From positions 719,672-783,671 of the forward strand of contig PNAE01000007.1 of NCBI GenBank assembly GCA_003169895.1: 64,000 bases of DNA. Direction: 5' to 3'. The translations under genes were made by a program, and so were the position numbers. Shown here in pieces: positions 1 to 64,000 of the stretch (positions are counted from its first letter, which is position 1; every line of letters starts with the position of its first letter). The notes below the pieces were generated by a model. That model was not told the DNA's origin and did not search any database. It saw only the letters and a program-made list of their open reading frames with translations. Source of the DNA: Gemmatimonadota bacterium. GTDB taxonomy: Bacteria > Gemmatimonadota > Gemmatimonadetes > Gemmatimonadales > GWC2-71-9.

Positions 1-20
1 TCGCTTCGCTCGGGATGACA
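1..20. repeat. Truncated end of the 140-bp bipartite inverted repeat
   Basis: The first 20 bases (tcgcttcgctcgggatgaca) match the conserved right terminus GCTTCGCTCAGGATGACA of the repeat family found at 33.7-44.1 kb, with AGG changed to GGG. The rest of the copy lies outside the window. Confidence 0.7.
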
Positions 21-59
21 GCGTTCAGCCGCGCTTGCCGCCTGGTTCAGTCACGCGCG

Positions 60-1337
60 TCAGTACCCCATCCTCGGATTCACCACGTTGTTGAACAGCG
101 ACCCGAACGTATAGCTGACCGAGAGCGACCCGCCATAGGTATAGCTGGTGGCCAGCTGTCTGAGCCGCAGCAGAATCTCCGCATCCGATGCGACCGCTTT
201 GGCCAGTGACAGCTGGTCGCGCACCCGCGAATACGAGATGGAATACGAGACTTGCAGCCCGCGGGTCACGCGAAGCGACAGGCTGGTATAGAGCGAGAGC
301 CGGTTCTGCTGGAAGTTGGAGAGATAGCTCGATCCGCTGATCGCTGCGGCGGCACTGCCCCACGGCTGGGTCGCCGCGTACGACAGCGACACCTGATGGT
401 CGAGACGGGTTTCCTCGATGCGATTGAAGATGGTGGTGTCGGTATAGGCATATCGATCCAAGCCGACGCTGTACGAAGCGACCAGGCGGCGTCGGGCATA
501 TTGATCGTACTTGAAGAAGTCATACTCCACCGTTGGTGCGACCCGCAGGCTGAAATCGATGTTCTGCTGCGACGACGAACTCACGCCGGCCGCGCCGCCC
601 AATGAGAGGTGATCGGTGATCGATCGCACCAGCAGCGAGCCGCCAGAGTAGCCATGCACGTTGGCGACGTAGGTGGTGGTGTCGTCCAGCTGGTAGCTGC
701 TCCGGCTGGTGTTGCCGGACGCACTGGCGCGGAACTTCCACGCCGCCGTGGTGCGGGAGGCGTACACGCTGCCGCTCCCGCTCCGGGAGTTGCTCGCCGA
801 TTCGCCGTTAAGCCCTCCGTTGAACCCGACGCTGAATACCCAGAAGTTCCACGGGTCCTTCGCGGGCTGGGCCGGGCCAATACTGCGCGACGCGAGGTAG
901 TTGACCACCAGGTTACGGCCGAAGCGGGTGCGCAACACATAGCGGGCGAGTCCCACCTTGAGCACCCGCGCCAACTCCTGGCGGAGCTCGTCGCTGCTGG
1001 CGCCTCGCTGGGTGTTGTACTTGACCTGATCATCCACCCCGGTGAACTGCTTTGCGCCGATGAATTCGAGAGTGATCTCGGACCCGCCGGAGCCTGTGCC
1101 GAGCGACGTGGCGATCACATGCACCTGGGCGTCGGTGCGGTCGCGGACATAGTTGACCCACGTGAGCTGGGTCCGCAGGTAGTCGAAGTCGCACCCGGGC
1201 GCCCGGCAGTCGAGGAAGAGATTCAGCGCGTCGACCGTGTCAACCGGCTGGGGCGGCAGACTACCGTTCTGCGCAGATGCGACATGCGGTGCGATCAGGA
1301 ATGCGAGCGCAACGGTAACGCGCCGAAAGAACGACAT
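60..1337 (-). CDS. Secreted protein with a C-terminal outer-membrane beta-barrel, function unknown
   Basis: A 425-residue protein I cannot assign to a named family. Residues 1-22 form a signal peptide (charged MSFFRR, a hydrophobic stretch, cleavage after VASA). Residues ~25-150 look soluble and carry a Cys pair in DCRAPGCDF. From about residue 165 the chain is a series of short strands with alternating polar and aromatic residues rich in Ser, Thr, Tyr and Asn. It ends in an aromatic residue (Tyr), the usual signature for outer-membrane barrel insertion. The ATG at 1337 has AGGT about 7 nt upstream. The gene is transcribed away from hrpB; the shared 268-nt region holds a 12-bp inverted repeat and a heptad-repeat tract. 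Confidence 0.8.
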   Translation of the reverse strand: MSFFRRVTVALAFLIAPHVASAQNGSLPPQPVDTVDALNLFLDCRAPGCDFDYLRTQLTWVNYVRDRTDAQVHVIATSLGTGSGGSEITLEFIGAKQFTGVDDQVKYNTQRGASSDELRQELARVLKVGLARYVLRTRFGRNLVVNYLASRSIGPAQPAKDPWNFWVFSVGFNGGLNGESASNSRSGSGSVYASRTTAAWKFRASASGNTSRSSYQLDDTTTYVANVHGYSGGSLLVRSITDHLSLGGAAGVSSSSQQNIDFSLRVAPTVEYDFFKYDQYARRRLVASYSVGLDRYAYTDTTIFNRIEETRLDHQVSLSYAATQPWGSAAAAISGSSYLSNFQQNRLSLYTSLSLRVTRGLQVSYSISYSRVRDQLSLAKAVASDAEILLRLRQLATSYTYGGSLSVSYTFGSLFNNVVNPRMGY

Positions 1338-1417
1338 GGGACCTCGGTAGCGAGGTGGCGAACAGTTCGTGGGGAAAATAAGATGACCGGTCTCACGGTG
1401 TAGCCTCTTCGCGTCTG

Positions 1418-1472
1418 CGGAAATCGCACAGGAGAATGTTCGAGTCTCGGGCAGGGTAGGGTGCGATTTCCG
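1418..1472. repeat. Perfect 12-bp inverted repeat in a divergent intergenic region
   Basis: CGGAAATCGCAC (1418-1429) is exactly complementary to GTGCGATTTCCG (1461-1472), with a 31-nt spacer. It lies between the divergent barrel gene and hrpB. No T-run follows either arm, so it does not look like an intrinsic terminator. It could be an operator or a cruciform-forming repeat. Confidence 0.55.
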
Positions 1473-1520
1473 AGGCTGCTACGAGGCCACGCTGTGAGTT
1501 CGGCACCGAGCCCGTAGCTC

Positions 1521-1590
1521 ACCCAGCCCCTGGCTCCCCAACTCCTTCCTCCCTCCCTCCCCCAGCCCCGAGCTCCCAGCTCCGAGCCCA
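1521..1590. repeat. Degenerate heptad tract of CAGCCCC/CAGCTCC type
   Basis: A pyrimidine-rich tract immediately upstream of hrpB. It reads in units of about 7 nt built on ccCAGCCcc, agCTCCC and tccCTCC. The clean version of the same unit is inside hrpB at 2185-2212. Confidence 0.5.
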
Positions 1591-1605
1591 CTAGCTTGCC
1601 CGTCG

Positions 1606-4131
1606 ATGTCGCTTCCGATTGAGCCCGTTCTGCCTGCTCTCTGCGTCGCGCTCGGGTCGCACCGATCGGTAGCGCTGCAGGCGCCGCCCGGCGCGGGAAA
1701 GACCACCCGGGTTCCGTTGGCCCTGCTGGATGAGCCCTGGCTCGCCGGGCGACGGATCGTGATGCTGGAGCCGCGGCGGCTTGCGGCCCGTGCGGCCGCG
1801 TCACGCATGGCGGCGACACTTGGTCAGCGGGTCGGCGAGACGGTGGGCTACCGTATGCGCCTCGACACGCGAGTGGGGCCGCGCACCCGCATCGAGGTCG
1901 TGACTGAAGGCATCCTGACCCGGATGCTGCAACACGATCTCGCGCTGGACGGCGTGGGGCTGGTGATCTTCGATGAATTTCACGAGCGGTCCCTTGTGGC
2001 CGACACCGGGCTGGCGTTGACGATCGCCACCGCGGAATCGCTGCGCGACGATCTCAAGCTGCTGGTGATGTCGGCGACACTCGACGGTGATGCGATCGCC
2101 CGGCTCCTCGACGATGCGCCGGTGATTCGCAGTGAAGGTCGCCTCTGGCCTGTGAGCACGCGATACCTGCCGCCGCGCACCAGGCAGCTCCCAGCCCCCA
2201 GTTCCCAGCCCCTGTTGTCGCACATCGCCCAGGTCGTGCGCGAGGCGGTCGCGACAGAGACCGGATCCGTGCTCGTCTTTCTGCCGGGCGCCGGCGAAAT
2301 CCGTCGAGTCGAGGCCTTGTTGCGCGACGGGCTTCCGGCGGGCGTGTCCCTGCATCCGCTGCATGGTGCCCTGCCAATCAATATGCAGGACGCAGCGATC
2401 GCACCGGCAGCGCCGGGCCGACGCAAGGTGGTGCTGGCGACCAGCATCGCGGAGACCTCACTCACCATCGAAGGCATCCGCGTGGTCGTCGACGGCGGCA
2501 TGATGCGAATCCCGCGCTTCTCGCCACGAACCGGCATGACCCGGCTCGAGACCGTGCGGGTGTCGCGGGCCTCGGCGGACCAGCGCCGCGGCCGCGCGGG
2601 GCGCGTCGAACCGGGCGTGTGCATTCGCTGCTGGAGTGCGGCCGAGAATGCGGGACTGGTACCCTATACCCGGCCCGAGATGCTCGATGCCGATCTCGCA
2701 TCGTTCGTGCTCGATCTTGCCGCCGCGGGCTTTACCGATCCCGGTGAGTTGCGATGGCTCGATCCGCCGCCTACCGCGGCGTTCGCGCAGGCGCGCGAGT
2801 TGTTGCGGCTGCTTGGCGCCCTCGACGATGGTGGTCACATCACCGTTCATGGCCGCACGATGGCGGAACTCGGCACCCATCCGCGTCTGGCCCACATGCT
2901 GGTGCGTGCCGGAGAGGCGGGTCCCGGTGCAACGGCGCTGGCAGCGACGCTGGTGGCGCTGCTCGAGGAGCGGGACGTGCTGCACGGGGTGACAGGACCG
3001 CCGGTGGTCGATGTGCAGTTGCGCGTCGACGCTGTGATGCGCGATGTCGACAACATCATGCTCGGCGGTGCCACGGTAGATCGCGGACTGTTGGAGCGCG
3101 TGCGGCAGGTAGCGAACGAATGGCGGCGACGGGTCGGGGCGTACCGTGTTGGGCCGTTACCCGGCGGCATGGATGCCGGCGTGCTGTTGGCGTTGGCATA
3201 TCCCGATCGGGTGGCGCAACGCCGCGACGCGCCCGGGCGCTTCCTGTTGCGCAACGGCCGCGGTGCGACGCTGCCGGTGGCCGACCCATTGGCGCACGCG
3301 GAGTGGATCGTGGCTGCCCAGATCGACGACGCCGGGCGCGAGGGACGCATCATGCTTGCCGCGGCGCTCGATCCAAGGGAACTGCTGGCCCAGGCGTCGG
3401 AACAGATCGCCGTGCGCGACGAGATCGCCTGGAACGATGCCACGCAGGGTGTCACGGCGCGCCGCCGCACGACGCTCGGTGCACTGGTGCTGAACGATTC
3501 GACGATTCCGGATCCCGATCCGGAAACCGTGTCCCGCGCATTGCTGGATGGCATTCGTCACATCGGCGTTGACGCGCTGCCGTGGCATGAGGCGGCAGCA
3601 GCGCTGCGCCGGCGACTCGCGTTCCTCCATCATCACGACCAGCACTGGCCCGACGTGGGTAGCGCGGCGCTCGCGGCGACGCTGGAACGGTGGCTGGGAC
3701 TTCGCCTGCACGGAATCCGATCACTTCAGGACGTGGGTCGACTCGATCTTGGCGAAGCGCTCCGGGGTCTGCTCACCTGGGAGCAACGACGCCAGGTGGA
3801 CGAGTGGGCGCCGGAGCGCATCGAGGTGCCAAGCGGGTCGCGGATCGCGGTGGACTATGGCGATCCAGCGGCACCGGTGCTTGCGGTGCGCTTGCAGGAA
3901 GTCTTCGGCTTGGTGGCAACACCGACACTGCTGGCCGGACGGGTGCCGGTCGTGATGCATCTCCTGTCGCCAGCGTACCGGCCGGTGCAGGTGACGCGCG
4001 ACCTCGCGAGCTTCTGGAAGACCGGATACTTCGACGTGCGGAAGGACTTGCGCGGGAGGTATGCCAAGCATCATTGGCCGGAGGATCCCTTGACGGCGGC
4101 TGCCGTGCGAGGTGCGAAGCGGCGAACGTGA
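1606..4131 (+). CDS. hrpB: ATP-dependent RNA helicase HrpB (DEAH/RHA family)
   Basis: Superfamily-2 DEAH-type helicase of 841 residues, close to the usual HrpB length. Walker A is GAGKTT (residues 29-34), motif II is DEFH (123-126), and motif III is SAT (156-158). The QRRGRAGR motif VI of the second RecA domain is present, followed by the HA2 region and the long HrpB C-terminal domain. The family acts on RNA/RNP; its exact role is poorly known. Residues ~194-203 (TRQLPAPSSQPLL region) are encoded by a heptad-repeat array at 2185-2212, apparently an insertion tolerated in a surface loop. The ATG at 1606 follows a TAGCTTG promoter-like motif by only 14 nt. The stop overlaps the GTG of the next gene (GTGA at 4128-4131). 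Confidence 0.95.
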   Translation: MSLPIEPVLPALCVALGSHRSVALQAPPGAGKTTRVPLALLDEPWLAGRRIVMLEPRRLAARAAASRMAATLGQRVGETVGYRMRLDTRVGPRTRIEVVTEGILTRMLQHDLALDGVGLVIFDEFHERSLVADTGLALTIATAESLRDDLKLLVMSATLDGDAIARLLDDAPVIRSEGRLWPVSTRYLPPRTRQLPAPSSQPLLSHIAQVVREAVATETGSVLVFLPGAGEIRRVEALLRDGLPAGVSLHPLHGALPINMQDAAIAPAAPGRRKVVLATSIAETSLTIEGIRVVVDGGMMRIPRFSPRTGMTRLETVRVSRASADQRRGRAGRVEPGVCIRCWSAAENAGLVPYTRPEMLDADLASFVLDLAAAGFTDPGELRWLDPPPTAAFAQARELLRLLGALDDGGHITVHGRTMAELGTHPRLAHMLVRAGEAGPGATALAATLVALLEERDVLHGVTGPPVVDVQLRVDAVMRDVDNIMLGGATVDRGLLERVRQVANEWRRRVGAYRVGPLPGGMDAGVLLALAYPDRVAQRRDAPGRFLLRNGRGATLPVADPLAHAEWIVAAQIDDAGREGRIMLAAALDPRELLAQASEQIAVRDEIAWNDATQGVTARRRTTLGALVLNDSTIPDPDPETVSRALLDGIRHIGVDALPWHEAAAALRRRLAFLHHHDQHWPDVGSAALAATLERWLGLRLHGIRSLQDVGRLDLGEALRGLLTWEQRRQVDEWAPERIEVPSGSRIAVDYGDPAAPVLAVRLQEVFGLVATPTLLAGRVPVVMHLLSPAYRPVQVTRDLASFWKTGYFDVRKDLRGRYAKHHWPEDPLTAAAVRGAKRRT
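2185..2212 (+). repeat. Four-unit heptad array inside hrpB
   Basis: Four exact-period units in a row: CAGCTCC, CAGCCCC, CAGTTCC, CAGCCCC. The 28-nt array is read through in frame as part of HrpB. The same unit family occurs at 1521-1590, 26986-27012 and (other strand) 42233-42253. Confidence 0.7.
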
Positions 4132-6518
4132 AACCGCGCTGTCCCTCCCGCCGTACCGCTGCCATGCTCCTGCTCCAATTGCTGCTGCTCTCGAATCCGG
4201 CGAAGGCCGATCGCGTCGACACACCTATCCACTCCGGTCGCGCGGGGCAGACGACCGTCCAGCTGCCCAGGCTCGAAGGCAACGTTGCCGTTGACGGCAT
4301 GCTGGACGAACCCCAATGGAAGGCGGCGGCGATACTCAACGGGTTCTCGCAGTTTACGCCCGTCGACGGTGTGCCAGCCGCGGATTCGACGGAGGTACTG
4401 GTCTGGTACTCGGCCAGCGCGCTATACGTCGGCATCCGCGCGTTCGATCATGTGGGAGCCGTACATGCGACGCTCGCAACCCGCGACCAGATCTTCAACG
4501 ATGACAACGTCCAGATGTTTCTGTCGACGTTCAATGACGGGCGTCAGGCGATGGTCTTTGCCGTCAATCCGTTCGGCGTGCAAGCAGACGGTGCGTTGAA
4601 CGAGAACGGCGGATCGTCATGCGGGATGGCAGGGTGTGGCTCGCAAACGCGGCAACAGCCGGATCTGTCGCAGGATTTCGTGTGGGAGTCGAAGGGTCGC
4701 GTGACGCCGAATGGCTACGAGGTCGAGATCCGGATTCCGTTCAGGAGCATTCGCTTCCAGGCGGGCAAGACGCAGACGTGGGGAATCAATTTCCTGCGTA
4801 CCGTGCAGCGCTCCCGGCAGGAACAGACATGGACTGCGGTAAAGCTTGCCGCCTCGTCGTTCCTCGCCCAGTCCGGCCGGCTCGAAGGGCTCACCGATCT
4901 TGACGCGGGTCACGTCGTGGACATCGTGCCCACGGTGACCTCTCGGGTGACCTACGCGTCGCCGGCCTCGGGCGCGGCCTGGGACTATTCCGGCGGCAAT
5001 CCGCAATTCGGCGGCGACCTGCGGTACGGCCTCACGCCGAACTTGACGCTGCACGCGACGGCGCATCCGGACTTCTCGCAAGTGGAGAGCGATGTCACGC
5101 AATTCGCGTTCGACCCGCGCCAGTCCCTGTTCTATCCGGAAAGACGGCCATTCTTCCTCGACGGCGTTGAACAGTTTGACGCGCCGGCCAACCTCATCTA
5201 CACCCGCCGCATCGTGCAACCGGTATTCGCCGGCAAGGTCACCGGCAAGGTCGGCGACAACCAGGTTGGCGTGCTCGCCGCGGTCGACGATCGCGCCGCG
5301 TCCAACTACGGCGATAATCCCGTGTTCGGCCTGATCCGCGCATCGCATGACCTGGGCCCCGGTTCCCGACTCGGCATGGTCTGGACCGAACAGCGCGACG
5401 GACCCGAAACCAACCGCGTCGTCGATGTCGACAGCCGCATGGTGGTCGACAAGATCAATTCGATCACCCTCACCGGCGCGCTAGCGCATGACGATCAGAA
5501 TGGCGCCGCGAACGACGCGGCGTTGTGGGGCGTCGGCTACCGGCGCGCTGGCCGCAACTTCCGGATGAACTACGGCGTGTCCGGCATCGGGACGAACTTC
5601 ATCACCCGCTCGGGATTCATCGGACAGCCCGGGGTCGCAAATGCGACCATCGACAACAGCTACACCTGGTTGCAGGTCAACCGGACGCTCGAGTCGCTCA
5701 CGGCCGACGTGATGGTTGCCGGCCAGTGGCGGTACGATGACTTCGTTCACGGTGGTCCGATCCAGAACCGACAGCTACACTTCAATTTCAATGCGCGACT
5801 GCGCGGTGGCTGGGGCGCAGGTGCTTTCTATTTCCGCGAATCATTCGGCTATGACCCGTCGATCTATACCAGCTACGGCCTGCGCCAGGCGGACGGGACC
5901 GTCGTTCCGTTTACCGGCGGCAACGCGCGCCTGCCGAACAATGACTATGGGATCAGCGGGAATACCCCGACCTGGAAGCACTTTGACTTCAACGGGTTTG
6001 TTCTGGCGGGGCTCAATGACGAGAACTACAACGAATGGGCGTCCGGGCGCATTGTATTCGCCAATGTTGGCATGGACATCCGGCCCACCAATCACCTGCG
6101 GTTCAACTTCGCCTACAACGACAGCCGGGTGTACCGGCCCAGCGACGGATCGCGCGTGCAGTTGCAGGATGTCGCCATCGGCACGGTCGAGTATCAGTTG
6201 TCGCGGGCGTTCCAGCTCCGGGTGATTGCGCAGTATTCGATCAACGCTCGCGATTCGTTGCGAGACGATTCGCGCACCAAGCTGCCGATTGTGATTCGTG
6301 ATCCGAGCACCGGGATCTATTCGCCGACCGCGGCGTTCGACAGCCGGCAGCTGCAGGCCAATTTTCTGTTCACGTACCTGCCGAACCCGGGCACCGTCAT
6401 CTATCTGGGATATGGCACGGTCGACCAGCGGCCGGACCTGATTGGCCGCGCGACGCTGGGTCCGGTGCAGAACGACTTTTTTCTGAAGGTTTCGTATCTG
6501 TGGCGGATGCGGGGATAG
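4128..6518 (+). CDS. DUF5916 outer-membrane protein with N-terminal CBM9-like domain
   Basis: A 796-residue protein starting at the GTG that overlaps the hrpB stop. This gives a good signal peptide (KPRCPSRR, hydrophobic AAMLLLQLLLLS, cleavage after AKA). An ATG at 4164 is an alternative; the open frame upstream of 4128 is only hrpB read in another frame. Residues ~40-230 resemble the carbohydrate-binding family-9-like domain (LEGNVAVDGMLDEPQW is its typical opening). The remainder is the DUF5916 region, with barrel-like strands and the characteristic ending FFLKVSYLWR. DUF5916 proteins are common secreted/outer-membrane proteins in Gemmatimonadota and Bacteroidota; no substrate is known. Confidence 0.88.
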   Translation: MKPRCPSRRTAAMLLLQLLLLSNPAKADRVDTPIHSGRAGQTTVQLPRLEGNVAVDGMLDEPQWKAAAILNGFSQFTPVDGVPAADSTEVLVWYSASALYVGIRAFDHVGAVHATLATRDQIFNDDNVQMFLSTFNDGRQAMVFAVNPFGVQADGALNENGGSSCGMAGCGSQTRQQPDLSQDFVWESKGRVTPNGYEVEIRIPFRSIRFQAGKTQTWGINFLRTVQRSRQEQTWTAVKLAASSFLAQSGRLEGLTDLDAGHVVDIVPTVTSRVTYASPASGAAWDYSGGNPQFGGDLRYGLTPNLTLHATAHPDFSQVESDVTQFAFDPRQSLFYPERRPFFLDGVEQFDAPANLIYTRRIVQPVFAGKVTGKVGDNQVGVLAAVDDRAASNYGDNPVFGLIRASHDLGPGSRLGMVWTEQRDGPETNRVVDVDSRMVVDKINSITLTGALAHDDQNGAANDAALWGVGYRRAGRNFRMNYGVSGIGTNFITRSGFIGQPGVANATIDNSYTWLQVNRTLESLTADVMVAGQWRYDDFVHGGPIQNRQLHFNFNARLRGGWGAGAFYFRESFGYDPSIYTSYGLRQADGTVVPFTGGNARLPNNDYGISGNTPTWKHFDFNGFVLAGLNDENYNEWASGRIVFANVGMDIRPTNHLRFNFAYNDSRVYRPSDGSRVQLQDVAIGTVEYQLSRAFQLRVIAQYSINARDSLRDDSRTKLPIVIRDPSTGIYSPTAAFDSRQLQANFLFTYLPNPGTVIYLGYGTVDQRPDLIGRATLGPVQNDFFLKVSYLWRMRG

Positions 6519-6525
6519 ACGGAGG

Positions 6526-6553
6526 GACGAGAGACGAGAGGCGAGAGACGAGA
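6526..6553 (+). repeat. Four-unit heptad array (GACGAGA)
   Basis: GACGAGA, GACGAGA, GGCGAGA, GACGAGA in strict 7-bp register. It fills the 44-nt gap between the convergent DUF5916 gene and the amidotransferase-like gene. Confidence 0.75.
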
Positions 6554-6562
6554 GAAAAACCC

Positions 6563-7321
6563 CTACTGCCGGTTCGCGGCCGCGACGAAGTCCTCGAACA
6601 ATCTCCCCACCGATGGTTCTCCGGACTTGAACATTTCCGGATGCCACTGTACGCCAACTGCGAAGCCGCCTCCCTGCAGCTCGGCGCCTTCGATCAGGCC
6701 GTCCGAGGCAACGGCGGTTGCCACGAGACCGAGGCCGAGATCGCGGATGCCCTGGTGATGCATGGAGTTTACGGTGACGGTTCCCGAACCGATGGCGTCG
6801 CTGAGGCGTGAGCCGTCACGGACGTCCACAGCGTGCGCGAGATGATCGCGGGCCCACCCCTGAGTGGGGAAATAGTCGTGCTTGGTCGAGTCGGGTCGTT
6901 CCTGCGAAATATCCTGCCAGAGTGTGCCACCCAGTGCGACGCTGAGGACCTGCAAGCCGCGACAGAGGCCGAGAAATGGTCGGTGATCTTCGAGTGCCCA
7001 CCTGGTCAGCGTCACTTCGGTCGCATCGCGCGCCGGATCGATGCGGCCGAGGAGCTCGTGGCGCGATTCACGATAGACCGCGGGATCGATGTCAACGCCA
7101 CCCGGGACGAGGATTCCGTCGAGGTGGTCGTAGATGGCGCGCAGGGTGCTGGTATCATCCGCTAGCAGCGGGATCAGCACCGGCACGCCGCCGGCGGCCG
7201 CCAGCGCGAGGACGTACCGCTGGTTCATGACCCATGATGTCGGCAGGTCGGCCGGGATGCCATCGATCGCGTGCAGCGTCTGAGTGGTGACGCCAATCAG
7301 CGGCCGGCGCACCGCCATCAA
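6563..7321 (-). CDS. Class-I glutamine amidotransferase-like gamma-glutamyl hydrolase (peptidase C26, PuuD-like)
   Basis: A 252-residue member of the peptidase C26 family, which hydrolyses gamma-glutamyl bonds; PuuD acts on gamma-glutamyl-GABA. The nucleophile Cys120 sits in the elbow GLCRG, with His227 and Glu229 in QWHPE completing the triad. The oxyanion strand is [10 protein letters not shown] (71-80). No signal peptide, so cytoplasmic. It is the last gene of an operon with a YbdK-like ligase (4-nt overlap), a permuted ATP-grasp, a RimK-like ATP-grasp and an esterase. That context suggests it trims or recycles a gamma-glutamyl-type amide made by the ligases, but the substrate is unknown. 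Confidence 0.9.
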
Positions 7322-8424
7322 ACCACGCCCTCGGCCGTCTCGCGTACGACCTGGTCGACCACCGCCTTGAGGTCGCCCGTCGTGCGGAAGGTCGCCAGTT
7401 GCCGGTCGGCGCTGGTACCGCCCTCCAGTATCTGGAACGCGTATTCGACTTCCCGGCGGCTACCCAGTTCGTCCACGATGTCTCCGATGAACCACTCGAT
7501 CAGTTCACGTATCAAGTCGCGCGCCGGCAGTTCCTTGGCGTTACCGAAATCGATCAGCCGTCCATCGAGGCCGAAGCGCGTCGCGCGCCACTTGTTCTCC
7601 TCGATCAGGTTCGCCGGGTACTGTCGGAACGTCATGTTGTCGCGCCGGAGCTTCCAGAGCTTGGCGATAATTGCCTGGAAGATCGCGCCAATGCACACGG
7701 CTTCATCGACCCGGGTGCAGACGTCGCAGATCCGGAATTCGAGGGTCGGGAACTTATGGTGCGGCCGCACATCCCACCAGAGCTTGCTGGCGTCGGGAAT
7801 GGACCTCGTGGCAACCATCACATCGACGAATTCCTGATAGTCCGACCAGGACGCCATCGTGCGAGGAATCCCGGTCCGCGGGAAGGCGCGGAATACGACG
7901 CTCCGATAGGACTTGAGTCCGGTGTTACGACCCATCCAGAACGGTGACGACGTCGATAGCGCCAGCACGTGCGGCAGGAAGTAGCGGCAGACATTCATGG
8001 CGTCGATTCGGAACTGCGGGTCTTCGATGCCGATGTGCACGTGCGTGCCGAAGATCAACAACGACTGCGCCAGTTCCTGCAGATCCTCCTTGACCCCGAT
8101 GTAGCGTTCCAGGGGGGTGATCTCCTGCTCCATCCACGAGGAAAACGGGTGGGTTCCGGCCGCAGCAATGACCAGGCCGTTCTTGGCGGCGAGGTCAATG
8201 ACCAGGCGGCGGAGCCGGACGAGCTCGGCGCGGGCCTCGCCGGCGGTGTGACAGACCTTGGTGCCGATTTCGACCATTGACTGGTGCAACTCCGGCTTGA
8301 CCTCACCGAGCATCACGGAATCCTCCTGCAGGATTTCGGTGATGTAGCTGCGCAGCTCGCGGCTTTCGGGGTCGATGATCTGATACTCTTCCTCGATGCC
8401 GATGGTGAGCGACGGTGCCTTCAT
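7318..8424 (-). CDS. ybdK: YbdK-type carboxylate-amine ligase (GCS2 family)
   Basis: A 368-residue glutamate-cysteine-ligase type 2 (glutamine-synthetase fold) protein; E. coli YbdK is 372. The N-terminal signature is [12 protein letters not shown], with acidic metal/ATP residues in [15 protein letters not shown] and [14 protein letters not shown] are further family motifs. These enzymes join a carboxylate to an amine using ATP. The start ATG at 8424 overlaps the stop of the permuted ATP-grasp gene (8421-8424), and the frame upstream of it is the shadow of that gene. Its 3' end overlaps the C26 hydrolase by 4 nt. Most likely it makes a gamma-glutamyl or similar amide together with the two ATP-grasp enzymes. 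Confidence 0.92.
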
Positions 8425-9773
8425 CGGGGCTCCACGACGAAAGTGGGCAGCGTAGATCCGCCGCCGGCAGTGACGTTGACGAGCGATGACGTCGAGATGC
8501 GGCAGAGCAGCCCGTCCGCCCAGGCGCCGTACCAGCAGAACGGAGCCGTGTCGACGATCCGCCGGTCGAACCTGAGCTCGCCGTCGACGATCGCCGCAAA
8601 CGGCTCGCTTGGCAGGGCAATGCGGCGCTGCACGATGTACGGTTCGGTCAGCGCGCGCGTCACCGCGATTTCCCAACTGGCGCCATCGACTTCCCAGCCC
8701 AGGACGATGCCGGCGCCACCGTAGTCGTCGTTGGGCTTGAGAACCAGCTCCTCGCGATGCGCGGCAATCCATGGCACCAGGTCGATCTCGGCTCCATCCA
8801 TGGTGGTGTGGCGTTCCTCGACCACGCGAGTCCATGGCACGTGACGGGCGATCGCGCTCAGTTGGGCGCCGGTGAAGTGGCGGCTGTTACGCTCGTCCGA
8901 AAGCACGGCGAGGGACGCCTTCTTATGCAGCGGCTTGCAGGAAAACGGATTGACGAGGCACACGGCGCCGTCGACCACCGCACGCACCATGGCATGCTCG
9001 AGCCCGCATTCCTCGATGAGTTCGTGGATGAGCACGCGCTTGTAGATCAGGTCGACAATCATGCCGCTGGCGTCGCGCAACTTTCCCGACTCATAGCTGA
9101 GGGCATCGGGCGTCGTGATGATGCATTCGCAGCCCATCGACTGGAAGTACTCGCGCGACAGGCGAAACTCCGACACCGTCGGCACGTCATGCCAATCGAC
9201 GATGGCGATCCTGGGCGGCGTGCGGACGCCGCGGAACTGGTGCCACGTGTCCACCAGCACGTTGAACAGATGGTTGCGGGCGGGCAGCGGACGTACTGAC
9301 CAACGCTTGGCGAACGGTCGCATGGCCGGCATCGCCAGAAACAGGTCGGCCAGCGCATCGCAGTATGCCGTACCTGCCGGCGTCTCACCGTTGTACTCCG
9401 TGATCCGCGGCACGCCGTCGGCGGGATCAATGAACGCGTCGAGTCGCGACAAGGGCGAGAGCACGGGCAACCGGGGCGACGATTCGAGCAGCGTTATTTC
9501 CCAATCGGCGAGACGGAACTGCCGCCGAAACTCCACATCGGCGTGTGCGGCCTCGCCGGCGCAACGAAACGCGCCGAGCAGATCGGCGGACACCGCCCGC
9601 AAGGCATCGTATTCAGCGGCACGCAAAAAGCGCGGGCGGAGCACCGTGCAAAGCGGGCGGTCACCGAAGGCGAGGCCGCGCTCGAACTGGCGCTCATCGA
9701 GCCAGGCGGCCGATTCGAGCGCGACGGACGGCGTGAGGCCCTCGTGCCACGCGGCAATCGGGTCGCTAACCAT
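8421..9773 (-). CDS. Circularly permuted ATP-grasp ligase
   Basis: A 450-residue protein of the circularly permuted ATP-grasp group related to glutathionylspermidine-synthase-type ligases. Visible features are [11 protein letters not shown] near residue 125, the nucleotide-binding stretch [17 protein letters not shown] with its Gly-rich loop near residue 350, [10 protein letters not shown], and the ending [22 protein letters not shown]. These enzymes activate a carboxylate as an acyl phosphate and join it to an amine. It lies 9 nt after the RimK-like gene and overlaps the YbdK-like gene by 4 nt, so the three are surely co-translated. No signal peptide. The product is unknown. Confidence 0.88.
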
Positions 9774-9782
9774 GAGCGGGCC

Positions 9783-10778
9783 TCAGGTCCCGGTCGGGAC
9801 TGTGTTGGCGGCCGTGTCGTCCGGCACGGCGAACCGATCGGTGACCGCTCGTCCGGCGAACAGATGGGCGGCATCGGGCCTGGGTGCATGGCGCCCCTCC
9901 AGGGCCAGCTCGATGCACACATCGGCCATCGTCCGCACCGCCCAGTCGAAGTACTGCGGGGTGAGCGAATTGATGTCGAAGTCGGGCGCCGGGTTCATGA
10001 AGTCGATCGCGTACGGCACGTTGTCGCGGATGGCCCATTCGACCGAGTTCATGTCATACCCGAGCGCCCGGACCAGCGTGCGCGACTGCGAAACGATACG
10101 CGCCCGCATGTCCATCGAGAGGAACGTGTCACTGACATGGTAGCGGCGCTCCCGCGGATCATACTTGATCGGCAGGATGTGCTGGCGGCCGATGCAGATG
10201 CAGCGGACGAACTCCTCCCACTTGATGAACTCCTGCACGACCATCGTGAGCATCCCACTCTGATCGTAGTGGTGGATCAGTTCCTCGAGCGAGTGGCAGA
10301 CGTACACATCGCGCCAACCACCACCATGGGCGTCCTTGAGGACGCACGGCAGGCCGACATGGCGGATCAGCCCATCCCAATCCAGCGGATATATCAGGTT
10401 GCGCAGCGATTCGTCATGCCTTATGCCGGGGACGTATTCCTTGTTCGGCAACGCGACGGTCTTCGGTGAGCGGATGCCGTTGGCTTCGGCGAGCGTCGCG
10501 CCGAAGAACTTGTCGTCGGCGGTCCACATGAACGGGTTGTTGATGACCCTGACGCCGGCCAGTGCGGCATGCTTGAGCCACGCGCGATAGAACGGGACCT
10601 CGTGCGAGATCCGGTCGACCACCACGTCCCACGGAATCGGTTCGTCGAGAGTGGGCGCGCCGAGCTTGACGAACTCCGCGGTGACGCCGACGTCGCGGCG
10701 GTTGATTTCATCGATGAAGGCGGGGGGCCAGGACCATTCGCGGCCAACGAGGATGCCGATTTTGCGCTGACCGTTCAT
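9783..10778 (-). CDS. RimK-like ATP-grasp ligase
   Basis: A 331-residue ATP-grasp protein. The N-terminal pre-ATP-grasp region starts KIGILVGREWSW and continues to VVDRISHEVPFY. The central VLKDAHGGGWRDVYVC is the ATP-binding lysine plus glycine-rich loop. QEFIKWEEFVRCICIG and the metal-binding VEWAIRDNVPYAIDFMNPAPDFD follow, with the last Asp/Asn pair as expected for Mg2+. Related enzymes add amino acids to small molecules or peptides. The start at 10778 has AGGA about 11 nt upstream. The 123 nt before it carry a heptad inverted repeat and separate it from the esterase. Confidence 0.9.
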   Translation of the reverse strand: MNGQRKIGILVGREWSWPPAFIDEINRRDVGVTAEFVKLGAPTLDEPIPWDVVVDRISHEVPFYRAWLKHAALAGVRVINNPFMWTADDKFFGATLAEANGIRSPKTVALPNKEYVPGIRHDESLRNLIYPLDWDGLIRHVGLPCVLKDAHGGGWRDVYVCHSLEELIHHYDQSGMLTMVVQEFIKWEEFVRCICIGRQHILPIKYDPRERRYHVSDTFLSMDMRARIVSQSRTLVRALGYDMNSVEWAIRDNVPYAIDFMNPAPDFDINSLTPQYFDWAVRTMADVCIELALEGRHAPRPDAAHLFAGRAVTDRFAVPDDTAANTVPTGT

Positions 10779-10795
10779 GGGGAGGGATCCTTGAT

Positions 10796-10889
10796 GGCTA
10801 TTGGCTATTGGCTAACGGCTGTTGGCTGCTCCGTGCCTCGCTCAAATATTCGCACTATGTGGCTGAACGGCCAACAGCCAATCGCCAGT
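10796..10889. repeat. Inverted pair of heptad arrays (GGCTATT type)
   Basis: The left array has five units (GGCTATT, GGCTATT, GGCTAAC, GGCTGTT, GGCTGCT; 10796-10830). The right array (10869-10889) reads on the other strand as ACTGGCG, ATTGGCT, GTTGGCC. GGCTGTTGGC in the left arm pairs with GCCAACAGCC in the right, giving a stem around a 38-nt loop. It lies in the gap between two genes of one operon. Confidence 0.7.
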
Positions 10890-10901
10890 ACCTGCTCCGC
10901 G

Positions 10902-11627
10902 CTAGTCGTGCCCCCCGATATACAACTGCAGCATCTGTTCCCACCACGGCCAGTCGTGCGCCCAGCCATCCCAAATGCGCAGGGCGTTGTCGACGCCAAC
11001 GCCCGAGAGAGTGCGTGAAAACTCCTCGTTGCTGGCACAGAGCGAGTCGTCGCGCCCGACGGCGAGGATGATGTCCATCCGGCGCAGCGCGGCAAGGCGT
11101 TCCTCGTCGTGCTCATGCCGGATGAAGTCGGCCGGATTCTGAAAATACACCGCGTCATCCGACCAGCCACCGGTGAGGCGCTTGATGTCGGGGGGGCCGC
11201 TCATCGACAACGCCCGATTCACCAGGTGGGGGTGCCGCATGGCGAAATTGAGGGCGTGATACCCGCCGAAAGAAGCGCCGGTGGTGATCAGGAACGGATC
11301 GTCATTGATCGAGGCCATGAACGGCAGGACTTCGTCTTTCAGGTACGCATCATAGCGTGCCTGCCATTCGGCTCGTTGGTGAATCGGGATGGTCTCGTCG
11401 TACCAGCTGAGGTCGTCGGCACTCGCGACACAGAACAGCTGCAGCGTGCCCGATTGCAACTGCTCGCCCAGTACGTCGGGCATGTGCCGGTCTTCCCACT
11501 CGTGATAACTGCCGCGTGAGGTCGGGAAGGCAAGCACCCGAGCGCCCGCGTGGCCGAAGACGAGGAGATCCATCGTCCGGCCACGCAGCGCTGCGCTTCG
11601 CCAAGTCTGGTGGAGGCGTTGCCACAT
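10902..11627 (-). CDS. Cytoplasmic alpha/beta-hydrolase esterase (putative esterase family)
   Basis: A 241-residue alpha/beta hydrolase. The nucleophile elbow is GASFGG with Ser119. A candidate acid is Asp193/194 (GRDDS) and the candidate histidine is His224 (WDGWAHDWPWW). There is no signal peptide, unlike most esterases of this group. It is the first enzyme gene of the operon with two ATP-grasp ligases, a YbdK-type ligase and a C26 hydrolase, so it may release, thioesterase-like, or deblock the product. No clear Shine-Dalgarno is seen at 11627; an internal Met19 is an alternative start. Confidence 0.82.
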   Translation of the reverse strand: MWQRLHQTWRSAALRGRTMDLLVFGHAGARVLAFPTSRGSYHEWEDRHMPDVLGEQLQSGTLQLFCVASADDLSWYDETIPIHQRAEWQARYDAYLKDEVLPFMASINDDPFLITTGASFGGYHALNFAMRHPHLVNRALSMSGPPDIKRLTGGWSDDAVYFQNPADFIRHEHDEERLAALRRMDIILAVGRDDSLCASNEEFSRTLSGVGVDNALRIWDGWAHDWPWWEQMLQLYIGGHD

Positions 11628-11647
11628 GAAGGGAAGATAGACGCGCC

Positions 11648-11761
11648 CTACTTTCCTTTGGGCTTCCCCTTCGCGGCGGCGGCCATTATCGCGGCTATCA
11701 TCTCGGAGTCATCACTGGTCCAAACTACCGGCGGACGGCCGGAGGCGTAAGGCGTCGTCAC
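11648..11761 (-). CDS. Possible 37-residue leader or precursor peptide
   Basis: A short frame beginning with a GTG that overlaps the stop of the upstream beta-propeller gene (GTGA, 11758-11761) and ending 20 nt before the esterase start. The peptide has a polar N-terminal half (VTTPYASGRPPVVW), an acidic turn (SDDSE), an amphipathic Ala-rich helix (MIAAIMAAAA) and a basic tail (KGKPKGK). It matches no family I recognise. For: exact coupling geometry and position at the head of an amide-ligase operon. Against: rare codons (two ATA, AGT, GGA), a weak Shine-Dalgarno and short length. Confidence 0.35.
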   Translation of the reverse strand: MTTPYASGRPPVVWTSDDSEMIAAIMAAAAKGKPKGK

Positions 11762-14700
11762 GGCACCACCGCCGGCTTTGGCGGCCGGATCTCCTTGGCA
11801 TCCGGAACGATCGCCGGCTGTCCCATCCGCTTCAGCGCGTCGTTCACCTTCGGGAGTTCGTTCTTCCAGATATCCTGGAGGTTGAGCAGCCGACGCTGGA
11901 GCAGCGGCGCGAACTGGTCGAACACGCCGGTGACTTGTGCCGGAATCTTCGCGTCGGGACTCGACGCGTAGCCCATCGGAATGCTGACGCGCTCCACCAA
12001 CTGTGCGGGATAGACGAGGTTGTCCTCATCCGCCTGAAGGTTGACCTGATAGAGCTTCTGCTCGACCCCGTTGATGGAATCACGAAAACGCCGGCCGACC
12101 GGTGCGAACGCCGTGCTTTCGGCGCCATGCAGGCCGGCCATGCGATCGTCGAGCTGGGCCCGGACGTTGCGAATCGTGATTACCGCGGTGGTGCCGGCGT
12201 TCACGGTGTCGCGCACCCGCTTCAGGAACGCAAACTGCGCGGCGTACTCCGCGGGGGTCGCGTGCATGCGCGGATCGGGCCGGATGGTGAAGCTGGCAGA
12301 GTCGGTCCAGGCGCCCACATGCAGGCGCACCCAGTATCTCCCCGGTGGCGCCGTGGGCCCGCTGTTGTTGATGTCGAGCATCCCGGCGAAGGCCTGCGCC
12401 TCGGGATACTGAAAGTTCCACGCGAACATGTTCAACCCCGGGAGCGCCGGCACGCGCGGTTGCGGGGGAACCGGTTGCGGCCAGGGCTTCTCTTCTTCGG
12501 TCGGCCCGGAATACTCGACCTTTGACGTGTCCGGCTGGCGTCCCAGTTTCACCAGCGAATCATTGCGCTGTCGCGTGAGCGAATCAGACCGGAAGTGCTT
12601 GACGCTGTCACCGCGAATGCTGTCAGCGCGCGTGACGCTATCCTGCGCGCTGGAAAAGGACCGGATGAGTTTCCGGTTCGCATCGAGCACGTCGAGTGTG
12701 ACCTCCTTCCCGGGGCTCCTCACCCAGTAATAGATCATCGCGCCATCGGGTGGGTTCTGTCCGACCGGATGAGCCTTGTCGCCGCCAGTCCCGCCCCACG
12801 TCACGCGATATGGGTCCTTCGGCTTGAACAGATGCACGTCCACACCGGTCAGTGCGGCGTGCCATTGGCGCAACGGCGAGATGTCGTCAAGGATCCAGAA
12901 GCTGCGACCGTGCGTGGCGGCAATCAGGTCGCCATCCTTGATCGCGAGATCGTGCACCGGCACGATTGGAAGATTGAGGCGCAGTGACTGCCAGTGGCCG
13001 CCGTCGTCAATACTCACCCAAACGCCGCGCTCGGTACTGGCGAACAACAATCCCTTCCGGACCGGATCCTCACGCACGCTGCGCACGAATTCGGTCGACG
13101 GGAGACCCGCGTCGATGCGCGACCACGTCACCCCGTAATCCGTCGTCTTCCAGAGGTATGGCGCCATGTCCTCGAGCTGGTAACGATTGGCCGCGACGTA
13201 CGCGGTTCCCGGCGCATGGCGTGATGGCTCGATGGTGGAAACACGAGTGAAGTCGCCGAAGCCCTTCGGCGTAATGCTGGTCCACGTTATGCCGCCGTTC
13301 CGCGTGATGTGCAGCAGCCCATCGTCCGAGCCAACCCAGATGAGGCCGGGCACGAGCGGGGACTCCGCTGCGGCAAAGATCGTGGCGTAATACTCGGCCG
13401 TGGTCTGGTCCGCCGTGAGGCCGCCCGAAATACCCGTTGTCTTCGGATCGTTGCGCGTGAGGTCGGGCGAAATCGCCGTCCAATGCTGGCCTTCATCCAG
13501 TGTCTTGAACAGCCGATTGCCGGCCGCGTAAAGCACATGCGGGTCGTGCGGCGATACGAACAGGGGAGCCGTCCACTGGAACCGGTATTTCGCTTCGCTT
13601 GCCGGGTGTCCGTCGGGCCCATCGGGCCAGACGTCGATCGCGCTGCCCAGGTTGTTGCGGTGATCAATGCGCGTGATCGAGCCGCTGTTGTCGCCACCGT
13701 AGGTGGTGTCCGGCGCGTCGGGACGCGGCGCGATGTGGCCGCTTTCGCCACTCACGTCGTACCACTCGCTGCGCGGAATGCCGCCCGGCCACCGGCTCGG
13801 GCCGCACACGCCGGAGTTGTCCTGCTGTGCGCCGCACACGTGATAGGGAAAGTGATTCGTCGTCACGACGTGATAGAACTGTGCCGTGGCGAAGTCCTCG
13901 TCGGTCCAGGTGTCTCCGCCGTTGAACGTCACGGTGGCACCGCCGTCGCTGGACTCGATGAATCGCTTCGGGTCGTTCGGGGCGATCCACATGTCGTGGT
14001 TGTCGCCGTGGGGATCGGGGAGGCGCTTGAAGAGCTTGCCACCGTTGGTGGACTTGAGCAGGCTGGTATTGGCGGCGTAAATCGTGTTGGTGTCCTTCGG
14101 GTCCGCCCAGATGTGCATGTAATACCACGCGCGCTCGCGGATGCGATGATCGGGATTGATCCACCGCCAGGTCGCGCCGGCGTCGTCCGAGCGATACAAC
14201 CCGCCGCTATCCGCCTCGATGAGGGCAAACACGAGCGACGGCTTTGCCGGCGAGACCGCGAGCCCGATCATGCCGAGCGGTCCCTTGGGGAGCCCGGGGT
14301 TGTTGGAAAGCTCGGTCCAGTGCTCGCCGCCGTCCGTGGACTTGTAGATGCTGCTACCGGCACCGCCCGAATTGAGCGTCCACGGCTTGCGGTAGACCTG
14401 CCAGAACGAGGCGTACAGCACGTCTGGGTTCGATGGATCGACGACGAGATCGGCCGCTCCCGTGCTGTCGTTGCGGAAGAGGACCTTGCGCCACGTCTTG
14501 CCGCCGTCGGTGGTCTTGTAGATCCCGCGCTCGGCGTTGGGACCGTACACATGGCCCTGCGCTGCGACCCAGACGATGTCGGGATTAGTCGGGTGCACTC
14601 GCACGCGGGCGATCTGCTGCGTCTCGGCCAGTCCAAGCCAGGTCCACTTGTGGCCGCCGTCGGCGGTCTTGAACACCCCGTCGCCGTGGGACACGTTGCC

Positions 14701-15066
14701 CCGGATGGCGTACTCGCCGGTCCCGACGTAGACGATGTCGGGGTTCGATTCGCTGACACCGAACGCGCCGATGGTCCCGCCGAAGTATCCGTCGCTGGCC
14801 GGAAGCCAGGTCTGGCCGCCGTCGCCGGTTTTGTACACGCCGCCACCGGTGGTGCCCATCCAGTATTCGTAGGGGCGCTTTTCCGAGCCGGCGACCGCCA
14901 CGGTACGCCCGCCGCGGAAGATGCCGATTTCACGCCAGCGCAGTCCGTGCCAGGTGACGGTGTCTTCGGCGATCGAGCCAGGATAGGTGATCCGCTGCGC
15001 CGGAAGGGCGAACGGGAAGAGCAGACAGCTCGCGAATGCGAGACGGTGGAGAAGGACGTTGGGCAT
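11758..15066 (-). CDS. Secreted BNR/Asp-box beta-propeller protein (VPS10/sortilin-like)
   Basis: A 1102-residue exported protein starting at the ATG 15066 (MPNVLLHRLAFASCLLF, cleavage after LPAQ). An in-frame ATG further upstream lacks a signal peptide and would cover the tetR operator region. Multiple Asp-box repeats of the form S/T-x-D-x-G-x-T-W are visible (GVYKTGDGGQTW, GVFKTADGGHKW, GIYKTTDGGKTW, SIYKSTDGGEHW, GLYRSDDAGATW). They make two stacked propellers up to about residue 700. The remainder holds a low-complexity linker (FRSDSLTRQRNDSL) and a C-terminal domain ending PPKPAVVP. Such proteins are often annotated as glycosyl hydrolases, but catalytic activity is not shown. Confidence 0.9.
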   Translation of the reverse strand: MPNVLLHRLAFASCLLFPFALPAQRITYPGSIAEDTVTWHGLRWREIGIFRGGRTVAVAGSEKRPYEYWMGTTGGGVYKTGDGGQTWLPASDGYFGGTIGAFGVSESNPDIVYVGTGEYAIRGNVSHGDGVFKTADGGHKWTWLGLAETQQIARVRVHPTNPDIVWVAAQGHVYGPNAERGIYKTTDGGKTWRKVLFRNDSTGAADLVVDPSNPDVLYASFWQVYRKPWTLNSGGAGSSIYKSTDGGEHWTELSNNPGLPKGPLGMIGLAVSPAKPSLVFALIEADSGGLYRSDDAGATWRWINPDHRIRERAWYYMHIWADPKDTNTIYAANTSLLKSTNGGKLFKRLPDPHGDNHDMWIAPNDPKRFIESSDGGATVTFNGGDTWTDEDFATAQFYHVVTTNHFPYHVCGAQQDNSGVCGPSRWPGGIPRSEWYDVSGESGHIAPRPDAPDTTYGGDNSGSITRIDHRNNLGSAIDVWPDGPDGHPASEAKYRFQWTAPLFVSPHDPHVLYAAGNRLFKTLDEGQHWTAISPDLTRNDPKTTGISGGLTADQTTAEYYATIFAAAESPLVPGLIWVGSDDGLLHITRNGGITWTSITPKGFGDFTRVSTIEPSRHAPGTAYVAANRYQLEDMAPYLWKTTDYGVTWSRIDAGLPSTEFVRSVREDPVRKGLLFASTERGVWVSIDDGGHWQSLRLNLPIVPVHDLAIKDGDLIAATHGRSFWILDDISPLRQWHAALTGVDVHLFKPKDPYRVTWGGTGGDKAHPVGQNPPDGAMIYYWVRSPGKEVTLDVLDANRKLIRSFSSAQDSVTRADSIRGDSVKHFRSDSLTRQRNDSLVKLGRQPDTSKVEYSGPTEEEKPWPQPVPPQPRVPALPGLNMFAWNFQYPEAQAFAGMLDINNSGPTAPPGRYWVRLHVGAWTDSASFTIRPDPRMHATPAEYAAQFAFLKRVRDTVNAGTTAVITIRNVRAQLDDRMAGLHGAESTAFAPVGRRFRDSINGVEQKLYQVNLQADEDNLVYPAQLVERVSIPMGYASSPDAKIPAQVTGVFDQFAPLLQRRLLNLQDIWKNELPKVNDALKRMGQPAIVPDAKEIRPPKPAVVP

Positions 15067-15127
15067 CCGCCAATATGTGGCGGGAACTGACGACTGAGAA
15101 GGAGCGACGGGAGCCCCGACTCGATGC

Positions 15128-15143
15128 AAGCAGGTACTTGCTT
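15128..15143. promoter_or_regulatory. Palindromic operator, probably for the adjacent TetR regulator
   Basis: AAGCAGGTACTTGCTT is a 16-nt palindrome with 7 of 8 pairs matched (one G/T mismatch). It sits between the divergent beta-propeller and tetR genes, 10 nt upstream of the TACCTT promoter motif of tetR. Position and size fit autoregulation by a TetR repressor. Confidence 0.6.
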
Positions 15144-15151
15144 CAGCGGGT

Positions 15152-15159
15152 TACCTTCT
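15152..15159 (+). promoter_or_regulatory. TACCTTCT promoter-like motif of the tetR-efflux operon
   Basis: TACCTTCT lies 24 nt before the tetR start. It resembles the TAnnTTTG minus-7 box of Bacteroidota and matches motifs upstream of three other genes in the window. Confidence 0.4.
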
Positions 15160-15175
15160 TTATCGTTGTCGTCCC

Positions 15176-15754
15176 ATGGCGACCCGTGAATCCCTCCTCG
15201 ACGTAACTGCCCGGCTTTATGCGGAGCATGGCTGGCGCGGCACAACCACCCGCCGGATAGCGGAAGCCGCTGGTGTCAATGAAGTTACGATATTCCGCCA
15301 GTTCGGATCGAAGGCAAGCCTGCTACTGGAGGCGATTGCCAAGTCCGCCGGAAGCCGGCGCGGTCCCGAGCTCCCGGCGGTCCCGGGACGCCTGTGCGAC
15401 GAACTCACCACGTGGGGGCTGGCTCACTACCGGGCGATCCGGGAGAAGAGCGGTGTCATCCGCGCCTGCCTGGCCGATTGGGGTGAGCGCCCCGAGTTGG
15501 CGCCTCAGGCCTGCGAGAGTGGCGCGGTCGCGTTCGCGGACGTCCGTCGCTATCTGACGGTGGCGCGCGCGCGCGGGTTGATTGGCCACGAGGGTTCGGT
15601 CGAAGCGGCCGCGGTAATGCTGATCAACACCATCTTCATGGACGCGATAACCCGCGACACGTTACCCGCGGCGCATCCGCATTCCAGCGAGCAGTCGATC
15701 ACGCTCTTCGTCGATCTCCTGCTTCGGGGTCTGGGCACGCCGGAGGGCGCGTGA
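15176..15754 (+). CDS. TetR/AcrR-family repressor of the RND efflux operon
   Basis: A 192-residue TetR-type regulator. The N-terminal helix-turn-helix covers residues ~20-50 (GTTTRRIAEAAGVNEVTIFRQF, with the typical IAEAAGV turn and the recognition helix ending YxxF-like FRQF). The C-terminal ligand-binding half ends LFVDLLLRGLG. It is the first gene of a four-gene operon; its stop overlaps the tolC-like GTG (15751-15754). With the palindrome at 15128-15143 it probably represses itself and the pump until an inducer binds. The divergent propeller gene may share the control. Confidence 0.92.
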   Translation: MATRESLLDVTARLYAEHGWRGTTTRRIAEAAGVNEVTIFRQFGSKASLLLEAIAKSAGSRRGPELPAVPGRLCDELTTWGLAHYRAIREKSGVIRACLADWGERPELAPQACESGAVAFADVRRYLTVARARGLIGHEGSVEAAAVMLINTIFMDAITRDTLPAAHPHSSEQSITLFVDLLLRGLGTPEGA

Positions 15755-17352
15755 AGCGAGTGGCCGTGGTCGCGATCGTAGCGGCGATCGCTGCGGGACC
15801 GCTCGCTGCACAAGTTGCTCCGCAACCAGGGGCACCGCGTACCACGTTCGCGCAGGCACCCATCGCGATGTCGCTGCAGCAGGCGCTGGCGCGCGCGGAT
15901 TCCGCCAGCCCCGCCGTCGGTATTGCGCGCGCAGGGATCACTGGTGCGCAGGCAAGCTGGCTCCGCGCGCGAGCAAGCTACCTGCCGCAGGTCAGCGCCA
16001 GCGCCACGTACAGCCGCGCATTGGAGTCCGAGTTTTCCGGGCTGACGACGAGCAGCCCGGCAGACACGTTTGCGGCACCGATCAACTGCCATCATTACGT
16101 CCCCAACCCTTCGTTGCCGCTGGCAGACCGACTCGATTCGATCGAGCACGGTCTCGACTGTGCGGCGAACGGTCCAGGCGTCATCGATTTCTCGAAGCTG
16201 CCATTCGGCCGCGCCAATACCTGGACGTTCGGAGTGTCCGGATCGCAAACGCTGTTTGACCGGAAGATCGGTGGCCAGGTCGCCGCGGCTGATGCCGGTC
16301 GCGACCAGGCGAGCATCGAACTCGATGCGCAGCGTGCGGCGGCCGTCCTCAACGTGGCCCAGGCCTACTTCGACGCGCAGCTGGCGCAGCGACTGGTCGA
16401 TATTGCCGACTCGACGCTGGCCCAGGCGCAGCGCACCTTCGAGCAGACGCGCCTGCAACGGCAGGTGGGCAACGCGGCGGAGTTCGACCAGCTGCGTGCC
16501 AGCGTTGCGCGTGACAATCAGACGCCGGTGGTAATCCAGCGCCGTGCGCAACGGGACCAGGCGCTGCTCCGGCTCCGTCAAGTGCTCGACCTCTCCGCGA
16601 ATGCGCCGTTGTCGCTGACGACGCCACTCAGCGACACCGGTGCGGTGGCGTTGCCCCCGTTCGCCTCGCGGATCGCAAATGACACCGCGGTGGCTGCGCG
16701 GGCTCCCGTGCGCGAGGCGGAGGCCGCGCTGCGGGCCAGCGAAGGCCAATTGCGCTCGGCGCGCGCCGAGCGGACGCCGGCGCTTGCCGTCTCGAGCACG
16801 TATGCCAAGATCGATTTTCCGACCAATGTCTTCTCATTCGATCGCTTCCTCACCGATTGGTCGGTCGCGGTGCAGCTGACCGTGCCGATCTTCAACGGCG
16901 GCCGCATGCATGCCGACGCACTCGCGGCCGAGGCGACCCGAGACCAGTCGGCGATGCGGTTGAAGCAGGCCTGGCAGCAGGCGCAGCTCGAGCAGGGCGA
17001 CGCGCGCACACAGCTTGCCTCCGCCGAGGCGGCGTTCGCGGCCAGCATCGGAACGGTCGCGCAGGCGCAGCGTGCGTACGACATCACGGAACTGCGCTAT
17101 CGCAACGGCCTCTCGACGCTGACCGACGTTGGCGACGCACGGCTGCAGTTAGGGCAGGCGCAAGCGAACAGCGCCCAGGCCGCGCGGGACCTGCAAGTTG
17201 CCCGCATCCGGCTGGCTTTGTTGCGCGACCTCCCGCTCAGCGGCAGCGCACCCGGGGCGGCGTCGAGCGGCGCCGGGAGCAACGCCATCACCAACTCGAC
17301 CAGCGGTAACGCACGACCCGCCGGCACCGGCACAACCACGGGGAATCCATGA
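15751..17352 (+). CDS. TolC-family outer-membrane efflux channel
   Basis: A 533-residue outer-membrane factor. The GTG start overlaps the tetR stop. The signal peptide (VKRVAVVAIVAAIAAG, cleavage near LAAQ) is followed by MSLQQALARADSASPAVGIA, the usual first helix of TolC proteins. Two copies of the coiled-coil/beta pattern follow (QVSASATYSR, then TPALAVSSTYAK and DWSVAVQLTVPIFNGGR). The last third carries the second helical repeat, ending at the LTDVGDARLQLGQAQANSAQA helix, and a Gly/Ser/Ala-rich tail. It forms the exit duct of the pump encoded downstream. The stop overlaps the next gene (ATGA, 17349-17352). Confidence 0.93.
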   Translation: MKRVAVVAIVAAIAAGPLAAQVAPQPGAPRTTFAQAPIAMSLQQALARADSASPAVGIARAGITGAQASWLRARASYLPQVSASATYSRALESEFSGLTTSSPADTFAAPINCHHYVPNPSLPLADRLDSIEHGLDCAANGPGVIDFSKLPFGRANTWTFGVSGSQTLFDRKIGGQVAAADAGRDQASIELDAQRAAAVLNVAQAYFDAQLAQRLVDIADSTLAQAQRTFEQTRLQRQVGNAAEFDQLRASVARDNQTPVVIQRRAQRDQALLRLRQVLDLSANAPLSLTTPLSDTGAVALPPFASRIANDTAVAARAPVREAEAALRASEGQLRSARAERTPALAVSSTYAKIDFPTNVFSFDRFLTDWSVAVQLTVPIFNGGRMHADALAAEATRDQSAMRLKQAWQQAQLEQGDARTQLASAEAAFAASIGTVAQAQRAYDITELRYRNGLSTLTDVGDARLQLGQAQANSAQAARDLQVARIRLALLRDLPLSGSAPGAASSGAGSNAITNSTSGNARPAGTGTTTGNP

Positions 17353-18470
17353 CGATGCTGCACCGCACGATCGGACGTCGCTGGATGACTGCGACACTGG
17401 GTGCCGGCACCCTGGCCGCCATGCTGGCGGCGTGCGGCGGCACGAAGTCCGCGCCGGACGCCGCACCGCCGCCGGCTGATGTCGCGGCCGACAACATCGT
17501 CGTGGTGGACACCGCGCTGGTGGAAAGTGGACCGTCCCTGTCGGGGACATTGACGCCGGACCGTGCAGCTCAGCTGCGGGCGCAGGCCGCTGGTGCCATC
17601 CTCGCACTTTACGTCGACGAAGGCGCGCCGGTGAATGCCGGGCAGCCCGTCGCGCTGATCGACACATTGTCGCTCGCCGAGGCGGCGCGGTCAGCGCGTT
17701 CACAGCTGGTAAGCGCACAATTGTCGGCCGACGTGGCAAGGCGCAATTACGAGCGGTTCACGAGCCTGCACAACGCCGGCGCGATCGCGGACCGCGATCT
17801 CGAAGTGGCCCACAACCAGTCCGTTGCGGCGGACGCGGTGATGGCGGACGCCAGGAGCAAACTCACCACGGCCGACAAGCAGATGGCGAACGCGACTGTC
17901 AGGGCGCCGTTTGCGGGCGTGGTCAGCACGCGGCCCGCCAGTGTGGGTGACGTCCTGCAGGTTGGCAATCCGATCATGACCGTCGTTGATCCGACCGAGC
18001 TGCAGCTGGAGGCGTCGGTGGCGGCGGAGTTCATCGGCCAGATCAGGATCGGAACCAAGGTCGACTTCTCGGTGAACGGAAATTCCGGACACGTGTTCAG
18101 CGGCCGGGTAGCGCGCATCAATCCAACGGTGGATTCTGTGACGCGGCAGGTGCGCCTCTACATCACCGTGCCGAATCACGATCGGACGCTTGCGGGTGGA
18201 TTGTTCGCCCAGGGCCGCGTCGCGATGAGCGCGGTGCGCGCGCTGGCGATTCCGACTGGCGCGCTGGACAGCAAGTCGGCGTCGCCGTCCGTGCGGCGAC
18301 TCACGGGCGGCAAGATCGAGTTGGTGCCGGTGACAATTGGTCTGCGGGATGATCTGGCCGATCGCGTCCAGGTTGCCGGCGGCCTGTCGCTCGGCGACAC
18401 GCTGCTCGTGGGTGCCGCGCTCGCAACGCCGGTGGGTGCGTCGGTGCGCGTGACGCACACGGATCACTGA
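17349..18470 (+). CDS. RND efflux periplasmic adaptor (membrane-fusion) lipoprotein
   Basis: A 373-residue HlyD/AcrA-type adaptor. Signal peptide with lipobox LAAC, lipidated Cys29. Biotinyl-lipoyl half-motifs are at ~77-110 (LRAQAAGAILALYVDEGAPV) and ~185-205 (ATVRAPFAGVVSTRPASVGD), separated by an alpha-hairpin rich in Ala, Arg and Asn. The beta-barrel and membrane-proximal domains follow (VARINPTVDSVTRQVRLYI). The protein links the inner-membrane pump to the TolC-like channel. It overlaps the tolC stop by 4 nt and precedes the pump gene by 7 nt. Confidence 0.94.
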   Translation: MTMLHRTIGRRWMTATLGAGTLAAMLAACGGTKSAPDAAPPPADVAADNIVVVDTALVESGPSLSGTLTPDRAAQLRAQAAGAILALYVDEGAPVNAGQPVALIDTLSLAEAARSARSQLVSAQLSADVARRNYERFTSLHNAGAIADRDLEVAHNQSVAADAVMADARSKLTTADKQMANATVRAPFAGVVSTRPASVGDVLQVGNPIMTVVDPTELQLEASVAAEFIGQIRIGTKVDFSVNGNSGHVFSGRVARINPTVDSVTRQVRLYITVPNHDRTLAGGLFAQGRVAMSAVRALAIPTGALDSKSASPSVRRLTGGKIELVPVTIGLRDDLADRVQVAGGLSLGDTLLVGAALATPVGASVRVTHTDH

Positions 18471-18477
18471 GGCATCC

Positions 18478-21400
18478 ATGAAGCGCATGTGGATTTCCGA
18501 CTTCGCGATCCGTCGGCCGCTGATCACGATCGTGACCATGCTGACGTTGGTGGCGTTCGGCGTGGCCGCACTGATCAACCTGCAGACCGACGAGTTTCCG
18601 GACGTGGCACAGCCGATTGTCGCCGTGACGATCGTCTATCCCGGCGCGGCGCCCGACGTGGTGGAGCGCGAAGTGATCGACCCAGTCGAGGAGGCAATCT
18701 TCGGCCTTTCGGGTGTCGATCGCGACAAGACGGTGGCGAATGCAGTGGACGGCCTGGCACAGTTCACCGTCTTCTTCGATTATCGCAAACCGGTGGCGGA
18801 AGCGGCGCAGGATGTGCGTGACGCGATTTCGACCATCCGCAGCAACCTGCCGACGGAAATGGAAGAGCCGGTGATTTCGCGGTTCGACCCGACGGAACAG
18901 TCGGTCCTCTCGCTGACCGTCACGGCCCCCAACATGGACGCCAGGGCACTGACGCAGATTGCCGATCCGACCGTGGTCCGCGCCCTGCGCGGCATGTCCG
19001 GGGTGGCGCAGGCGACCGTGGTCGGCGGGTCGTATCCCGAAATGACGGTGCAACTCAAGCCGGACGCGATGCAGGCCGCCGGGATCGGCGTCAATGACAT
19101 TGTCGCGGCCCTCGGCACGCAGAACCTTGCCGCCCCGGTCGGGCGCATCAACAGCGCCCTGCAGGAGGAGTCGATTCGCCTGAAGGGACGCCCGGAAGGC
19201 GCCGCGGCGTTCCAGCAGGTGGTGATCGCGCAGCGCAACGGTTCTCTGATCCACCTGGGTGACGTCGCCGAGGTCTTCGAGGGGAACGAGGAGCTACGCA
19301 CGGCAGCGAGCTACAACGGGCACGATGCGGTTGGCATCGAGATCAAGAAGTCAAAGGGCTACTCCACCACGCAGGTGGTTGCGGCGCTCAAGAAGGAGAT
19401 CGCCCGCGTGCAACCCACGCTGCCGGGCGGTGCCAGGATCGACGTGGTACGGGATGCGGGCTTCCGGGTCACGAAAGCCGTCGACAACGTGCAGACGGCG
19501 TTGATCGAGGGAGCGCTGCTCACCGTGCTGGTCGTGTTCCTGTTCCTCAACTCGTGGCGTTCGACGGTGATCACCGGCCTGGCGCTGCCGGTGTCCGCGT
19601 TAGCGAGCTTCATCGCCGTCTGGGCGTGCGGCTTCACACTGAATACCATGTCGCTGCTCGGGCTGTCACTGGCGATCGGCATCCTGATCGACGACGCGAT
19701 CGTGGTCCGCGAAAACATCGTGCGGCACGTCGGGATGGGGAAGGACCACTACAACGCCGCGCAGGAAGGGACAGCGGAGATCGGCCTCGCCGTCACGGCG
19801 ACGACGTTTTCGATCGTGTGCGTGTTCGTGCCGATTGCCTTCATGTCGGGCCTGTCGGGCCAATGGTTCAAACCGTTCGCGCTCACCATCGCGTGCGCCG
19901 TGCTGGTGTCGCTTTTCGTGTCGTTCTCGCTCGATCCGATGCTGTCGGCTTATTGGCCCGACCCGCACAGGCGTGACGACGAGAAGGGATGGATCACGCG
20001 ACAGCTCGACAAGTTCAATCACCAGTTTGCCCGGCTGACCGACGGTTATGCCAGAGTCATTGGCTGGGCACTCGACCATCGATGGGCGATGGTGGGGCTC
20101 GCCCTGGCGTCGTTCTTTGGCGCATTGATGCTGCAGGCGAAGTTCGGCGGCGGCGGCTTCGTGCCGCTCTCCGACCGGAGCGAGGTGGAGGTCATTGTCG
20201 AGGCACCGGCGAGTGCCAACATCGACTTTACCCGCACGCGAACCGAGGCCGTCGCCGCACTGGCGCGCAAGCATCCCGAAGTGGCCTATACCTATGCCAC
20301 GATTGGCAGCGCGCTGCCCGGGCGGACGCCTGGCGTCGACCAGGCCGACATATATGTCAAGCTGGTGCCCAAAGCGGATCGGACCATTTCCCAGAATGAA
20401 CTCGGCGCCGTGTTCCGGCGGGAATTCGCGACTGTCGCCGGAGTGAATGTCTCGGTGTTCACCGGTGGTTTTGGCGGCGCGATGAAGGAGATCCAGATGC
20501 AGTTCCGCGGCCCCGACGCGACGATCCTCACCCAGCTGGGTGAGCGGGCGGTCGAGGAAGTTCGCAAGGTTCCGGGCGCGGTGGACGTGGGACTGTCGGT
20601 GCGCGGTGCTCGCGAGGAATTGACCGTGGATGTCGATCGCGGGCTTGCCGGCTCGATGGGACTCACCATCGGGCAGGTCGCGCAAGCGATGCGACCGGCG
20701 TTCGCCGGAATTCATCAGGGCGACTGGGTCGACCCGACTGGTGAGACGCGTGATGTCCGGATCCGGCTCGCGCCCGACGCGCGCCGCCGGGCCGCGGATC
20801 TCGCCCAGTTGCCGATCACCATGACGGGGCCGGACCGCCGCACCCACACGGTGCCGCTCGGGCAGTTCGCACGGATCAGGACCGAAGCGGCCCCCGGCCA
20901 GATCGACCACGTGGACCGGAACAGGGTGATTTCGGTCGAAGCGAACACCCAGGGCCGCTCGCTCAACGCGGTGCAGGGAAGCATTCAGGCGACACTCGCC
21001 AAGCTGAAGTTGCCGCCCGGGTATGAACTGGCCATCGGCGGCGAGAGCCGCGACCGGGCCCAGGTGTTCGTCAACGTCTTCACGGCGCTCGGCATCGCTG
21101 TGTTGTTGATGTACCTGATCCTGGTGGTGCAGTTCGGGTCGTTCCTCGATCCGATCGCGATCCTGATCTCGCTTCCGCTCTCGCTGATCGGTGTCGTGAT
21201 CGCGCTGATCATTACGCACGACACGCTGAATATCATGTCGCTGATCGGCGTGATCCTGCTCATGGGGATTGTCGCCAAGAACGCTATCCTGCTGATCGAT
21301 TTCGCCAAGCGGGCGCGCGAGCAGCGGGGACTTCCCTTGCGTGAGGCGCTGATCGAAGCGGGCCGCATCCGGCTTCGTCCGATCCTGATGACGACGTTCG

Positions 21401-21678
21401 CACTGATTGCCGGCATGGTTCCGGTCGCGCTCGGACGGGGCGAAGGCGCCGACTTTCGCGCGCCACTCGGCCGCGCCGTGATCGGCGGCGTCATCACCTC
21501 GACGGTGCTCACGCTGCTGGTGATTCCGACTTTCTACGAGATCATCGACACGATCCGCACCCGGTTCACCCGGCTGGCCAGCCGCGCCTTCGGCGGCGCG
21601 GCGAATTGGCGGCCGAAGACTGCGGAGCACCCGATCCCGGAGATTTCGGCGACGAGAAGTTCAACCATAGAGGCGTAA
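18478..21678 (+). CDS. RND-family efflux permease (AcrB/MexB-like)
   Basis: A 1066-residue inner-membrane proton/drug antiporter with the expected 12 TM helices and two large periplasmic loops. TM1 is in [18 protein letters not shown]. The proton-relay pair is Asp405-Asp406 ([12 protein letters not shown]4), and Lys934 ([15 protein letters not shown]10) completes the relay. [13 protein letters not shown] and the PV-G-Y/F loop sequences are typical of the hydrophobe/amphiphile family. It is the terminal gene of the tetR-tolC-adaptor-pump operon. Substrate range cannot be read from the sequence. The stop codon lies inside the first heptad of a repeat hairpin at 21672-21738. Confidence 0.95.
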
Positions 21679-21738
21679 GACGTGAAAGGTGAAACGGAGC
21701 CCTCGCTCGATACGGGAGACTCCGTTTCACGTCTTGCG
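21672..21738. terminator. Heptad-based hairpin between convergent genes, possible bidirectional terminator
   Basis: The left arm reads GGCGTAA, GACGTGA, AAGGTGA, AACGGAG in 7-bp register. The right arm reads on the other strand GCAAGACGTGAAACGGAG, i.e. the left arm with one heptad missing. The pair makes a stem between the convergent RND and DUF1761 genes. There is no T-run, so intrinsic termination is uncertain. Confidence 0.45.
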
Positions 21739-21750
21739 TAGTTTGCTGTC

Positions 21751-22164
21751 TCAGTGGTTCATCACGCCCAGTATCGCCCCCATCACGGTGAACTGCACGA
21801 CGAAGTATCCCGCGTTGATCGCCCAGTGCCGGAGGCTCTTCCCCTCGAACGCGTAGCTCGAGCCGAAGCACATCGCGACCCAGCCGGCACCTGCGGCGAA
21901 GCCCCGCTTGAGGCCGGTCTGGAGGCCGTGGTGCTGCATCGTCACGAGTAGCCCGGCCATCACGAACGCCGCGATGAAGGCGGTGATGAACGCCGTGGCG
22001 TACAGCCGCCCCATCGGGGGCGATGGGCTCTTGACGCTCGCCATGGTCTTGCCGTTCTCCGCCATCCATGGATTCGCGAAGAGTGGCGGCGAGTACCAGA
22101 CCGCACCGACGAGGAATGAGGCAAGCGCGGCGACCAGCACGGCGACGTAGTTCACTTCCGGCAT
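21751..22164 (-). CDS. DUF1761 integral membrane protein
   Basis: A 137-residue protein with four predicted TM helices (NYVAVLVAALASFLVGAVW; ATAFITAFIAAFVMAGLLV; AAGAGWVAMCFGSSYAF; AINAGYFVVQFTVMGAIL). The family signature VGAVWYSPPLFANPWM follows the first helix. Function unknown. The start at 22164 (MPEVNY) is chosen because GGAG lies 8 nt upstream; a longer form starting at 22194 would add ten residues. It is convergent with the RND pump and apparently monocistronic. Confidence 0.88.
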   Translation of the reverse strand: MPEVNYVAVLVAALASFLVGAVWYSPPLFANPWMAENGKTMASVKSPSPPMGRLYATAFITAFIAAFVMAGLLVTMQHHGLQTGLKRGFAAGAGWVAMCFGSSYAFEGKSLRHWAINAGYFVVQFTVMGAILGVMNH

Positions 22165-22247
22165 ATGAGGCTCCAGTGCGGGTGGGGGACGCAAATAGGA
22201 TGCGGTACAAACGAGAATTGCGGAAGGGGTTCTAGCGGGGCACGCGT

Positions 22248-22255
22248 TACCTTTG
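22248..22255 (+). promoter_or_regulatory. TACCTTTG promoter-like motif of the M28 peptidase gene
   Basis: TACCTTTG is an exact match to the Bacteroidota minus-7 consensus TAnnTTTG, 42 nt before the start codon at 22298. Confidence 0.45.
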
Positions 22256-22297
22256 CTCGTTCCTGCCCGTCATCCACCCTGTCTCGCTGAGGCATCC

Positions 22298-24574
22298 ATG
22301 CGCCCAGTCTATTACCTCGCTTCGATCCTGGCCTTGATCGGGGGTTACACCCACCGGTCGGCAGGTGACGAGCTGCGCGGCTTTTCGGCCGATGGTGCGC
22401 GGGTGGAGCGCGATTGGGAGACACGGATGCGGGCCATCCCCGATCCAGCGCGAATGCGGGAGAGCATGCGCCTGCTGTCCGCCCATCCGCACCATGTCGG
22501 TTCGATGCATGATCGGCAAAACGCCGAGTGGTTGCTGGCGCAGTTCAAGTCGTTCGGATGGGACGCGCACATCGAGCAGTTCGATGTGCTGTTTCCCACG
22601 CCGATCGAACGCGTGGTGGAACTCGTGGCGCCGACTCGCTTCACGGCGAAGCTCATGGAGCCGACGGTTGCCATCGACCCGACATCGCAACAGCATGACG
22701 AGCAGCTGCCGACGTACAATGCGTATTCCGCCGACGGCGATGTGACCGGGCGGCTGGTCTATGTCAACTACGGCATTCCCGCCGACTACGAAGCCCTTGA
22801 TCGACGCGGCATTTCGGTGAAGGGCGCCATCGTGATCGCGCGCTACGGCGGGTCCTGGCGTGGCATCAAGCCGAAGGTGGCGGCGGAACATGGCGCGATC
22901 GGGTGCCTGATCTATTCCGATCCGGCGGACGATGGCTATGGGCAAGGCGCGGTCTTTCCTGCCGGCCCGTTCCGGCCCGGGGACGGGGTGCAGCGGGGCA
23001 GCGTGGAGGACATGCCGACCTATCCGGGCGATCCGCTCACGCCGGGTGTTGGCGCAGTGCCCGGAGCGAAGCGGCTGGCGATCGCCGACGCGAAGACCAT
23101 TACGACCATCCCCGTACTGCCTCTTTCGTACGCCGATGCGACGCCGCTCCTCTCCGCCCTCACCGGTCCCGTCGCACCAGAAGCGTGGCGTGGCGGGTTG
23201 CCGCTCACCTACCGGATGGGACCCGGCGCGGCACAGGTGCATCTCAGGGTCAAGAGCGATTGGTCGCTCAAGCCACTCTACGACGTGATCGCCATGCTGC
23301 CGGGGAGCAGTGAAGGCGATCAATGGATCATTCGTGGCAATCACCATGACGCCTGGGTGAACGGCGCCGACGATCCGATCTCCGGCCTGGTTGCCGAGCT
23401 GGAGGAGGCGCGCGCGCTGGGTGCACTGGTGAAGCAGGGATGGCGTCCGCGGCGGACGATCATCTATGCGGCCTGGGATGGTGAGGAACCGGGCTTGCTC
23501 GGCTCGACCGAGTGGGTGGAGACGCACGCCGATTCGCTGCGGCAACACGCCGTAGCCTATCTCAACAGTGACACCAATGAACGTGGCTATCTCAACCTTG
23601 AGGGGTCGCACACCCTGGAAACGCTGCTCAACGACGTCGCTGCCGACATTGTGGATCCCGAGACACATGTATCGGTGGAACAACGATTGCGACTGCAGCA
23701 CATTCGCTTCGGCGGGCCGGAAGAGCGCGCAGCCGCCCGCTCAACCAACGCGCTGCAGCTCGGAGCGCTCGGCTCGGGATCGGATTTTACCCCGTTCCTG
23801 CAGCATCTCGGCATCGCATCGCTGAATCTTGGCTATGGCGGCGAGGACAATGGTGGCGTCTATCACTCGATTTACGATGATTTCTACTGGTACAGCCACT
23901 TCGCTGACACGGCATTCGTGTACGGGCGCGCACTGGCGCAGACGGCGGCAATGGCCGTCATGCGGCTCGCGGACGCCGACGTGCTTCCGTTCGATTTCCG
24001 CAATCTCGGAGCGGTGGTGCATCGCTATCTCGGTGAGATTGAAGCGCTGGTAACGAGCGAACGCGATTCGGCGGTGGAGCGCAATCGCGCGTTGGGCGAG
24101 AACGTGTTCGGGAACACCAACGATCCGCGCCGTTCCATGCTACCGCCACCAGCACAGCCCGAGGTCCCGCATCCGGCGTTCGCGCCACTGCACAACGCAG
24201 CCGATTCGCTGACGCGCACGGCCGATCGCTATGAACGGGCGCTGCAACTCGCCATGGCGCGCGATACCGCCATCGTCGATCCTGCGGGAGTGAATCAGCT
24301 GCTGCTCCAGAGCGAGCGCAAACTCACGTCGAGCGCAGGCCTCCCCGGGCGGCCGTGGTACGTTCACCTGCTGTACGCCCCGGGATTCTACACCGGGTAT
24401 GGAGTGAAGACGATGCCCGGCGTGCGTGAAGCCATCGAGCAGCGTCAGTGGGCATTGGCGGATGAAGAGATTCTCCGGCTGGCACAGGCGGTAGATGCCG
24501 AGGCCGCCCTGATCGCTGACGCGACCGCGAAGCTGGCGCGCGGGGTCAATAGCGCGCCAGATCCTCGCCGATAA
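22298..24574 (+). CDS. M28 family zinc carboxypeptidase, glutamate carboxypeptidase II-like
   Basis: A 758-residue secreted peptidase of the NAALADase/GCPII type. Signal peptide MRPVYYLASILALIGG. GAGG Shine-Dalgarno about 7 nt before the ATG at 22298. A protease-associated domain occupies ~130-330. Both zinc sites are complete: His349 and Asp359 in GNHHDAWVNGADDP, Glu396 (general base) and Glu397 in WDGEEPGLLGS, Asp425 in NSDTNERG, and His523 in GVYHSIYDDFYW. A dimerisation-type helical domain (~600-755) follows. It would cleave C-terminal residues from extracellular peptides. Its 3' end overlaps the convergent MBL gene by 29 nt. Confidence 0.95.
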   Translation: MRPVYYLASILALIGGYTHRSAGDELRGFSADGARVERDWETRMRAIPDPARMRESMRLLSAHPHHVGSMHDRQNAEWLLAQFKSFGWDAHIEQFDVLFPTPIERVVELVAPTRFTAKLMEPTVAIDPTSQQHDEQLPTYNAYSADGDVTGRLVYVNYGIPADYEALDRRGISVKGAIVIARYGGSWRGIKPKVAAEHGAIGCLIYSDPADDGYGQGAVFPAGPFRPGDGVQRGSVEDMPTYPGDPLTPGVGAVPGAKRLAIADAKTITTIPVLPLSYADATPLLSALTGPVAPEAWRGGLPLTYRMGPGAAQVHLRVKSDWSLKPLYDVIAMLPGSSEGDQWIIRGNHHDAWVNGADDPISGLVAELEEARALGALVKQGWRPRRTIIYAAWDGEEPGLLGSTEWVETHADSLRQHAVAYLNSDTNERGYLNLEGSHTLETLLNDVAADIVDPETHVSVEQRLRLQHIRFGGPEERAAARSTNALQLGALGSGSDFTPFLQHLGIASLNLGYGGEDNGGVYHSIYDDFYWYSHFADTAFVYGRALAQTAAMAVMRLADADVLPFDFRNLGAVVHRYLGEIEALVTSERDSAVERNRALGENVFGNTNDPRRSMLPPPAQPEVPHPAFAPLHNAADSLTRTADRYERALQLAMARDTAIVDPAGVNQLLLQSERKLTSSAGLPGRPWYVHLLYAPGFYTGYGVKTMPGVREAIEQRQWALADEEILRLAQAVDAEAALIADATAKLARGVNSAPDPRR

Positions 24575-25436
24575 CAGTGCGCCCCACGAAGCCACCGCGC
24601 CGGAGCCCGGCGAGAAGCTCATCGTTCGTGGCGCCCATGCGCACGATGTGATACAGGATCAGCAGCTTCGGCTGTGCCGTCGCCGCGATGCGTCCCAACT
24701 CGACATCCGAGGTGTGGAAGGCGCGAAGGTACGCGGGCCAGTCCGCGCCACCCGGGCGGGCTTCGGGCGTGGCTCTCGACTCGGGGTAGACCTCGTGAAT
24801 CAGGACGTCGACGCCGCGCGCCGCTCGCGCGAGCGCGTCGCTCGGACGGGTGTCGCCCGAAATCACGATGCTGCGATCGGGCGTGTCGACGCGATAGGCG
24901 AATGCCTCCTTCCAGGAGCCGTGCAGTACGGGAATCGCCGTGACTCTCACGCCGGCACTGTCGTAGATCGCGCCGGGCCTGATCTCGTGGACAGCGGCGC
25001 GATACCCACCGGGTGCTTCGTGTTCCAGCCCACTCGTGCGGATTGCGATGTCCTCGCTCCACGCCGCGATGATGTGATCGATCATCTGACGCAGGCCGTG
25101 TGGCCCGAACGCGGCCAGTGGTGCGCGGCGCCCCATCACCCAGGACGTGAAGATGAGGTCCGGCAGGCCGAGGGTGTGGTCGCTGTGCAGGTGGGTGACG
25201 AACAATGCCGTAACGCCGTCAACCGGCAAGCCCGCCGCACTCAATCTCCGTTCGACACCGGGACCGGCGTCGAACAGGAACACCCGTGATCCCACGACCA
25301 CCGCGGTCGCCGGGCCGGATGCGGCCGGATTGGGGCGGGGCCCGCCGGTGCCGAGCAGGACGATCGTCGTACTGTCGATTCGCGCCTGCACTGGCGCCGT
25401 TGCCGCGAGCAACAGTACCAGGAGCGCGGGCGTCAT
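24546..25436 (-). CDS. Secreted MBL-fold hydrolase (RNase Z/arylsulfatase-like)
   Basis: A 296-residue metallo-beta-lactamase-fold protein with a signal peptide (MTPALLVLLLAATAPVQA). Metal ligands are His82, His84, Asp86 and His87 in THLHSDH, a His in VLHGSW, Asp in SGDTRPSD, and a terminal His in LILYHIVRMG. The layout follows RNase Z and secreted arylsulfatase relatives. Export argues against tRNA processing. It is the last gene of a six-gene minus-strand operon; its ATG overlaps the SGNH hydrolase stop (25433-25436). Confidence 0.88.
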   Translation of the reverse strand: MTPALLVLLLAATAPVQARIDSTTIVLLGTGGPRPNPAASGPATAVVVGSRVFLFDAGPGVERRLSAAGLPVDGVTALFVTHLHSDHTLGLPDLIFTSWVMGRRAPLAAFGPHGLRQMIDHIIAAWSEDIAIRTSGLEHEAPGGYRAAVHEIRPGAIYDSAGVRVTAIPVLHGSWKEAFAYRVDTPDRSIVISGDTRPSDALARAARGVDVLIHEVYPESRATPEARPGGADWPAYLRAFHTSDVELGRIAATAQPKLLILYHIVRMGATNDELLAGLRRGGFVGRTVIGEDLARY

Positions 25437-26182
25437 GGCTTCACCGCTTCCAACCAGCGCCGCGCGATCGCGGCGTGTCCCGCAAGCGTAGGATGCACGC
25501 CATCCGCCAGCCAGTACGCTGGCCCGGTGTTCCTGGCAAGTGCCTGGAACATGTCGTGCAGCGGGATGAAGGTCGCGTGTGCGTCATGTGCGACGCGCTT
25601 TGCGGCGGCGCGAAACTGATCGAACACGGGAAACCATCTTGCGTCGACGGCTCCGGTGCGAAGCACAAACGGCTCGAGGATGACCAGGCGTAGGTCCGGC
25701 AATGCGGTGCGCGTGCGATCGAGCAACGCGCGATATTCGTGGGCGTACTTCTCGGGTGTACCGTCGTATCTACCCATCAGCGTGTGCCACAGATCGTTGA
25801 CACCGATCAGAACTGACAGCACATCGGGCTTGAGTGCGAGCGTGTCGGCGCTCCAGCGTGCATCGAGATCGGGAACCCTGTTGCCGCTGACGCCCCGATT
25901 GAAGATCTGCAAGTTGCGTGGCGCCTGGCGGTCGCGAAGCGCCGCCGCGACGAGCAGCGGGTAGCCGCGGCCCAACCCGAGCTGGTCGTTGGCGCCGTCG
26001 TTCTTGCGGTCGCGGTCGACGTCGGTGATGGAGTCGCCCTGAAAGAGCAGCACGGTTGCGGTTCGCTGGTGAGCTCGGCGCATGCCATCGAGTGATGGCG
26101 CGACGCTGGACGTCAGCTTCGGCAGCCCGGCGAGCACGGCGGCGGATGCTGCGAGAAACTCGCGACGGGTGGGTGACATCAT
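25433..26182 (-). CDS. Tat-exported SGNH/GDSL hydrolase
   Basis: A 249-residue SGNH esterase. The Tat-type signal is SPTRREFLAASAAVLAG. Block I is FQGDSIT (nucleophile Ser51), block II Gly is in FNRGVSGNRV, block III Asn is in IGVNDLW, and block V DGVHPT carries the catalytic Asp and His. Such enzymes deacylate carbohydrates such as acetylated xylan or pectin. Translationally coupled on both sides (ATGA overlaps with the YiiX-like and MBL genes). The tail GHAAIARRWLEAVKP is typical. Confidence 0.92.
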   Translation of the reverse strand: MMSPTRREFLAASAAVLAGLPKLTSSVAPSLDGMRRAHQRTATVLLFQGDSITDVDRDRKNDGANDQLGLGRGYPLLVAAALRDRQAPRNLQIFNRGVSGNRVPDLDARWSADTLALKPDVLSVLIGVNDLWHTLMGRYDGTPEKYAHEYRALLDRTRTALPDLRLVILEPFVLRTGAVDARWFPVFDQFRAAAKRVAHDAHATFIPLHDMFQALARNTGPAYWLADGVHPTLAGHAAIARRWLEAVKP

Positions 26183-26958
26183 GCCTCCCGGCTGGTGGGT
26201 GTCCCGACCATCGTCTCCCGGTGGTGCGGATCGAATCCTTGGACGAGCGTCGGTTTGATGATCTGGAAGTAGGGTGACACGTCGAAATCGCGGGGCATGT
26301 ACAGGCCATGTTCCTGGATGTGCTTCATCTCGGCGTAGCTGTGCTGTGCCGCGGCGTCACCGCCGCCAGCCAGGATGACCTCGGGCAGAATTGGATAGCC
26401 AATGCTATGAAAGGCGTCGGCGATGAGCGTGGAGCAGATGGCCCGGGTGGGATCACCGCTCCCGAGCGCGAGTAGTCGGCGCCGCCAGCGCGATGGAACT
26501 GGCGGCGTGGGAAACAGGTAACGCGCCAGGTCCCAGATGTGCTTCATGTCGTACTGATTCCCGACGCGGGCGGTAGCGTAGTCGATGACCCGCCGGATCT
26601 CCTCGGCGCTCAAACCAACGGCCCGGCATATCCTGGTGTGCAGGCTGGCGTACGTGCTGAGCGGCACCACGCGCACACCGCTGTTGACGTCGGCTTCGAG
26701 CAGGATGTTCGCCGCGCTGGCGGCCGACGCCGGCCCAACCGGCCTGGCAACACACAGCGCCGCGTGCGACCAGCTGGATTGCGTCAGGTACTTGATCGCG
26801 ACCGCGATGCGAGTGTCACCCTCGATGAGCAGCACGTCACCCGGCTGCAGCGCCGCGATGAGATCGTGCGGCAGCGACGTCGAGACGCCAAGCGGCTGAC
26901 GGCGTGGATGGGTGAGGTAGCCGGCCAGCGCGCGCCCGGCGCGATCGAAGAGGAACAT
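26179..26958 (-). CDS. YiiX/YebB-like NlpC/P60-type cysteine hydrolase
   Basis: A 259-residue permuted papain-fold protein. The order is His65 (SSWSHAALCV) before Cys175 (RAICSTLIADAF), as in the YiiX/YebB (peptidase C92) family. LQPGDVLLIEGDTRIAVAIKYLTQ is the typical first strand block. These proteins are thought to hydrolyse amide or ester bonds of lipids or peptides. Start at ATG 26958; upstream in-frame Met codons overlap the previous gene. No strong Shine-Dalgarno is seen. The 56 nt before it contain a heptad tract. Confidence 0.85.
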   Translation of the reverse strand: MFLFDRAGRALAGYLTHPRRQPLGVSTSLPHDLIAALQPGDVLLIEGDTRIAVAIKYLTQSSWSHAALCVARPVGPASAASAANILLEADVNSGVRVVPLSTYASLHTRICRAVGLSAEEIRRVIDYATARVGNQYDMKHIWDLARYLFPTPPVPSRWRRRLLALGSGDPTRAICSTLIADAFHSIGYPILPEVILAGGGDAAAQHSYAEMKHIQEHGLYMPRDFDVSPYFQIIKPTLVQGFDPHHRETMVGTPTSREA

Positions 26959-26985
26959 GGGGGAAAGAAAGGACGGTGGTGGGCC

Positions 26986-27012
26986 AGCGCCAAGTTCCCA
27001 GCCCCGACGCCC
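26986..27012. repeat. Short degenerate heptad tract (AGTTCCC/AGCCCCG/ACGCCCC)
   Basis: Three units at 7-bp spacing of the CAGCCCC family, in the gap before the YiiX-like gene. Confidence 0.4.
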
Positions 27013-27014
27013 CA

Positions 27015-27851
27015 CTACATATGATGGTTCACGACCCCGAGCGCCTCCACCCACGCCGCTTCCCAACGATGGGCGGCTGCTTCGAGTTGGTCGGTGCCCG
27101 GTGGAGCGCCCGCGATGCCGAGGCCCAACAGGGCGGCGATGTCCGTCCTGGCACGACCCAGCACCTCGCGCACCAGGCGCTGGCGCAGCGAATCAGGGTG
27201 CGTCATCGCATTGATCACAGTGGCGAAATAGCCTTCGCCGCCGGCGACGAGGGCCACGGCGCGGCCAACGTCGTCTTCGGTGGCTGCGTGTGGCGGCGGC
27301 CATCCGAGTCGCAGCCAGGGGAGCGCCCAGTTGTCGGTCGCGAATACGCCGGCGGGGTTTTCGATCCAGGCCCAGAGATGAAGCACCGCCACCCGCGGCC
27401 CGGGTGTGGAGGCCTCGACCATGTGCCCGTGACTGAGGATGAAGCTCTCCTCGTTCACCGTCCCGGAATGGAAGTGCCACGCTTCGTTCCCGACCGGAAA
27501 GCCGGTTGGCGGCGGCGGCGCACCACTGTCGACCAACGCCGCATATGCCACGCCCACCAGTTCCGGCGTGCCGCGAATCACGGCGTACTCGAGAATCGGC
27601 GGGTGTAACGGATCGACGGTGCCGGCGAGGAGCATGGGGACATTGAGCCAGTGTTCCCCCATGCTCGGAATGTCCGGTCCGATCATCCGGTACCCGTCGG
27701 CGATCGCAACAGCGCGATCGCGGTACCGGGCGGTGGCCTGCCTCACTGTTGCGACAAACTCCGTGACGGAAGCGGCCGGTTCGCTGTCACGTTGGGCAAC
27801 GAGCGCGCTCGTCGGCAGCATGAGCGCACATGCGAGCGCCGCGCGCATCAT
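27015..27851 (-). CDS. Secreted protein of unknown function
   Basis: A 278-residue protein with a signal peptide (MRAALACALMLPTSALVAQ). Not recognised. Conserved-looking blocks are IADGYRMIGPDIPSMGEHWLN (~51-71), PPILEYAVIRGTPELVGVAY, EAWHFHSGTVNEESFI and HMVEASTPGPRVAVLHLWAW. Clustered His and Trp residues suggest a metal or heme site, but this is a guess. Coupled to the preceding lipoprotein gene by an ATGA overlap (27848-27851), so it belongs to the same six-gene operon. Confidence 0.75.
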   Translation of the reverse strand: MMRAALACALMLPTSALVAQRDSEPAASVTEFVATVRQATARYRDRAVAIADGYRMIGPDIPSMGEHWLNVPMLLAGTVDPLHPPILEYAVIRGTPELVGVAYAALVDSGAPPPPTGFPVGNEAWHFHSGTVNEESFILSHGHMVEASTPGPRVAVLHLWAWIENPAGVFATDNWALPWLRLGWPPPHAATEDDVGRAVALVAGGEGYFATVINAMTHPDSLRQRLVREVLGRARTDIAALLGLGIAGAPPGTDQLEAAAHRWEAAWVEALGVVNHHM

Positions 27852-28234
27852 TCCGACACCACCTTGACCGCGGCCTGGTGATAGGCCTCCAGCAAGCGCT
27901 GCTCAAGGTCAGCTGTCACGCCCTTCGGATATCGCGCGATCAGGCGCAATCGCCCGCGCCTGGTGCTGTCGGGCTGTCCCAATCCTCCGCCGTAAGGTGC
28001 GTCAACAGCGCGAATCAATCTGGCGGGCACCCGCATGAGTGTACCACGCTGAACGAGCAACACGGTTGAATCCTCCAACGCGAGCAACTCTCCCGTATAG
28101 GCGCTCGCTTTCGTCCGTACGGTGACAGTACCGCCGCCGGGCGTGTTGGCGGGCTCGAAGCTGCGGACCCGCTGTCCCACGACACAGCCCACGCACGCGA
28201 GCCCGAGCAGCGAGGCGAGATGCAATCGGCGCAT
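27848..28234 (-). CDS. Small lipoprotein of unknown function
   Basis: A 128-residue protein with a signal peptide and lipobox-like LACVGC (lipidation at Cys17 likely). Residues ~37-80 look like a small beta-barrel/Sm-like block (GTVTVRTKASAYTGELLALEDS, then VLLVQRGTLMRVPARLIRAVD). It starts 3 nt after the stop of the larger lipoprotein gene and overlaps the next gene by 4 nt. Confidence 0.75.
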   Translation of the reverse strand: MRRLHLASLLGLACVGCVVGQRVRSFEPANTPGGGTVTVRTKASAYTGELLALEDSTVLLVQRGTLMRVPARLIRAVDAPYGGGLGQPDSTRRGRLRLIARYPKGVTADLEQRLLEAYHQAAVKVVSE

Positions 28235-28237
28235 GGT

Positions 28238-29839
28238 CTACCTCACCGGCACGCGGGTACGGTTGAACTTTACCTCGAGCGAGTCCTGTTCGACACGCCA
28301 GCGCTGCACCGCATTCGCGAGGACAGCGTTCGACGGACGGAAGGGAAGCGTGTCGCGCGGTGCGGCGAGCCAACCTTGGCGAATCCACTCCGTGTAGTAT
28401 CCCTGCGACGCGAGGAGAAACGTGCGTGCCTCGCCTGACTTGGTCGGCGTGGGGCGCCAGACAGCCGTGAAGCGCTGCGCGGGTGAGGTCACGAGGTACT
28501 GCGCGTCCGGTGCGGACAGGCTTCTCAGTGCCGTCGTGTCCGTGCGATCGTCGGCACCAATCACCTCGGCGAGTGGCCAGGCCCGCACCGCTGGAATCCG
28601 CGCTGAGCCGAGGGCAGCGCGATCGATCCGCCAGTTGTCGGCGACGTATGACAATCGCAAGCGGAGGGAATCCTGGTGCGGTGCTGGGAGCACGACCGCG
28701 ATGTCTTTCCACGCCACCGGGCCGGTGTCGCGAATATGGGCGATCTCGCGCGCCGAGTCGCCCTCGAGCACCAGCACGCGGAGCCCCATCTTTCCGGCGT
28801 ACCACTGTCCGAGCGCGAGCGCTGGCCCCACCTGCTGCGTGGTTTGACCGAGCCAGTCAAGCGAGCGCGCGCCGCGATCACCGAGTACGATGTCGTAGAG
28901 CAGGACCGTGTTGAGCAGCGAATTGCGGAGGCGCAACACCAGTGCCACGCTGTCGACACCACGCGGCACCGGGAAGGTCATGTCGATGTGATCCTCGAAA
29001 TCGCTCGCGTCAGCGCGGGCGAGCAGCGCGGAATCGGTGCGGGTCACCCGTCCATCGGCGGTGGCCAGGAGGTCGGCGACGTCGTGGCCGGCGCGATCGA
29101 CGCCACGGGTTGCGGGGCGGAGGTTACGTACCGCGACCGAGCGTCCGCGTGCGTCGGGGAGAACGAATTCGTCGGCCGCGTGTCGCACCTCGAGCAGCTC
29201 GAGGTGGTTGAGGTAGTGCGTCTCGTACGCCTCGTTGCGCACCTCAAGCCGCACGGACCCATCGGGCCGGGCCGTCGTGCGCAGCCGGTCGACGTCGCGC
29301 GCTTCGAAGAGCGAGGCGATGCTGTACGAAAAACCCTCCGCTTCGAGACGGAAGGTGCCGGCGCTGTCGGAGTAGAAGGTGGGACAGGACCCGAAGCACT
29401 TGGGGTCGTGCGCACACTGGATCGCGATTGCAGCGATGGCGACACCGGCAGCGACGACGATGACGCCGGCGGTGGCAAGGATCGAGTACCCGGCGGTGGC
29501 GCCACCGTCGATGACGGTGCTGTACGACTCCATTCCCAGCACGCTGTCGAGGGGAATCACCGATACCGACGGCAGCTCGCGCAATGCCAGATCGTAGCGG
29601 CGGCCGGCGCCACGTAGCATGCCGTGCACGAGTTCGACGCCGTTCGGATACGTCACCGTCGTGCCATCGAGCAGGTGGGCCTTGACAGCGGATTTGACTC
29701 GCACGGAGTCGGTGGAGCTGACCGCTACCGGGTTGACGGCGATGCGTTGGACGATGAAGCATCCGGCTGCTGCCAGGATGATCGTGGCGAGCGTGATGAG
29801 GGGGAGCGTGGCGTTTGGTCGACGGTTCGGCGGTGACAT
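28238..29839 (-). CDS. Large lipoprotein with CFGSCPTFY motif, function unknown
   Basis: A 533-residue lipoprotein; lipobox LAAAGC (Cys27). Residues ~30-110 resemble a domain that places a promoter-like GTTVTYPNGVELVHGM strand pattern before a Gly/Ala-rich hydrophobic stretch (~117-142, GYSILATAGVIVVAAGVAIAAIAI). Next is HDPKCFGSCPTFYS; a similar Cys-x-x-x-Cys-Pro motif occurs in DUF6438 proteins. The rest is beta-rich with no recognised family. First gene of the operon running to 24546. A TTGACT/TGTAAT promoter lies at 29907-29935. Confidence 0.78.
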   Translation of the reverse strand: MSPPNRRPNATLPLITLATIILAAAGCFIVQRIAVNPVAVSSTDSVRVKSAVKAHLLDGTTVTYPNGVELVHGMLRGAGRRYDLALRELPSVSVIPLDSVLGMESYSTVIDGGATAGYSILATAGVIVVAAGVAIAAIAIQCAHDPKCFGSCPTFYSDSAGTFRLEAEGFSYSIASLFEARDVDRLRTTARPDGSVRLEVRNEAYETHYLNHLELLEVRHAADEFVLPDARGRSVAVRNLRPATRGVDRAGHDVADLLATADGRVTRTDSALLARADASDFEDHIDMTFPVPRGVDSVALVLRLRNSLLNTVLLYDIVLGDRGARSLDWLGQTTQQVGPALALGQWYAGKMGLRVLVLEGDSAREIAHIRDTGPVAWKDIAVVLPAPHQDSLRLRLSYVADNWRIDRAALGSARIPAVRAWPLAEVIGADDRTDTTALRSLSAPDAQYLVTSPAQRFTAVWRPTPTKSGEARTFLLASQGYYTEWIRQGWLAAPRDTLPFRPSNAVLANAVQRWRVEQDSLEVKFNRTRVPVR

Positions 29840-29866
29840 CGATCCTCCCGAAATCTGTCTGGGGGA

Positions 29867-29890
29867 CCACCGCCTTGGGGCCGGCGGTGG
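29867..29890. terminator. Hairpin CCACCGCC/GGCGGTGG, possible terminator or attenuator
   Basis: An 8-bp perfect stem with an 8-nt loop between two minus-strand operons. It lies downstream of the 53-residue membrane-protein gene and within the leader of the lipoprotein operon. No T-run follows it. Confidence 0.3.
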
Positions 29891-29906
29891 CGTATTGCCA
29901 CCGACT

Positions 29907-29935
29907 ATTACACGGCCGAGTCAAGCCGGAGTCAA
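29907..29935 (-). promoter_or_regulatory. Sigma70-like promoter of the lipoprotein operon
   Basis: On the minus strand TTGACT (29930-29935) and TGTAAT (29907-29912) are 17 nt apart. Transcription would start near 29900, giving a leader of ~60 nt before the ATG at 29839. Confidence 0.45.
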
Positions 29936-29940
29936 GGCCG

Positions 29941-30102
29941 TTAGGCGAGGTAGTCCGACGCCCACCTCCGCGCGACGTACACCCCCGCCGCCGTGCCCAC
30001 GATGCTCAGCATGAAGGCGGTCATGAGCCCGACGAGCGCTCCGAGCCACCAGCCAATCGCGCCGCCGATCGACGCGGCCATGAAGATCAGCAGTTTCGTC
30101 AC
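29941..30102 (-). CDS. Small two-helix membrane protein (53 residues)
   Basis: The GTG start at 30102 overlaps the stop of the EndoIII-like gene (GTGA, 30099-30102). The protein is two hydrophobic helices (KLLIFMAASIGGAIGWWLGA and LVGLMTAFMLSIVGTAAGVY) with a short turn and a basic tail VARRWASDYLA. Small proteins with this GWWLG / TAFxLS / VGVY pattern are widespread and uncharacterised. Coupling to a DNA-repair-type gene may be incidental. Confidence 0.75.
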   Translation of the reverse strand: MTKLLIFMAASIGGAIGWWLGALVGLMTAFMLSIVGTAAGVYVARRWASDYLA

Positions 30103-30776
30103 GACGGCACTCCGGTCCGGGGACAAGTCGATGCGAGTGGGCAGCGGTTGCACGCCGGCGCGGTCGCCTTGCACCGCTCGTGACCGTGACGCCGCAACAG
30201 CTGATGGGCTCGCTGCATCAGCGGAGTATCGGCGCCGAGCTGCCCGGACGTTACCCCGCGCGCGGCAGCGTACGCGGCGGCATAGCTCTTCCGTGCCGGC
30301 GAGATGCCAAGCCGCTGAAGCACGCGCAACCCATTGGAGTCGGGTGCGAGCAATGGCTGGCGTCCGCTGAACAGGAGAATCTGCTCGGCGCCCGGTTCGC
30401 CGATTCCCGGGAAGTGCCGCAATGCCCGCTTCGCCTGGGCGACCGGGAGTGTGGTGATCGCGTCGAGGTCGCCATTGAAATCGTCGAGCGCAATCCGAGC
30501 GCACTCGCGGAGCTTCTTGGCAAACCGATCCGGCAGGATTCCAAAGGCAGTCGCTGCGCGGAGCGTCGCGACCGGCGCGTGCAGGATCTTCTCCGGCGTC
30601 AGGCCCACGCCTCGCTTGAGCGTCTTGAACGCCGCTGCACGGCGGGTGTCGTCGGCGAGGTACGCGACATTGACCCAGAGGACCTGCTGGAACGGATCGG
30701 CAGGAAACGGTTTCAACGGTGGGCCGTAATGCTTCTCTAGTTTGTCGATCACGCGGCGCAACGGCGCGACAGGCAT
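30099..30776 (-). CDS. EndoIII-superfamily DNA glycosylase lacking the catalytic lysine
   Basis: A 225-residue HhH-GPD protein. The helix-hairpin-helix is LRHFPGIGEPGAEQILL, and the active-site aspartate is in LLAPDSNGLRVLQRLG. The position of the Nth lyase lysine (GxGRKTA) is GIGEPGA here, so a beta-lyase reaction is unlikely and a monofunctional glycosylase is more plausible. The C-terminal [4Fe-4S] loop is complete (Cys-x6-Cys-x2-Cys-x5-Cys in ERCKATAPACNRCPLASTC). Shorter than MutY, with no NUDIX-like domain. It starts 3 nt after the creatininase-family stop and is coupled to the small membrane-protein gene. Confidence 0.85.
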   Translation of the reverse strand: MPVAPLRRVIDKLEKHYGPPLKPFPADPFQQVLWVNVAYLADDTRRAAAFKTLKRGVGLTPEKILHAPVATLRAATAFGILPDRFAKKLRECARIALDDFNGDLDAITTLPVAQAKRALRHFPGIGEPGAEQILLFSGRQPLLAPDSNGLRVLQRLGISPARKSYAAAYAAARGVTSGQLGADTPLMQRAHQLLRRHGHERCKATAPACNRCPLASTCPRTGVPS

Positions 30777-30779
30777 TTG

Positions 30780-31550
30780 CTAGTCGCCGTACATCGCCGC
30801 CAGGTCGGCGGCCGCGAGTTCGACCAGGAACTCCCCGATTCGTTCCGTCGTCGCTGCGAAAAACAGCGCTCCCTTGTGGGCGTCGGCGGCGTGCGGGTCA
30901 CCGACACCGGTGTCTGTAGTCACTTCGGTCCATCGCCGTGGCGCCCAGGCCCAGCCTTCGCGCAACGCCCGGATACGGAACCGCTTGGCATGACCGTCGC
31001 CCGCCTCGGATACCGGGCGGACCAGGCCGGGCGTCAGGTGCTGCATCATGCTGGTCTCGAGTTCGCCGGCATGATCGCCCGGCTCGGCGAAGTACGGCTG
31101 CGGGTCAACGCAGCTGTACCAGTTCATGGTGCAGAGGAAGAGATCGGTCCCAGGCTGCAGTTCGCGGATCATCTGGCGGAAGTCGTTGCCACCGTGCCCG
31201 TTGAGGATCACCAGCTTGCTGATCCCCGCGAGCGCCACGGACATGACGATGTCGCGAAGCACTGCCAGCTGGGTGCTCGGATTCATGTTTACGCAGAGCG
31301 GAATGTCGCGCTGACCGGTGTTGACCCCGAAGGGCACCGATGGGAGGACGACCGGTCGCGCTCCGGCGTCCCATGCCAGGCGCGCAGCTTCGTGCGCGAC
31401 GCGCTCCGTCTCGATCGTGTCGGTGCCGTACGGCAGGTGATTGTTGTGCGCCTCGGTGGCGCCCCACGGCACTACGGCGACCGTGTACGCCGCGTCACGC
31501 ACTACCGACCACGTCGTCTCGCCCAGAACCCACGGCCGCTCAGTTGCCAT
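30780..31550 (-). CDS. Creatininase-family amidohydrolase
   Basis: A 256-residue creatininase/FAPy-deformylase family protein. Metal ligands are Glu33 and His35 in GATEAHNNHLPYGTD, with Asp44 in the same block. NGHGGN and DHAGELETSMM supply the rest. The start at 31550 (MATERPWVLGETTW) overlaps the DUF1080 gene by 11 nt; a longer frame is only that gene's shadow. The family opens cyclic amides such as creatinine, or formamides. The substrate here is unknown. Confidence 0.9.
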   Translation of the reverse strand: MATERPWVLGETTWSVVRDAAYTVAVVPWGATEAHNNHLPYGTDTIETERVAHEAARLAWDAGARPVVLPSVPFGVNTGQRDIPLCVNMNPSTQLAVLRDIVMSVALAGISKLVILNGHGGNDFRQMIRELQPGTDLFLCTMNWYSCVDPQPYFAEPGDHAGELETSMMQHLTPGLVRPVSEAGDGHAKRFRIRALREGWAWAPRRWTEVTTDTGVGDPHAADAHKGALFFAATTERIGEFLVELAAADLAAMYGD

Positions 31551-32343
31551 GTTCGGTGAGCTCACGAATCCAGATATCGCGAAAGCGCACCGGATGCCCG
31601 TGATCCTGCAACTCGATCGGCAGCCGGTCGGGATGCACACTGTATGCCGAGCGCCGCGAGTTGGTCGTCGGCCCCAGCACGGTCATGTCGTCCTGCACCA
31701 GGATGCCGTTGTGGAAGACGGTCACCCGCGCCGGTGCCGTCACCTTTCCGCCCGCGTCGAAATGCGGGCGGTGAAAGACGATGTCATATACCTGCCAGTC
31801 ACCCGGTGGGCGCATCGCGTTGACGAGTGGCGGATACTGACCGTAGATGGACGCCGCCTGACCGTCGGGATAGGTGGCGGCGTGATACGAGTCAAGCACC
31901 TGTACTTCATAGGTCCTCATCAGGAAGACACCGCTATTGCCGCGATCCTGGTCCTCGCCCCTGGGCGGATTCGGTGCCGACCATTCGATGTGGAGTTGCA
32001 CGTCACCAAAGCTGCGGCGCGTGACGATGTCGCCGGTGCCGGGAGCGACCACGATGTCGCCGTTCTCGACTTTCCAGCCGGCATCGTCCTTGGTGGAGTC
32101 GGCGGAGCGCCACTCGGACAGCGAATGGCCGTCGAAGAGGATGATCGCATCGGACGGAGCGGCGACCGGCCCAAGATAGGGTCCGGGCGTGACAACTGCC
32201 GGCGCCGGCCGGGTGCGCGAATGCTGCGGATACGGGCTCGGATCCGCGGGAACGGCGTTCGGGTTCTGCGCGACGGCCGCAGTTGTGGCGAGGAGTGTGA
32301 GCACAACGGTGGCAGAGCATCCGGTGATGAGCGATCGGGTCAT
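31540..32343 (-). CDS. Secreted DUF1080 protein (3-keto-disaccharide hydrolase-type)
   Basis: A 267-residue secreted protein (signal peptide MTRSLITGCSATVVLTLLATTAAVAQ). The DUF1080 domain starts at IILFDGHSLSEWRS and includes GWKVENGDIVVAPGTGDI, DVQLHIEWSAP, NSGVFLMRTYEVQVLDSY and GDWQVYDIVFHRP. The fold is a concanavalin-like lectin/glucanase sandwich, and some members hydrolyse 3-keto-glycosides. First gene of the operon with the creatininase, EndoIII-like and small membrane-protein genes. Confidence 0.9.
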   Translation of the reverse strand: MTRSLITGCSATVVLTLLATTAAVAQNPNAVPADPSPYPQHSRTRPAPAVVTPGPYLGPVAAPSDAIILFDGHSLSEWRSADSTKDDAGWKVENGDIVVAPGTGDIVTRRSFGDVQLHIEWSAPNPPRGEDQDRGNSGVFLMRTYEVQVLDSYHAATYPDGQAASIYGQYPPLVNAMRPPGDWQVYDIVFHRPHFDAGGKVTAPARVTVFHNGILVQDDMTVLGPTTNSRRSAYSVHPDRLPIELQDHGHPVRFRDIWIRELTEHGN

Positions 32344-32349
32344 TGGGGC

Positions 32350-32517
32350 CTCGGGGAGCGTGATCTCGAGCTCACCGTCGTACGCAGCGGCGAGTCGGCG
32401 CTGCAGAGCAGCAGCATCAATCGGACCAACACGGAGTACCTGTTTGTCGACCGGCGACCGGTGCCGCGCGACAACATGCAGACCACGCTTTACAACGAGT
32501 TCAAGGACCGGCCGTAA
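32350..32517 (+). pseudogene. Possible C-terminal remnant of an unknown plus-strand gene
   Basis: This 181-nt gap between two minus-strand genes reads open on the plus strand with high GC at third positions. It encodes protein-like sequence (NRTNTEYLFVDRRPVPRDN, then MQTTLYNEFKDRP and a TAA). No start or upstream part survives, since it runs into the antisense of the DUF1080 gene. I do not recognise the family. Confidence 0.3.
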
Positions 32518-32524
32518 GGCCGCG

Positions 32525-33700
32525 TCACTTCTTCCCGATCACGAACATCGCCGCGCCGTGTGGCGGCACGCCGGCCTGCAGGACGCCCAGAACCGTCTGC
32601 GCCGTATGGGCCCACAGGTCGATGGCCTGATAGCTGGATGCGGGCGTAAGGCCGAGGTCGGCGGTGGCGACGGATATCGATGTGGCGCTGGAACCGCGGT
32701 TGAGGAGCACAACCGCGCGGCCGCCGTTGCGCATCGGCTTCACCCAGATTTGCGTGTTCGTGGCCGGGTCGTCGCGCAGCCGCGTCCCCTGCTGGCCACC
32801 CCAGTCCTGGTCGACGGCGATGACGCTGCGGTTGGTGAGGATGAAGCGGGTCGAGTCGGACATGCTGCGCAGGTCGTTGCCGGCGATCAGCGGTGCATTG
32901 AGCAGCGCCCAGAGCGAAAAATGCGCGACGTACTCGTTGAACGTCATCCGGCCGTTGCCCACTTCAAGCATGTCGGGGTCGTTCCAGCCACCGGGGCTGG
33001 AATACTTCTCCAGACCAACCTGCTTGTCGAGAATATCGATCATCGAGTTCCAGCGATCGCTGATGTCCCCAGTGGTGCGCCACAGCATGCCACCCACTTG
33101 CCGGCCCCATTCCCATGATTTGTTCTCGCCCCACTCGCAGAGTGAAAAGACGATCGGCCGGCCGGTGGCCTGTAATGCCTTGCTCATCGCGGTGTATCGC
33201 TCGATCGCCGGCCGTTTCTGGTTATTGCAGTTGTCATACTTGAGATAGTCGACGCCCCACTCGGCAAACTTGTTGGCGTCGGCGACTTCGTGATCGAGCG
33301 ACGCCGGCAGCCCCTGGCAGGTGGCCGTGCCGGCCGAGGAGTAAACTCCGAGCTTGAGGCCCCTGGCGTGGACATACTCGGCGATCGCCCGGATGCCATG
33401 CGAAAAGCGGGTCGGATCGGCCTGCAGGTTTCCCTGCGCGTCGCGCGTCTTCGCCATCCAGCAGTCGTCGATGTTGACATACTTGTACCCGGCGTCCCGC
33501 ATCCCGGAGCTGACCATCGCGTCAGCCGTTCGCTCGATCAGCTCCTCGTCGATGTTGCAGCCGAACTTGTTCCAGCTGTTCCATCCCATCGGCGGCGTGG
33601 CTGCGAGCCTGCCGCTCGGCGTCGGAGCCGTGGTGGTGGGGTGCTGGCTGCAGGCGGCGAGGGTGAGGGCGAGGGCGGCGAGGGACAGTGGGTATCTCAT
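32525..33700 (-). CDS. GH27 alpha-galactosidase-type lipoprotein
   Basis: A 391-residue GH27 enzyme. N-terminal lipobox LTLAAC (Cys17). TIM-barrel motifs are PPMGWNSWNKFGC, YKYVNIDDCW, LGVYSSAGTATCQG and DYLKYDNC with the nucleophile Asp156. The acid/base is Asp215 in GDISDRWN. GGWNDPDMLEVGNG and the C-terminal beta-sandwich follow. GH27 includes alpha-galactosidases and beta-L-arabinopyranosidases; the neighbouring arabinose genes make the latter possible. The start at 33700 is preferred over the ATG at 33709 because AGGA from the adjacent repeat end lies 8 nt upstream. Confidence 0.92.
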   Translation of the reverse strand: MRYPLSLAALALTLAACSQHPTTTAPTPSGRLAATPPMGWNSWNKFGCNIDEELIERTADAMVSSGMRDAGYKYVNIDDCWMAKTRDAQGNLQADPTRFSHGIRAIAEYVHARGLKLGVYSSAGTATCQGLPASLDHEVADANKFAEWGVDYLKYDNCNNQKRPAIERYTAMSKALQATGRPIVFSLCEWGENKSWEWGRQVGGMLWRTTGDISDRWNSMIDILDKQVGLEKYSSPGGWNDPDMLEVGNGRMTFNEYVAHFSLWALLNAPLIAGNDLRSMSDSTRFILTNRSVIAVDQDWGGQQGTRLRDDPATNTQIWVKPMRNGGRAVVLLNRGSSATSISVATADLGLTPASSYQAIDLWAHTAQTVLGVLQAGVPPHGAAMFVIGKK

Positions 33701-33703
33701 GAT

Positions 33704-33756
33704 TGTCATCCTGAGCGGAGCAACCGCGCAGCGGTTGCGTAGTCGAAGGACCTCGG
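33704..33756. repeat. Half copy (A) of the bipartite inverted repeat
   Basis: Left half only: TGTCATCCTGAGCGGAGC, a hairpin AACCGC-GCA-GCGGTT (33722-33736), then GTAGTCGAAGGACCTCGG. The right half is missing; the GIY-YIG gene follows instead. Confidence 0.9.
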
Positions 33757-33851
33757 TTCGTCACGTCGGAGGGTACCGCTATGCGTCGGTGCGCGCCAGA
33801 GCCGCAGTCTGGAGGTGGCAATCTGATGCTTCCGGCGTTCCCAGAGGTCCC

Positions 33852-34163
33852 GTGCCGACGAATCGTTACTGGGTGTACATACTAGCCAGTCAGACCAGGG
33901 TACTCTACATCGGAATCACCAACGACCTGGTTCGTCGGATCGATGCGCATCGGCGAGGCATTGTCCCCGGGTTTAGTCAGAAGTACCGTGTTCGTCGGTT
34001 AGTGTTCTACGAGCAAACCGCCGATGTGCGAGCCGCGCTGACCAGAGAGAAGCAGTTGAAGGGATGGCGCAGGTCGAAGAAGTTGGCGCTGATTGAGGCC
34101 TCGAATCCAAGTTGGCAGGATCATTCGGATTCTGTGGACGTGTTGACGATGCGGGGCGGTTGA
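33852..34163 (+). CDS. Single-domain GIY-YIG nuclease
   Basis: A 103-residue protein starting at GTG 33852 with AGAGG 6 nt upstream. The GIY-YIG core is visible: YWVYILASQTRVLYIGITND, then LVRRIDAHRRG with the catalytic Arg and His, YRVRRLVFYEQTADVRAALTREKQLKGW, and LIEASNPSW at the end. It belongs to the small stand-alone UPF0213/COG2827-like group. It is the only plus-strand gene between 32.5 and 42.4 kb. It lies between half copy A and full copy B of the bipartite repeat, with its stop only 3 nt before copy B. Confidence 0.9.
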   Translation: MPTNRYWVYILASQTRVLYIGITNDLVRRIDAHRRGIVPGFSQKYRVRRLVFYEQTADVRAALTREKQLKGWRRSKKLALIEASNPSWQDHSDSVDVLTMRGG

Positions 34164-34166
34164 TGG

Positions 34167-34306
34167 TGTCATCCTGAGCGGAGCGAGGTGCAGAGCACCT
34201 CGCGCAGTCGAACCACCTCGGTTCTGCGCTACAGCTTGCATGCTCTGGAGGCACCGAGGTCCTTCGACTGCGCACCGGCTGCGCCGGTGCTTCGCTCAGG
34301 ATGACA
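34167..34306. repeat. Bipartite inverted repeat, copy B (140 bp)
   Basis: Left hairpin CGAGGTGC-AGA-GCACCTCG (34184-34202), a unique centre, right hairpin GCACCGGC-TGC-GCCGGTGC (34272-34290), and end GCTCAGGATGACA. One left-half base differs (GAACCACCTCGG instead of GAAGGACCTCGG). Confidence 0.93.
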
Positions 34307-34309
34307 TTC

Positions 34310-36220
34310 TCAACCCCGGGTCACCTTCCAATACACCGCATACCGCGCATCGAACAGGCGGTTGAACGGCACCAGCGCGATCTCGCGCTCCTGCCCCACG
34401 ATCTTGAATTCGAGCGGCTTGCCGGCCGGCTTCACCCACGAGGTCACGTCATCGGACGGGGCGTTGATCGCCGCGACGGTGATCGGCTTGGTGACCGGCG
34501 ATCCATCGAAGTCCGGTGTCATTCGTGGGGGCGTCGGTCCGGCGCGCGTTGGCTCCGGGCCGAGCTTGCCAGCCAAGACTAGCGGGCCGTACATCACCGC
34601 CTGCAAGGTCGGATCGTCCGGCATCGCGTGCACGTGCAGCTTCATCGGCAGGGCCACGTCGACGTGATCACCGTTGTGCCAGGCACGATCGATCGTGAGG
34701 TAGCTGCTCCGGAGCCCCGCTATGGTCAGATTGCGGCCACCGTTGACCGTGATGCTCGCTCCGCCGCCAAGCCAGTACGGCACGCGAATTCGCAGGGCCA
34801 CTTGCGTCGGCCGTGCGACATGGACGATCAGTCGCGTGGTGTCCTTCGCCGGAAACGCGGTCTCCTGCACCAGCCTCACGCCCTTTTCGCCCCAGTTCAC
34901 CTCCGAGGCGATGAACTGGTTGACCCAGATGCCGTCGTCGTCGTGGAAGTAGATGCTGTCGCCGAACTTCGAATGCGATTCCACGCCAGTGCCGTGGCAG
35001 CACCAGAAGCCGTGGTCTGGGGTGCCGAACATCCGCCAGTAGCCCGATGCCATTGGAGTGTAGTAGATCTTCTCGCCATCGGCGGGATGCTGGGTTCCCA
35101 GCATCCCATTGAACAAAGCGCGCTCGTAATAGTCCGCGGCACGCGCATCGGCGGTCCAGCCGAAAATGTGGCGTGTCAACTTGAGCATGTTGTAGGTCGG
35201 GCAACTTTCCTCCGTATCCGGCGCCAATTCGCCCGCCAGCTGACCGACGGGGTTCTTCCAGCTCTCGCCACTGCTGGTGCCGCCGGTGACGAAGCATCGC
35301 TTGCCGGTCACCTCACGCCAGAAGTAGTCGGCGATGTCGTGCGATCGCTGGTCGCCGGTGATTTCGTAGCGGCGTGCCGCCGCAATGATCTTGGGGATGG
35401 TGGTATTGGCGTGGACATGCGTCAGTTCGTCGCGTCCTTCGGCGAGCGGAGTGAGGATGTGCTCGTGATCGAACCGGCGGCTCACGTCGATCCATGACAT
35501 GTTGCTGGTGATCGCGGCAAGATTGTTGAGCGATTCGCCCATTCCGCCGAATTCGGTGCGGAGAATCAATTGCATCTGCGTGTCGTCGACCGGCTGCACC
35601 CAGTCACGCGTCCAGCCGGCCATCTTCGTCGCCACGTCGAGCGCCTGGGCATTGCTGCTCAGCGTGTAGCTGTCGAGCATGCCGGCGAAAATCTTGTGAT
35701 AGGTATAGAACGGCGCCCACACGCCGCGACGCGCCTTTAGCCGATCGATCAGCTCGCTCGGGAAGGCGCTGAGGTAGCCGTCTGCTTGCTGGCACTTCGC
35801 AAGCTCCGCGACGATCAGGTCGCCACGAGCCTTGACGGCGTCGTCGCCGGTCTGGGCCGCCATCAAGGCGCACCCCGACAGGTAGTGGCCGACGAAATGC
35901 CCGCGCAATTCGTTGTCCGGCGCTTCCCAGCCGTAGTAGGGCTCGGCCGTTGACGGCAGACCGGCGGTGACGCGGAACGAGTGCAGCAGGCGATCGGGGT
36001 CCAGCCCCATCAGGTAGCGGCGGTTCACTTCCAGGTCGTCGCGGAACGGGCCCGGTAGGAGGCGGACCTGGTGCAGGTCGAATGGTCGCGCGATGATGGC
36101 TGCGTCGCGGCGCGCGAGATCGCGGCGCAGGCTCGGCGACAACACGGGAATCGCGGCAATCGCCGCCAATGTGGAGGTTGACGTGACGACGAATTCGCGG
36201 CGCGTGGGATGCTTGGGCAT
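34310..36220 (-). CDS. Tat-exported GH127 beta-L-arabinofuranosidase-type enzyme
   Basis: A 636-residue GH127 (DUF1680) protein. Tat signal PTRREFVVTSTS. The (alpha/alpha)6 barrel includes GHFVGHYLSGCALM and FYTYHKIFAGMLD. The zinc/catalytic set is complete: Glu338 and Cys340 in TEESCPTYN, Cys407 and Cys408 in FWCCHGTG. In HypBA1 of Bifidobacterium the equivalent cysteine is the nucleophile. C-terminal beta-sandwiches follow. Such enzymes remove beta-L-arabinofuranose from plant glycans. This fits the arabinose transport and catabolism genes nearby. Confidence 0.93.
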   Translation of the reverse strand: MPKHPTRREFVVTSTSTLAAIAAIPVLSPSLRRDLARRDAAIIARPFDLHQVRLLPGPFRDDLEVNRRYLMGLDPDRLLHSFRVTAGLPSTAEPYYGWEAPDNELRGHFVGHYLSGCALMAAQTGDDAVKARGDLIVAELAKCQQADGYLSAFPSELIDRLKARRGVWAPFYTYHKIFAGMLDSYTLSSNAQALDVATKMAGWTRDWVQPVDDTQMQLILRTEFGGMGESLNNLAAITSNMSWIDVSRRFDHEHILTPLAEGRDELTHVHANTTIPKIIAAARRYEITGDQRSHDIADYFWREVTGKRCFVTGGTSSGESWKNPVGQLAGELAPDTEESCPTYNMLKLTRHIFGWTADARAADYYERALFNGMLGTQHPADGEKIYYTPMASGYWRMFGTPDHGFWCCHGTGVESHSKFGDSIYFHDDDGIWVNQFIASEVNWGEKGVRLVQETAFPAKDTTRLIVHVARPTQVALRIRVPYWLGGGASITVNGGRNLTIAGLRSSYLTIDRAWHNGDHVDVALPMKLHVHAMPDDPTLQAVMYGPLVLAGKLGPEPTRAGPTPPRMTPDFDGSPVTKPITVAAINAPSDDVTSWVKPAGKPLEFKIVGQEREIALVPFNRLFDARYAVYWKVTRG

Positions 36221-36263
36221 GGCGGTGCTCCGGTATACAGCTGCGGTAAGATACTATTCCACT

Positions 36264-36403
36264 TGTCATCCTGAGCGGAGCGGCGGCACAGCCGCCGCGT
36301 AGTCGAAGGACCTCGGTTTCCGGAACATACGCCTGCTCCATGGCGCGGAGCCGAGCTCCTTCGACTTCGTGCGGCCGAAGGCCGCACTCCGCTCAGGATG
36401 ACA
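36264..36403. repeat. Bipartite inverted repeat, copy C (140 bp)
   Basis: Left hairpin CGGCGGC-ACA-GCCGCCG (36281-36297), right hairpin GTGCGGCC-GAA-GGCCGCAC (36369-36387). Fills the gap between the GH127 gene and the TIM-barrel gene. Confidence 0.93.
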
Positions 36404-36407
36404 AGCC

Positions 36408-38198
36408 CTAAATCCCCGCCCGCTCCTTCGCCTTGGTGATGATCGCGGCCATCACGTCCCGGTAGCTCGCAAAGGTGTCGTCCACCACCTGCAGCGTGGG
36501 AATGGCGCCTGCCGAAAGCGAGAGCGTGTCCCGGTTGAACCGCCCGAACCCCGACTCGTGGACTCCGCTGCTGCCTCGCCCCGGCGCCGGCGAGCTCAGG
36601 TGCTGGAAGTACTTCGAATACTGTCCCATCCGTCCCAGGCCCACATGGAACATCGGGATGAACTCGACGAGCGCGTCGTAGGCCATTTCGCCGACGCAGG
36701 GCACCTGAGGGTGCTTCGCCCGCAGCTCCATCACCAGCTTGCGGGTTCCCTCGTGCATGTCGCCGTTCTTGCTGTTGATGTGGCCGCCCACGATGTCGAG
36801 AAAGTATGCGTCGACGCCGTACTTCATGATCATCTCATCGATGCGCCCGCCCAGCCAGTTGCGCCATGAATCGACGCCGAGGTTCATGTAGGCGGCCCAG
36901 CCTTCCTGGTGCCGGTCATTGTCCCAGTCCACCCAGTTGAGGTCCACGACGTCGCCATCGACCTTGTGGACGACCGCATCCTCGACCTTGCTGAACATCG
37001 GTTGCCGGCGGTTGGCGGAGTTGGTGCCGAACATCGGCATGATGCGGAAGCCGAGCTTGTGTGCCTCGTCGATCAGGCGGCGGAAACCGGCTTCGCCGCC
37101 CATCCGGTCGCTCACCTTGTAGTTGGGATAGTCCCAGTAGTAGCGGCCATCCCACGCCGACAGGAAGACGAGCACGCGGTTCGCCGGGATCTGGGTTGCC
37201 ATCCAGCGCAGAGTCTCCAGCTGCCTGGCGTAGTCGTTGAAGATGAATCCGGTGAAGTGCTGGCCGTGCATGGTGGTGACCAGTGCCACCTGGCGCATCC
37301 ATGCCGGCACGTCGGTGCGCTCGTCCCATTTCTTCAGGCGATAGGTGCGATCGAGATATTCGTAATGCGCCTGAACGGCCGCGTCGGCACTGCTCGTGCG
37401 CATGATACGCCACCCCGGCACCTGCCACCGGTTCACCTGGTTCCACGCGGGCGCCTCGGCGATCGCCTCGACGCGGTATCCCTGTTCGCCCGGTTGGAAG
37501 AAGAAGCGCTTGGTGCACACCATCGTATCGAGCGTTCCGATCGACACGCACGACCCGTCGGCGGCGGTTACGATTGCAAGCGGGGTGCCCATGCCGCCGG
37601 CGGTGTTGCCACCGAAGAGGTCGCCGCCGCTGAACGGATAGCCGACCAGGATCTCGTTGTCGTTGGGCGTGCCGCCTCCGGGCCCGCCGAATCCGACCCT
37701 GCCGCGCGGGATGCCGCGGATGATCGTCGAGACCGTCTTGATCGGCGATGGCATCTCGACCAGGGCGTTCCATTCGATGGTGTCGCCCGTCTTCCTGAAC
37801 GTGGCGGTGAGCTTGCCCGCCGCCTTCTCCTGCCCCCCGGCCCAGGTGAAGCCATTCGCGGTGATCGTCATGAGATCGCCGGCCGTCGTCGCGTTCATCT
37901 TCGTTGCGTCGAGCCCGTACGCATTCTCGGCGGTGAACACGATGAACCCGAAGCGGAAACCGTCGAACTCGACTGACGGTTCGGGAAAGTCGAACGAGAA
38001 CGTATCGTAGGACCGGCCACGCGGGGGGGTGAAAACTCCGCTTGTCGAGGAGAGGGAAAGGATCTCGGCTGGAACGCCTTCCGGCACGGCGGTGGCGCCG
38101 GCGAGAGTCCGGCCGGGGTTCACGGCGGGGAGAGCCGCCGCGGCGCCCGCCGCGCCGAGGACCTTGATGAGATCGCGGCGAGAAAGTGGGTCAGGCAT
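36408..38198 (-). CDS. Tat-exported TIM-barrel glycoside-hydrolase-like protein, family unassigned
   Basis: A 596-residue protein with a Tat signal (LSRRDLIKVLGAAGAAAAL). The N-terminal ~270 residues are a beta-sandwich that binds or shields the substrate site (FSFDFPEPSVEFDGFRFGF; PRGRVGFGGPGGG). From ~300 a TIM barrel with VALVTTMHGQ, FLSAWDGRYYWDYP, GFRIMPMFG and KYGVDAYFLDIVGGHI. The Asp in YFLDIVGG and Glu in VGEMAYD are candidate catalytic residues. It may be a clan-D-like or DUF6259-like glycosidase; I cannot place it. Own Shine-Dalgarno (GAGGAG) upstream of 38198. Confidence 0.72.
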   Translation of the reverse strand: MPDPLSRRDLIKVLGAAGAAAALPAVNPGRTLAGATAVPEGVPAEILSLSSTSGVFTPPRGRSYDTFSFDFPEPSVEFDGFRFGFIVFTAENAYGLDATKMNATTAGDLMTITANGFTWAGGQEKAAGKLTATFRKTGDTIEWNALVEMPSPIKTVSTIIRGIPRGRVGFGGPGGGTPNDNEILVGYPFSGGDLFGGNTAGGMGTPLAIVTAADGSCVSIGTLDTMVCTKRFFFQPGEQGYRVEAIAEAPAWNQVNRWQVPGWRIMRTSSADAAVQAHYEYLDRTYRLKKWDERTDVPAWMRQVALVTTMHGQHFTGFIFNDYARQLETLRWMATQIPANRVLVFLSAWDGRYYWDYPNYKVSDRMGGEAGFRRLIDEAHKLGFRIMPMFGTNSANRRQPMFSKVEDAVVHKVDGDVVDLNWVDWDNDRHQEGWAAYMNLGVDSWRNWLGGRIDEMIMKYGVDAYFLDIVGGHINSKNGDMHEGTRKLVMELRAKHPQVPCVGEMAYDALVEFIPMFHVGLGRMGQYSKYFQHLSSPAPGRGSSGVHESGFGRFNRDTLSLSAGAIPTLQVVDDTFASYRDVMAAIITKAKERAGI

Positions 38199-38220
38199 TG
38201 GATTACTCCTCGTTCCGTGT

Positions 38221-38302
38221 TGTCATCCTGAGCGAAGCACGCGCAATGCGGAGATCGTTCGATCTGCGCAAGTGGTTCGCACGAGCTCCGCTCAGGATGA
38301 CA
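38221..38302. repeat. Short variant copy (D) of the bipartite inverted repeat
   Basis: An 82-bp form with both constant ends but without the GAAGGACCTCGG blocks. The centre is a hairpin around AGATCG-TT-CGATCT. Confidence 0.8.
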
Positions 38303-38307
38303 AGGTC

Positions 38308-39807
38308 CTACGCCGCCGCGTCCAGCCCCGCCATCATCCGCAGGACGGTGTCCTGATCGGCGTGTTCCCGCGGCACCTCGCCGACGACGCGGCCACCGCG
38401 CAGGACGAGGATCCGCCGCGACAGGTTGAGAAGCTCGGGCAACTCGCTCGAGATGAGCAGCACGGCCGCACCCTCCGCGGCCATCTGGTCGATCCATGTA
38501 TGCAACTCGGCCTTGGCACCGACATCGACACCGCGGGTCGGTTCGTCGAGCATGAGAATGTCGGATCGCGCGGCGAGCCATTTGGCGAGTACCAGCTTCT
38601 GCTGGTTGCCGCCGGACAGAGAGGTCGTGGCATTCTCGAGTACGTCGCTTCGAACCTTCACTCGACTGGTTTGCGTCCGGGCGAGGTCGCGCTCCAAGCC
38701 ACGCCGAACGAACGTCAGTCGAGCCAATCGTTCCAGGATCGGCAGGGTCGTGTTCTCTCGAGCGAGCATCGACAGGATCAGCCCCTGGCGCTTGCGGTCC
38801 TCTGGCACGAGGCCGAGTCCGAGCGCCATGGCCGCTCGCGGCGAGCGGATCGGCTCCCGGCGACCGCGCACGTAGATGTCGCCGGTCACATGGGGATCGA
38901 GCCCGAAGAGCGCCTGCGCGAGTTCCGACCGCCCGGCGCCGACGAGCCCCGCGAACCCGAGCACTTCGCCGGCACGCAGGGTAAACGAGATATCGGTGAA
39001 ACGTCCGGGGCTGGTCAGACAGTCGACCCGGAGCACCTCGTCGCCGAGCGCCGCACGCGCATGGGTGGGAAAGTACTGTTCCAGCCGGCGCCCGATCATC
39101 CGTTGCACCAGCGATCCCTCATCCAGCGCCGCAATCGGATCCGTGCTGACGTGGCGGCCGTCTCGCAGCACGGTGGCGCTGTCGCAAAGGCGGAAGATCT
39201 CCGCCATCCGGTGCGACACGTAGATCACCGTCACGCCACCGGCCTTGAGCTGGCCGATTAGTGAGAACAACCGCTCCGCGTCGTTCTGTCCTAGCGAACT
39301 CGTCGGCTCGTCGAAGATGATCACCCGAGCGCCGCCTCCCACCGCCGCGGCGATCTGGACCAGTTGTTGTTCGGCGATGCTGAGCGTTCCGACCCGCCGA
39401 GTCGGATCGATGGTCGCCCCAATGGTGTCGAGCAGTTGCGTCGCACGGACTTGGAGTTCGGTCCATGCCACGAAACCACGACGTGACGGCAACTGACCGA
39501 GGCAGAGATTCTCCGCGACCGAGAGGTTTTCGCAGAAGGCGAGTTCCTGGTGCACCATCGCGACGCCACTTGCCAGCGCATCGCGCGGGCTCGTGAACCG
39601 CACCTGGCGACCGTCGAGCAGCAATTCGCCGCCATCGGGTTCCTGGATTCCCGCGAGAACCTTTCCGAGCGTGCTCTTGCCGGCTCCGTTCTCGCCACAG
39701 ACTGCATGACATGATCCTCGAGCCACGTCGAACGTGACGTCGTCGAGCGCAACCACTCCCGGAAATCGCTTGGTGACGCCGTGAAAAGATACGGCCGGTA
39801 CTGTCAT
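38308..39807 (-). CDS. Sugar ABC transporter ATPase (RbsA/AraG-like, two ATPase domains)
   Basis: A 499-residue double-ATPase of the CUT2 family. The first domain has Walker A GENGAGKST, signature LSIAEQQLVQIAAA and Walker B VIIFDEPTSSL. The second has a degenerate P-loop GLVGAGRSEL, signature LSGGNQQKLVLAKWL and ILMLDEPTRGVD. The start ATG at 39807 lies in the GGATGACA end of repeat copy E, with no spaced Shine-Dalgarno. Any later start would cut into the domain. It energises import with the permease (41129-42160) and the binding protein (39974-40981). Confidence 0.92.
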   Translation of the reverse strand: MTVPAVSFHGVTKRFPGVVALDDVTFDVARGSCHAVCGENGAGKSTLGKVLAGIQEPDGGELLLDGRQVRFTSPRDALASGVAMVHQELAFCENLSVAENLCLGQLPSRRGFVAWTELQVRATQLLDTIGATIDPTRRVGTLSIAEQQLVQIAAAVGGGARVIIFDEPTSSLGQNDAERLFSLIGQLKAGGVTVIYVSHRMAEIFRLCDSATVLRDGRHVSTDPIAALDEGSLVQRMIGRRLEQYFPTHARAALGDEVLRVDCLTSPGRFTDISFTLRAGEVLGFAGLVGAGRSELAQALFGLDPHVTGDIYVRGRREPIRSPRAAMALGLGLVPEDRKRQGLILSMLARENTTLPILERLARLTFVRRGLERDLARTQTSRVKVRSDVLENATTSLSGGNQQKLVLAKWLAARSDILMLDEPTRGVDVGAKAELHTWIDQMAAEGAAVLLISSELPELLNLSRRILVLRGGRVVGEVPREHADQDTVLRMMAGLDAAA

Positions 39808-39956
39808 CCTGAGCGAAGCACCTGCGAAGCAGGTGCGGAGTCGAAGGACCTCGGCCACCGGCACCAAGGCTTTGGCGAGAGGCACCGAGCCATGCTGTTC
39901 GGACCGGGGTCCTTCGACTTCGCGAACGCTGCGCGTTCGCTGCGCTCAGGATGACA
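39802..39956. repeat. Bipartite inverted repeat, copy E (155 bp)
   Basis: Left hairpin GCACCTGC-GAA-GCAGGTGC (39818-39836), right hairpin GCGAACGC-TGC-GCGTTCGC (39922-39940). Its left end supplies the start codon of the ABC ATPase. Confidence 0.93.
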
Positions 39957-39973
39957 TGCGCATTGCACGGCCG

Positions 39974-40981
39974 TCACTTCGGCAACGCCAGATACTTGGG
40001 GTCGACATCGGTGAATCCCCATGCCTTTAACTGGCGGGCCCAGGCTCCGAGGTTGTCCTTGCTCACCCGCACCAGCTTCATGTCGACGTGTTCCGGGACC
40101 GGTTGCTTGAGGTAGACGTGGTCGATGATAGTGCGGACCGATACATCACCCCAGAGGTACGTCGGCTGCGCGAGGAGCACCGGCGCGAGACCCTTATCCA
40201 CATAGGCCAGCTCGGCGGGCAGCGCATCGACGGCCACGATCTTGACCTTGGCGGGATCGAGATCGTTCAGCAGTGCCTGCGTGAACAGCGGCCACCCACC
40301 GATCATCGCCCATCCCTCGATGTCACGATTGGCGTTCTGTGCCCTGAGTACTTCGGCGGCCGCATCCTGCGGCGTCTCGATGTGGTTGAAGGTATTGAGG
40401 ATGGTGATTCCGGGGTACTTCTTCGCCTCTTCCTTAACGCCTGCGACACGCTTCTGCAGGTTGGGTGCGTTCTGGTTGCCGGCGAGAATGGCAACCTTGC
40501 CCTTCTCGTGCATCTGCGTGGCGAGCTCCGCCATGACCTGGTGGCCGATCGCCATGTCGTCACCGCCGTAGAACGAGAACCGTTTCGAGAGCGGCGCATC
40601 GCTGTCGAACATCATGACCGGCACGCCGCGAGCGACCGCATCGTTGATCGCGCCGGTGATCTTGCCGGCGTCGCTGGCCGATACGAGGATGGCGTTGTCG
40701 CCGTCGTTGACGGCCTGCGCAATGCGCTGCGCCTGCACGGTGCCGTCTTCTTCTGGCGGGGTGAGCCAATCGATCTTGATGTCGATACCCACCGACTTGC
40801 TCAATTCGATGGCCGCGGCCTCGGCGCCGGTGCGGGCCGACAGGAAGACCGGATTGGTGGAGCTCTTGGCGATCATCGCGATGCGGAAGGTCTTCCCCTT
40901 GGCGTTCGAGGGGCCCGAGCCCTTGCCGCAGGCGGCAACGGCAAGGGTGGCGGCTGTGAGGACGATGATGTTGCTGCGCAT
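39974..40981 (-). CDS. Sugar-binding lipoprotein of a CUT2 ABC importer
   Basis: A 335-residue periplasmic-binding-protein-1 family lipoprotein (lipobox VAAC, Cys18). Opening strand FRIAMIAKSSTNPVF is typical of ribose/arabinose-type binders. VSASDAGKITGAINDAVARGVPVMMFDSDAP covers the hinge and second strand. The start at 40981 has GAGGTC 6-9 nt upstream. It lies between repeat copies E and F. The ligand is likely a pentose such as L-arabinose, given the neighbouring GH127 and araBD genes. Confidence 0.93.
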   Translation of the reverse strand: MRSNIIVLTAATLAVAACGKGSGPSNAKGKTFRIAMIAKSSTNPVFLSARTGAEAAAIELSKSVGIDIKIDWLTPPEEDGTVQAQRIAQAVNDGDNAILVSASDAGKITGAINDAVARGVPVMMFDSDAPLSKRFSFYGGDDMAIGHQVMAELATQMHEKGKVAILAGNQNAPNLQKRVAGVKEEAKKYPGITILNTFNHIETPQDAAAEVLRAQNANRDIEGWAMIGGWPLFTQALLNDLDPAKVKIVAVDALPAELAYVDKGLAPVLLAQPTYLWGDVSVRTIIDHVYLKQPVPEHVDMKLVRVSKDNLGAWARQLKAWGFTDVDPKYLALPK

Positions 40982-40999
40982 GACAAGACCTCGTTGAGT

Positions 41000-41139
41000 T
41001 GTCATCCTGAGCGTAGCGCTCGCGGAGCGAGCGCGAAGTCGAAGGACCTCGGTACTTCAGTATTCATCCGTCCATCCCGCGCGGAGCCGAGGTCCTTCGA
41101 CTCCGCAAGCGCTCCGCGCTTGCTCCGCTCAGGATGACA
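41000..41139. repeat. Bipartite inverted repeat, copy F (140 bp)
   Basis: Left hairpin GCGCTCGC-GGA-GCGAGCGC (41016-41034), right hairpin GCAAGCGC-TCC-GCGCTTGC (41105-41123). The conserved CCTGAGC of its right end (minus strand) supplies the stop codon of the permease gene. Confidence 0.93.
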
Positions 41140-42160
41140 CAGTTCTGTTCATCAACCGTTTTGCCAGCAGCTTCGAACCACTCTGATCCAGCACCACGGC
41201 AAAGATCATCGCGGTGCCGATGATGATCCATTCATAGTTCTGGTCGAGGTGCAACGTGCGAATGGCCTGGCGGATCAGTACGATGAGCAGGGCGCCGAGC
41301 ATGGCACTCAGGGCGCTTCCCTTGCCCCCCGTGAGACTCGCGCCACCTACGACAGCCGACGCGATGACGTAGAGTTCGTAGCCGGTGCCGTCGGAGGACG
41401 TGGCCGAGCCGTAGAACCCCGCACCAATGAACGCCGCGACGCCGGCGGTGAGCCCCGACCACAGAAAAACGCCGAGGCGAATACGGTTGACCCGGAGGCC
41501 GGAAAAGCGGCTTGCCTCGGCGTTCCCGCCAACGGCGAACACATGACGCCCCATCACGGTGCGCGTCAGGTACAGGGTGCCGAGCCCAGCCACGGCGAGC
41601 ATCGCGAGCAGCGGTACCGGCGACAGCGATCCACCCAGTCCGAGCGAGGCCTTGGCGACATTCGTCAGCGCGGCCGGCACCAGGATGCTCTCGGCATGAC
41701 TGATTACGAAAGCGACGCCGCGCAGGATCCACATTGTCCCGAGGGTGATGATGAACGGGTGCACGCCGAGCCCGACGACCATTACGCCGTTGGCGAGGCC
41801 ACAGAAAAAGGCCACCATCAGGCATGTTGCAAGGCCGATGGACACGGTGCTCACCGCGTCCATGGGGCCGAGCCCGCGCAGGACCATGGCCATCACGACG
41901 CCGGCGAGGGCGTACACCGCCCCGACGGACAGGTCGATCCCGCCCGAAATGATCACCAGCGTTGCGCCGACGCCCATGATCGCGAACGTGCTGGCATCCG
42001 TCGCCATCTGAATCAGGGTGTGGGCGTTGAGGAAGTTGTTGACTGTGGCGCCGGACACCGGGTCAACGTGAGAGCCGGCGACCAATGTGAGGATTGAGCC
42101 GAGGGCGAGGAGGACAATGACGAGTCCCGCCGAGGGCGAGCGCAGCAACGACCGGTGCAC
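41129..42160 (-). CDS. Sugar ABC transporter permease (RbsC-like)
   Basis: A 343-residue CUT2 permease with about ten TM helices. ISGGIDLSVGAVYALAGVVMA is the characteristic block around TM3. SGLTAGVAAFIGAGFY and ASAVVGGASLTGGKGSALSAMLGAL hold the EAA-like interaction loop. The final TVSS and the stop are encoded by repeat copy F. It leads the transport operon and is preceded by a LacI-type operator at 42180-42193. Confidence 0.93.
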   Translation of the reverse strand: MHRSLLRSPSAGLVIVLLALGSILTLVAGSHVDPVSGATVNNFLNAHTLIQMATDASTFAIMGVGATLVIISGGIDLSVGAVYALAGVVMAMVLRGLGPMDAVSTVSIGLATCLMVAFFCGLANGVMVVGLGVHPFIITLGTMWILRGVAFVISHAESILVPAALTNVAKASLGLGGSLSPVPLLAMLAVAGLGTLYLTRTVMGRHVFAVGGNAEASRFSGLRVNRIRLGVFLWSGLTAGVAAFIGAGFYGSATSSDGTGYELYVIASAVVGGASLTGGKGSALSAMLGALLIVLIRQAIRTLHLDQNYEWIIIGTAMIFAVVLDQSGSKLLAKRLMNRTVSS

Positions 42161-42179
42161 GAGAGTTGGGTCCTTCAGG

Positions 42180-42193
42180 TGTAAGCGCTTGCA
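42180..42193. promoter_or_regulatory. LacI/GalR-family operator upstream of the sugar permease
   Basis: TGTAAGCGCTTGCA is a 14-nt palindrome with a central CG, 13 of 14 positions matching TGTAAGCGCTTACA, the usual form bound by LacI-family regulators. It lies 20 nt before the permease ATG. No LacI-family gene is in this window, so the regulator must be elsewhere. Confidence 0.7.
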
Positions 42194-42232
42194 AGACTAG
42201 GGCTTGGCGGGTAGTCTGTCAAATGGGACTTT

Positions 42233-42253
42233 GAGCTGGGCGCTGGGGGCTGC
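42233..42253. repeat. Three-unit heptad tract (GAGCTGG, GCGCTGG, GGGCTGC)
   Basis: Reverse-strand relative of the CAGCCCC units, 11 nt before repeat copy G. Confidence 0.45.
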
Positions 42254-42263
42254 AATGAGATCG

Positions 42264-42401
42264 TGTCATCCTGAGCGGAGCACCGGCGAAGCCGGTGCGT
42301 AGTCGAAGGACCTCGGCTCCGCGTGGGAAAGCCGGTTGCTATCGTCACACCGAGGTCCTTCGACTTCGCGCTCGTTCCACGAGCGCTTCGCTCAGGATGA
42401 C
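42264..42401. repeat. Bipartite inverted repeat, copy G (138 bp)
   Basis: Left hairpin GCACCGGC-GAA-GCCGGTGC (42280-42298), whose stem matches the right stem of copy B. Right hairpin GCGCTCGT-TCC-ACGAGCGC (42368-42386). The last bases differ (GATGACCG). Confidence 0.92.
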
Positions 42402-42432
42402 CGCGGCCTGATAGCCATACCAAGGAAATTCT

Positions 42433-43890
<1,458 letters not shown>

Positions 43891-43918
43891 GTTGTATTGG
43901 TGCGGATATGATGAGCTT

Positions 43919-44058
43919 TGTCATCCTGAGCGGAGCAAGCGCGCAGCGCTTGCGCAGTCGAAGGACCTCGGCTCCGAGTTGCGATGCATACTCTTCCGAG
44001 CGGAACCGAGGCCCTTCGACTTCGCGCTCACTGCGGGAGCGCTCCGCTCAGGATGACA
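43919..44058. repeat. Bipartite inverted repeat, copy H (140 bp)
   Basis: Left hairpin GCAAGCGC-GCA-GCGCTTGC (43935-43953), whose stem equals the right stem of copy F. The right hairpin GCGCTC/GAGCGC has a longer loop. The right end (CTCAGGATGACA) places AGGA 9 nt before the kinase start. Confidence 0.92.
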
Positions 44059-44062
44059 ACAA

Positions 44063-45655
44063 ATGACTCACGTCGCGGGCGTCGACTTCGGCACCCAGAG
44101 CGTGCGGGTCTCGATCGTCGATCATGTCGAGGGCATCGCTGGCTTCGGTACGGCGGAGTATCCGGTGATACGCGATCGGCGGGATCCCGATTTCGCCACC
44201 CAGTCACACGCCGCGCATATGGACGCGCTGGTCGATGCGATGCGGAGTGCAGTGGCCGATGCTCGCGTTCCGGGCGTTGAGATCAAGGCGCTGGCGCTGG
44301 ACACCACCGGGTCGACGGTCATTCCGGTTGGCGCGGGGCTGGTTCCACTCAACGACTACTATCTCTGGTGCGATCATCGGTCGGCGCGAGAGGCAGCGCG
44401 GATCACCGAGGTCGCCCATGAAATGCACCTGCCGGCCATTCGTGCCTGCGGCGGCGTGTATTCCTCGGAGTGGGGTTTCTCCAAGCTGCTGCACTGGCTG
44501 CGGCATCATCCCGGGCAGCGAGCCGAGTTCGTCACGGCGCTCGAGCATTGCGACATGGTGGCGGCAGTGTTGTGCGGCATCACCGACGCCGATCAATTGC
44601 CGCGCAGCGTATGCGCCATGGGACACAAGTGGTTGTGGAGCGCCAAGGATGGTGGGCTGCCACCCGAGGAGTTCCTCGCTGCGGTCGACCCGTTGCTGAC
44701 CGGCGTGCGTGACAAGATCCGGGGACGATACCAGCGGTCCGATCACATCGCCGGGAAACTCACTCCAGAATGGGCAGAGCGTCTGGGCCTGTCGGCCGGG
44801 ATTCCAATTCCGGTCGGTGCGTTTGACGCTCATTGGGACGCGATCGGCGCCGGTATCGCCGAGGGCGACGTGGTGAATGTGGTGGGAACGGCGACGTGTC
44901 TCATGGCGATCGCCAAGGAGACCGACGAGATCCCCGGAGTCTGTGGCATCGTGCCGGGGTCGATTCATCCCGACTATATCGGCATCGAGGCCGGGCTGTC
45001 GGCGACCGGGTACCTGTTCGAATCCATTGCGCGCCGGGCGAACACGACGGTGGCGGCATTGAGTACCGAGCTTGACGGGTATCGCGCTGGCCAGACCGGC
45101 TTGTTGCGGCTCACCTGGGACAATGGCGATCGCACGGTGCTGGTCAATCCGCTGCTGGGTGGAGTCACGTTCGGATGGCATCTCAATCACACTGCAGCGG
45201 ATGAGTTGTTCGCCGCGATCGAGGGGACGGCGTTCCACACCCGGATCATCCTTGAGCGGATGATGGAACACGGCGTGCCGATCAACCGGGTGATTCACGC
45301 CGGCGGGATCCCGCAGAAGAACGAAGCATTGAACCGGGTCTACGCCAACGTGCTGAACAAACCGGTGCTGGTGCCCAAGCGGCCGGTCACGTCATTGGGG
45401 TCGGCGATTTTCGCATGCTTGGCGGCGGGACTGCATCCGACAATTGAGGCCGCGCAGCGGGCCTTGTGCCCGCCATATCGCGTGGTGGAGCCGGAGCCGG
45501 TGGCGGTTGCGGTGTACGAGCGGCTCTATCCGATATTCCGCTCGCTCTATTTCGCGATGGGGGATCCGGCGTCGGCCGCAGTGAATATGGGCGAGGTGTT
45601 GCCAGCATTGCGGGAGATTGCGGCGGAGGTGCAGGCTCGGCCTCACTCGGGATGA
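44063..45655 (+). CDS. araB: Ribulokinase (FGGY family)
   Basis: A 530-residue FGGY kinase closest in architecture to AraB. N-terminal phosphate-1 motif VAGVDFGTQSVRVSIVD, and ALDTTGSTVIPV. FDAHWDAIGAGI and VVNVVGTATCLMAI form the adenosine/phosphate-2 area. GLSATGYLFESIARR and VIHAGGIPQKNEALNRVYANVL are the typical C-terminal FGGY blocks. It would phosphorylate L-ribulose made by the adjacent isomerase. The Shine-Dalgarno AGGA is the end of repeat copy H. The stop codon is in a repeat-like remnant, CTCGGGATGACA. Confidence 0.92.
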   Translation: MTHVAGVDFGTQSVRVSIVDHVEGIAGFGTAEYPVIRDRRDPDFATQSHAAHMDALVDAMRSAVADARVPGVEIKALALDTTGSTVIPVGAGLVPLNDYYLWCDHRSAREAARITEVAHEMHLPAIRACGGVYSSEWGFSKLLHWLRHHPGQRAEFVTALEHCDMVAAVLCGITDADQLPRSVCAMGHKWLWSAKDGGLPPEEFLAAVDPLLTGVRDKIRGRYQRSDHIAGKLTPEWAERLGLSAGIPIPVGAFDAHWDAIGAGIAEGDVVNVVGTATCLMAIAKETDEIPGVCGIVPGSIHPDYIGIEAGLSATGYLFESIARRANTTVAALSTELDGYRAGQTGLLRLTWDNGDRTVLVNPLLGGVTFGWHLNHTAADELFAAIEGTAFHTRIILERMMEHGVPINRVIHAGGIPQKNEALNRVYANVLNKPVLVPKRPVTSLGSAIFACLAAGLHPTIEAAQRALCPPYRVVEPEPVAVAVYERLYPIFRSLYFAMGDPASAAVNMGEVLPALREIAAEVQARPHSG

Positions 45656-45657
45656 CA
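45646..45657. repeat. Terminal remnant of the bipartite repeat
   Basis: CTCGGGATGACA resembles the conserved right end of the repeat family (same AGG-to-GGG change as at the left window edge). It provides the TGA of araB. Confidence 0.5.
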
Positions 45658-45699
45658 GGTAACCGCAACTGTTGTATCCTATAAGTTGGAAATATATAC

Positions 45700-45725
45700 T
45701 ATAAGATACGTACATACGTTATAAT
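45700..45725 (+). promoter_or_regulatory. AT-rich promoter with overlapping palindromic operator of the HEPN/MNT pair
   Basis: A ~60-nt AT-rich island in otherwise GC-rich DNA. A 24-nt imperfect palindrome (45700-45723, arms TATAA...TTATA around GATACGTACATACG) overlaps a perfect -10 box TATAAT (45720-45725). The AGGTGG Shine-Dalgarno starts 6 nt after it. The layout suggests autorepression by the wHTH-nucleotidyltransferase protein. Confidence 0.55.
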
Positions 45726-45739
45726 ATTCGAGGTGGCAT

Positions 45740-46381
45740 ATGCGCCCACCAGCTCGTCCAAGCAGCTTTTTCTACCATCCGCTCGATGCCATGCTCGGAA
45801 CCCCGGCAGGCGTGCGGATCTTGCGGGTGTTGAGCCTGCACCAGGACGTGATGTCACCCTCGATGATCGCCGAGCGGGCGGGGTTGGGCGGCGCTGGCAC
45901 TGGCCGAGCGCTGGCACGGCTCGTGGCGGCTGGGGCGATCGAGCCGGTCGGCGATTCACGTCGGCCGCAGTACCGACTTTCGGGGAGCAATCCGTCGATG
46001 GAGCATGTGAGCGCGCTCTTTGCCGCGGAAGCCGCACGCACCGACGGGTTCATGCGCCGTATCCGCAAGGCAGCGCGGAACATCGATCCGGCGCCCGTCG
46101 CGGTCTGGCTGATGGGAAGCGTTGCGCGACTGGAAGATTCGATGCTGAGCGATCTGGATGTCGCGCTGGTCTGGTCCGGGACGGCCCAGGCGGGCCTCAA
46201 GGCATTCAACCAGGCGATCAACGGTGCGGCAAACGCGGTCGGACTGCACGTCTCGATTGTCCGGTTGTCGGTCGCCGAAGTGCGACAGCATGCCCTCGCA
46301 CGGGATGAGTGGTGGCAGAGTCTGGCCACGGATGCCGTTCCCATTCTCGGCCCCGCACCGCGGACCCTCGTCGATGGTTAG
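45740..46381 (+). CDS. wHTH-nucleotidyltransferase protein, antitoxin of a HEPN/MNT-type pair
   Basis: A 213-residue protein. Residues ~20-85 form a winged helix (GVRILRVLSLHQDVMSPSMI, GTGRALARLVAAGAIEPV, wing at RRPQYRLSG). Residues ~115-200 form a minimal polymerase-beta nucleotidyltransferase with VWLMGSVAR (Gly126-Ser127) and the metal pair Asp138-x-Asp140 in SDLDV. In known HEPN/MNT modules the MNT partner inactivates the HEPN RNase by AMPylation. The next gene overlaps by 8 nt and encodes a HEPN-like helix bundle. The N-terminal DNA-binding domain is an added feature that fits the operator upstream. Confidence 0.85.
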   Translation: MRPPARPSSFFYHPLDAMLGTPAGVRILRVLSLHQDVMSPSMIAERAGLGGAGTGRALARLVAAGAIEPVGDSRRPQYRLSGSNPSMEHVSALFAAEAARTDGFMRRIRKAARNIDPAPVAVWLMGSVARLEDSMLSDLDVALVWSGTAQAGLKAFNQAINGAANAVGLHVSIVRLSVAEVRQHALARDEWWQSLATDAVPILGPAPRTLVDG

Positions 46382-46796
46382 CAAAGGTCCATGGCGAAGC
46401 GTCCCCCGCGCTGAATCGAAGGGCAGACTGGAGAATGCGCGGGCATTTCTCAAGGCGGCGCGGGACCTGCTGGCGTTGATCGACGAGGGCCGCAGCGGCA
46501 ACCCCATCATCACGCAGGCAGTCGATGCAACCATCGCCTACGGTGACGCCGTGACCATCAGGTTCGGTGGAATGCAGAACACCGTGGATCATCGCGGCCT
46601 AGGTCGGGTGCTTCGGCACGCGATCGGCGCCCGATTCACCAGTCAGCATGAGCAGCGCCTCGGGCAGATCCTCGGTGAGAAGGACGAAGCGGCATACGGC
46701 CATCACTCAGCGTCCGAGGCGGGTGCGCGCGAGATTCTGAAGCTGGCGGAGCGGTTTGCTGAATGGGCTGAAGCGGAGTTGGCGCGGCCGGGGTGA
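46374..46796 (+). CDS. HEPN-domain protein, putative RNase toxin
   Basis: A 140-residue, mostly helical protein. RLENARAFLKAARDLLALID is the usual first helix. The last third (DEAAYGHHSASEAGAREILK, then LAERFAEWAEAELA) matches the C-terminal helix of small HEPN proteins. RFTSQH fits the Arg-x4-6-His RNase motif but lacks the Asn often seen, so nuclease activity is uncertain. The ATG at 46374 overlaps the stop of the nucleotidyltransferase gene. Confidence 0.75.
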   Translation: MVSKGPWRSVPRAESKGRLENARAFLKAARDLLALIDEGRSGNPIITQAVDATIAYGDAVTIRFGGMQNTVDHRGLGRVLRHAIGARFTSQHEQRLGQILGEKDEAAYGHHSASEAGAREILKLAERFAEWAEAELARPG

Positions 46797-46989
46797 GCGT
46801 CATGCGTTCGGTGGGTCACGCCGGGCATGTGAACCGGTCACTCTGATCGGGAAGGACGACCTCACGCTGATCAGCCGAGAGGTCCACCCCTCCGTCGTTG
46901 ACTTGGGTTGCACCTGTTCTTCTTCCATGCCCCGACACCGTGACGATCTTCCCCTTCGCCTCGTCGGCAGTGAAGCCCAGTCTGTGTCT

Positions 46990-47122
46990 CCGAGCCGCAA
47001 CGCCTCCTGTCCCATGCGGCAGCGGCCGGAAATACAAGCATTGCCACGACGCGGCGCGGTCGCCCGCTGGCACCGGTCCGGACGTGAGTTGGCTCCGACG
47101 GGAGCTGGGGCTGGGTCAGTAG
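46990..47122 (+). pseudogene. Frameshifted SEC-C zinc-binding motif remnant
   Basis: In one frame 46993-47013 reads SRNASCP; one base later the next frame reads CGSGRKYKHCHD. Removing the A at 47014 restores SRNASCPCGSGRKYKHCHD, a textbook SEC-C motif of the kind found in SecA and many small proteins. After the motif the frame continues to a stop at 47122. Upstream, no clear gene start or domain can be made out, so only this end of the old gene is recognisable. It fills the 424-nt gap between the HEPN gene and the next gene. Confidence 0.55.
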
Positions 47123-47178
47123 TCGATCGCACAATCCCGGTCACCGCCGCGGCCTTTCGTCACCCGGTTTACCGAGCG

Positions 47179-47186
47179 TACCTTGT
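47179..47186 (+). promoter_or_regulatory. TACCTTGT promoter-like motif
   Basis: TACCTTGT lies 42 nt before the ATG at 47221. Same motif family as upstream of tetR, the M28 peptidase and the flavoprotein gene. Confidence 0.35.
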
Positions 47187-47220
47187 ATCGTGCCGGCGGA
47201 ATCCGTTGAGGGGTCTGCCG

Positions 47221-47502
47221 ATGCCGATCGTTGTCAAGTTGTCCCAGGCCTTCTACGACCGGTTCGGTGACGAAGTCGTCGGTGAACTGGTAGGAATGCT
47301 GAACCAGGTGGATGCCGCGTCGCAGAACAGTCTCCGTGAACTCAACGAAGCCAATTTCGCGCGGTTTGACGACCGGCTCGAGCGGCGTTTCTCCCAACTG
47401 GAGGCACTGTTGGAACGCCGGCTCGGCGAGCAAGCACGCTGGCTTTACCTCAGCTGGGCTACACTCATGGCGGCCATCGTTGCTCTCTGGTTCCGCCATT
47501 AG
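47221..47502 (+). CDS. Small coiled-coil, tail-anchored membrane protein
   Basis: A 93-residue protein. Residues ~1-70 are a charged helix (KLSQAFYDRFGDEVVGELVG, LNEANFARFDDRLERRFSQL, EALLERRLGEQARW). One C-terminal TM helix follows (LYLSWATLMAAIVALWF). Small proteins with this pattern recur in this phylum. Function unknown. Confidence 0.8.
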   Translation: MPIVVKLSQAFYDRFGDEVVGELVGMLNQVDAASQNSLRELNEANFARFDDRLERRFSQLEALLERRLGEQARWLYLSWATLMAAIVALWFRH

Positions 47503-47523
47503 GACTGCGCTACTTCGGCAGCG

Positions 47524-48222
47524 TCAGGTTGACGGCCGCTGTCCGTAATAGGCCTCGCTACCGTGCTTCCTCAGAAAATGCCGGTCGAGCAGCGCGGCTG
47601 AAATCTCTGCAGCCTCGGCGTTCAAGACGATCGTGTGATACGCCATCTCGGCCACTTCCTCCAGAATCGATGCCGTTTCGACCGCGGCAGCCACCGACGA
47701 TTCCCAGCAGAAGCTGGCATGCCCCGCGACCAGAACTGCCGGCATGGCCTTCGGGTCAAGCCCGGCAAACCGCGCCACGATTGCGCCGCCGGTGTTCGCT
47801 TCGTACTCGCCGGCAATTGCGTGATCGGCCATCGGCTCGGTAATCGGCACCGGTCCGTGGAAATGGTCGGCGTGAGTGGTACCGAGACAGGGAATCTCGC
47901 GCCCCGCCTGGGCCCACACGGTCGCGTAGTGGGAATGCGTATGCACGATGCCGCCGGTGCCGGCGAACGCGCGATACAACGCGGCGTGCGTGGGCAGGTC
48001 GGATGACGGACGCAGCTTCCCCTCGACCATCCGGCCCTCGAGGTCGGTCACCACCATCATCTCGCTCGTGAGTTCATCGTATGGCACACCGCTCGGCTTG
48101 ATGACAATGCGGCCCGCGGCCCGGTCGATCGCACTGGCGTTCCCGAACGTGAATCGCGCGAGTCCGCGCCGCGACAGCTCGCGGTTGGCGTGCAGGACCT
48201 GCTCGCGAAGTGCCGCGAGCAT
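47524..48222 (-). CDS. araD: L-ribulose-5-phosphate 4-epimerase
   Basis: A 232-residue class-II aldolase-fold epimerase, one residue longer than E. coli AraD and similar end to end. FGNASAIDR, IKPSGVPYDELT and RPSSDLPTHAALYRAF (catalytic-type Asp75) are visible. VHTHSHYATVWAQAGREIP carries the zinc ligands His94 and His96, and VAGHASFCW the third His. The C-terminus LLDRHFLRKHGSEAYYGQ matches the family. It converts L-ribulose-5-P to D-xylulose-5-P, the last step after AraA/AraB. The start at 48222 is 4 nt after the galM stop. Upstream in-frame Met codons are the shadow of galM. Confidence 0.95.
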   Translation of the reverse strand: MLAALREQVLHANRELSRRGLARFTFGNASAIDRAAGRIVIKPSGVPYDELTSEMMVVTDLEGRMVEGKLRPSSDLPTHAALYRAFAGTGGIVHTHSHYATVWAQAGREIPCLGTTHADHFHGPVPITEPMADHAIAGEYEANTGGAIVARFAGLDPKAMPAVLVAGHASFCWESSVAAAVETASILEEVAEMAYHTIVLNAEAAEISAALLDRHFLRKHGSEAYYGQRPST

Positions 48223-48226
48223 CCGG

Positions 48227-49405
48227 CTACTCCTGCACGCTGAAGGCGAACACCGTGCGCGATCGGTATTCCGCGCCCGGCCGGAGGATCGTTGACGGAA
48301 AGTCCGCGTGGTTGGGCGAATCGGGAAAGTGCTGCGTCTCGAGGCAGAAGCCGTACCGCTTGAGGTACCGGTGCCCGCCCTTGCCGGTGATACTGCCATC
48401 GAGAAAGTTGCCGGTGTAGAACTGCACGCCAGGTTGGGTGGTCGACACCGTCATGATACGGCCCGTCCCCGGGTCCACAACGCGAGCAGCCAGCGATAGA
48501 CCCGAGTCGCTGCGATTGAGCACGAAGTTGTGATCGTAGCCGCCACCGTTCTTGAGCTGTGAATCGGGCTGACCGATCCGTGCGCCAATGGCGGTTGGCA
48601 TTCGGAAGTCGAACGGGGTTCCCGCCACCGGCGCGAGTTCTCCAGTGGGAATCAGCGTCGAATCGACCGGCGTGAAGCGATCGGCGTTGATCGTGAGCAC
48701 CTCGCCCAGGATGTCGCCGTTGCCCGCACCGGCCAGATTGAAGTAGCTGTGCTGCGTGAGATTGATCGGCGTCGGCTTGTCGGCGGTGGCGCGGTACTCC
48801 ACCGCCAACTCGTTCGCGGGAGTGAGCATGTAGGTCACCGTGGCATGCAGCATTCCCGGATATCCCTGATCGCCGTCCGGGCTGGTATACGTCAACACGA
48901 CGCCAACGTTGCTGTCACGCTTGAACGACTCGGCGTGCCAGATGACCTTGTCGAATCCCCGCAGCCCACCATGCAACGCGTTGGGCCCATTATTCGTGGC
49001 GAGGTGATACGTCGCCCCGTCGAGCGTGAAGCGTCCGTTGGCGATCCGGTTGCCGTACCGGCCCACGATCGCGCCGAAATACGGTGAGCTGCGCAAGTAC
49101 CCGGCGAGCGAATCGTAGCCGAGCACGACGTCACCAAGTACGCCCTTGCGGTCGGGAACCTTGAGCGAGACCATGATCCCGCCATAGTTCATGATCCGGG
49201 CTTCCATCCCGTGAGCATTGGTGAGGGTGAAGATGTCGACCGAGTCACCGCTCGGCGTGACACCAAAGGAGATACGGGTGACGGTTGCCTCCGTTGGCAT
49301 GTTGCGGCCCTCCGCCCGATCCGGCGCCGGTTTCGGCCCGCACCCAGCCTGGGTTGAAAGTGCGAAGGTCAGGGCCAGTGCGGCTCCGGCGCGTGTCATC
49401 GGCAT
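48227..49405 (-). CDS. galM: Aldose 1-epimerase (mutarotase) lipoprotein
   Basis: A 392-residue GalM-type mutarotase carried on a lipoprotein signal (lipobox QAGC, Cys22). Substrate loops are RYGNRIANGRFTLDGATY and NNGPNALHGG. The catalytic His is in INLTQHSYFNLAG and the catalytic Glu in FCLETQHFPDSPN. It interconverts alpha and beta sugar anomers. Its export suggests it prepares released galactose or arabinose for uptake. It is coupled to araD (4-nt gap). Confidence 0.94.
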   Translation of the reverse strand: MPMTRAGAALALTFALSTQAGCGPKPAPDRAEGRNMPTEATVTRISFGVTPSGDSVDIFTLTNAHGMEARIMNYGGIMVSLKVPDRKGVLGDVVLGYDSLAGYLRSSPYFGAIVGRYGNRIANGRFTLDGATYHLATNNGPNALHGGLRGFDKVIWHAESFKRDSNVGVVLTYTSPDGDQGYPGMLHATVTYMLTPANELAVEYRATADKPTPINLTQHSYFNLAGAGNGDILGEVLTINADRFTPVDSTLIPTGELAPVAGTPFDFRMPTAIGARIGQPDSQLKNGGGYDHNFVLNRSDSGLSLAARVVDPGTGRIMTVSTTQPGVQFYTGNFLDGSITGKGGHRYLKRYGFCLETQHFPDSPNHADFPSTILRPGAEYRSRTVFAFSVQE

Positions 49406-49433
49406 GATTCGATCATCTCTTCCTGTGGTGACG

Positions 49434-49853
49434 CTAGTAGATCGCCGTGAACTTCAGCGTCGAATCGTAAATGAAGATCATCCTCTCTGCCGGAACCTGC
49501 GCTGGTGGCAGTTCGAGCAGGAACGCGCTGCCGGCCTTGGCGATCACTGCCCGGCTCACCCGGTACGCGGCATTCTGTCCGGCGACGAACCGGTTGTGCG
49601 CGGCGAGGACCGAATCGCAGGTTGCTTCACGGGTGACGAGTATCACCGAGTGCGGAGCGGTGCGCCAGCCAAGGCGCGCCCGCCGCAGGCTGTCCAGGTG
49701 CGGAAACGTGGAGTTCGCGCTGGCGATAAAGCTTCTGGCGCCAGGTGAGTCCGCATCGCAGGCCGCACGATACGAGCGTCCCGCTACCGGACTTGCCATC
49801 GCAACCGCGGCGAGGGATGCAATGCCGAAGTGAACGAGCCGAAATTCAGACAT
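49434..49853 (-). CDS. Secreted protein of unknown function
   Basis: A 139-residue protein with a signal peptide (MSEFRLVHFGIASLAAVAMASPVAG). Two Cys (AACDAD, EATCDSVL) could form a disulfide. The Arg-rich LRRARLGWR and VILVTREATCDSVLAAHNRF blocks occur in other small secreted proteins of this phylum as far as I recall, without a name. It stands between galM and the GH2 gene. Confidence 0.65.
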   Translation of the reverse strand: MSEFRLVHFGIASLAAVAMASPVAGRSYRAACDADSPGARSFIASANSTFPHLDSLRRARLGWRTAPHSVILVTREATCDSVLAAHNRFVAGQNAAYRVSRAVIAKAGSAFLLELPPAQVPAERMIFIYDSTLKFTAIY

Positions 49854-49901
49854 ACGCTCCTCCTCTGGTGAGAGATCGCGTCGTGATTGGCGCGGTCAGG
49901 C

Positions 49902-52100
49902 TCATGGTTCGACCAGCTCCTCGAGGCCGAGGTCGATATACTGGCCGCCGGTCGTCTGGTGGACGTGCACCGCGAGCGTATTGGTACCGGGCCTGATCAG
50001 AGCGGCTGCCCGGGCGTCGAGCGGCACCTTCACGTACCCGGCGGTGTAACCGCTCAATTGGGCCACAAGCTCGCCATTGAGATATACCTCCGCGTCCTCG
50101 TCATGGTGTATCCGCCATTGCGGGTTGATCAGGTGCGCGGAATCGAGCGTGAAGATCCGGCGCAACCAGATGTCGGCCGAATTCCATGGCGTACGAACCA
50201 TCGCGCCAGGCGTGCCTTCCGTGCCGAACCCGCCGACGCCTTGCTGCCAACGCGCGTCATCGAACCCGACGGTGAACCACTCCGGTGGCGGTGCCGCAGT
50301 GGTGTAACGCCACGACTGCCCGGCGAGCTGCGAAGTCGGGAGCACAGTCCGGATCCTCGGCAGTGGCCCGAACAGCGTCGCAGCCGCGGCGCTGGCGTCC
50401 GCCGGCAACTTCACTACCGCGCGATCGTAGGTCATCAGGCCGTTCACTTCGACTTCGACGTCGGTGATCTGGGTGTACACGGCGGCCGAAAGCCCGTCGG
50501 CGATGAGGCCGCGGAGCTGACCGAGCAGGTCGCGGTACGCGGCGCCAAGCGCCGCGGTTGAGGCAAAACTCCGATAACCCCAGTTGTTGCGGTCGAGCCA
50601 GGTGTGACCGTCGATCGGCAGGCCGAGCCCGCCAAACTCGCCGAGTACCGCGGCCCGGTGCGATTCGAGCGACGGCATGCCCGGGCCGGGGTACGAATGC
50701 ACGTCGGAAACGTCGCCGACCTTCATGTCGGTCCACCCGCTGGCATTGTTGACGAGACGGCTCGGATCGTACGCCTTGATCCACGCCACGTGACGCTCGG
50801 TCTCGTGCTGACCCCACCCCTCGTTGAACGGCACCCACATCACGATCGACGGATGATCGCGGAGCGCATCAATCACGTGATGCAACTCGCTTTCGTACTC
50901 GGCCTTCCCATCGGCCGTGTTGTTGTCCCCACTCGGCATGTCCTGCCACACAAGCATGCCGAGCTTGTCGGCGTGATAGTACCAGCGAGCCGGCTCCACC
51001 TTGACGTGCTTGCGAATCAGGTTGAAGCCGAGGCGCTTGGTCTGTTCGATGTCGAAGCGCAGCGCTTCATCGGTGGGTGCGGTGTAGAGGCCGTCCGGCC
51101 ACCACCCCTGGTCGAGCGTACCGTACTCGAAGAGCGGGTGGTTGTTGAGGAACAGCCGATTCACGCCGGCCGAATCGCGGGCGACCGCAATCTTCCGCAT
51201 CCCGAAGTAGCTCAACACCGTGTCGGCGCCGACCGTCACGCGAAGGTCGTAGAGGAACGGATCCGAGGGCGACCAGAGACGGGGTCTTGGGAGGCGGAGC
51301 ACCAGCGGCGCGCCTTCGACGCCCCGGGCATCGGCGACTGTCTTGCCGTCAGTCACAACGGTCGCATGGAACGGGATATCCGTCCTCACCCCGTCCATGA
51401 CGACGTTGACGGTGACGGTCCCGGCATCGATATCCGGGACCGTCACGACGTCGGATACGGGGCCGCGCACCGGCTCGAGCCATACCGTCTGCCAGATGCC
51501 GGTGACAGCGGTGTACCAGATGCTCCCCGGCTTGAGCACCTGCTTGCCGCGCGGCTGGGGGCCGCGATCGGTCGGGTCCCAGACACTCACGACGAGCTGC
51601 TGATCGCCGCTGCCGCGGAGTACCGTTGTGATGTCGAACGTGAACGGGTCGTAGCCGCCGCGATGTTCGCCGACCTTGACACCATTGACGTAGACGGTGG
51701 TTTCCCAATCGACCGCCCCGAAATGCAGCAGGAGCCGGCTGTTGCGCGACAGCGTCGGCCGACGGAAGGTACGGTGATACCAGAGCCGCTGTGAATCGCT
51801 CACTGCGCGCTCGACGCCGCTCAGCTGCGACTGGATCGGGAACGGGACGAGGATCTTGCCGTCCCACGCAGTCGGCGTCTTGGCCTCGCGGGCGGTGATC
51901 GCGTAGTCCCAGTTGCCATTCAGGTTGGTCCACGCCGATCGCACCATCTGCGGGCGCGGGTATTCCGGAAGGACATGCTCGGGAGTGACGTCGGCCGCCC
52001 AACGGGTGCGGATGTGAGTGGGCGCTGTTTGCGCGCTGACCGGGCCCAGGGCGCCGATGACGCAAACGGCGGCGACCAAGCATGCCCTAGCGTGCAACAT
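49902..52100 (-). CDS. Secreted GH2 glycosidase (beta-galactosidase type)
   Basis: A 732-residue GH2 enzyme. Signal peptide MLHARACLVAAVCVIGALGPVSAQ. The jelly-roll domain includes WETTVYVNGVKVGEHRGGYDPF; an immunoglobulin-like domain follows. The TIM barrel has WVPFNEGWGQHE with the acid/base Glu and AVLGEFGGLG with the nucleophile Glu. A C-terminal beta-sandwich with EDAEVYLNGELVAQLSGY ends the protein. Members include beta-galactosidases, beta-glucuronidases and alpha-L-arabinopyranosidases. The start (52100) shares one base with the stop of the preceding gene (TGATG). Confidence 0.92.
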   Translation of the reverse strand: MLHARACLVAAVCVIGALGPVSAQTAPTHIRTRWAADVTPEHVLPEYPRPQMVRSAWTNLNGNWDYAITAREAKTPTAWDGKILVPFPIQSQLSGVERAVSDSQRLWYHRTFRRPTLSRNSRLLLHFGAVDWETTVYVNGVKVGEHRGGYDPFTFDITTVLRGSGDQQLVVSVWDPTDRGPQPRGKQVLKPGSIWYTAVTGIWQTVWLEPVRGPVSDVVTVPDIDAGTVTVNVVMDGVRTDIPFHATVVTDGKTVADARGVEGAPLVLRLPRPRLWSPSDPFLYDLRVTVGADTVLSYFGMRKIAVARDSAGVNRLFLNNHPLFEYGTLDQGWWPDGLYTAPTDEALRFDIEQTKRLGFNLIRKHVKVEPARWYYHADKLGMLVWQDMPSGDNNTADGKAEYESELHHVIDALRDHPSIVMWVPFNEGWGQHETERHVAWIKAYDPSRLVNNASGWTDMKVGDVSDVHSYPGPGMPSLESHRAAVLGEFGGLGLPIDGHTWLDRNNWGYRSFASTAALGAAYRDLLGQLRGLIADGLSAAVYTQITDVEVEVNGLMTYDRAVVKLPADASAAAATLFGPLPRIRTVLPTSQLAGQSWRYTTAAPPPEWFTVGFDDARWQQGVGGFGTEGTPGAMVRTPWNSADIWLRRIFTLDSAHLINPQWRIHHDEDAEVYLNGELVAQLSGYTAGYVKVPLDARAAALIRPGTNTLAVHVHQTTGGQYIDLGLEELVEP

Positions 52101-54607
52101 CAGTAGTCGTTCCAGATCATCAACTCGGTGACTCCCGTTGCAGCGGGAAGATCGTGACGAAAGACTACGCGAAGCTTGGTAGTCACGACAGGCGTGATCC
52201 GCGCGGTATTGACCGACGAGACCTGCGGTTGCAGCGGCACTTGCGATACGACCGGCGCATCGACCCATGATCGACCGTCCCACGTCTGAATGAGATAACT
52301 CTTCGGCGCCGTCACGCCACCGCCGTCGCCCCAGAGATAGAGTTCAACCTTGCTGATCCGGCGGGAAACCGGAAAATCGAGCTGCACCCAGTCTGTCGAG
52401 TCGCGGGAGCCAAATGACGTCCACCGATTACGGGAATATCGGCTGAACGCGACGACCATGTCGTTGATCTCTTCGACGTGATCATACTGCGAGGTGAACG
52501 ACGCCGACGCCTTGCTCCCCCATGCAACGTTTTCCAGGTTCGTGCCAGGCGTTATGACCGGCGACGAATCGGGACCCCACGCCTGGAGTTCGGTCAGGCC
52601 AACGGCCGCCCGGCGCTGCGGAGTCATCACGATGCGAACCTGCCGCGTCCGGATCCGTGGGAAGGCAACCGAGTTCGCCCGACGGCCCTGTGGCCTGGCC
52701 GGCAATTCCCGAAGGCCGTGGATCGGATACCAGCCGCTCTCGTAGCCTCGATCAAGCCACATCTGCACGTCGATCTGTGCCGGCGGCCGAATTCCGGTAG
52801 AGTCATCGAGGACGAACAGCCGCAACGAATCAATCCGCACCGCCACGCCGAAATCGAGCACGATCGAGTCACTGGCGTGCGGCGATCCCGCCGTCGTCCA
52901 GCGATTCGGCGGTGATGCGCCGTACCAGTAGTTGCCGTCGTTCAGGTAGTGTGGTGACGTGCCGGGAGCGCTATACGACGTCATCAGCAGCGGATAGGGA
53001 CCGTGTCCGTTGTTGACGGCGAGGTTTTCCGGGCGATCTGGCTCAGCGATGGTTGGCGTCGACCCGAGGTACCCTGCCAGGCGGCCGAGTCGGTCGGCGT
53101 GGCCGATAATGCGTCCGTCGCTGAGCAGAGTGAGCCCCGCGCCAACGTGGTAGCGCGTCCCGTCGCGGTCCCACACGATCGCGATGTCATGCCCGTGATA
53201 GCGCACGTCATCGAGCGCGAAATACGCCCAGTCGGCTGGTGCGAGCGGATTGACCTCGAGCGAATCGTCGGCTCGCGGGCGGAGTCCCGCGATTCCTGTG
53301 ATGACCAGATCGACGTACCCGGAATGGAAGTAATGCTCGCTGTGGTCGAAGGTGTTGTGCCCGTCCCATGAGCCATTGTCGGGGTTCGCCGCTTCGGCGA
53401 TGTAGGGCCGGCCGTTCATCCGCTGGTCGAGCGTATACACCTTGAAGAGTCGCGCGTAATCCTGTCTGGTCACCACTGACTGGTGATAATTGTTCAGCAG
53501 GTTCGCCATCGCGACCAGCGTCTGGGTCGTGGCATACGGCCATTCGTTGCCGCTCCAGACACAACAGCGGGGCGAGATCTGGAACTGTGGGTCGTGCCGT
53601 TCGACCGTGGTGGGGCCACGCGTGGAGAAGAAGTACGCAGTGTCCATCAGGAAACGCCAAGCTGCCTCGTATCCGGAGTCCGGCAGGTTGAACTGCCACG
53701 GGACGAAGCCGATTTCTTCGCGGCCGTGCGAGTTTCCGGCGAGCGGACCACTCCGGTACGTCAGCGTGTTTGCTTTGATCCCGTCCTTCTCGTCGTGCGC
53801 AAATTGGTGGAAGAAGAATTCCCGCCGGGGATCCCAGAGTTCCTGCTGCACCCGATGCTTGAGATCGGCGGCGCGGTCGGCGTAGTCGCGTGCCTTCGCC
53901 GAGTCGCCGAACAGGGCCGCCACCTGCGAAATCGCGCGCGCGTCGGCAAAGAGATAGCTATTGAGCGTCGGGCGGTAACCCTCGGCACCCGAGCCGGGGT
54001 CGGTGGTCAACCGGCTGTTGATGTTGACCTCCATTCCGTCGTGGAGCCCGTCCCAGCGGAACATCTTGTGGGTCGAGTCCCAGTGCTCCGCCATCCAGCC
54101 GGCATACTGCGCTTCCATGTGGGGCAACATGGTGTGCAGGTACTGCCGGTTCGCCGTGACCAGGTACGTGGCCCACACGGCATCGCCGTACCAGTTGCTG
54201 TAGCTCCGTGGTTGCGCGCCGGGTGTTTCGAACCAGTACCGGGCAAAGTCCTCGACCGCCGGACTGTCCTTGAGCCAGCGGATTTCGTACATCTGGTGGC
54301 CGAGCGGGCAGCTGATCGCGCCGTAGGCACCGGACCAGAATGGGCGATCGATGAATTCGGTGAACGTGTATCCCGACTGCGTTGACCCGTACGTCAGGTG
54401 CTTGGTGACCAGTTCCCAGCGGTAGTAGTAGGTCGCGTCGATTGCGGTGTCGGGTGACTCGAAGAAGGGAATGTGCTGCTGGTACCAAGTGAAATCCCGA
54501 TTGTCCCACCACGTTTGTTGTTGCAGGATCCTCTGCTTATCGAGCAGCGGCGGAGCCGGGGGCCGGTACCCCAGACTCAGCGCCCAGACGAAGACCGCCG
54601 TTATCAT
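52100..54607 (-). CDS. Secreted MGH1-type alpha/alpha-barrel glycosidase with discoidin-like C-terminal domains
   Basis: An 835-residue protein. Short signal-like N-terminus (MITAVFVWALSLG). Residues ~25-440 form an (alpha/alpha)6 barrel of the MGH1/GH63-like type: TWWDNRDFTWYQQHIPFF, YYYRWELVTKHLTYG, SYSNWYGDAVWATYL, HDGMEVNINSRL, and CCVWSGNEWPYATTQT with a likely catalytic acid. After a beta-sandwich segment there are two F5/8-type-C-like blocks (DSIVLDFGVAVRIDSLRLFV at ~600 and DWVQLDFPVSRRISKVELYL at ~750) that would bind glycans. The substrate is unknown but the neighbours point to plant polysaccharide. It ends one base before the GH2 start. Confidence 0.85.
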   Translation of the reverse strand: MITAVFVWALSLGYRPPAPPLLDKQRILQQQTWWDNRDFTWYQQHIPFFESPDTAIDATYYYRWELVTKHLTYGSTQSGYTFTEFIDRPFWSGAYGAISCPLGHQMYEIRWLKDSPAVEDFARYWFETPGAQPRSYSNWYGDAVWATYLVTANRQYLHTMLPHMEAQYAGWMAEHWDSTHKMFRWDGLHDGMEVNINSRLTTDPGSGAEGYRPTLNSYLFADARAISQVAALFGDSAKARDYADRAADLKHRVQQELWDPRREFFFHQFAHDEKDGIKANTLTYRSGPLAGNSHGREEIGFVPWQFNLPDSGYEAAWRFLMDTAYFFSTRGPTTVERHDPQFQISPRCCVWSGNEWPYATTQTLVAMANLLNNYHQSVVTRQDYARLFKVYTLDQRMNGRPYIAEAANPDNGSWDGHNTFDHSEHYFHSGYVDLVITGIAGLRPRADDSLEVNPLAPADWAYFALDDVRYHGHDIAIVWDRDGTRYHVGAGLTLLSDGRIIGHADRLGRLAGYLGSTPTIAEPDRPENLAVNNGHGPYPLLMTSYSAPGTSPHYLNDGNYWYGASPPNRWTTAGSPHASDSIVLDFGVAVRIDSLRLFVLDDSTGIRPPAQIDVQMWLDRGYESGWYPIHGLRELPARPQGRRANSVAFPRIRTRQVRIVMTPQRRAAVGLTELQAWGPDSSPVITPGTNLENVAWGSKASASFTSQYDHVEEINDMVVAFSRYSRNRWTSFGSRDSTDWVQLDFPVSRRISKVELYLWGDGGGVTAPKSYLIQTWDGRSWVDAPVVSQVPLQPQVSSVNTARITPVVTTKLRVVFRHDLPAATGVTELMIWNDY

Positions 54608-54653
54608 CGGCCCGGACCGGCCGGCGAGTTGGTGGGCATCCAGGAATGTACCG

Positions 54654-56558
54654 TCAATTGCGCGCTTCGAGTGCCTCCCATCGAAGCACCATCCCCTCCA
54701 ACTCCTTCTCCAGCATCGTGAGCCGGGCCTTCGCGTCGGACACCTTCGGCCCGTTTCGCAGGAACGCCGGGTCGGCGAGCGACGCATACAGCGCCGTTCG
54801 CTCCCGCTCGCCGGCGTCGATCTTCTCGGGAAGCGCTGCCAGCTCATTCGCTTCCTTGTGGCTCAGCGCCTGCTTCTTCTTCTGGTTGGGCGCCCCGGGG
54901 GCGGCGGCTGCGGCCGTGGCTTGGCGCTTCGGCGCCTCCGGCGGCCGGGTGTCAGTCATGGCGGACTTCCTCTGCCGCAACCAGTCGGCATACCCGCCGA
55001 CGAACTCGGTGATACGTCCTTTTCCTTCGAAGACGAGTGTACTCGTCACCACGTTGTCAAGAAACGCACGATCGTGGCTGACGACCAGTAGCGTGCCTGA
55101 GAAGTTGAGCAACAGCTCCTCCAGCAACTCGAGCGTCTCGATGTCGAGATCATTGGTCGGTTCATCCATCACCAGGAGGTTGAAGCGGCGCGTGAAGAGC
55201 CGCGCCAGGAGCAGCCGGTTCCGCTCGCCGCCCGACAGCACACGGACGGGAGTACGCGCACGATCAGGCGAGAAGAGGAAATCCTGCAGGTATCCCATGA
55301 CATGCTTGCGCGCACCATTGATCTCGATGTATTCGCTGCCCTGGCCGATGCACTCAAGCACGCTCTCATCGGGGTTGAGTTGCTCGCGCAGCTGGTCGAA
55401 GTACGCGATCTCGAGATTGGTGCCGAGCGTTATGGTGCCGCTGTCGGGCATGAGTTCACCGAGCAGGAGGCGCAGCAGCGTCGTCTTGCCCGATCCGTTC
55501 GGACCGATCAAGCCGATGCGATCGCCACGGACGATCATGCTTGTGAAATCCTTCACAATCAGTCGGTCGCCATGCGCGAACGACACGTGCTTCGCCTCGA
55601 CCACCAGCCGCCCGGAGCGCTCCGCCTCCTGCGCTTGCAGGTTGACGCTGCGGGTCCGTTCCCGCCGCGCGGCGCGTTCGAGGCGGAGCTTCTCAAGTGA
55701 ACGGACGCGTCCCTCGTTTCGGGTGCGTCGCGCCTGGATTCCGGTGCGGATCCAGACCTCTTCCTTTGCCAGCTTCTTGTCGAACGCGGCCCATTCGCGC
55801 TCTTCCACGGCGAGAGCGGCTTCCTTGCGTTCCAGGTAGGTGTCGTAGTCGGTGCCCCAGTCGACGAGGCGACCGCGGTCGAGCTCGACAATGCGGGTCG
55901 CGACTCGTCGCAGGAACGCCCGGTCGTGGGTCACGAAGACGAGCGTGATCCTCCGGTCGATGAGATAGTCTTCCATCCACTCGACCGCGGCGACGTCGAG
56001 GTGGTTGGTTGGTTCGTCGAGGAGAAGGACATCGGGTTCGCGCACGAGCGCGCGCGCGAGCAGCGCCTGTCGTTTGCGTCCACCTGACGCCGACGCGAAT
56101 GGTGCATCGGGGTCGAGGCCGAGATGATCGAGCACGGTGTCCACGCGGCTCGCGACCTGCCACGCGTCTGCGCGATCGAGTGCGTCGTGCAAGCGCGTGA
56201 GTTCGCGCATCGCGGCATCGGTGTGATCGAGCTCGACCCGATGGCTCGCGGCGTGATAGCGTGCGAGGAGGAGTCCGGCGTCGCCCAGTCCGGCGGCGAC
56301 CACATCGAACGTGGTTCCGACGACATTGTCCGGGACTTCCTGTTCCAGGCGGGTGATGACGACGCCGGTCTGGCGGACGACCTCGCCGGTGTCAGGGACA
56401 AGCGTGCCATCGAGCAGCTTCAGCACCGTGCTCTTGCCGGCGCCGTTGCGACCAAGCAGACAGACCCGCTCGCCACGCTCGATCGAGAGACCGGCGTGAT
56501 CGAGGAGGAGCGGTCCTCCGAACACGATGCTGACTTCCTGCATGCCCAACAAGGCCAT
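54654..56558 (-). CDS. uup: ABC-F ATPase Uup
   Basis: A 634-residue soluble double-ABC protein. The first domain has Walker A GRNGAGKST, signature ASGGRKRQALLARAL and Walker B LLLDEPTNHLD. The second has GPNGSGKTT, LSGGERNRLLLARLF and LVMDEPTNDLD. The linker is rich in Arg/Lys (ARRERTRSVNLQAQEAERSG). A C-terminal coiled coil (~560-634, KEANELAALPEKID and ARLTMLEKELEGM) is typical of Uup. ABC-F proteins act on the ribosome or branched DNA. An ATG at 56558 is chosen; Met6 is a possible alternative. It is convergent to nothing and divergent from the flavoprotein gene. Confidence 0.92.
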   Translation of the reverse strand: MALLGMQEVSIVFGGPLLLDHAGLSIERGERVCLLGRNGAGKSTVLKLLDGTLVPDTGEVVRQTGVVITRLEQEVPDNVVGTTFDVVAAGLGDAGLLLARYHAASHRVELDHTDAAMRELTRLHDALDRADAWQVASRVDTVLDHLGLDPDAPFASASGGRKRQALLARALVREPDVLLLDEPTNHLDVAAVEWMEDYLIDRRITLVFVTHDRAFLRRVATRIVELDRGRLVDWGTDYDTYLERKEAALAVEEREWAAFDKKLAKEEVWIRTGIQARRTRNEGRVRSLEKLRLERAARRERTRSVNLQAQEAERSGRLVVEAKHVSFAHGDRLIVKDFTSMIVRGDRIGLIGPNGSGKTTLLRLLLGELMPDSGTITLGTNLEIAYFDQLREQLNPDESVLECIGQGSEYIEINGARKHVMGYLQDFLFSPDRARTPVRVLSGGERNRLLLARLFTRRFNLLVMDEPTNDLDIETLELLEELLLNFSGTLLVVSHDRAFLDNVVTSTLVFEGKGRITEFVGGYADWLRQRKSAMTDTRPPEAPKRQATAAAAAPGAPNQKKKQALSHKEANELAALPEKIDAGERERTALYASLADPAFLRNGPKVSDAKARLTMLEKELEGMVLRWEALEARN

Positions 56559-56665
56559 CTGGTGCCATTTTCCTGGAAGGTCGAGTGTTTGCGGGGTGCA
56601 ATATGGCAGCGCACGCAGGCGCGGGCTCCGGACCCTAGCCAACCCCAAGGCTCCCGGAGCGCAGG

Positions 56666-56673
56666 TACCTTTC
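56666..56673 (+). promoter_or_regulatory. TACCTTTC promoter-like motif of the flavoprotein gene
   Basis: TACCTTTC lies 36 nt before the ATG at 56702, in the 143-nt divergent region shared with uup. Confidence 0.4.
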
Positions 56674-56701
56674 GTGCGTTGCCCCCGCACCGGAGCCCGC
56701 C

Positions 56702-57880
56702 ATGACGGCCTATCGCTACCTCATCATTGGCGGCGGCATGACAGCCGATGCCGCCGTACGCGGCATCCGGGAGCTCGATGCCGATGGCGCTATCGGCGTC
56801 ATCGGCGCCGAGCCCGACCCGCCATATAACCGTCCACCGCTCACCAAGGCGCTCTGGAAAGGCGATCCACTCGAGAGCATCTGGCGGAAGACCGGTGATG
56901 CCGGGATCGACCTGCACCTCGGTCGGCGCGTGACGGCACTCGACCTGCCCGGCAAGAAGGTGATCGACGATCATGGTGACGACCATTCATTCGAGAAGCT
57001 CCTGCTTGCCACCGGAGCCCGGCCACGACTCCTGCCGTTCGGTGGGGACGCGGTCATCTACTATCGCACCCTCGAGGATTACCGGAGAGTACGAGCCGTC
57101 GCCGCCAAGGCTGGCCCTATTGTCGTGATCGGCGGCGGCTTCATTGGATCGGAGATCGCGGCGGCACTGGCGATGAACGGCTGCACGGTGACGATGCTGT
57201 TCCCCGAGGATGGCATTGGTGCCCGCATCTTTCCGGCGGATCTGGCCGGGTACCTCGTCAAGTACTACCGCGACAAAGGCGTGGACGTGCGTGCAGGTGA
57301 GCAGGTGGCCGACATCCAGGCGTCTGCTGGCCGCATGACCGTGTCGACCAAGAACGGCTTCACCGTGAAAGCCGATGCGGTGATCGCAGGCGTCGGCGTG
57401 GAACCGAATACAGACCTCGCCAGGACGGCGGGGCTCGCGGTCGAGGATGGAATTATTGTCGACGAACACCTCACGGCATCATTGCATGATGTCTTCGCGG
57501 CCGGTGACGTGGCGCGGTTCATGTCACCTGCCCTCGGCAAGCGATTGCGGGTGGAGCACGAGGACAATGCGCTCACGATGGGCAACGCGGCGGGCCGCGC
57601 GATGGCCGGCGATGATGCGCCCTATACGCACCTGCCGTTCTTCTATTCGGACCTGTTCGACCTGGGCTACGAAGCGGTCGGCGAAACCGATCCGCGGCTG
57701 GAGGTCGTGGCGGACTGGAAGACGCAATTTCGCGAGGGGGTGGTGTACTACCTCGCGGCCGGGCGGGTGCGGGGCGTGTTGCTCTGGGGGATCTTCGGCA
57801 AGGTCGATGCAGCCAGGCAACTGATTTCGGATGCCGGACCGTTCGACGCACGAACATTGAAGGGACGATTGGGAGGATAG
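56702..57880 (+). CDS. Ferredoxin-reductase/AIF-type FAD-NAD(P)H oxidoreductase
   Basis: A 392-residue pyridine-nucleotide-disulfide-like flavoprotein. FAD motif LIIGGGMTADAAVRGIRELD at the N-terminus, ATG motif LLLATGARPRLLP, NAD(P) motif IVVIGGGFIGSEIAAALA, and second FAD motif VFAAGDVARF. The C-terminal domain (~320-392, VVADWKTQFREGVVYYLAAG) is that of putidaredoxin/rhodocoxin reductases and AIF. No redox-active CxxC. It would pass electrons from NAD(P)H to a ferredoxin or oxygenase, which is not encoded nearby. Confidence 0.92.
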   Translation: MTAYRYLIIGGGMTADAAVRGIRELDADGAIGVIGAEPDPPYNRPPLTKALWKGDPLESIWRKTGDAGIDLHLGRRVTALDLPGKKVIDDHGDDHSFEKLLLATGARPRLLPFGGDAVIYYRTLEDYRRVRAVAAKAGPIVVIGGGFIGSEIAAALAMNGCTVTMLFPEDGIGARIFPADLAGYLVKYYRDKGVDVRAGEQVADIQASAGRMTVSTKNGFTVKADAVIAGVGVEPNTDLARTAGLAVEDGIIVDEHLTASLHDVFAAGDVARFMSPALGKRLRVEHEDNALTMGNAAGRAMAGDDAPYTHLPFFYSDLFDLGYEAVGETDPRLEVVADWKTQFREGVVYYLAAGRVRGVLLWGIFGKVDAARQLISDAGPFDARTLKGRLGG

Positions 57881-57887
57881 TAGCACC

Positions 57888-57915
57888 CTTCACGTCTCAC
57901 GTCGTACGTTCGACG
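57888..57915. repeat. Four-unit heptad array (CTTCACG, TCTCACG, TCGTACG, TTCGACG)
   Basis: Units in exact 7-bp register at the junction of two convergent genes. They overlap the last codons of the alpha/beta hydrolase. Confidence 0.55.
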
Positions 57916-58529
57916 CAGCGGTCCCGCACCAGTGCGCGCACCCGGCGGTCATTCATCATGAACGGGTGGCGCAGTGGCAGGGCAATCCACTCTTCCGTTC
58001 CATCGAGTCTGGTTTCGTTCACCGACACCATGCCGTCGTTCTGCTCCGGCCCGAATGGGCTCCAAGGCCCGCTGATGCCGCGCGTCCCGGCGATCACGGT
58101 GCATGGGATGCTCGGCGGCGGAATCCGTGCGATGCGCGATTCGCTGGCGAGAAGATCGCCCGCGTCGCCATTCATCAGCCGGTACCACCAGAACCGCTCG
58201 AACCGCCGCGCGAGCCGTGGTGAGTGATTAGGTGTGCCTATCATGATGATCCGCCGCGGCGGGCGCACATCGGACGGCAGGCCGGCGACCGCGGCGCGCA
58301 GCAGCAGTCCACCGAGCGAATGGCCCACGACCACGTAATCGCCAGCCGCCATCACGGTCAACCGCGCCTGCAGCCGCCGGAGGATCCCGTCGACCGATTG
58401 CCATGCGGTCGCATACGCGAAGAGTTCCGGCGTCAGCCCAGCCCGGCGCAATGAGCTGGCCAGTCGCCACATGGAGAGTGGTGTGCGACCCATGCCGTGG
58501 ACCAGCAGGACGTGCGTGCGCAAAGCCAT
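57897..58529 (-). CDS. Cytoplasmic alpha/beta hydrolase (lipase-like)
   Basis: A 210-residue alpha/beta hydrolase. Oxyanion strand VLLVHGMGRTP, nucleophile elbow VVGHSLGGLL (Ser at ~70), and acid/His candidates in EQNDGMVSVNET and LPLRHPFMMND. Small enzymes of this type resemble EstA/PGAP1-like triacylglycerol lipases. No signal peptide. Substrate unknown. Bounded by heptad arrays on both sides. Confidence 0.85.
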   Translation of the reverse strand: MALRTHVLLVHGMGRTPLSMWRLASSLRRAGLTPELFAYATAWQSVDGILRRLQARLTVMAAGDYVVVGHSLGGLLLRAAVAGLPSDVRPPRRIIMIGTPNHSPRLARRFERFWWYRLMNGDAGDLLASESRIARIPPPSIPCTVIAGTRGISGPWSPFGPEQNDGMVSVNETRLDGTEEWIALPLRHPFMMNDRRVRALVRDRCVERTT

Positions 58530-58537
58530 GTAACGGA

Positions 58538-58685
58538 ACGTAAGAGGTGAGAGGTGAGAGGTGAGAGGTAAGAGGTAAGAGGTGAGACGTGAGAGGTAAG
58601 AGGGAACAGCAGAGTCGTTCCTCGCCGTCGCCTCAGGACGAAGCGACTTCTCTCACCTCTCACCTCTCACCTCTCACCTCTCACC
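58538..58685. repeat. Large inverted pair of heptad arrays (AGGTGAG type)
   Basis: The left array runs from 58538 to 58603 in 7-bp units (ACGTAAG, AGGTGAG three times, AGGTAAG twice, AGGTGAG, ACGTGAG, AGGTAAG). The right array (58651-58685) has five perfect TCTCACC units, the reverse complement of the left ones. With a 47-nt loop they can form a stem of 30 bp or more. It fills the gap between the YceI and alpha/beta hydrolase genes. Confidence 0.85.
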
Positions 58686-58686
58686 G

Positions 58687-59253
58687 CTATTTGGGCCGCA
58701 TCAGCTCGGTATTGATGATGATCTTGATCTCGTCGCCCACCGCAACACCGCCGGTCTCGAGCAGCTGATTCCACATCAGGCCGAAATCCTTGCGGTTGAC
58801 CTTGCCGGTGGCGCTGAAGCCGAGGCGATCATTGCCCCACGGATCAGGGCCGGCGCCTTCCGACGTCACATCCATCGTGATTTCGCGCGTGACGCCACGA
58901 ATGGTGAGATCGCCGACCAGCTTGAACTTGTCGCGGATATCGCCTTCGATGCGCCGTCCCTTGAACGTCATGAGCGGATGGTGTTCGGCGTCGAAGAAAT
59001 CGGCTGAACGCAGGTGCGTGTCCCGCTGCTCGTTGCGGGTGTCGATTGTGGCGATCGGAATCGAGACCTCGAGCTTGAGGGAACCGGGTCGCGCCGGGTC
59101 GTAACTCACGCTGCCCGTCGGGTTCGAGAAGCGACCCTTGACGTTCGAGATCATCAAGTGCCGGGCCGAGAACTCGACTTCGGTATGTGCGGTATCGATC
59201 TGCCAGGGCGCGGCGACCGATGCTGGGGCTTCCGCGAGCGTTTCTACTGCCAT
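58687..59253 (-). CDS. YceI-family lipid-binding protein
   Basis: A 188-residue lipocalin-like protein without a signal peptide. Family blocks: WQIDTAHTEVEFSARHLMIS, VKGRFSNPTGSVSYDP, DTRNEQRDTHLRSADFFDAE, KLVGDLTIRGVTREITMDV and FSATGKVNRKDFGL. YceI proteins bind polyisoprenoids or related lipids. Promoter and a perfect palindrome are upstream (59338-59377), so expression is probably inducible. Confidence 0.94.
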   Translation of the reverse strand: MAVETLAEAPASVAAPWQIDTAHTEVEFSARHLMISNVKGRFSNPTGSVSYDPARPGSLKLEVSIPIATIDTRNEQRDTHLRSADFFDAEHHPLMTFKGRRIEGDIRDKFKLVGDLTIRGVTREITMDVTSEGAGPDPWGNDRLGFSATGKVNRKDFGLMWNQLLETGGVAVGDEIKIIINTELMRPK

Positions 59254-59337
59254 GTTCTACTCCAATCAGTGGTCGGGGCCGGCCGGAGGGCAGGTCCCAG
59301 TCCATGGTGACGCGCCAGTTCAGTTCAGGTGCATATG

Positions 59338-59351
59338 ATTCATATATGAAT
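59338..59351. promoter_or_regulatory. Perfect 14-nt palindrome, operator of the yceI promoter
   Basis: ATTCATATATGAAT is an exact palindrome overlapping the end of the -10 box and the expected start point. The size fits MarR- or PadR-type repressors. No such regulator gene is in the window. Confidence 0.6.
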
Positions 59352-59377
59352 AGTACAAACATGTCCAGAATTGTCAA
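59350..59377 (-). promoter_or_regulatory. Sigma70-like promoter of yceI
   Basis: On the minus strand a consensus -35 TTGACA (59372-59377) is followed after 16 nt by TACTAT (59350-59355). The leader would be ~90 nt. Confidence 0.6.
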
Positions 59378-59385
59378 CCCGGCAC

Positions 59386-59868
59386 TTACCTCGCAGCCAG
59401 CCGCTTCAGGGCGTCGCCACTGAGTCGGAACACCGTCCAGTCATCCATCGGCATCGCGCCCAGGCTCCGATAGAACCCGATCGCCGATTCGTTCCAATCG
59501 AGGACCGCCCATTCGAACCGGGCGCAGCCGCGCTGCACGGCAATACCCGCCAAATGTGAGAGCAGCAGTCTTCCGATGCCCCGACCCCGGAACGAAGGTC
59601 GGACAAAGAGATCCTCGAGATAAAGCCCGCGCTTGCAGAGAAACGTCGAGTAGTTGTGAAAGAAGAGCGCGTAACCGGCGACTCCGCCGTCGGTTTCGGC
59701 AATGACGACCTCGGCGCTGGGCGGGGAACTGAACAGTGACTCACGCAAGTCGCGCTCAGTCGCCGTGACTTCGTGGCCCAGCTTCTCATACGCGGCAAGT
59801 TCGCGGATCAGCTGCAGGACGAGTGGTACGTCGGCTGCTATGGCGGGACGAATGGTGGCCGCGGGCAT
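59386..59868 (-). CDS. GNAT acetyltransferase, spermidine/diamine acetyltransferase-like
   Basis: A 160-residue GNAT enzyme. The N-terminal IRPAIAADVPLVLQLIRELA and AYEKLGHEVTATERDL blocks are typical of the SAT/thialysine acetyltransferase group. The acetyl-CoA loop is RGRGIGRLLL (~94-103), and EWAVLDWNESAIGFYRSLGA is motif B. It starts 12 nt after the spermidine-synthase-like gene, so a polyamine substrate is likely. Confidence 0.88.
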   Translation of the reverse strand: MPAATIRPAIAADVPLVLQLIRELAAYEKLGHEVTATERDLRESLFSSPPSAEVVIAETDGGVAGYALFFHNYSTFLCKRGLYLEDLFVRPSFRGRGIGRLLLSHLAGIAVQRGCARFEWAVLDWNESAIGFYRSLGAMPMDDWTVFRLSGDALKRLAAR

Positions 59869-59880
59869 CGGTCGGCGTCG

Positions 59881-62310
59881 CTACTGTCCGCCGATTCCCG
59901 CCGCCTGCAACCCTGCGAGGCGCGCGGGCGAACCGGTGAACAGTCCCTCCGGGTAACGCCGGTACTGCAGGATATGACGGTAGATCTCGCTCTGCGAATA
60001 CACGTTTACACCCAGACCCGCCAGATACTGCAATCGCAGGTTACGATCACGATTCACCTCGGCGTTCTTGAGATAGGCCCCGAGGTCGGCGGCGCGCCCA
60101 GCGTAGGTGGCGAACAGGTCGACCCCGGAGTTGAACCCGATTTCCCGGAGGGACTGTGCGACCTGGGCGTACCGGGGATCACCGAGGCGAGCCTCGATGC
60201 TGTCGACGTTGATCCGGCTCGGCTCGACCTGGCCCATGAGCACCATGTCGTACCCTTCGCCGTTGTTGGTGTTGCCCCAGACGACGGCATTCGGGAACGC
60301 CTCGAAGAAGGTCGCCATTTCACTCTTCACGGCTGGCTCGCCGCTTTCATAGAGCTGCACGAACACGGTCACGACGCCGCCCGGATTCAGGTGCTTCTTG
60401 GCGATCTCGAAAAACTCGCGCGTGTACAGCATTGCCGCGCCCTTGACCCACGGGTCGAACGGATCGGACGTGATCGCGTCGAACTTCTGGCTGGTGGTGA
60501 GCAGGAAATGCCGGGCGTCGTCGATCTGAATGCGCACCTTGGGATTGTCGACGACATTGTAATTGTGCTCGCCGAAGAACTTCGACACGACCCGCGGAAC
60601 CAGTGGCTCGATTTCGACGATGGTCTCGCTTTCGACGTCCGGTGAAATGCTCACCGCACCCGCCGTCACGCCGGCACCGCAACCGATCACCAGGACGTTG
60701 CGCGCATGGGCCGGGATCAGTGTGGTCAAGTGGCCGAGCATCCGCTGCAGGCGCATGTCCTGCGGTTCGCTCGACGCCTGTACCTTGCCGGCATTGTGGT
60801 AGTTGAGCACACCGTTCGCCATGCGCGACACTGCCATCGAGGAGTTCATCCCCTCGCCCACATAGATGAAGTCGCCGGTTTGTCCCAGCCATACCGCCGA
60901 CAGGCGCCCGTAACCGACGAGCAATCCCGGCGGCGGGTGAACCAGCCTGCCGGCGGCCACGGCCGCCAACCCGACCAGGAGAACCGCATAGGCGGTGCGG
61001 CGATTGAACGCGAGGCGATGGCTCGCACTCTGGATTGTCGGTATCAGCACGCACAGCGCCGAGATACCGGCGATGACGATCAGCACGCGCTGCCCCCACT
61101 GGGTGCCCTGCCACGGCAATAGCACGAGACTGGTGAAGACAGCGCCGATGATGCCGCCCACCGTATTGGCGGCGTACACTCTTCCGACCACGCGCGCGGG
61201 ATCCTGCGCACCGGTCGCGACGGCCGCAAGCGCCAGCGGGAAGCTCGCGCCCCACAGGATGGCCGCAGGGAGAACGACCCAGAGGCACCGGACGAAGTCA
61301 ACCTCGAACAGGGATACCGGCGTGCTGGCGAGCAGCGGATTGACGGGCCAATAGGGCAGCATGCTGACCGCCGAGTTTGCCCCCCATGCAATCGCCAGCA
61401 TCAACCCGATCTGGCACCGTGCCAGGGCGCGTCGTGGGTTTGGGCTCGAACGTCCGACGAACGCGCCGATGCTGCTGCCGATTCCGAGCCCGACGAGAAT
61501 CGCTGCGAGGATCAGCGAGAACGTGTACACGGTGGCGCCGAGCAGCAGGGAGAGCAACCGCGTCCACAGGACTTCGGCGCCGAGCGCGGTCATCCCCGAT
61601 AGGGCGATGGTGATGTAGACCCGCTTGTCGGCTGCCCGGGAGCTGATCGCCGCCGTGTCGACGGGGACGGCAAGTGGCTCAATCGCCGGCGGGTGGTACT
61701 CGGTGGTTCTGGACAATACCAAACCAACGAGGGCGACTGCCGCGTTGATCGCGACCGCGGTGAACGTCGCGTACTCGATGTCGTGCGCCCGGAGCAGGTA
61801 GAATCCGGTGAGCAGGCAGCCGAACACGGCGCCGGCGATGTTGCCACCATAGAAGAAGCCGAGCCATGAAACACCGCGGGGTGTGGTCTCAACCCAGCGA
61901 GCCACGGCCGGGAGCGTCGCACCCATCAGGACCGTCGGCAATAACAGGCACAAGGCGCAGAACAGGCCATTGATCAGCAGCCCGCCGATACCCCCGCCGC
62001 CGATCGCAACGTACCAGCCGCCGGCCCAGGGCAGTCCGAACAGGATGACGACGCCACAGACCGCGATGCCGGCTTCGAGCAACGCGTACACCTGCAGCGG
62101 GTGTCTGCCGGCCCGGACGAACCGTGACAAGAGCAGCGAACCGATGCACATCCCGCCCATGAACGTGCCGAGCACCACGCCAAGAGAGATGGCCGATGAT
62201 CCGACGATGAGCGAGAGCATCTGGAACCAGACGATCTCATAGATCAGTGCGGCGCATCCGCTGCCGACAAACAGCAGCAGGAGCAGGGGGAGCAACGGTC
62301 GGTGTTTCAC
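59881..62310 (-). CDS. Membrane-fused spermidine-synthase-like protein
   Basis: An 809-residue protein. Start at GTG 62310, with GAGGA ~9 nt upstream. The first ~480 residues are an MFS-like/transporter-like domain with about 12 TM helices (LLPLLLLLFVGSGCAALIYEIVWFQ opens it; GMTALGAEVLWTRLLSLLLG starts the second half). The C-terminal part is a Rossmann methyltransferase-fold spermidine synthase with LVIGCGAGVTAGA, TIVEIEPLVPRV, VRIQIDDARHFL and SDPFDPW. Such fusions are common; the catalytic Asp dyad is only partly convincing. The GNAT gene follows immediately. Confidence 0.88.
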   Translation of the reverse strand: MKHRPLLPLLLLLFVGSGCAALIYEIVWFQMLSLIVGSSAISLGVVLGTFMGGMCIGSLLLSRFVRAGRHPLQVYALLEAGIAVCGVVILFGLPWAGGWYVAIGGGGIGGLLINGLFCALCLLLPTVLMGATLPAVARWVETTPRGVSWLGFFYGGNIAGAVFGCLLTGFYLLRAHDIEYATFTAVAINAAVALVGLVLSRTTEYHPPAIEPLAVPVDTAAISSRAADKRVYITIALSGMTALGAEVLWTRLLSLLLGATVYTFSLILAAILVGLGIGSSIGAFVGRSSPNPRRALARCQIGLMLAIAWGANSAVSMLPYWPVNPLLASTPVSLFEVDFVRCLWVVLPAAILWGASFPLALAAVATGAQDPARVVGRVYAANTVGGIIGAVFTSLVLLPWQGTQWGQRVLIVIAGISALCVLIPTIQSASHRLAFNRRTAYAVLLVGLAAVAAGRLVHPPPGLLVGYGRLSAVWLGQTGDFIYVGEGMNSSMAVSRMANGVLNYHNAGKVQASSEPQDMRLQRMLGHLTTLIPAHARNVLVIGCGAGVTAGAVSISPDVESETIVEIEPLVPRVVSKFFGEHNYNVVDNPKVRIQIDDARHFLLTTSQKFDAITSDPFDPWVKGAAMLYTREFFEIAKKHLNPGGVVTVFVQLYESGEPAVKSEMATFFEAFPNAVVWGNTNNGEGYDMVLMGQVEPSRINVDSIEARLGDPRYAQVAQSLREIGFNSGVDLFATYAGRAADLGAYLKNAEVNRDRNLRLQYLAGLGVNVYSQSEIYRHILQYRRYPEGLFTGSPARLAGLQAAGIGGQ

Positions 62311-62389
62311 TCCGGCGGTCCTCGGGTTGGTGGAACTGAACCGCAGCCATGAGCCGGAACGGCAGCCCTGGGCCGCAAGGCCGCAGCTG

Positions 62390-63508
62390 TCAGAAATGTT
62401 CCTCGGTGCCCGGCGTGCCCGTGCGCCCGGTCTTCCACGGCGCCGCCTGCCAGTTGTCGACGGCCTTGCCATCGTGCATCCAGGCCGGCAACGGCAGTGC
62501 CAGATGATGTGACAGCGCCGTCACGTATGGCTCATACATCGCGCGCAACTCCGCCAGGCGAGGGCCGGCATCCTCTTCGCGAAACTCCATCCCGGCGCTG
62601 TGCAGTCGCTCGACCAGCCGGGCGAACGATTCGGGGTCTAGGCGGTCCTTCGCCCTCACCTGCGCGCGCGCGCTGAACACCTGGGCGAGATCGACCGCGG
62701 CATGCCGCGCCATCGCGAACGTGAGCTGCGCCTGACGCATGCACCAGCCGTCGAATCCCACGATCACGAGCGCACTGGTGTCGAGTATCGTGGTCAGCGC
62801 GGCGAGCCAGGACTGATTGCTGTGCTGCGACCGGAAGTACGCCAGCACCGGGTAGGACAGGTGACTCTCGAGGACCTCCGCGGCCCAGCGCTCCCACTCG
62901 GTGAGCAGCCGGACCAGGTCACGTTGCGTTTCGTCGTCGCGATACCGCCAGAGCAATTCACCGGCGGACGGTGGTGAGCCGGCGCGGGCGTCGAGCAGCG
63001 ATATCGCGATCTCCCGGCGCGAGAAGGCCTGATAGATCACCGGCAGGTAGCCGATGATAATGGCAAGAAACGCGAACCCGAGCCCCGCTTCCAGCGTGGT
63101 CAGCACCTTTGCGAGCGGAATCCGTGGAACGACATCACCCATTCCCAGCGTGAAGAATGTTGTGCCGCTCAGATACAGGTCGTCGAGGAAGTGCGGCGCG
63201 TTTCCGTCCATCTTGAGCGCCGATCCGGCCGCCCATTGCAGGATGCCGAACGCAAGCACGATGCTGAAGGCCCACAACGCGAGCAGCAGGAGCAGCGACA
63301 GCGGTCCGAACCAGCTCAGCGAATTCTCGCGAAAACCGCCGGAGAGGCGCGTCGCGATGCCACGCCATGGACGCCAGGAAGCGCGGTAGAACAACGAGGT
63401 GAGCCGGAACATGCGGCTCACGCGTCGCGGCAGGATGATGGTTTCAAAGGCATCCCGCAGCACGATCAACAGGATTGCCAGGCCGGCTATGCCGGCGAGA
63501 ACTCTCAT
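62390..63508 (-). CDS. Two-TM potassium-channel-like protein
   Basis: A 372-residue membrane protein. Helices are at ~3-18 (VLAGIAGLAILLIVLRDAF), ~65-95 (LSLLLLLALWAFSIVLAFGIL) and ~130-155 (LEAGLGFAFLAIIIGYLP). A pore/filter TTFFTLGMGDVVP (~112-124) resembles the TxGxGD filter of ion-channel-2 proteins but has LGMGD. The C-terminal ~200 residues are cytoplasmic and helical (RDDETQRDLVRLLTEWERWA). Function as a K+ channel is inferred. Confidence 0.8.
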   Translation of the reverse strand: MRVLAGIAGLAILLIVLRDAFETIILPRRVSRMFRLTSLFYRASWRPWRGIATRLSGGFRENSLSWFGPLSLLLLLALWAFSIVLAFGILQWAAGSALKMDGNAPHFLDDLYLSGTTFFTLGMGDVVPRIPLAKVLTTLEAGLGFAFLAIIIGYLPVIYQAFSRREIAISLLDARAGSPPSAGELLWRYRDDETQRDLVRLLTEWERWAAEVLESHLSYPVLAYFRSQHSNQSWLAALTTILDTSALVIVGFDGWCMRQAQLTFAMARHAAVDLAQVFSARAQVRAKDRLDPESFARLVERLHSAGMEFREEDAGPRLAELRAMYEPYVTALSHHLALPLPAWMHDGKAVDNWQAAPWKTGRTGTPGTEEHF

Positions 63509-63599
63509 GGCGGGTGAAGTTGGTTGGTCGAGAACAAGTCGCAAGGGGGAGGCGAAGCTCCCCCCCCCAGGTGCGCAGCGCCGTGGTGCCGCGAAGAAG

Positions 63600-63881
63600 C
63601 TACTTTTTGCGGCGCGCCCGGGCGACTGCAATTCCAGCTGCGGCCAACGCTGCGGCGCCGCCGACGGCTGCCGCCACCTTGGCCCGCTTGCTCTTTTTCG
63701 CCCGGGCCACCCTGGCCTTCGAGAGGCCCTGTGCGATCTCCAACGCGACGACCGCGGCAGCCGCCCGTGCACCGGCTTTCATTGCGGCACCGGCGGCCGA
63801 TTTCGCAACCCGGCCCACCTTTTCGGCGGTCGGCTTGCTCCGGTTGAGGGCGTTCTTTGCCGCCTGCTTGATTCCGGCCAT
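63600..63881 (-). CDS. Small Lys/Ala-rich basic protein (histone-H1-like)
   Basis: A 93-residue strongly basic protein of Ala, Lys, Arg and Val (SKARVARAKKSKRAKVAAAV). It has a hydrophobic patch AAAVVALEIAQGL and a final VGGAAALAAAGIAVARARRKK. It looks like nucleoid-associated Lys-rich tails or a membrane-anchored basic peptide. GGAG lies ~9 nt upstream of the ATG. No family recognised. Confidence 0.65.
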   Translation of the reverse strand: MAGIKQAAKNALNRSKPTAEKVGRVAKSAAGAAMKAGARAAAAVVALEIAQGLSKARVARAKKSKRAKVAAAVGGAAALAAAGIAVARARRKK

Positions 63882-64000
63882 GGTGTCTCCGTCGAACGAG
63901 ATTCCGCGGCGGGTGCCGCGGTTACTGCCTTATCGAGGGAGACGTTGCCGCCCCGGATGGTGACACCGAACTCGGGGCAGGACGCGCGCTCCACCCGGAA

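Follow-up and report, generated by a model that had tools for sequence, protein, structure and literature searches.

Where nine AGGTGAG-like heptamers face five TCTCACC heptamers between two genes of a Gemmatimonadota bacterium, two questions arise: is the hairpin an isolated oddity or one of many, and how does such an element come to lie at the end of a gene? We analysed it within the window, i.e., the whole stretch of 64,000 nucleotides in which it was found, within its source genome (G000; 3.42 Mb, 13 contigs, 98% complete), and by comparison with related genomes.

The hairpin between yceI and the hydrolase gene

The two facing arrays fill the 157-bp gap between yceI and a gene for an alpha/beta hydrolase, both transcribed from the minus strand (Table 1). 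Tandem Repeats Finder assigned them a period of 7 and the top two scores among its 34 rows for the window, which bears out the original prediction that this is the largest heptad hairpin array there, with about nine drifting units on the left and five perfect ones on the right. Read on the minus (coding) strand, the second arm consists of GGTGAGA units and begins 1 nt past the yceI stop codon, and the purine arm becomes the 3′ pyrimidine arm, whose end is separated from the hydrolase start codon by 13 bp. The best-aligned arms are 39 nt long, 92% complementary, and 68 nt apart. The minus strand as RNA is predicted to fold at −101.5 kcal/mol (z = −9.9) and the plus strand as DNA with z = −7.4, and none of 200 shuffles was as good in either case. 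Rfam returned only matches below the gathering scores, mostly to microRNA hairpins, which are expected by chance because the stem is long.

Table 1. Features of the yceI-hydrolase locus, in window positions
Feature	Position	Strand	Description
Purine arm	58543-58603	+	AGAGGTG, 8.7 copies, some with G-to-A or G-to-C changes; 90% matches, score 94
Loop	58604-58649	.	46 nt; heptads aside, not similar to the genome's other sampled elements
Second arm	58650-58685	-	5.1 perfect CTCTCAC units on the plus strand; 100% matches, score 72
yceI	58687-59253	-	Upstream gene; YceI-like protein, PF04264
Hydrolase gene	57897-58529	-	Downstream gene; alpha/beta hydrolase, PF12697
Minor array	57888-57915	-	About 2 copies, GACGTGA GACGTGA on the minus strand; core 57890-57903 (14 nt, score 7); holds the hydrolase stop codon

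Other parts of the prediction fared less evenly. It had extended the hairpin over 57888-58685, a range in which the structure is real at 58543-58685 and which also spans the coding gene for the hydrolase. The adjacent minor array does have a period of 7, as claimed, and amounts to only about two copies; its heptamers were said to be different, yet GACGTGAGACGTGAAG on the minus strand fits the same ASGTRAR word family. The drift of the left arm against an identical right arm is present (4 of 61 mismatched positions vs. 0 of 36), but the difference is not significant (Fisher p = 0.29), and the recent homogenisation of the right arm that was read from it is compatible with these counts and unsupported by them. 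Read in the minus-strand RNA, the G-to-A changes of the left arm become G.U pairs (−107.8 vs. −100.1 kcal/mol at this site), a first hint of selection on the transcript.

A genome-wide class of period-7 arrays

The window hairpin belongs to a large class of similar elements. Three ASGTRAR units in tandem, with at most 2 mismatches, were matched 413 times in the whole 3.42-Mb genome, compared with 0 matches for the reversed control pattern. Period-7 arrays with a score of at least 12 numbered 4 in the whole window vs. 0, 0, 1, 0, and 0 in five first-order shuffles, and 34 in the first 464 kb vs. 0 in one second-order shuffle. Array context was sampled in 41 stretches comprising 864 kb of the source genome, in which 53 of 62 period-7 arrays (score at least 11) were intergenic, compared with 5 of 33 when all remaining periods between 4 and 12 were pooled; genes were called with a simple purpose-written codon-usage caller that misplaced some of them (e.g., in stretch L110), and such context counts are thus approximate.

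The commonest consensus words among 56 arrays of the source genome are ACGAGAG (18 arrays), AGAGGTG (6), and ACGTGAG (5), which resemble one another, and the unrelated words AGCCATG, AGTGGCT, and AATAGCC also occur. The GAGGTGA unit of the hairpin at 58543-58685 equals the complement of part of the anti-Shine-Dalgarno end of 16S rRNA, a likeness that is probably a coincidence because words such as ACGAGAG do not match. Elsewhere in the window, other period-7 or related arrays with the words CCCCCAG/CAGCCCC, AGACGAG, and TGGCTAT lie at 1504-1589, 2185-2212, 6517-6555, and 10795-10827, and the array at 6522-6555 sits between two convergent stop codons. At 62338-62375, the 19-mer GAACCGCAGCCATGAGCCG is present in two copies and contains GCCATGA, a heptad word known elsewhere in the genome.

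The polarity of the facing arrays is fixed. Eighteen intergenic regions hold arrays of both kinds, purine-rich and pyrimidine-rich, and the purine-rich array leads in every one; in two of them the arrays are unmatched and lie 306 and 377 nt from each other. Among partnered clusters, 20 of 21 were purine-first in the first 464 kb and 31 of 32 in four genomes; the word of the sole paired cluster of the source genome that departs from this order is near neutral (0.45). In a transcript of either strand, a purine arm thus precedes its pyrimidine complement. Arms also match within a locus: an arm shares 7-mers with its own partner at 0.415 vs. 0.200 when partners are permuted, a value reached in 7 of 20,000 permutations. 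Of 38 intergenic clusters in the first 464 kb, 21 are accompanied by an inverted partner above the shuffled null and 17 are not. Outside the heptads, no similarity was detected among 57 elements at an E of 1e-3; arm lengths vary between elements, and the boundaries are heptads with no fixed end sequence. Selection on the transcript strand was considered as a candidate and rejected, given that sense and antisense RNA of 25 tandem elements fold alike (median difference 0.1 kcal/mol, p = 0.79).

The arrays abut stop codons. Where the upstream gene lies on the same strand, the array starts between −20 and +25 nt from its stop codon in 24 of 25 cases (median 0), and for the 15 arrays next to an opposite-strand neighbour the median distance is 30 nt, arrays with 40-60% purine being excluded from both figures. 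Placement is closer to the stop codon than uniform (KS p = 1.4e-4, 27 elements), and in intergenic regions longer than 250 bp the array is still found there in 4 of 5. The stop codon is overlapped by 11 of the 27 arrays and lies wholly inside 7. This placement may partly be a consequence of short ancestral gaps and the sparing of the next gene's leader. The purine-strand heptads contain a stop triplet in 57% of the 56 source-genome arrays vs. 32% when the letters are shuffled and 2% on the other strand; in other genomes the figure is all 7 arrays (G004), 92% of 13 (G082), and 30% of 10 (G001). A three-frame stop as a general requirement was rejected, as the commonest word, ACGAGAG, has no stop triplet and still abuts stop codons.

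Gene junctions with and without hairpins in congeners

The hairpin was absent from the yceI-hydrolase junction of four congeners (G001, G002, G007, and G009), in which the two genes are adjacent. From yceI stop to hydrolase start, with start codons judged by eye, the distance is 13 nt in G001, 9 in G009, 18 in G007, and 44 in G002, compared with 157 in the source genome. Because these four have a gap of 9-44 bp without a hairpin, it was probably gained in the source lineage. The leader before the ATG looks alike by eye in G001 (ACCTTCCGGCCC) and the source genome (ACGTTCCGTTAC), as if the element had entered directly after the yceI stop codon. The evolutionary instability that had been predicted for the array is thereby supported between species; fixed length and sequence among relatives were looked for, and the opposite was found.

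Other junctions behave in the same way. Synteny was compared in the fetched stretches of the four congeners, giving 119 gene-pair rows, two G009 rows being one place, and the arrays of relatives were entered as presence and score only. In G007, an array with a score of at least 9 was detected at none of 12 junctions that bear one in the source genome; the median intergenic length of those pairs is 107 bp in the source genome vs. 29.5 bp in G007, compared with 32 vs. 33 bp for 47 array-free pairs, and at 3 of the 12 junctions G007 has 700-1109 bp between the genes, so that these are not clean empty sites. In G001, an array was detected at 0 of 6 such junctions (median 128 bp in the source genome vs. 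65.5 bp), the score having missed a two-copy GCCATGA-type hairpin that is visible by eye at one of them, where the source genome has AGGCCTC units. An orthologous junction with its own hairpin of another word indicates that a junction can be reused. About 1.2 kb from the window hairpin the situation is reversed: two genes separated by 12 bp in the window have orthologues in G001 with an AGAGGTG array between them.

On these sequences, heptad words are lineage-bound. Of 10 genomes of the genus, 7 contain GACGAGA arrays, compared with 0 of 51 outside it, and three AGGTGAG units with at most 2 mismatches were matched in 18 of 121 genomes, with at least 40 matches in the source genome, G082, and G084. 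The arrays of G004 use GGATGAT-, GACAGAT-, and GACTAGA-type words, and in G008 a GATTGGC/T hairpin follows the yceI homologue, which is 48% identical. No arrays were found in 100-140 kb each of G007, G027, and G079, nor did the single words AGGTGAG and GACGAGA yield any in their whole genomes. Heptad hairpins thus seem to turn over at the ends of genes in this genus, and they alter gene ends, some arrays containing the stop codon, and part genes that are adjacent in relatives. Within one genus, some genomes are rich in hairpins and another has none in the sampled stretches, and the same junction exists with and without a hairpin, which makes the birth and the effect of the elements directly testable.

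Known systems, proposed origin, and alternatives

Facing heptads have already been published for Xanthomonas, and the present elements are a variant that uses several words and lacks three-G tracts. The accessible text of Rehm et al. 2015 (PMC4692102) describes GGGAATC and GGGGA(C/T)T heptamers in Xanthomonas and Nostoc, in Xanthomonas as facing pairs at stop codons. Common to those repeats and ours are the 7-nt tandem unit, the intergenic location, and the convergent pairs with the purine/G-rich arm first, and the position at stop codons is shared with Xanthomonas. They differ in that our commonest units have no three-G tracts, a G-quadruplex of the Xanthomonas/Nostoc type thus not being expected; the AGAGGTG unit of the window has GG at most, and among the listed consensus units only ACGGGAG (1 of 56 arrays) has GGG. 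They differ also in that several word families coexist here in one genome. According to the same text, 90% of repeats lie between the same ORFs in both species, a gene-order comparison unlike ours, in which array-free junctions are seen in congeners, and the excess of heptamers among bacterial simple repeats had been noted with little follow-up.

Other heptamer arrays are known from more distant bacteria. The TAACTGA direct repeats of marine Beggiatoaceae are, in the portion available of MacGregor 2015 (PMC4679880), likewise intergenic and dispersed in the genome. In Chloroflexus aurantiacus, 22 (GATAGRA)n satellites derive from one purine-rich heptamer in one genome, a further likeness, according to the excerpt of a 2019 paper, "Satellites in the prokaryote world" (PMC6749651); facing arms and the stop-codon position, both features of our elements, are not mentioned in that excerpt. 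The extracts of PMC3974934, in which a tandem repeat is a 53-kb assembly matter, and of PMC4476775, on the P6b repeats of the Nostoc trnL intron, concern other repeats. No literature on heptad hairpins in Gemmatimonadota was found by a search that left most subscription journals outside.

Starting from what is observed directly (genome-wide occurrence, fixed polarity, arm matching within loci, stop-codon position, and absence in four congeners), we hypothesize, with slightly better than even confidence, that the hairpins are a short-lived class of intergenic stem-loops that originate by slippage and fold-back, are kept after stop codons, and have a REP/BIME-like effect. Replication slippage would seed and lengthen the arrays, and fold-back template switching would write the second arm or keep it complementary, which would give both arms of a locus the same dialect and leave the loops unrelated. 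Lengthening by slippage together with template-switched matching arms would be the best fit to the sequences. Ectopic copying between arrays could keep a few words common in one genome. The sharing of words across the genome needs such an extra step, either ectopic copying or a biased generator, and this is the weakest point of the mechanism: slippage alone fails to explain a preferred genome word at a new site without an obvious seed. Elements would persist where insertion is tolerated, i.e., between a stop codon, which they follow directly, and the leader of the next gene. In the window, the element separates a tight yceI-hydrolase pair, and its long stem in the joint transcript would probably stabilise the upstream message in the manner of REP/BIME and weaken the coupling to the downstream gene. 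An effect of this kind on message stability or gene coupling would be the likeliest consequence, yet it is the least certain step.

Among the alternatives, it is improbable, though less so than the others, that the hairpins terminate transcription in both directions, with heptads simply as the terminator stems of this lineage. The arrays lie directly after stop codons, 13 of 87 convergent intergenic regions carry one, and transcripts begin or end at G4-forming heptads more frequently than at control repeats in the text available from Rehm et al. (PMC4692102). However, arrays are not significantly rarer in divergent than in convergent regions (8/76 vs. 13/87, p = 0.49, in regions of up to 400 bp); at least one array-bearing divergent region, in stretch L110, looks like an error of the gene caller. 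The two genes that flank the window element also form a tight pair in four congeners. Tails past the second arm are T-rich (0.362 in 34 sense tails vs. 0.185 in the intergenic background), but antisense tails are about equally so (0.332 in 22 tails, p = 0.81), which fits leftover heptad pyrimidines, and only 8 of the 34 sense tails have at least 4 T in 8 nt. A sense-specific T-tract after the stem was rejected, the apparent enrichment being gone in this comparison with antisense tails. The sense tail of the window hairpin, TACGTTCCGTTACA, has 3 T in its first 8 nt, and our terminator consensus scan, which allows loops of 3-8 nt only, is blind to this hairpin.

A somewhat less probable reading is that the heptad runs are sites for a protein that recognises a repeated word in DNA or RNA, in line with the post-transcriptional regulator that MacGregor 2015 proposes for TAACTGA in the part of PMC4679880 available. 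One word family does recur genome-wide and at stop codons, but unrelated words stand beside the ACGAGAG/ACGTGAG/AGAGGTG series in the same genome, relatives use other words, and junctions that bear an array in the source genome have no detected array in the congeners compared. On a similarly low footing we place a general or dedicated mechanism with a 7-nt step that would create paired heptad hairpins from scratch at the ends of genes, whatever the exact word and with the purine strand leading, and would do so independently in Gemmatimonadota, Xanthomonas, Nostoc, and perhaps Chloroflexus; if true, it would explain differing words and loops with a constant period and polarity.

Classical REP/MITE transposition is an unlikely source of the heptad hairpins, and we give little credence to elements moved by a transposase. 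Ours are dispersed, palindromic, intergenic, and lineage-specific, and they share dispersed extragenic stem-loops with the REP/BIME-RAYT system as described in the accessible portion of PMC2817692; the array-bearing congeners G001 and G004 have Y1_Tnp genes, as do G005, G006, and G008, and a separate dispersed palindrome of about 140 bp exists in congeners. Unlike that system, our elements have a stem of tandem heptads, with nothing in common outside them. Y1_Tnp (PF01797) had no match at an E of 0.001 in the source genome or in G082, G084, G076, and G032, all four of which carry AGGTGAG arrays, and a reverse transcriptase (PF00078) had none in the source genome at the same E. Transposition or an RT-based writer is disfavoured because of the lack of RAYT and RT matches, the unrelated loops, and the free arm length with heptads in place of a fixed end sequence. 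Chance or an assembly artefact is scarcely credible: assemblers handle hairpin repeats poorly and the genome is in 13 contigs, but the reversed pattern had no match and related arrays occur in independent genomes of other species.

Two other repeat families were seen in the genus. A dispersed repeat of about 140 bp at L021:14754-14894 (G000:C8:1154754-1154894) matches on both strands and is REP/MITE-like and separate from the heptads; it has dozens of matches in G001, whose Y1_Tnp gene is of the RAYT type, and more in G009. A second palindromic family, with GTCACCCTGAGCGCAGCGAAGG-like and GTCATCCTGAGC-like sequences, occurs at L021:10935-11105 and at the G001 orthologue of gene pair 1 of L010. 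Its palindromes occupy the same type of junction as the hairpins, and in L021 they stand beside the heptads of one element.
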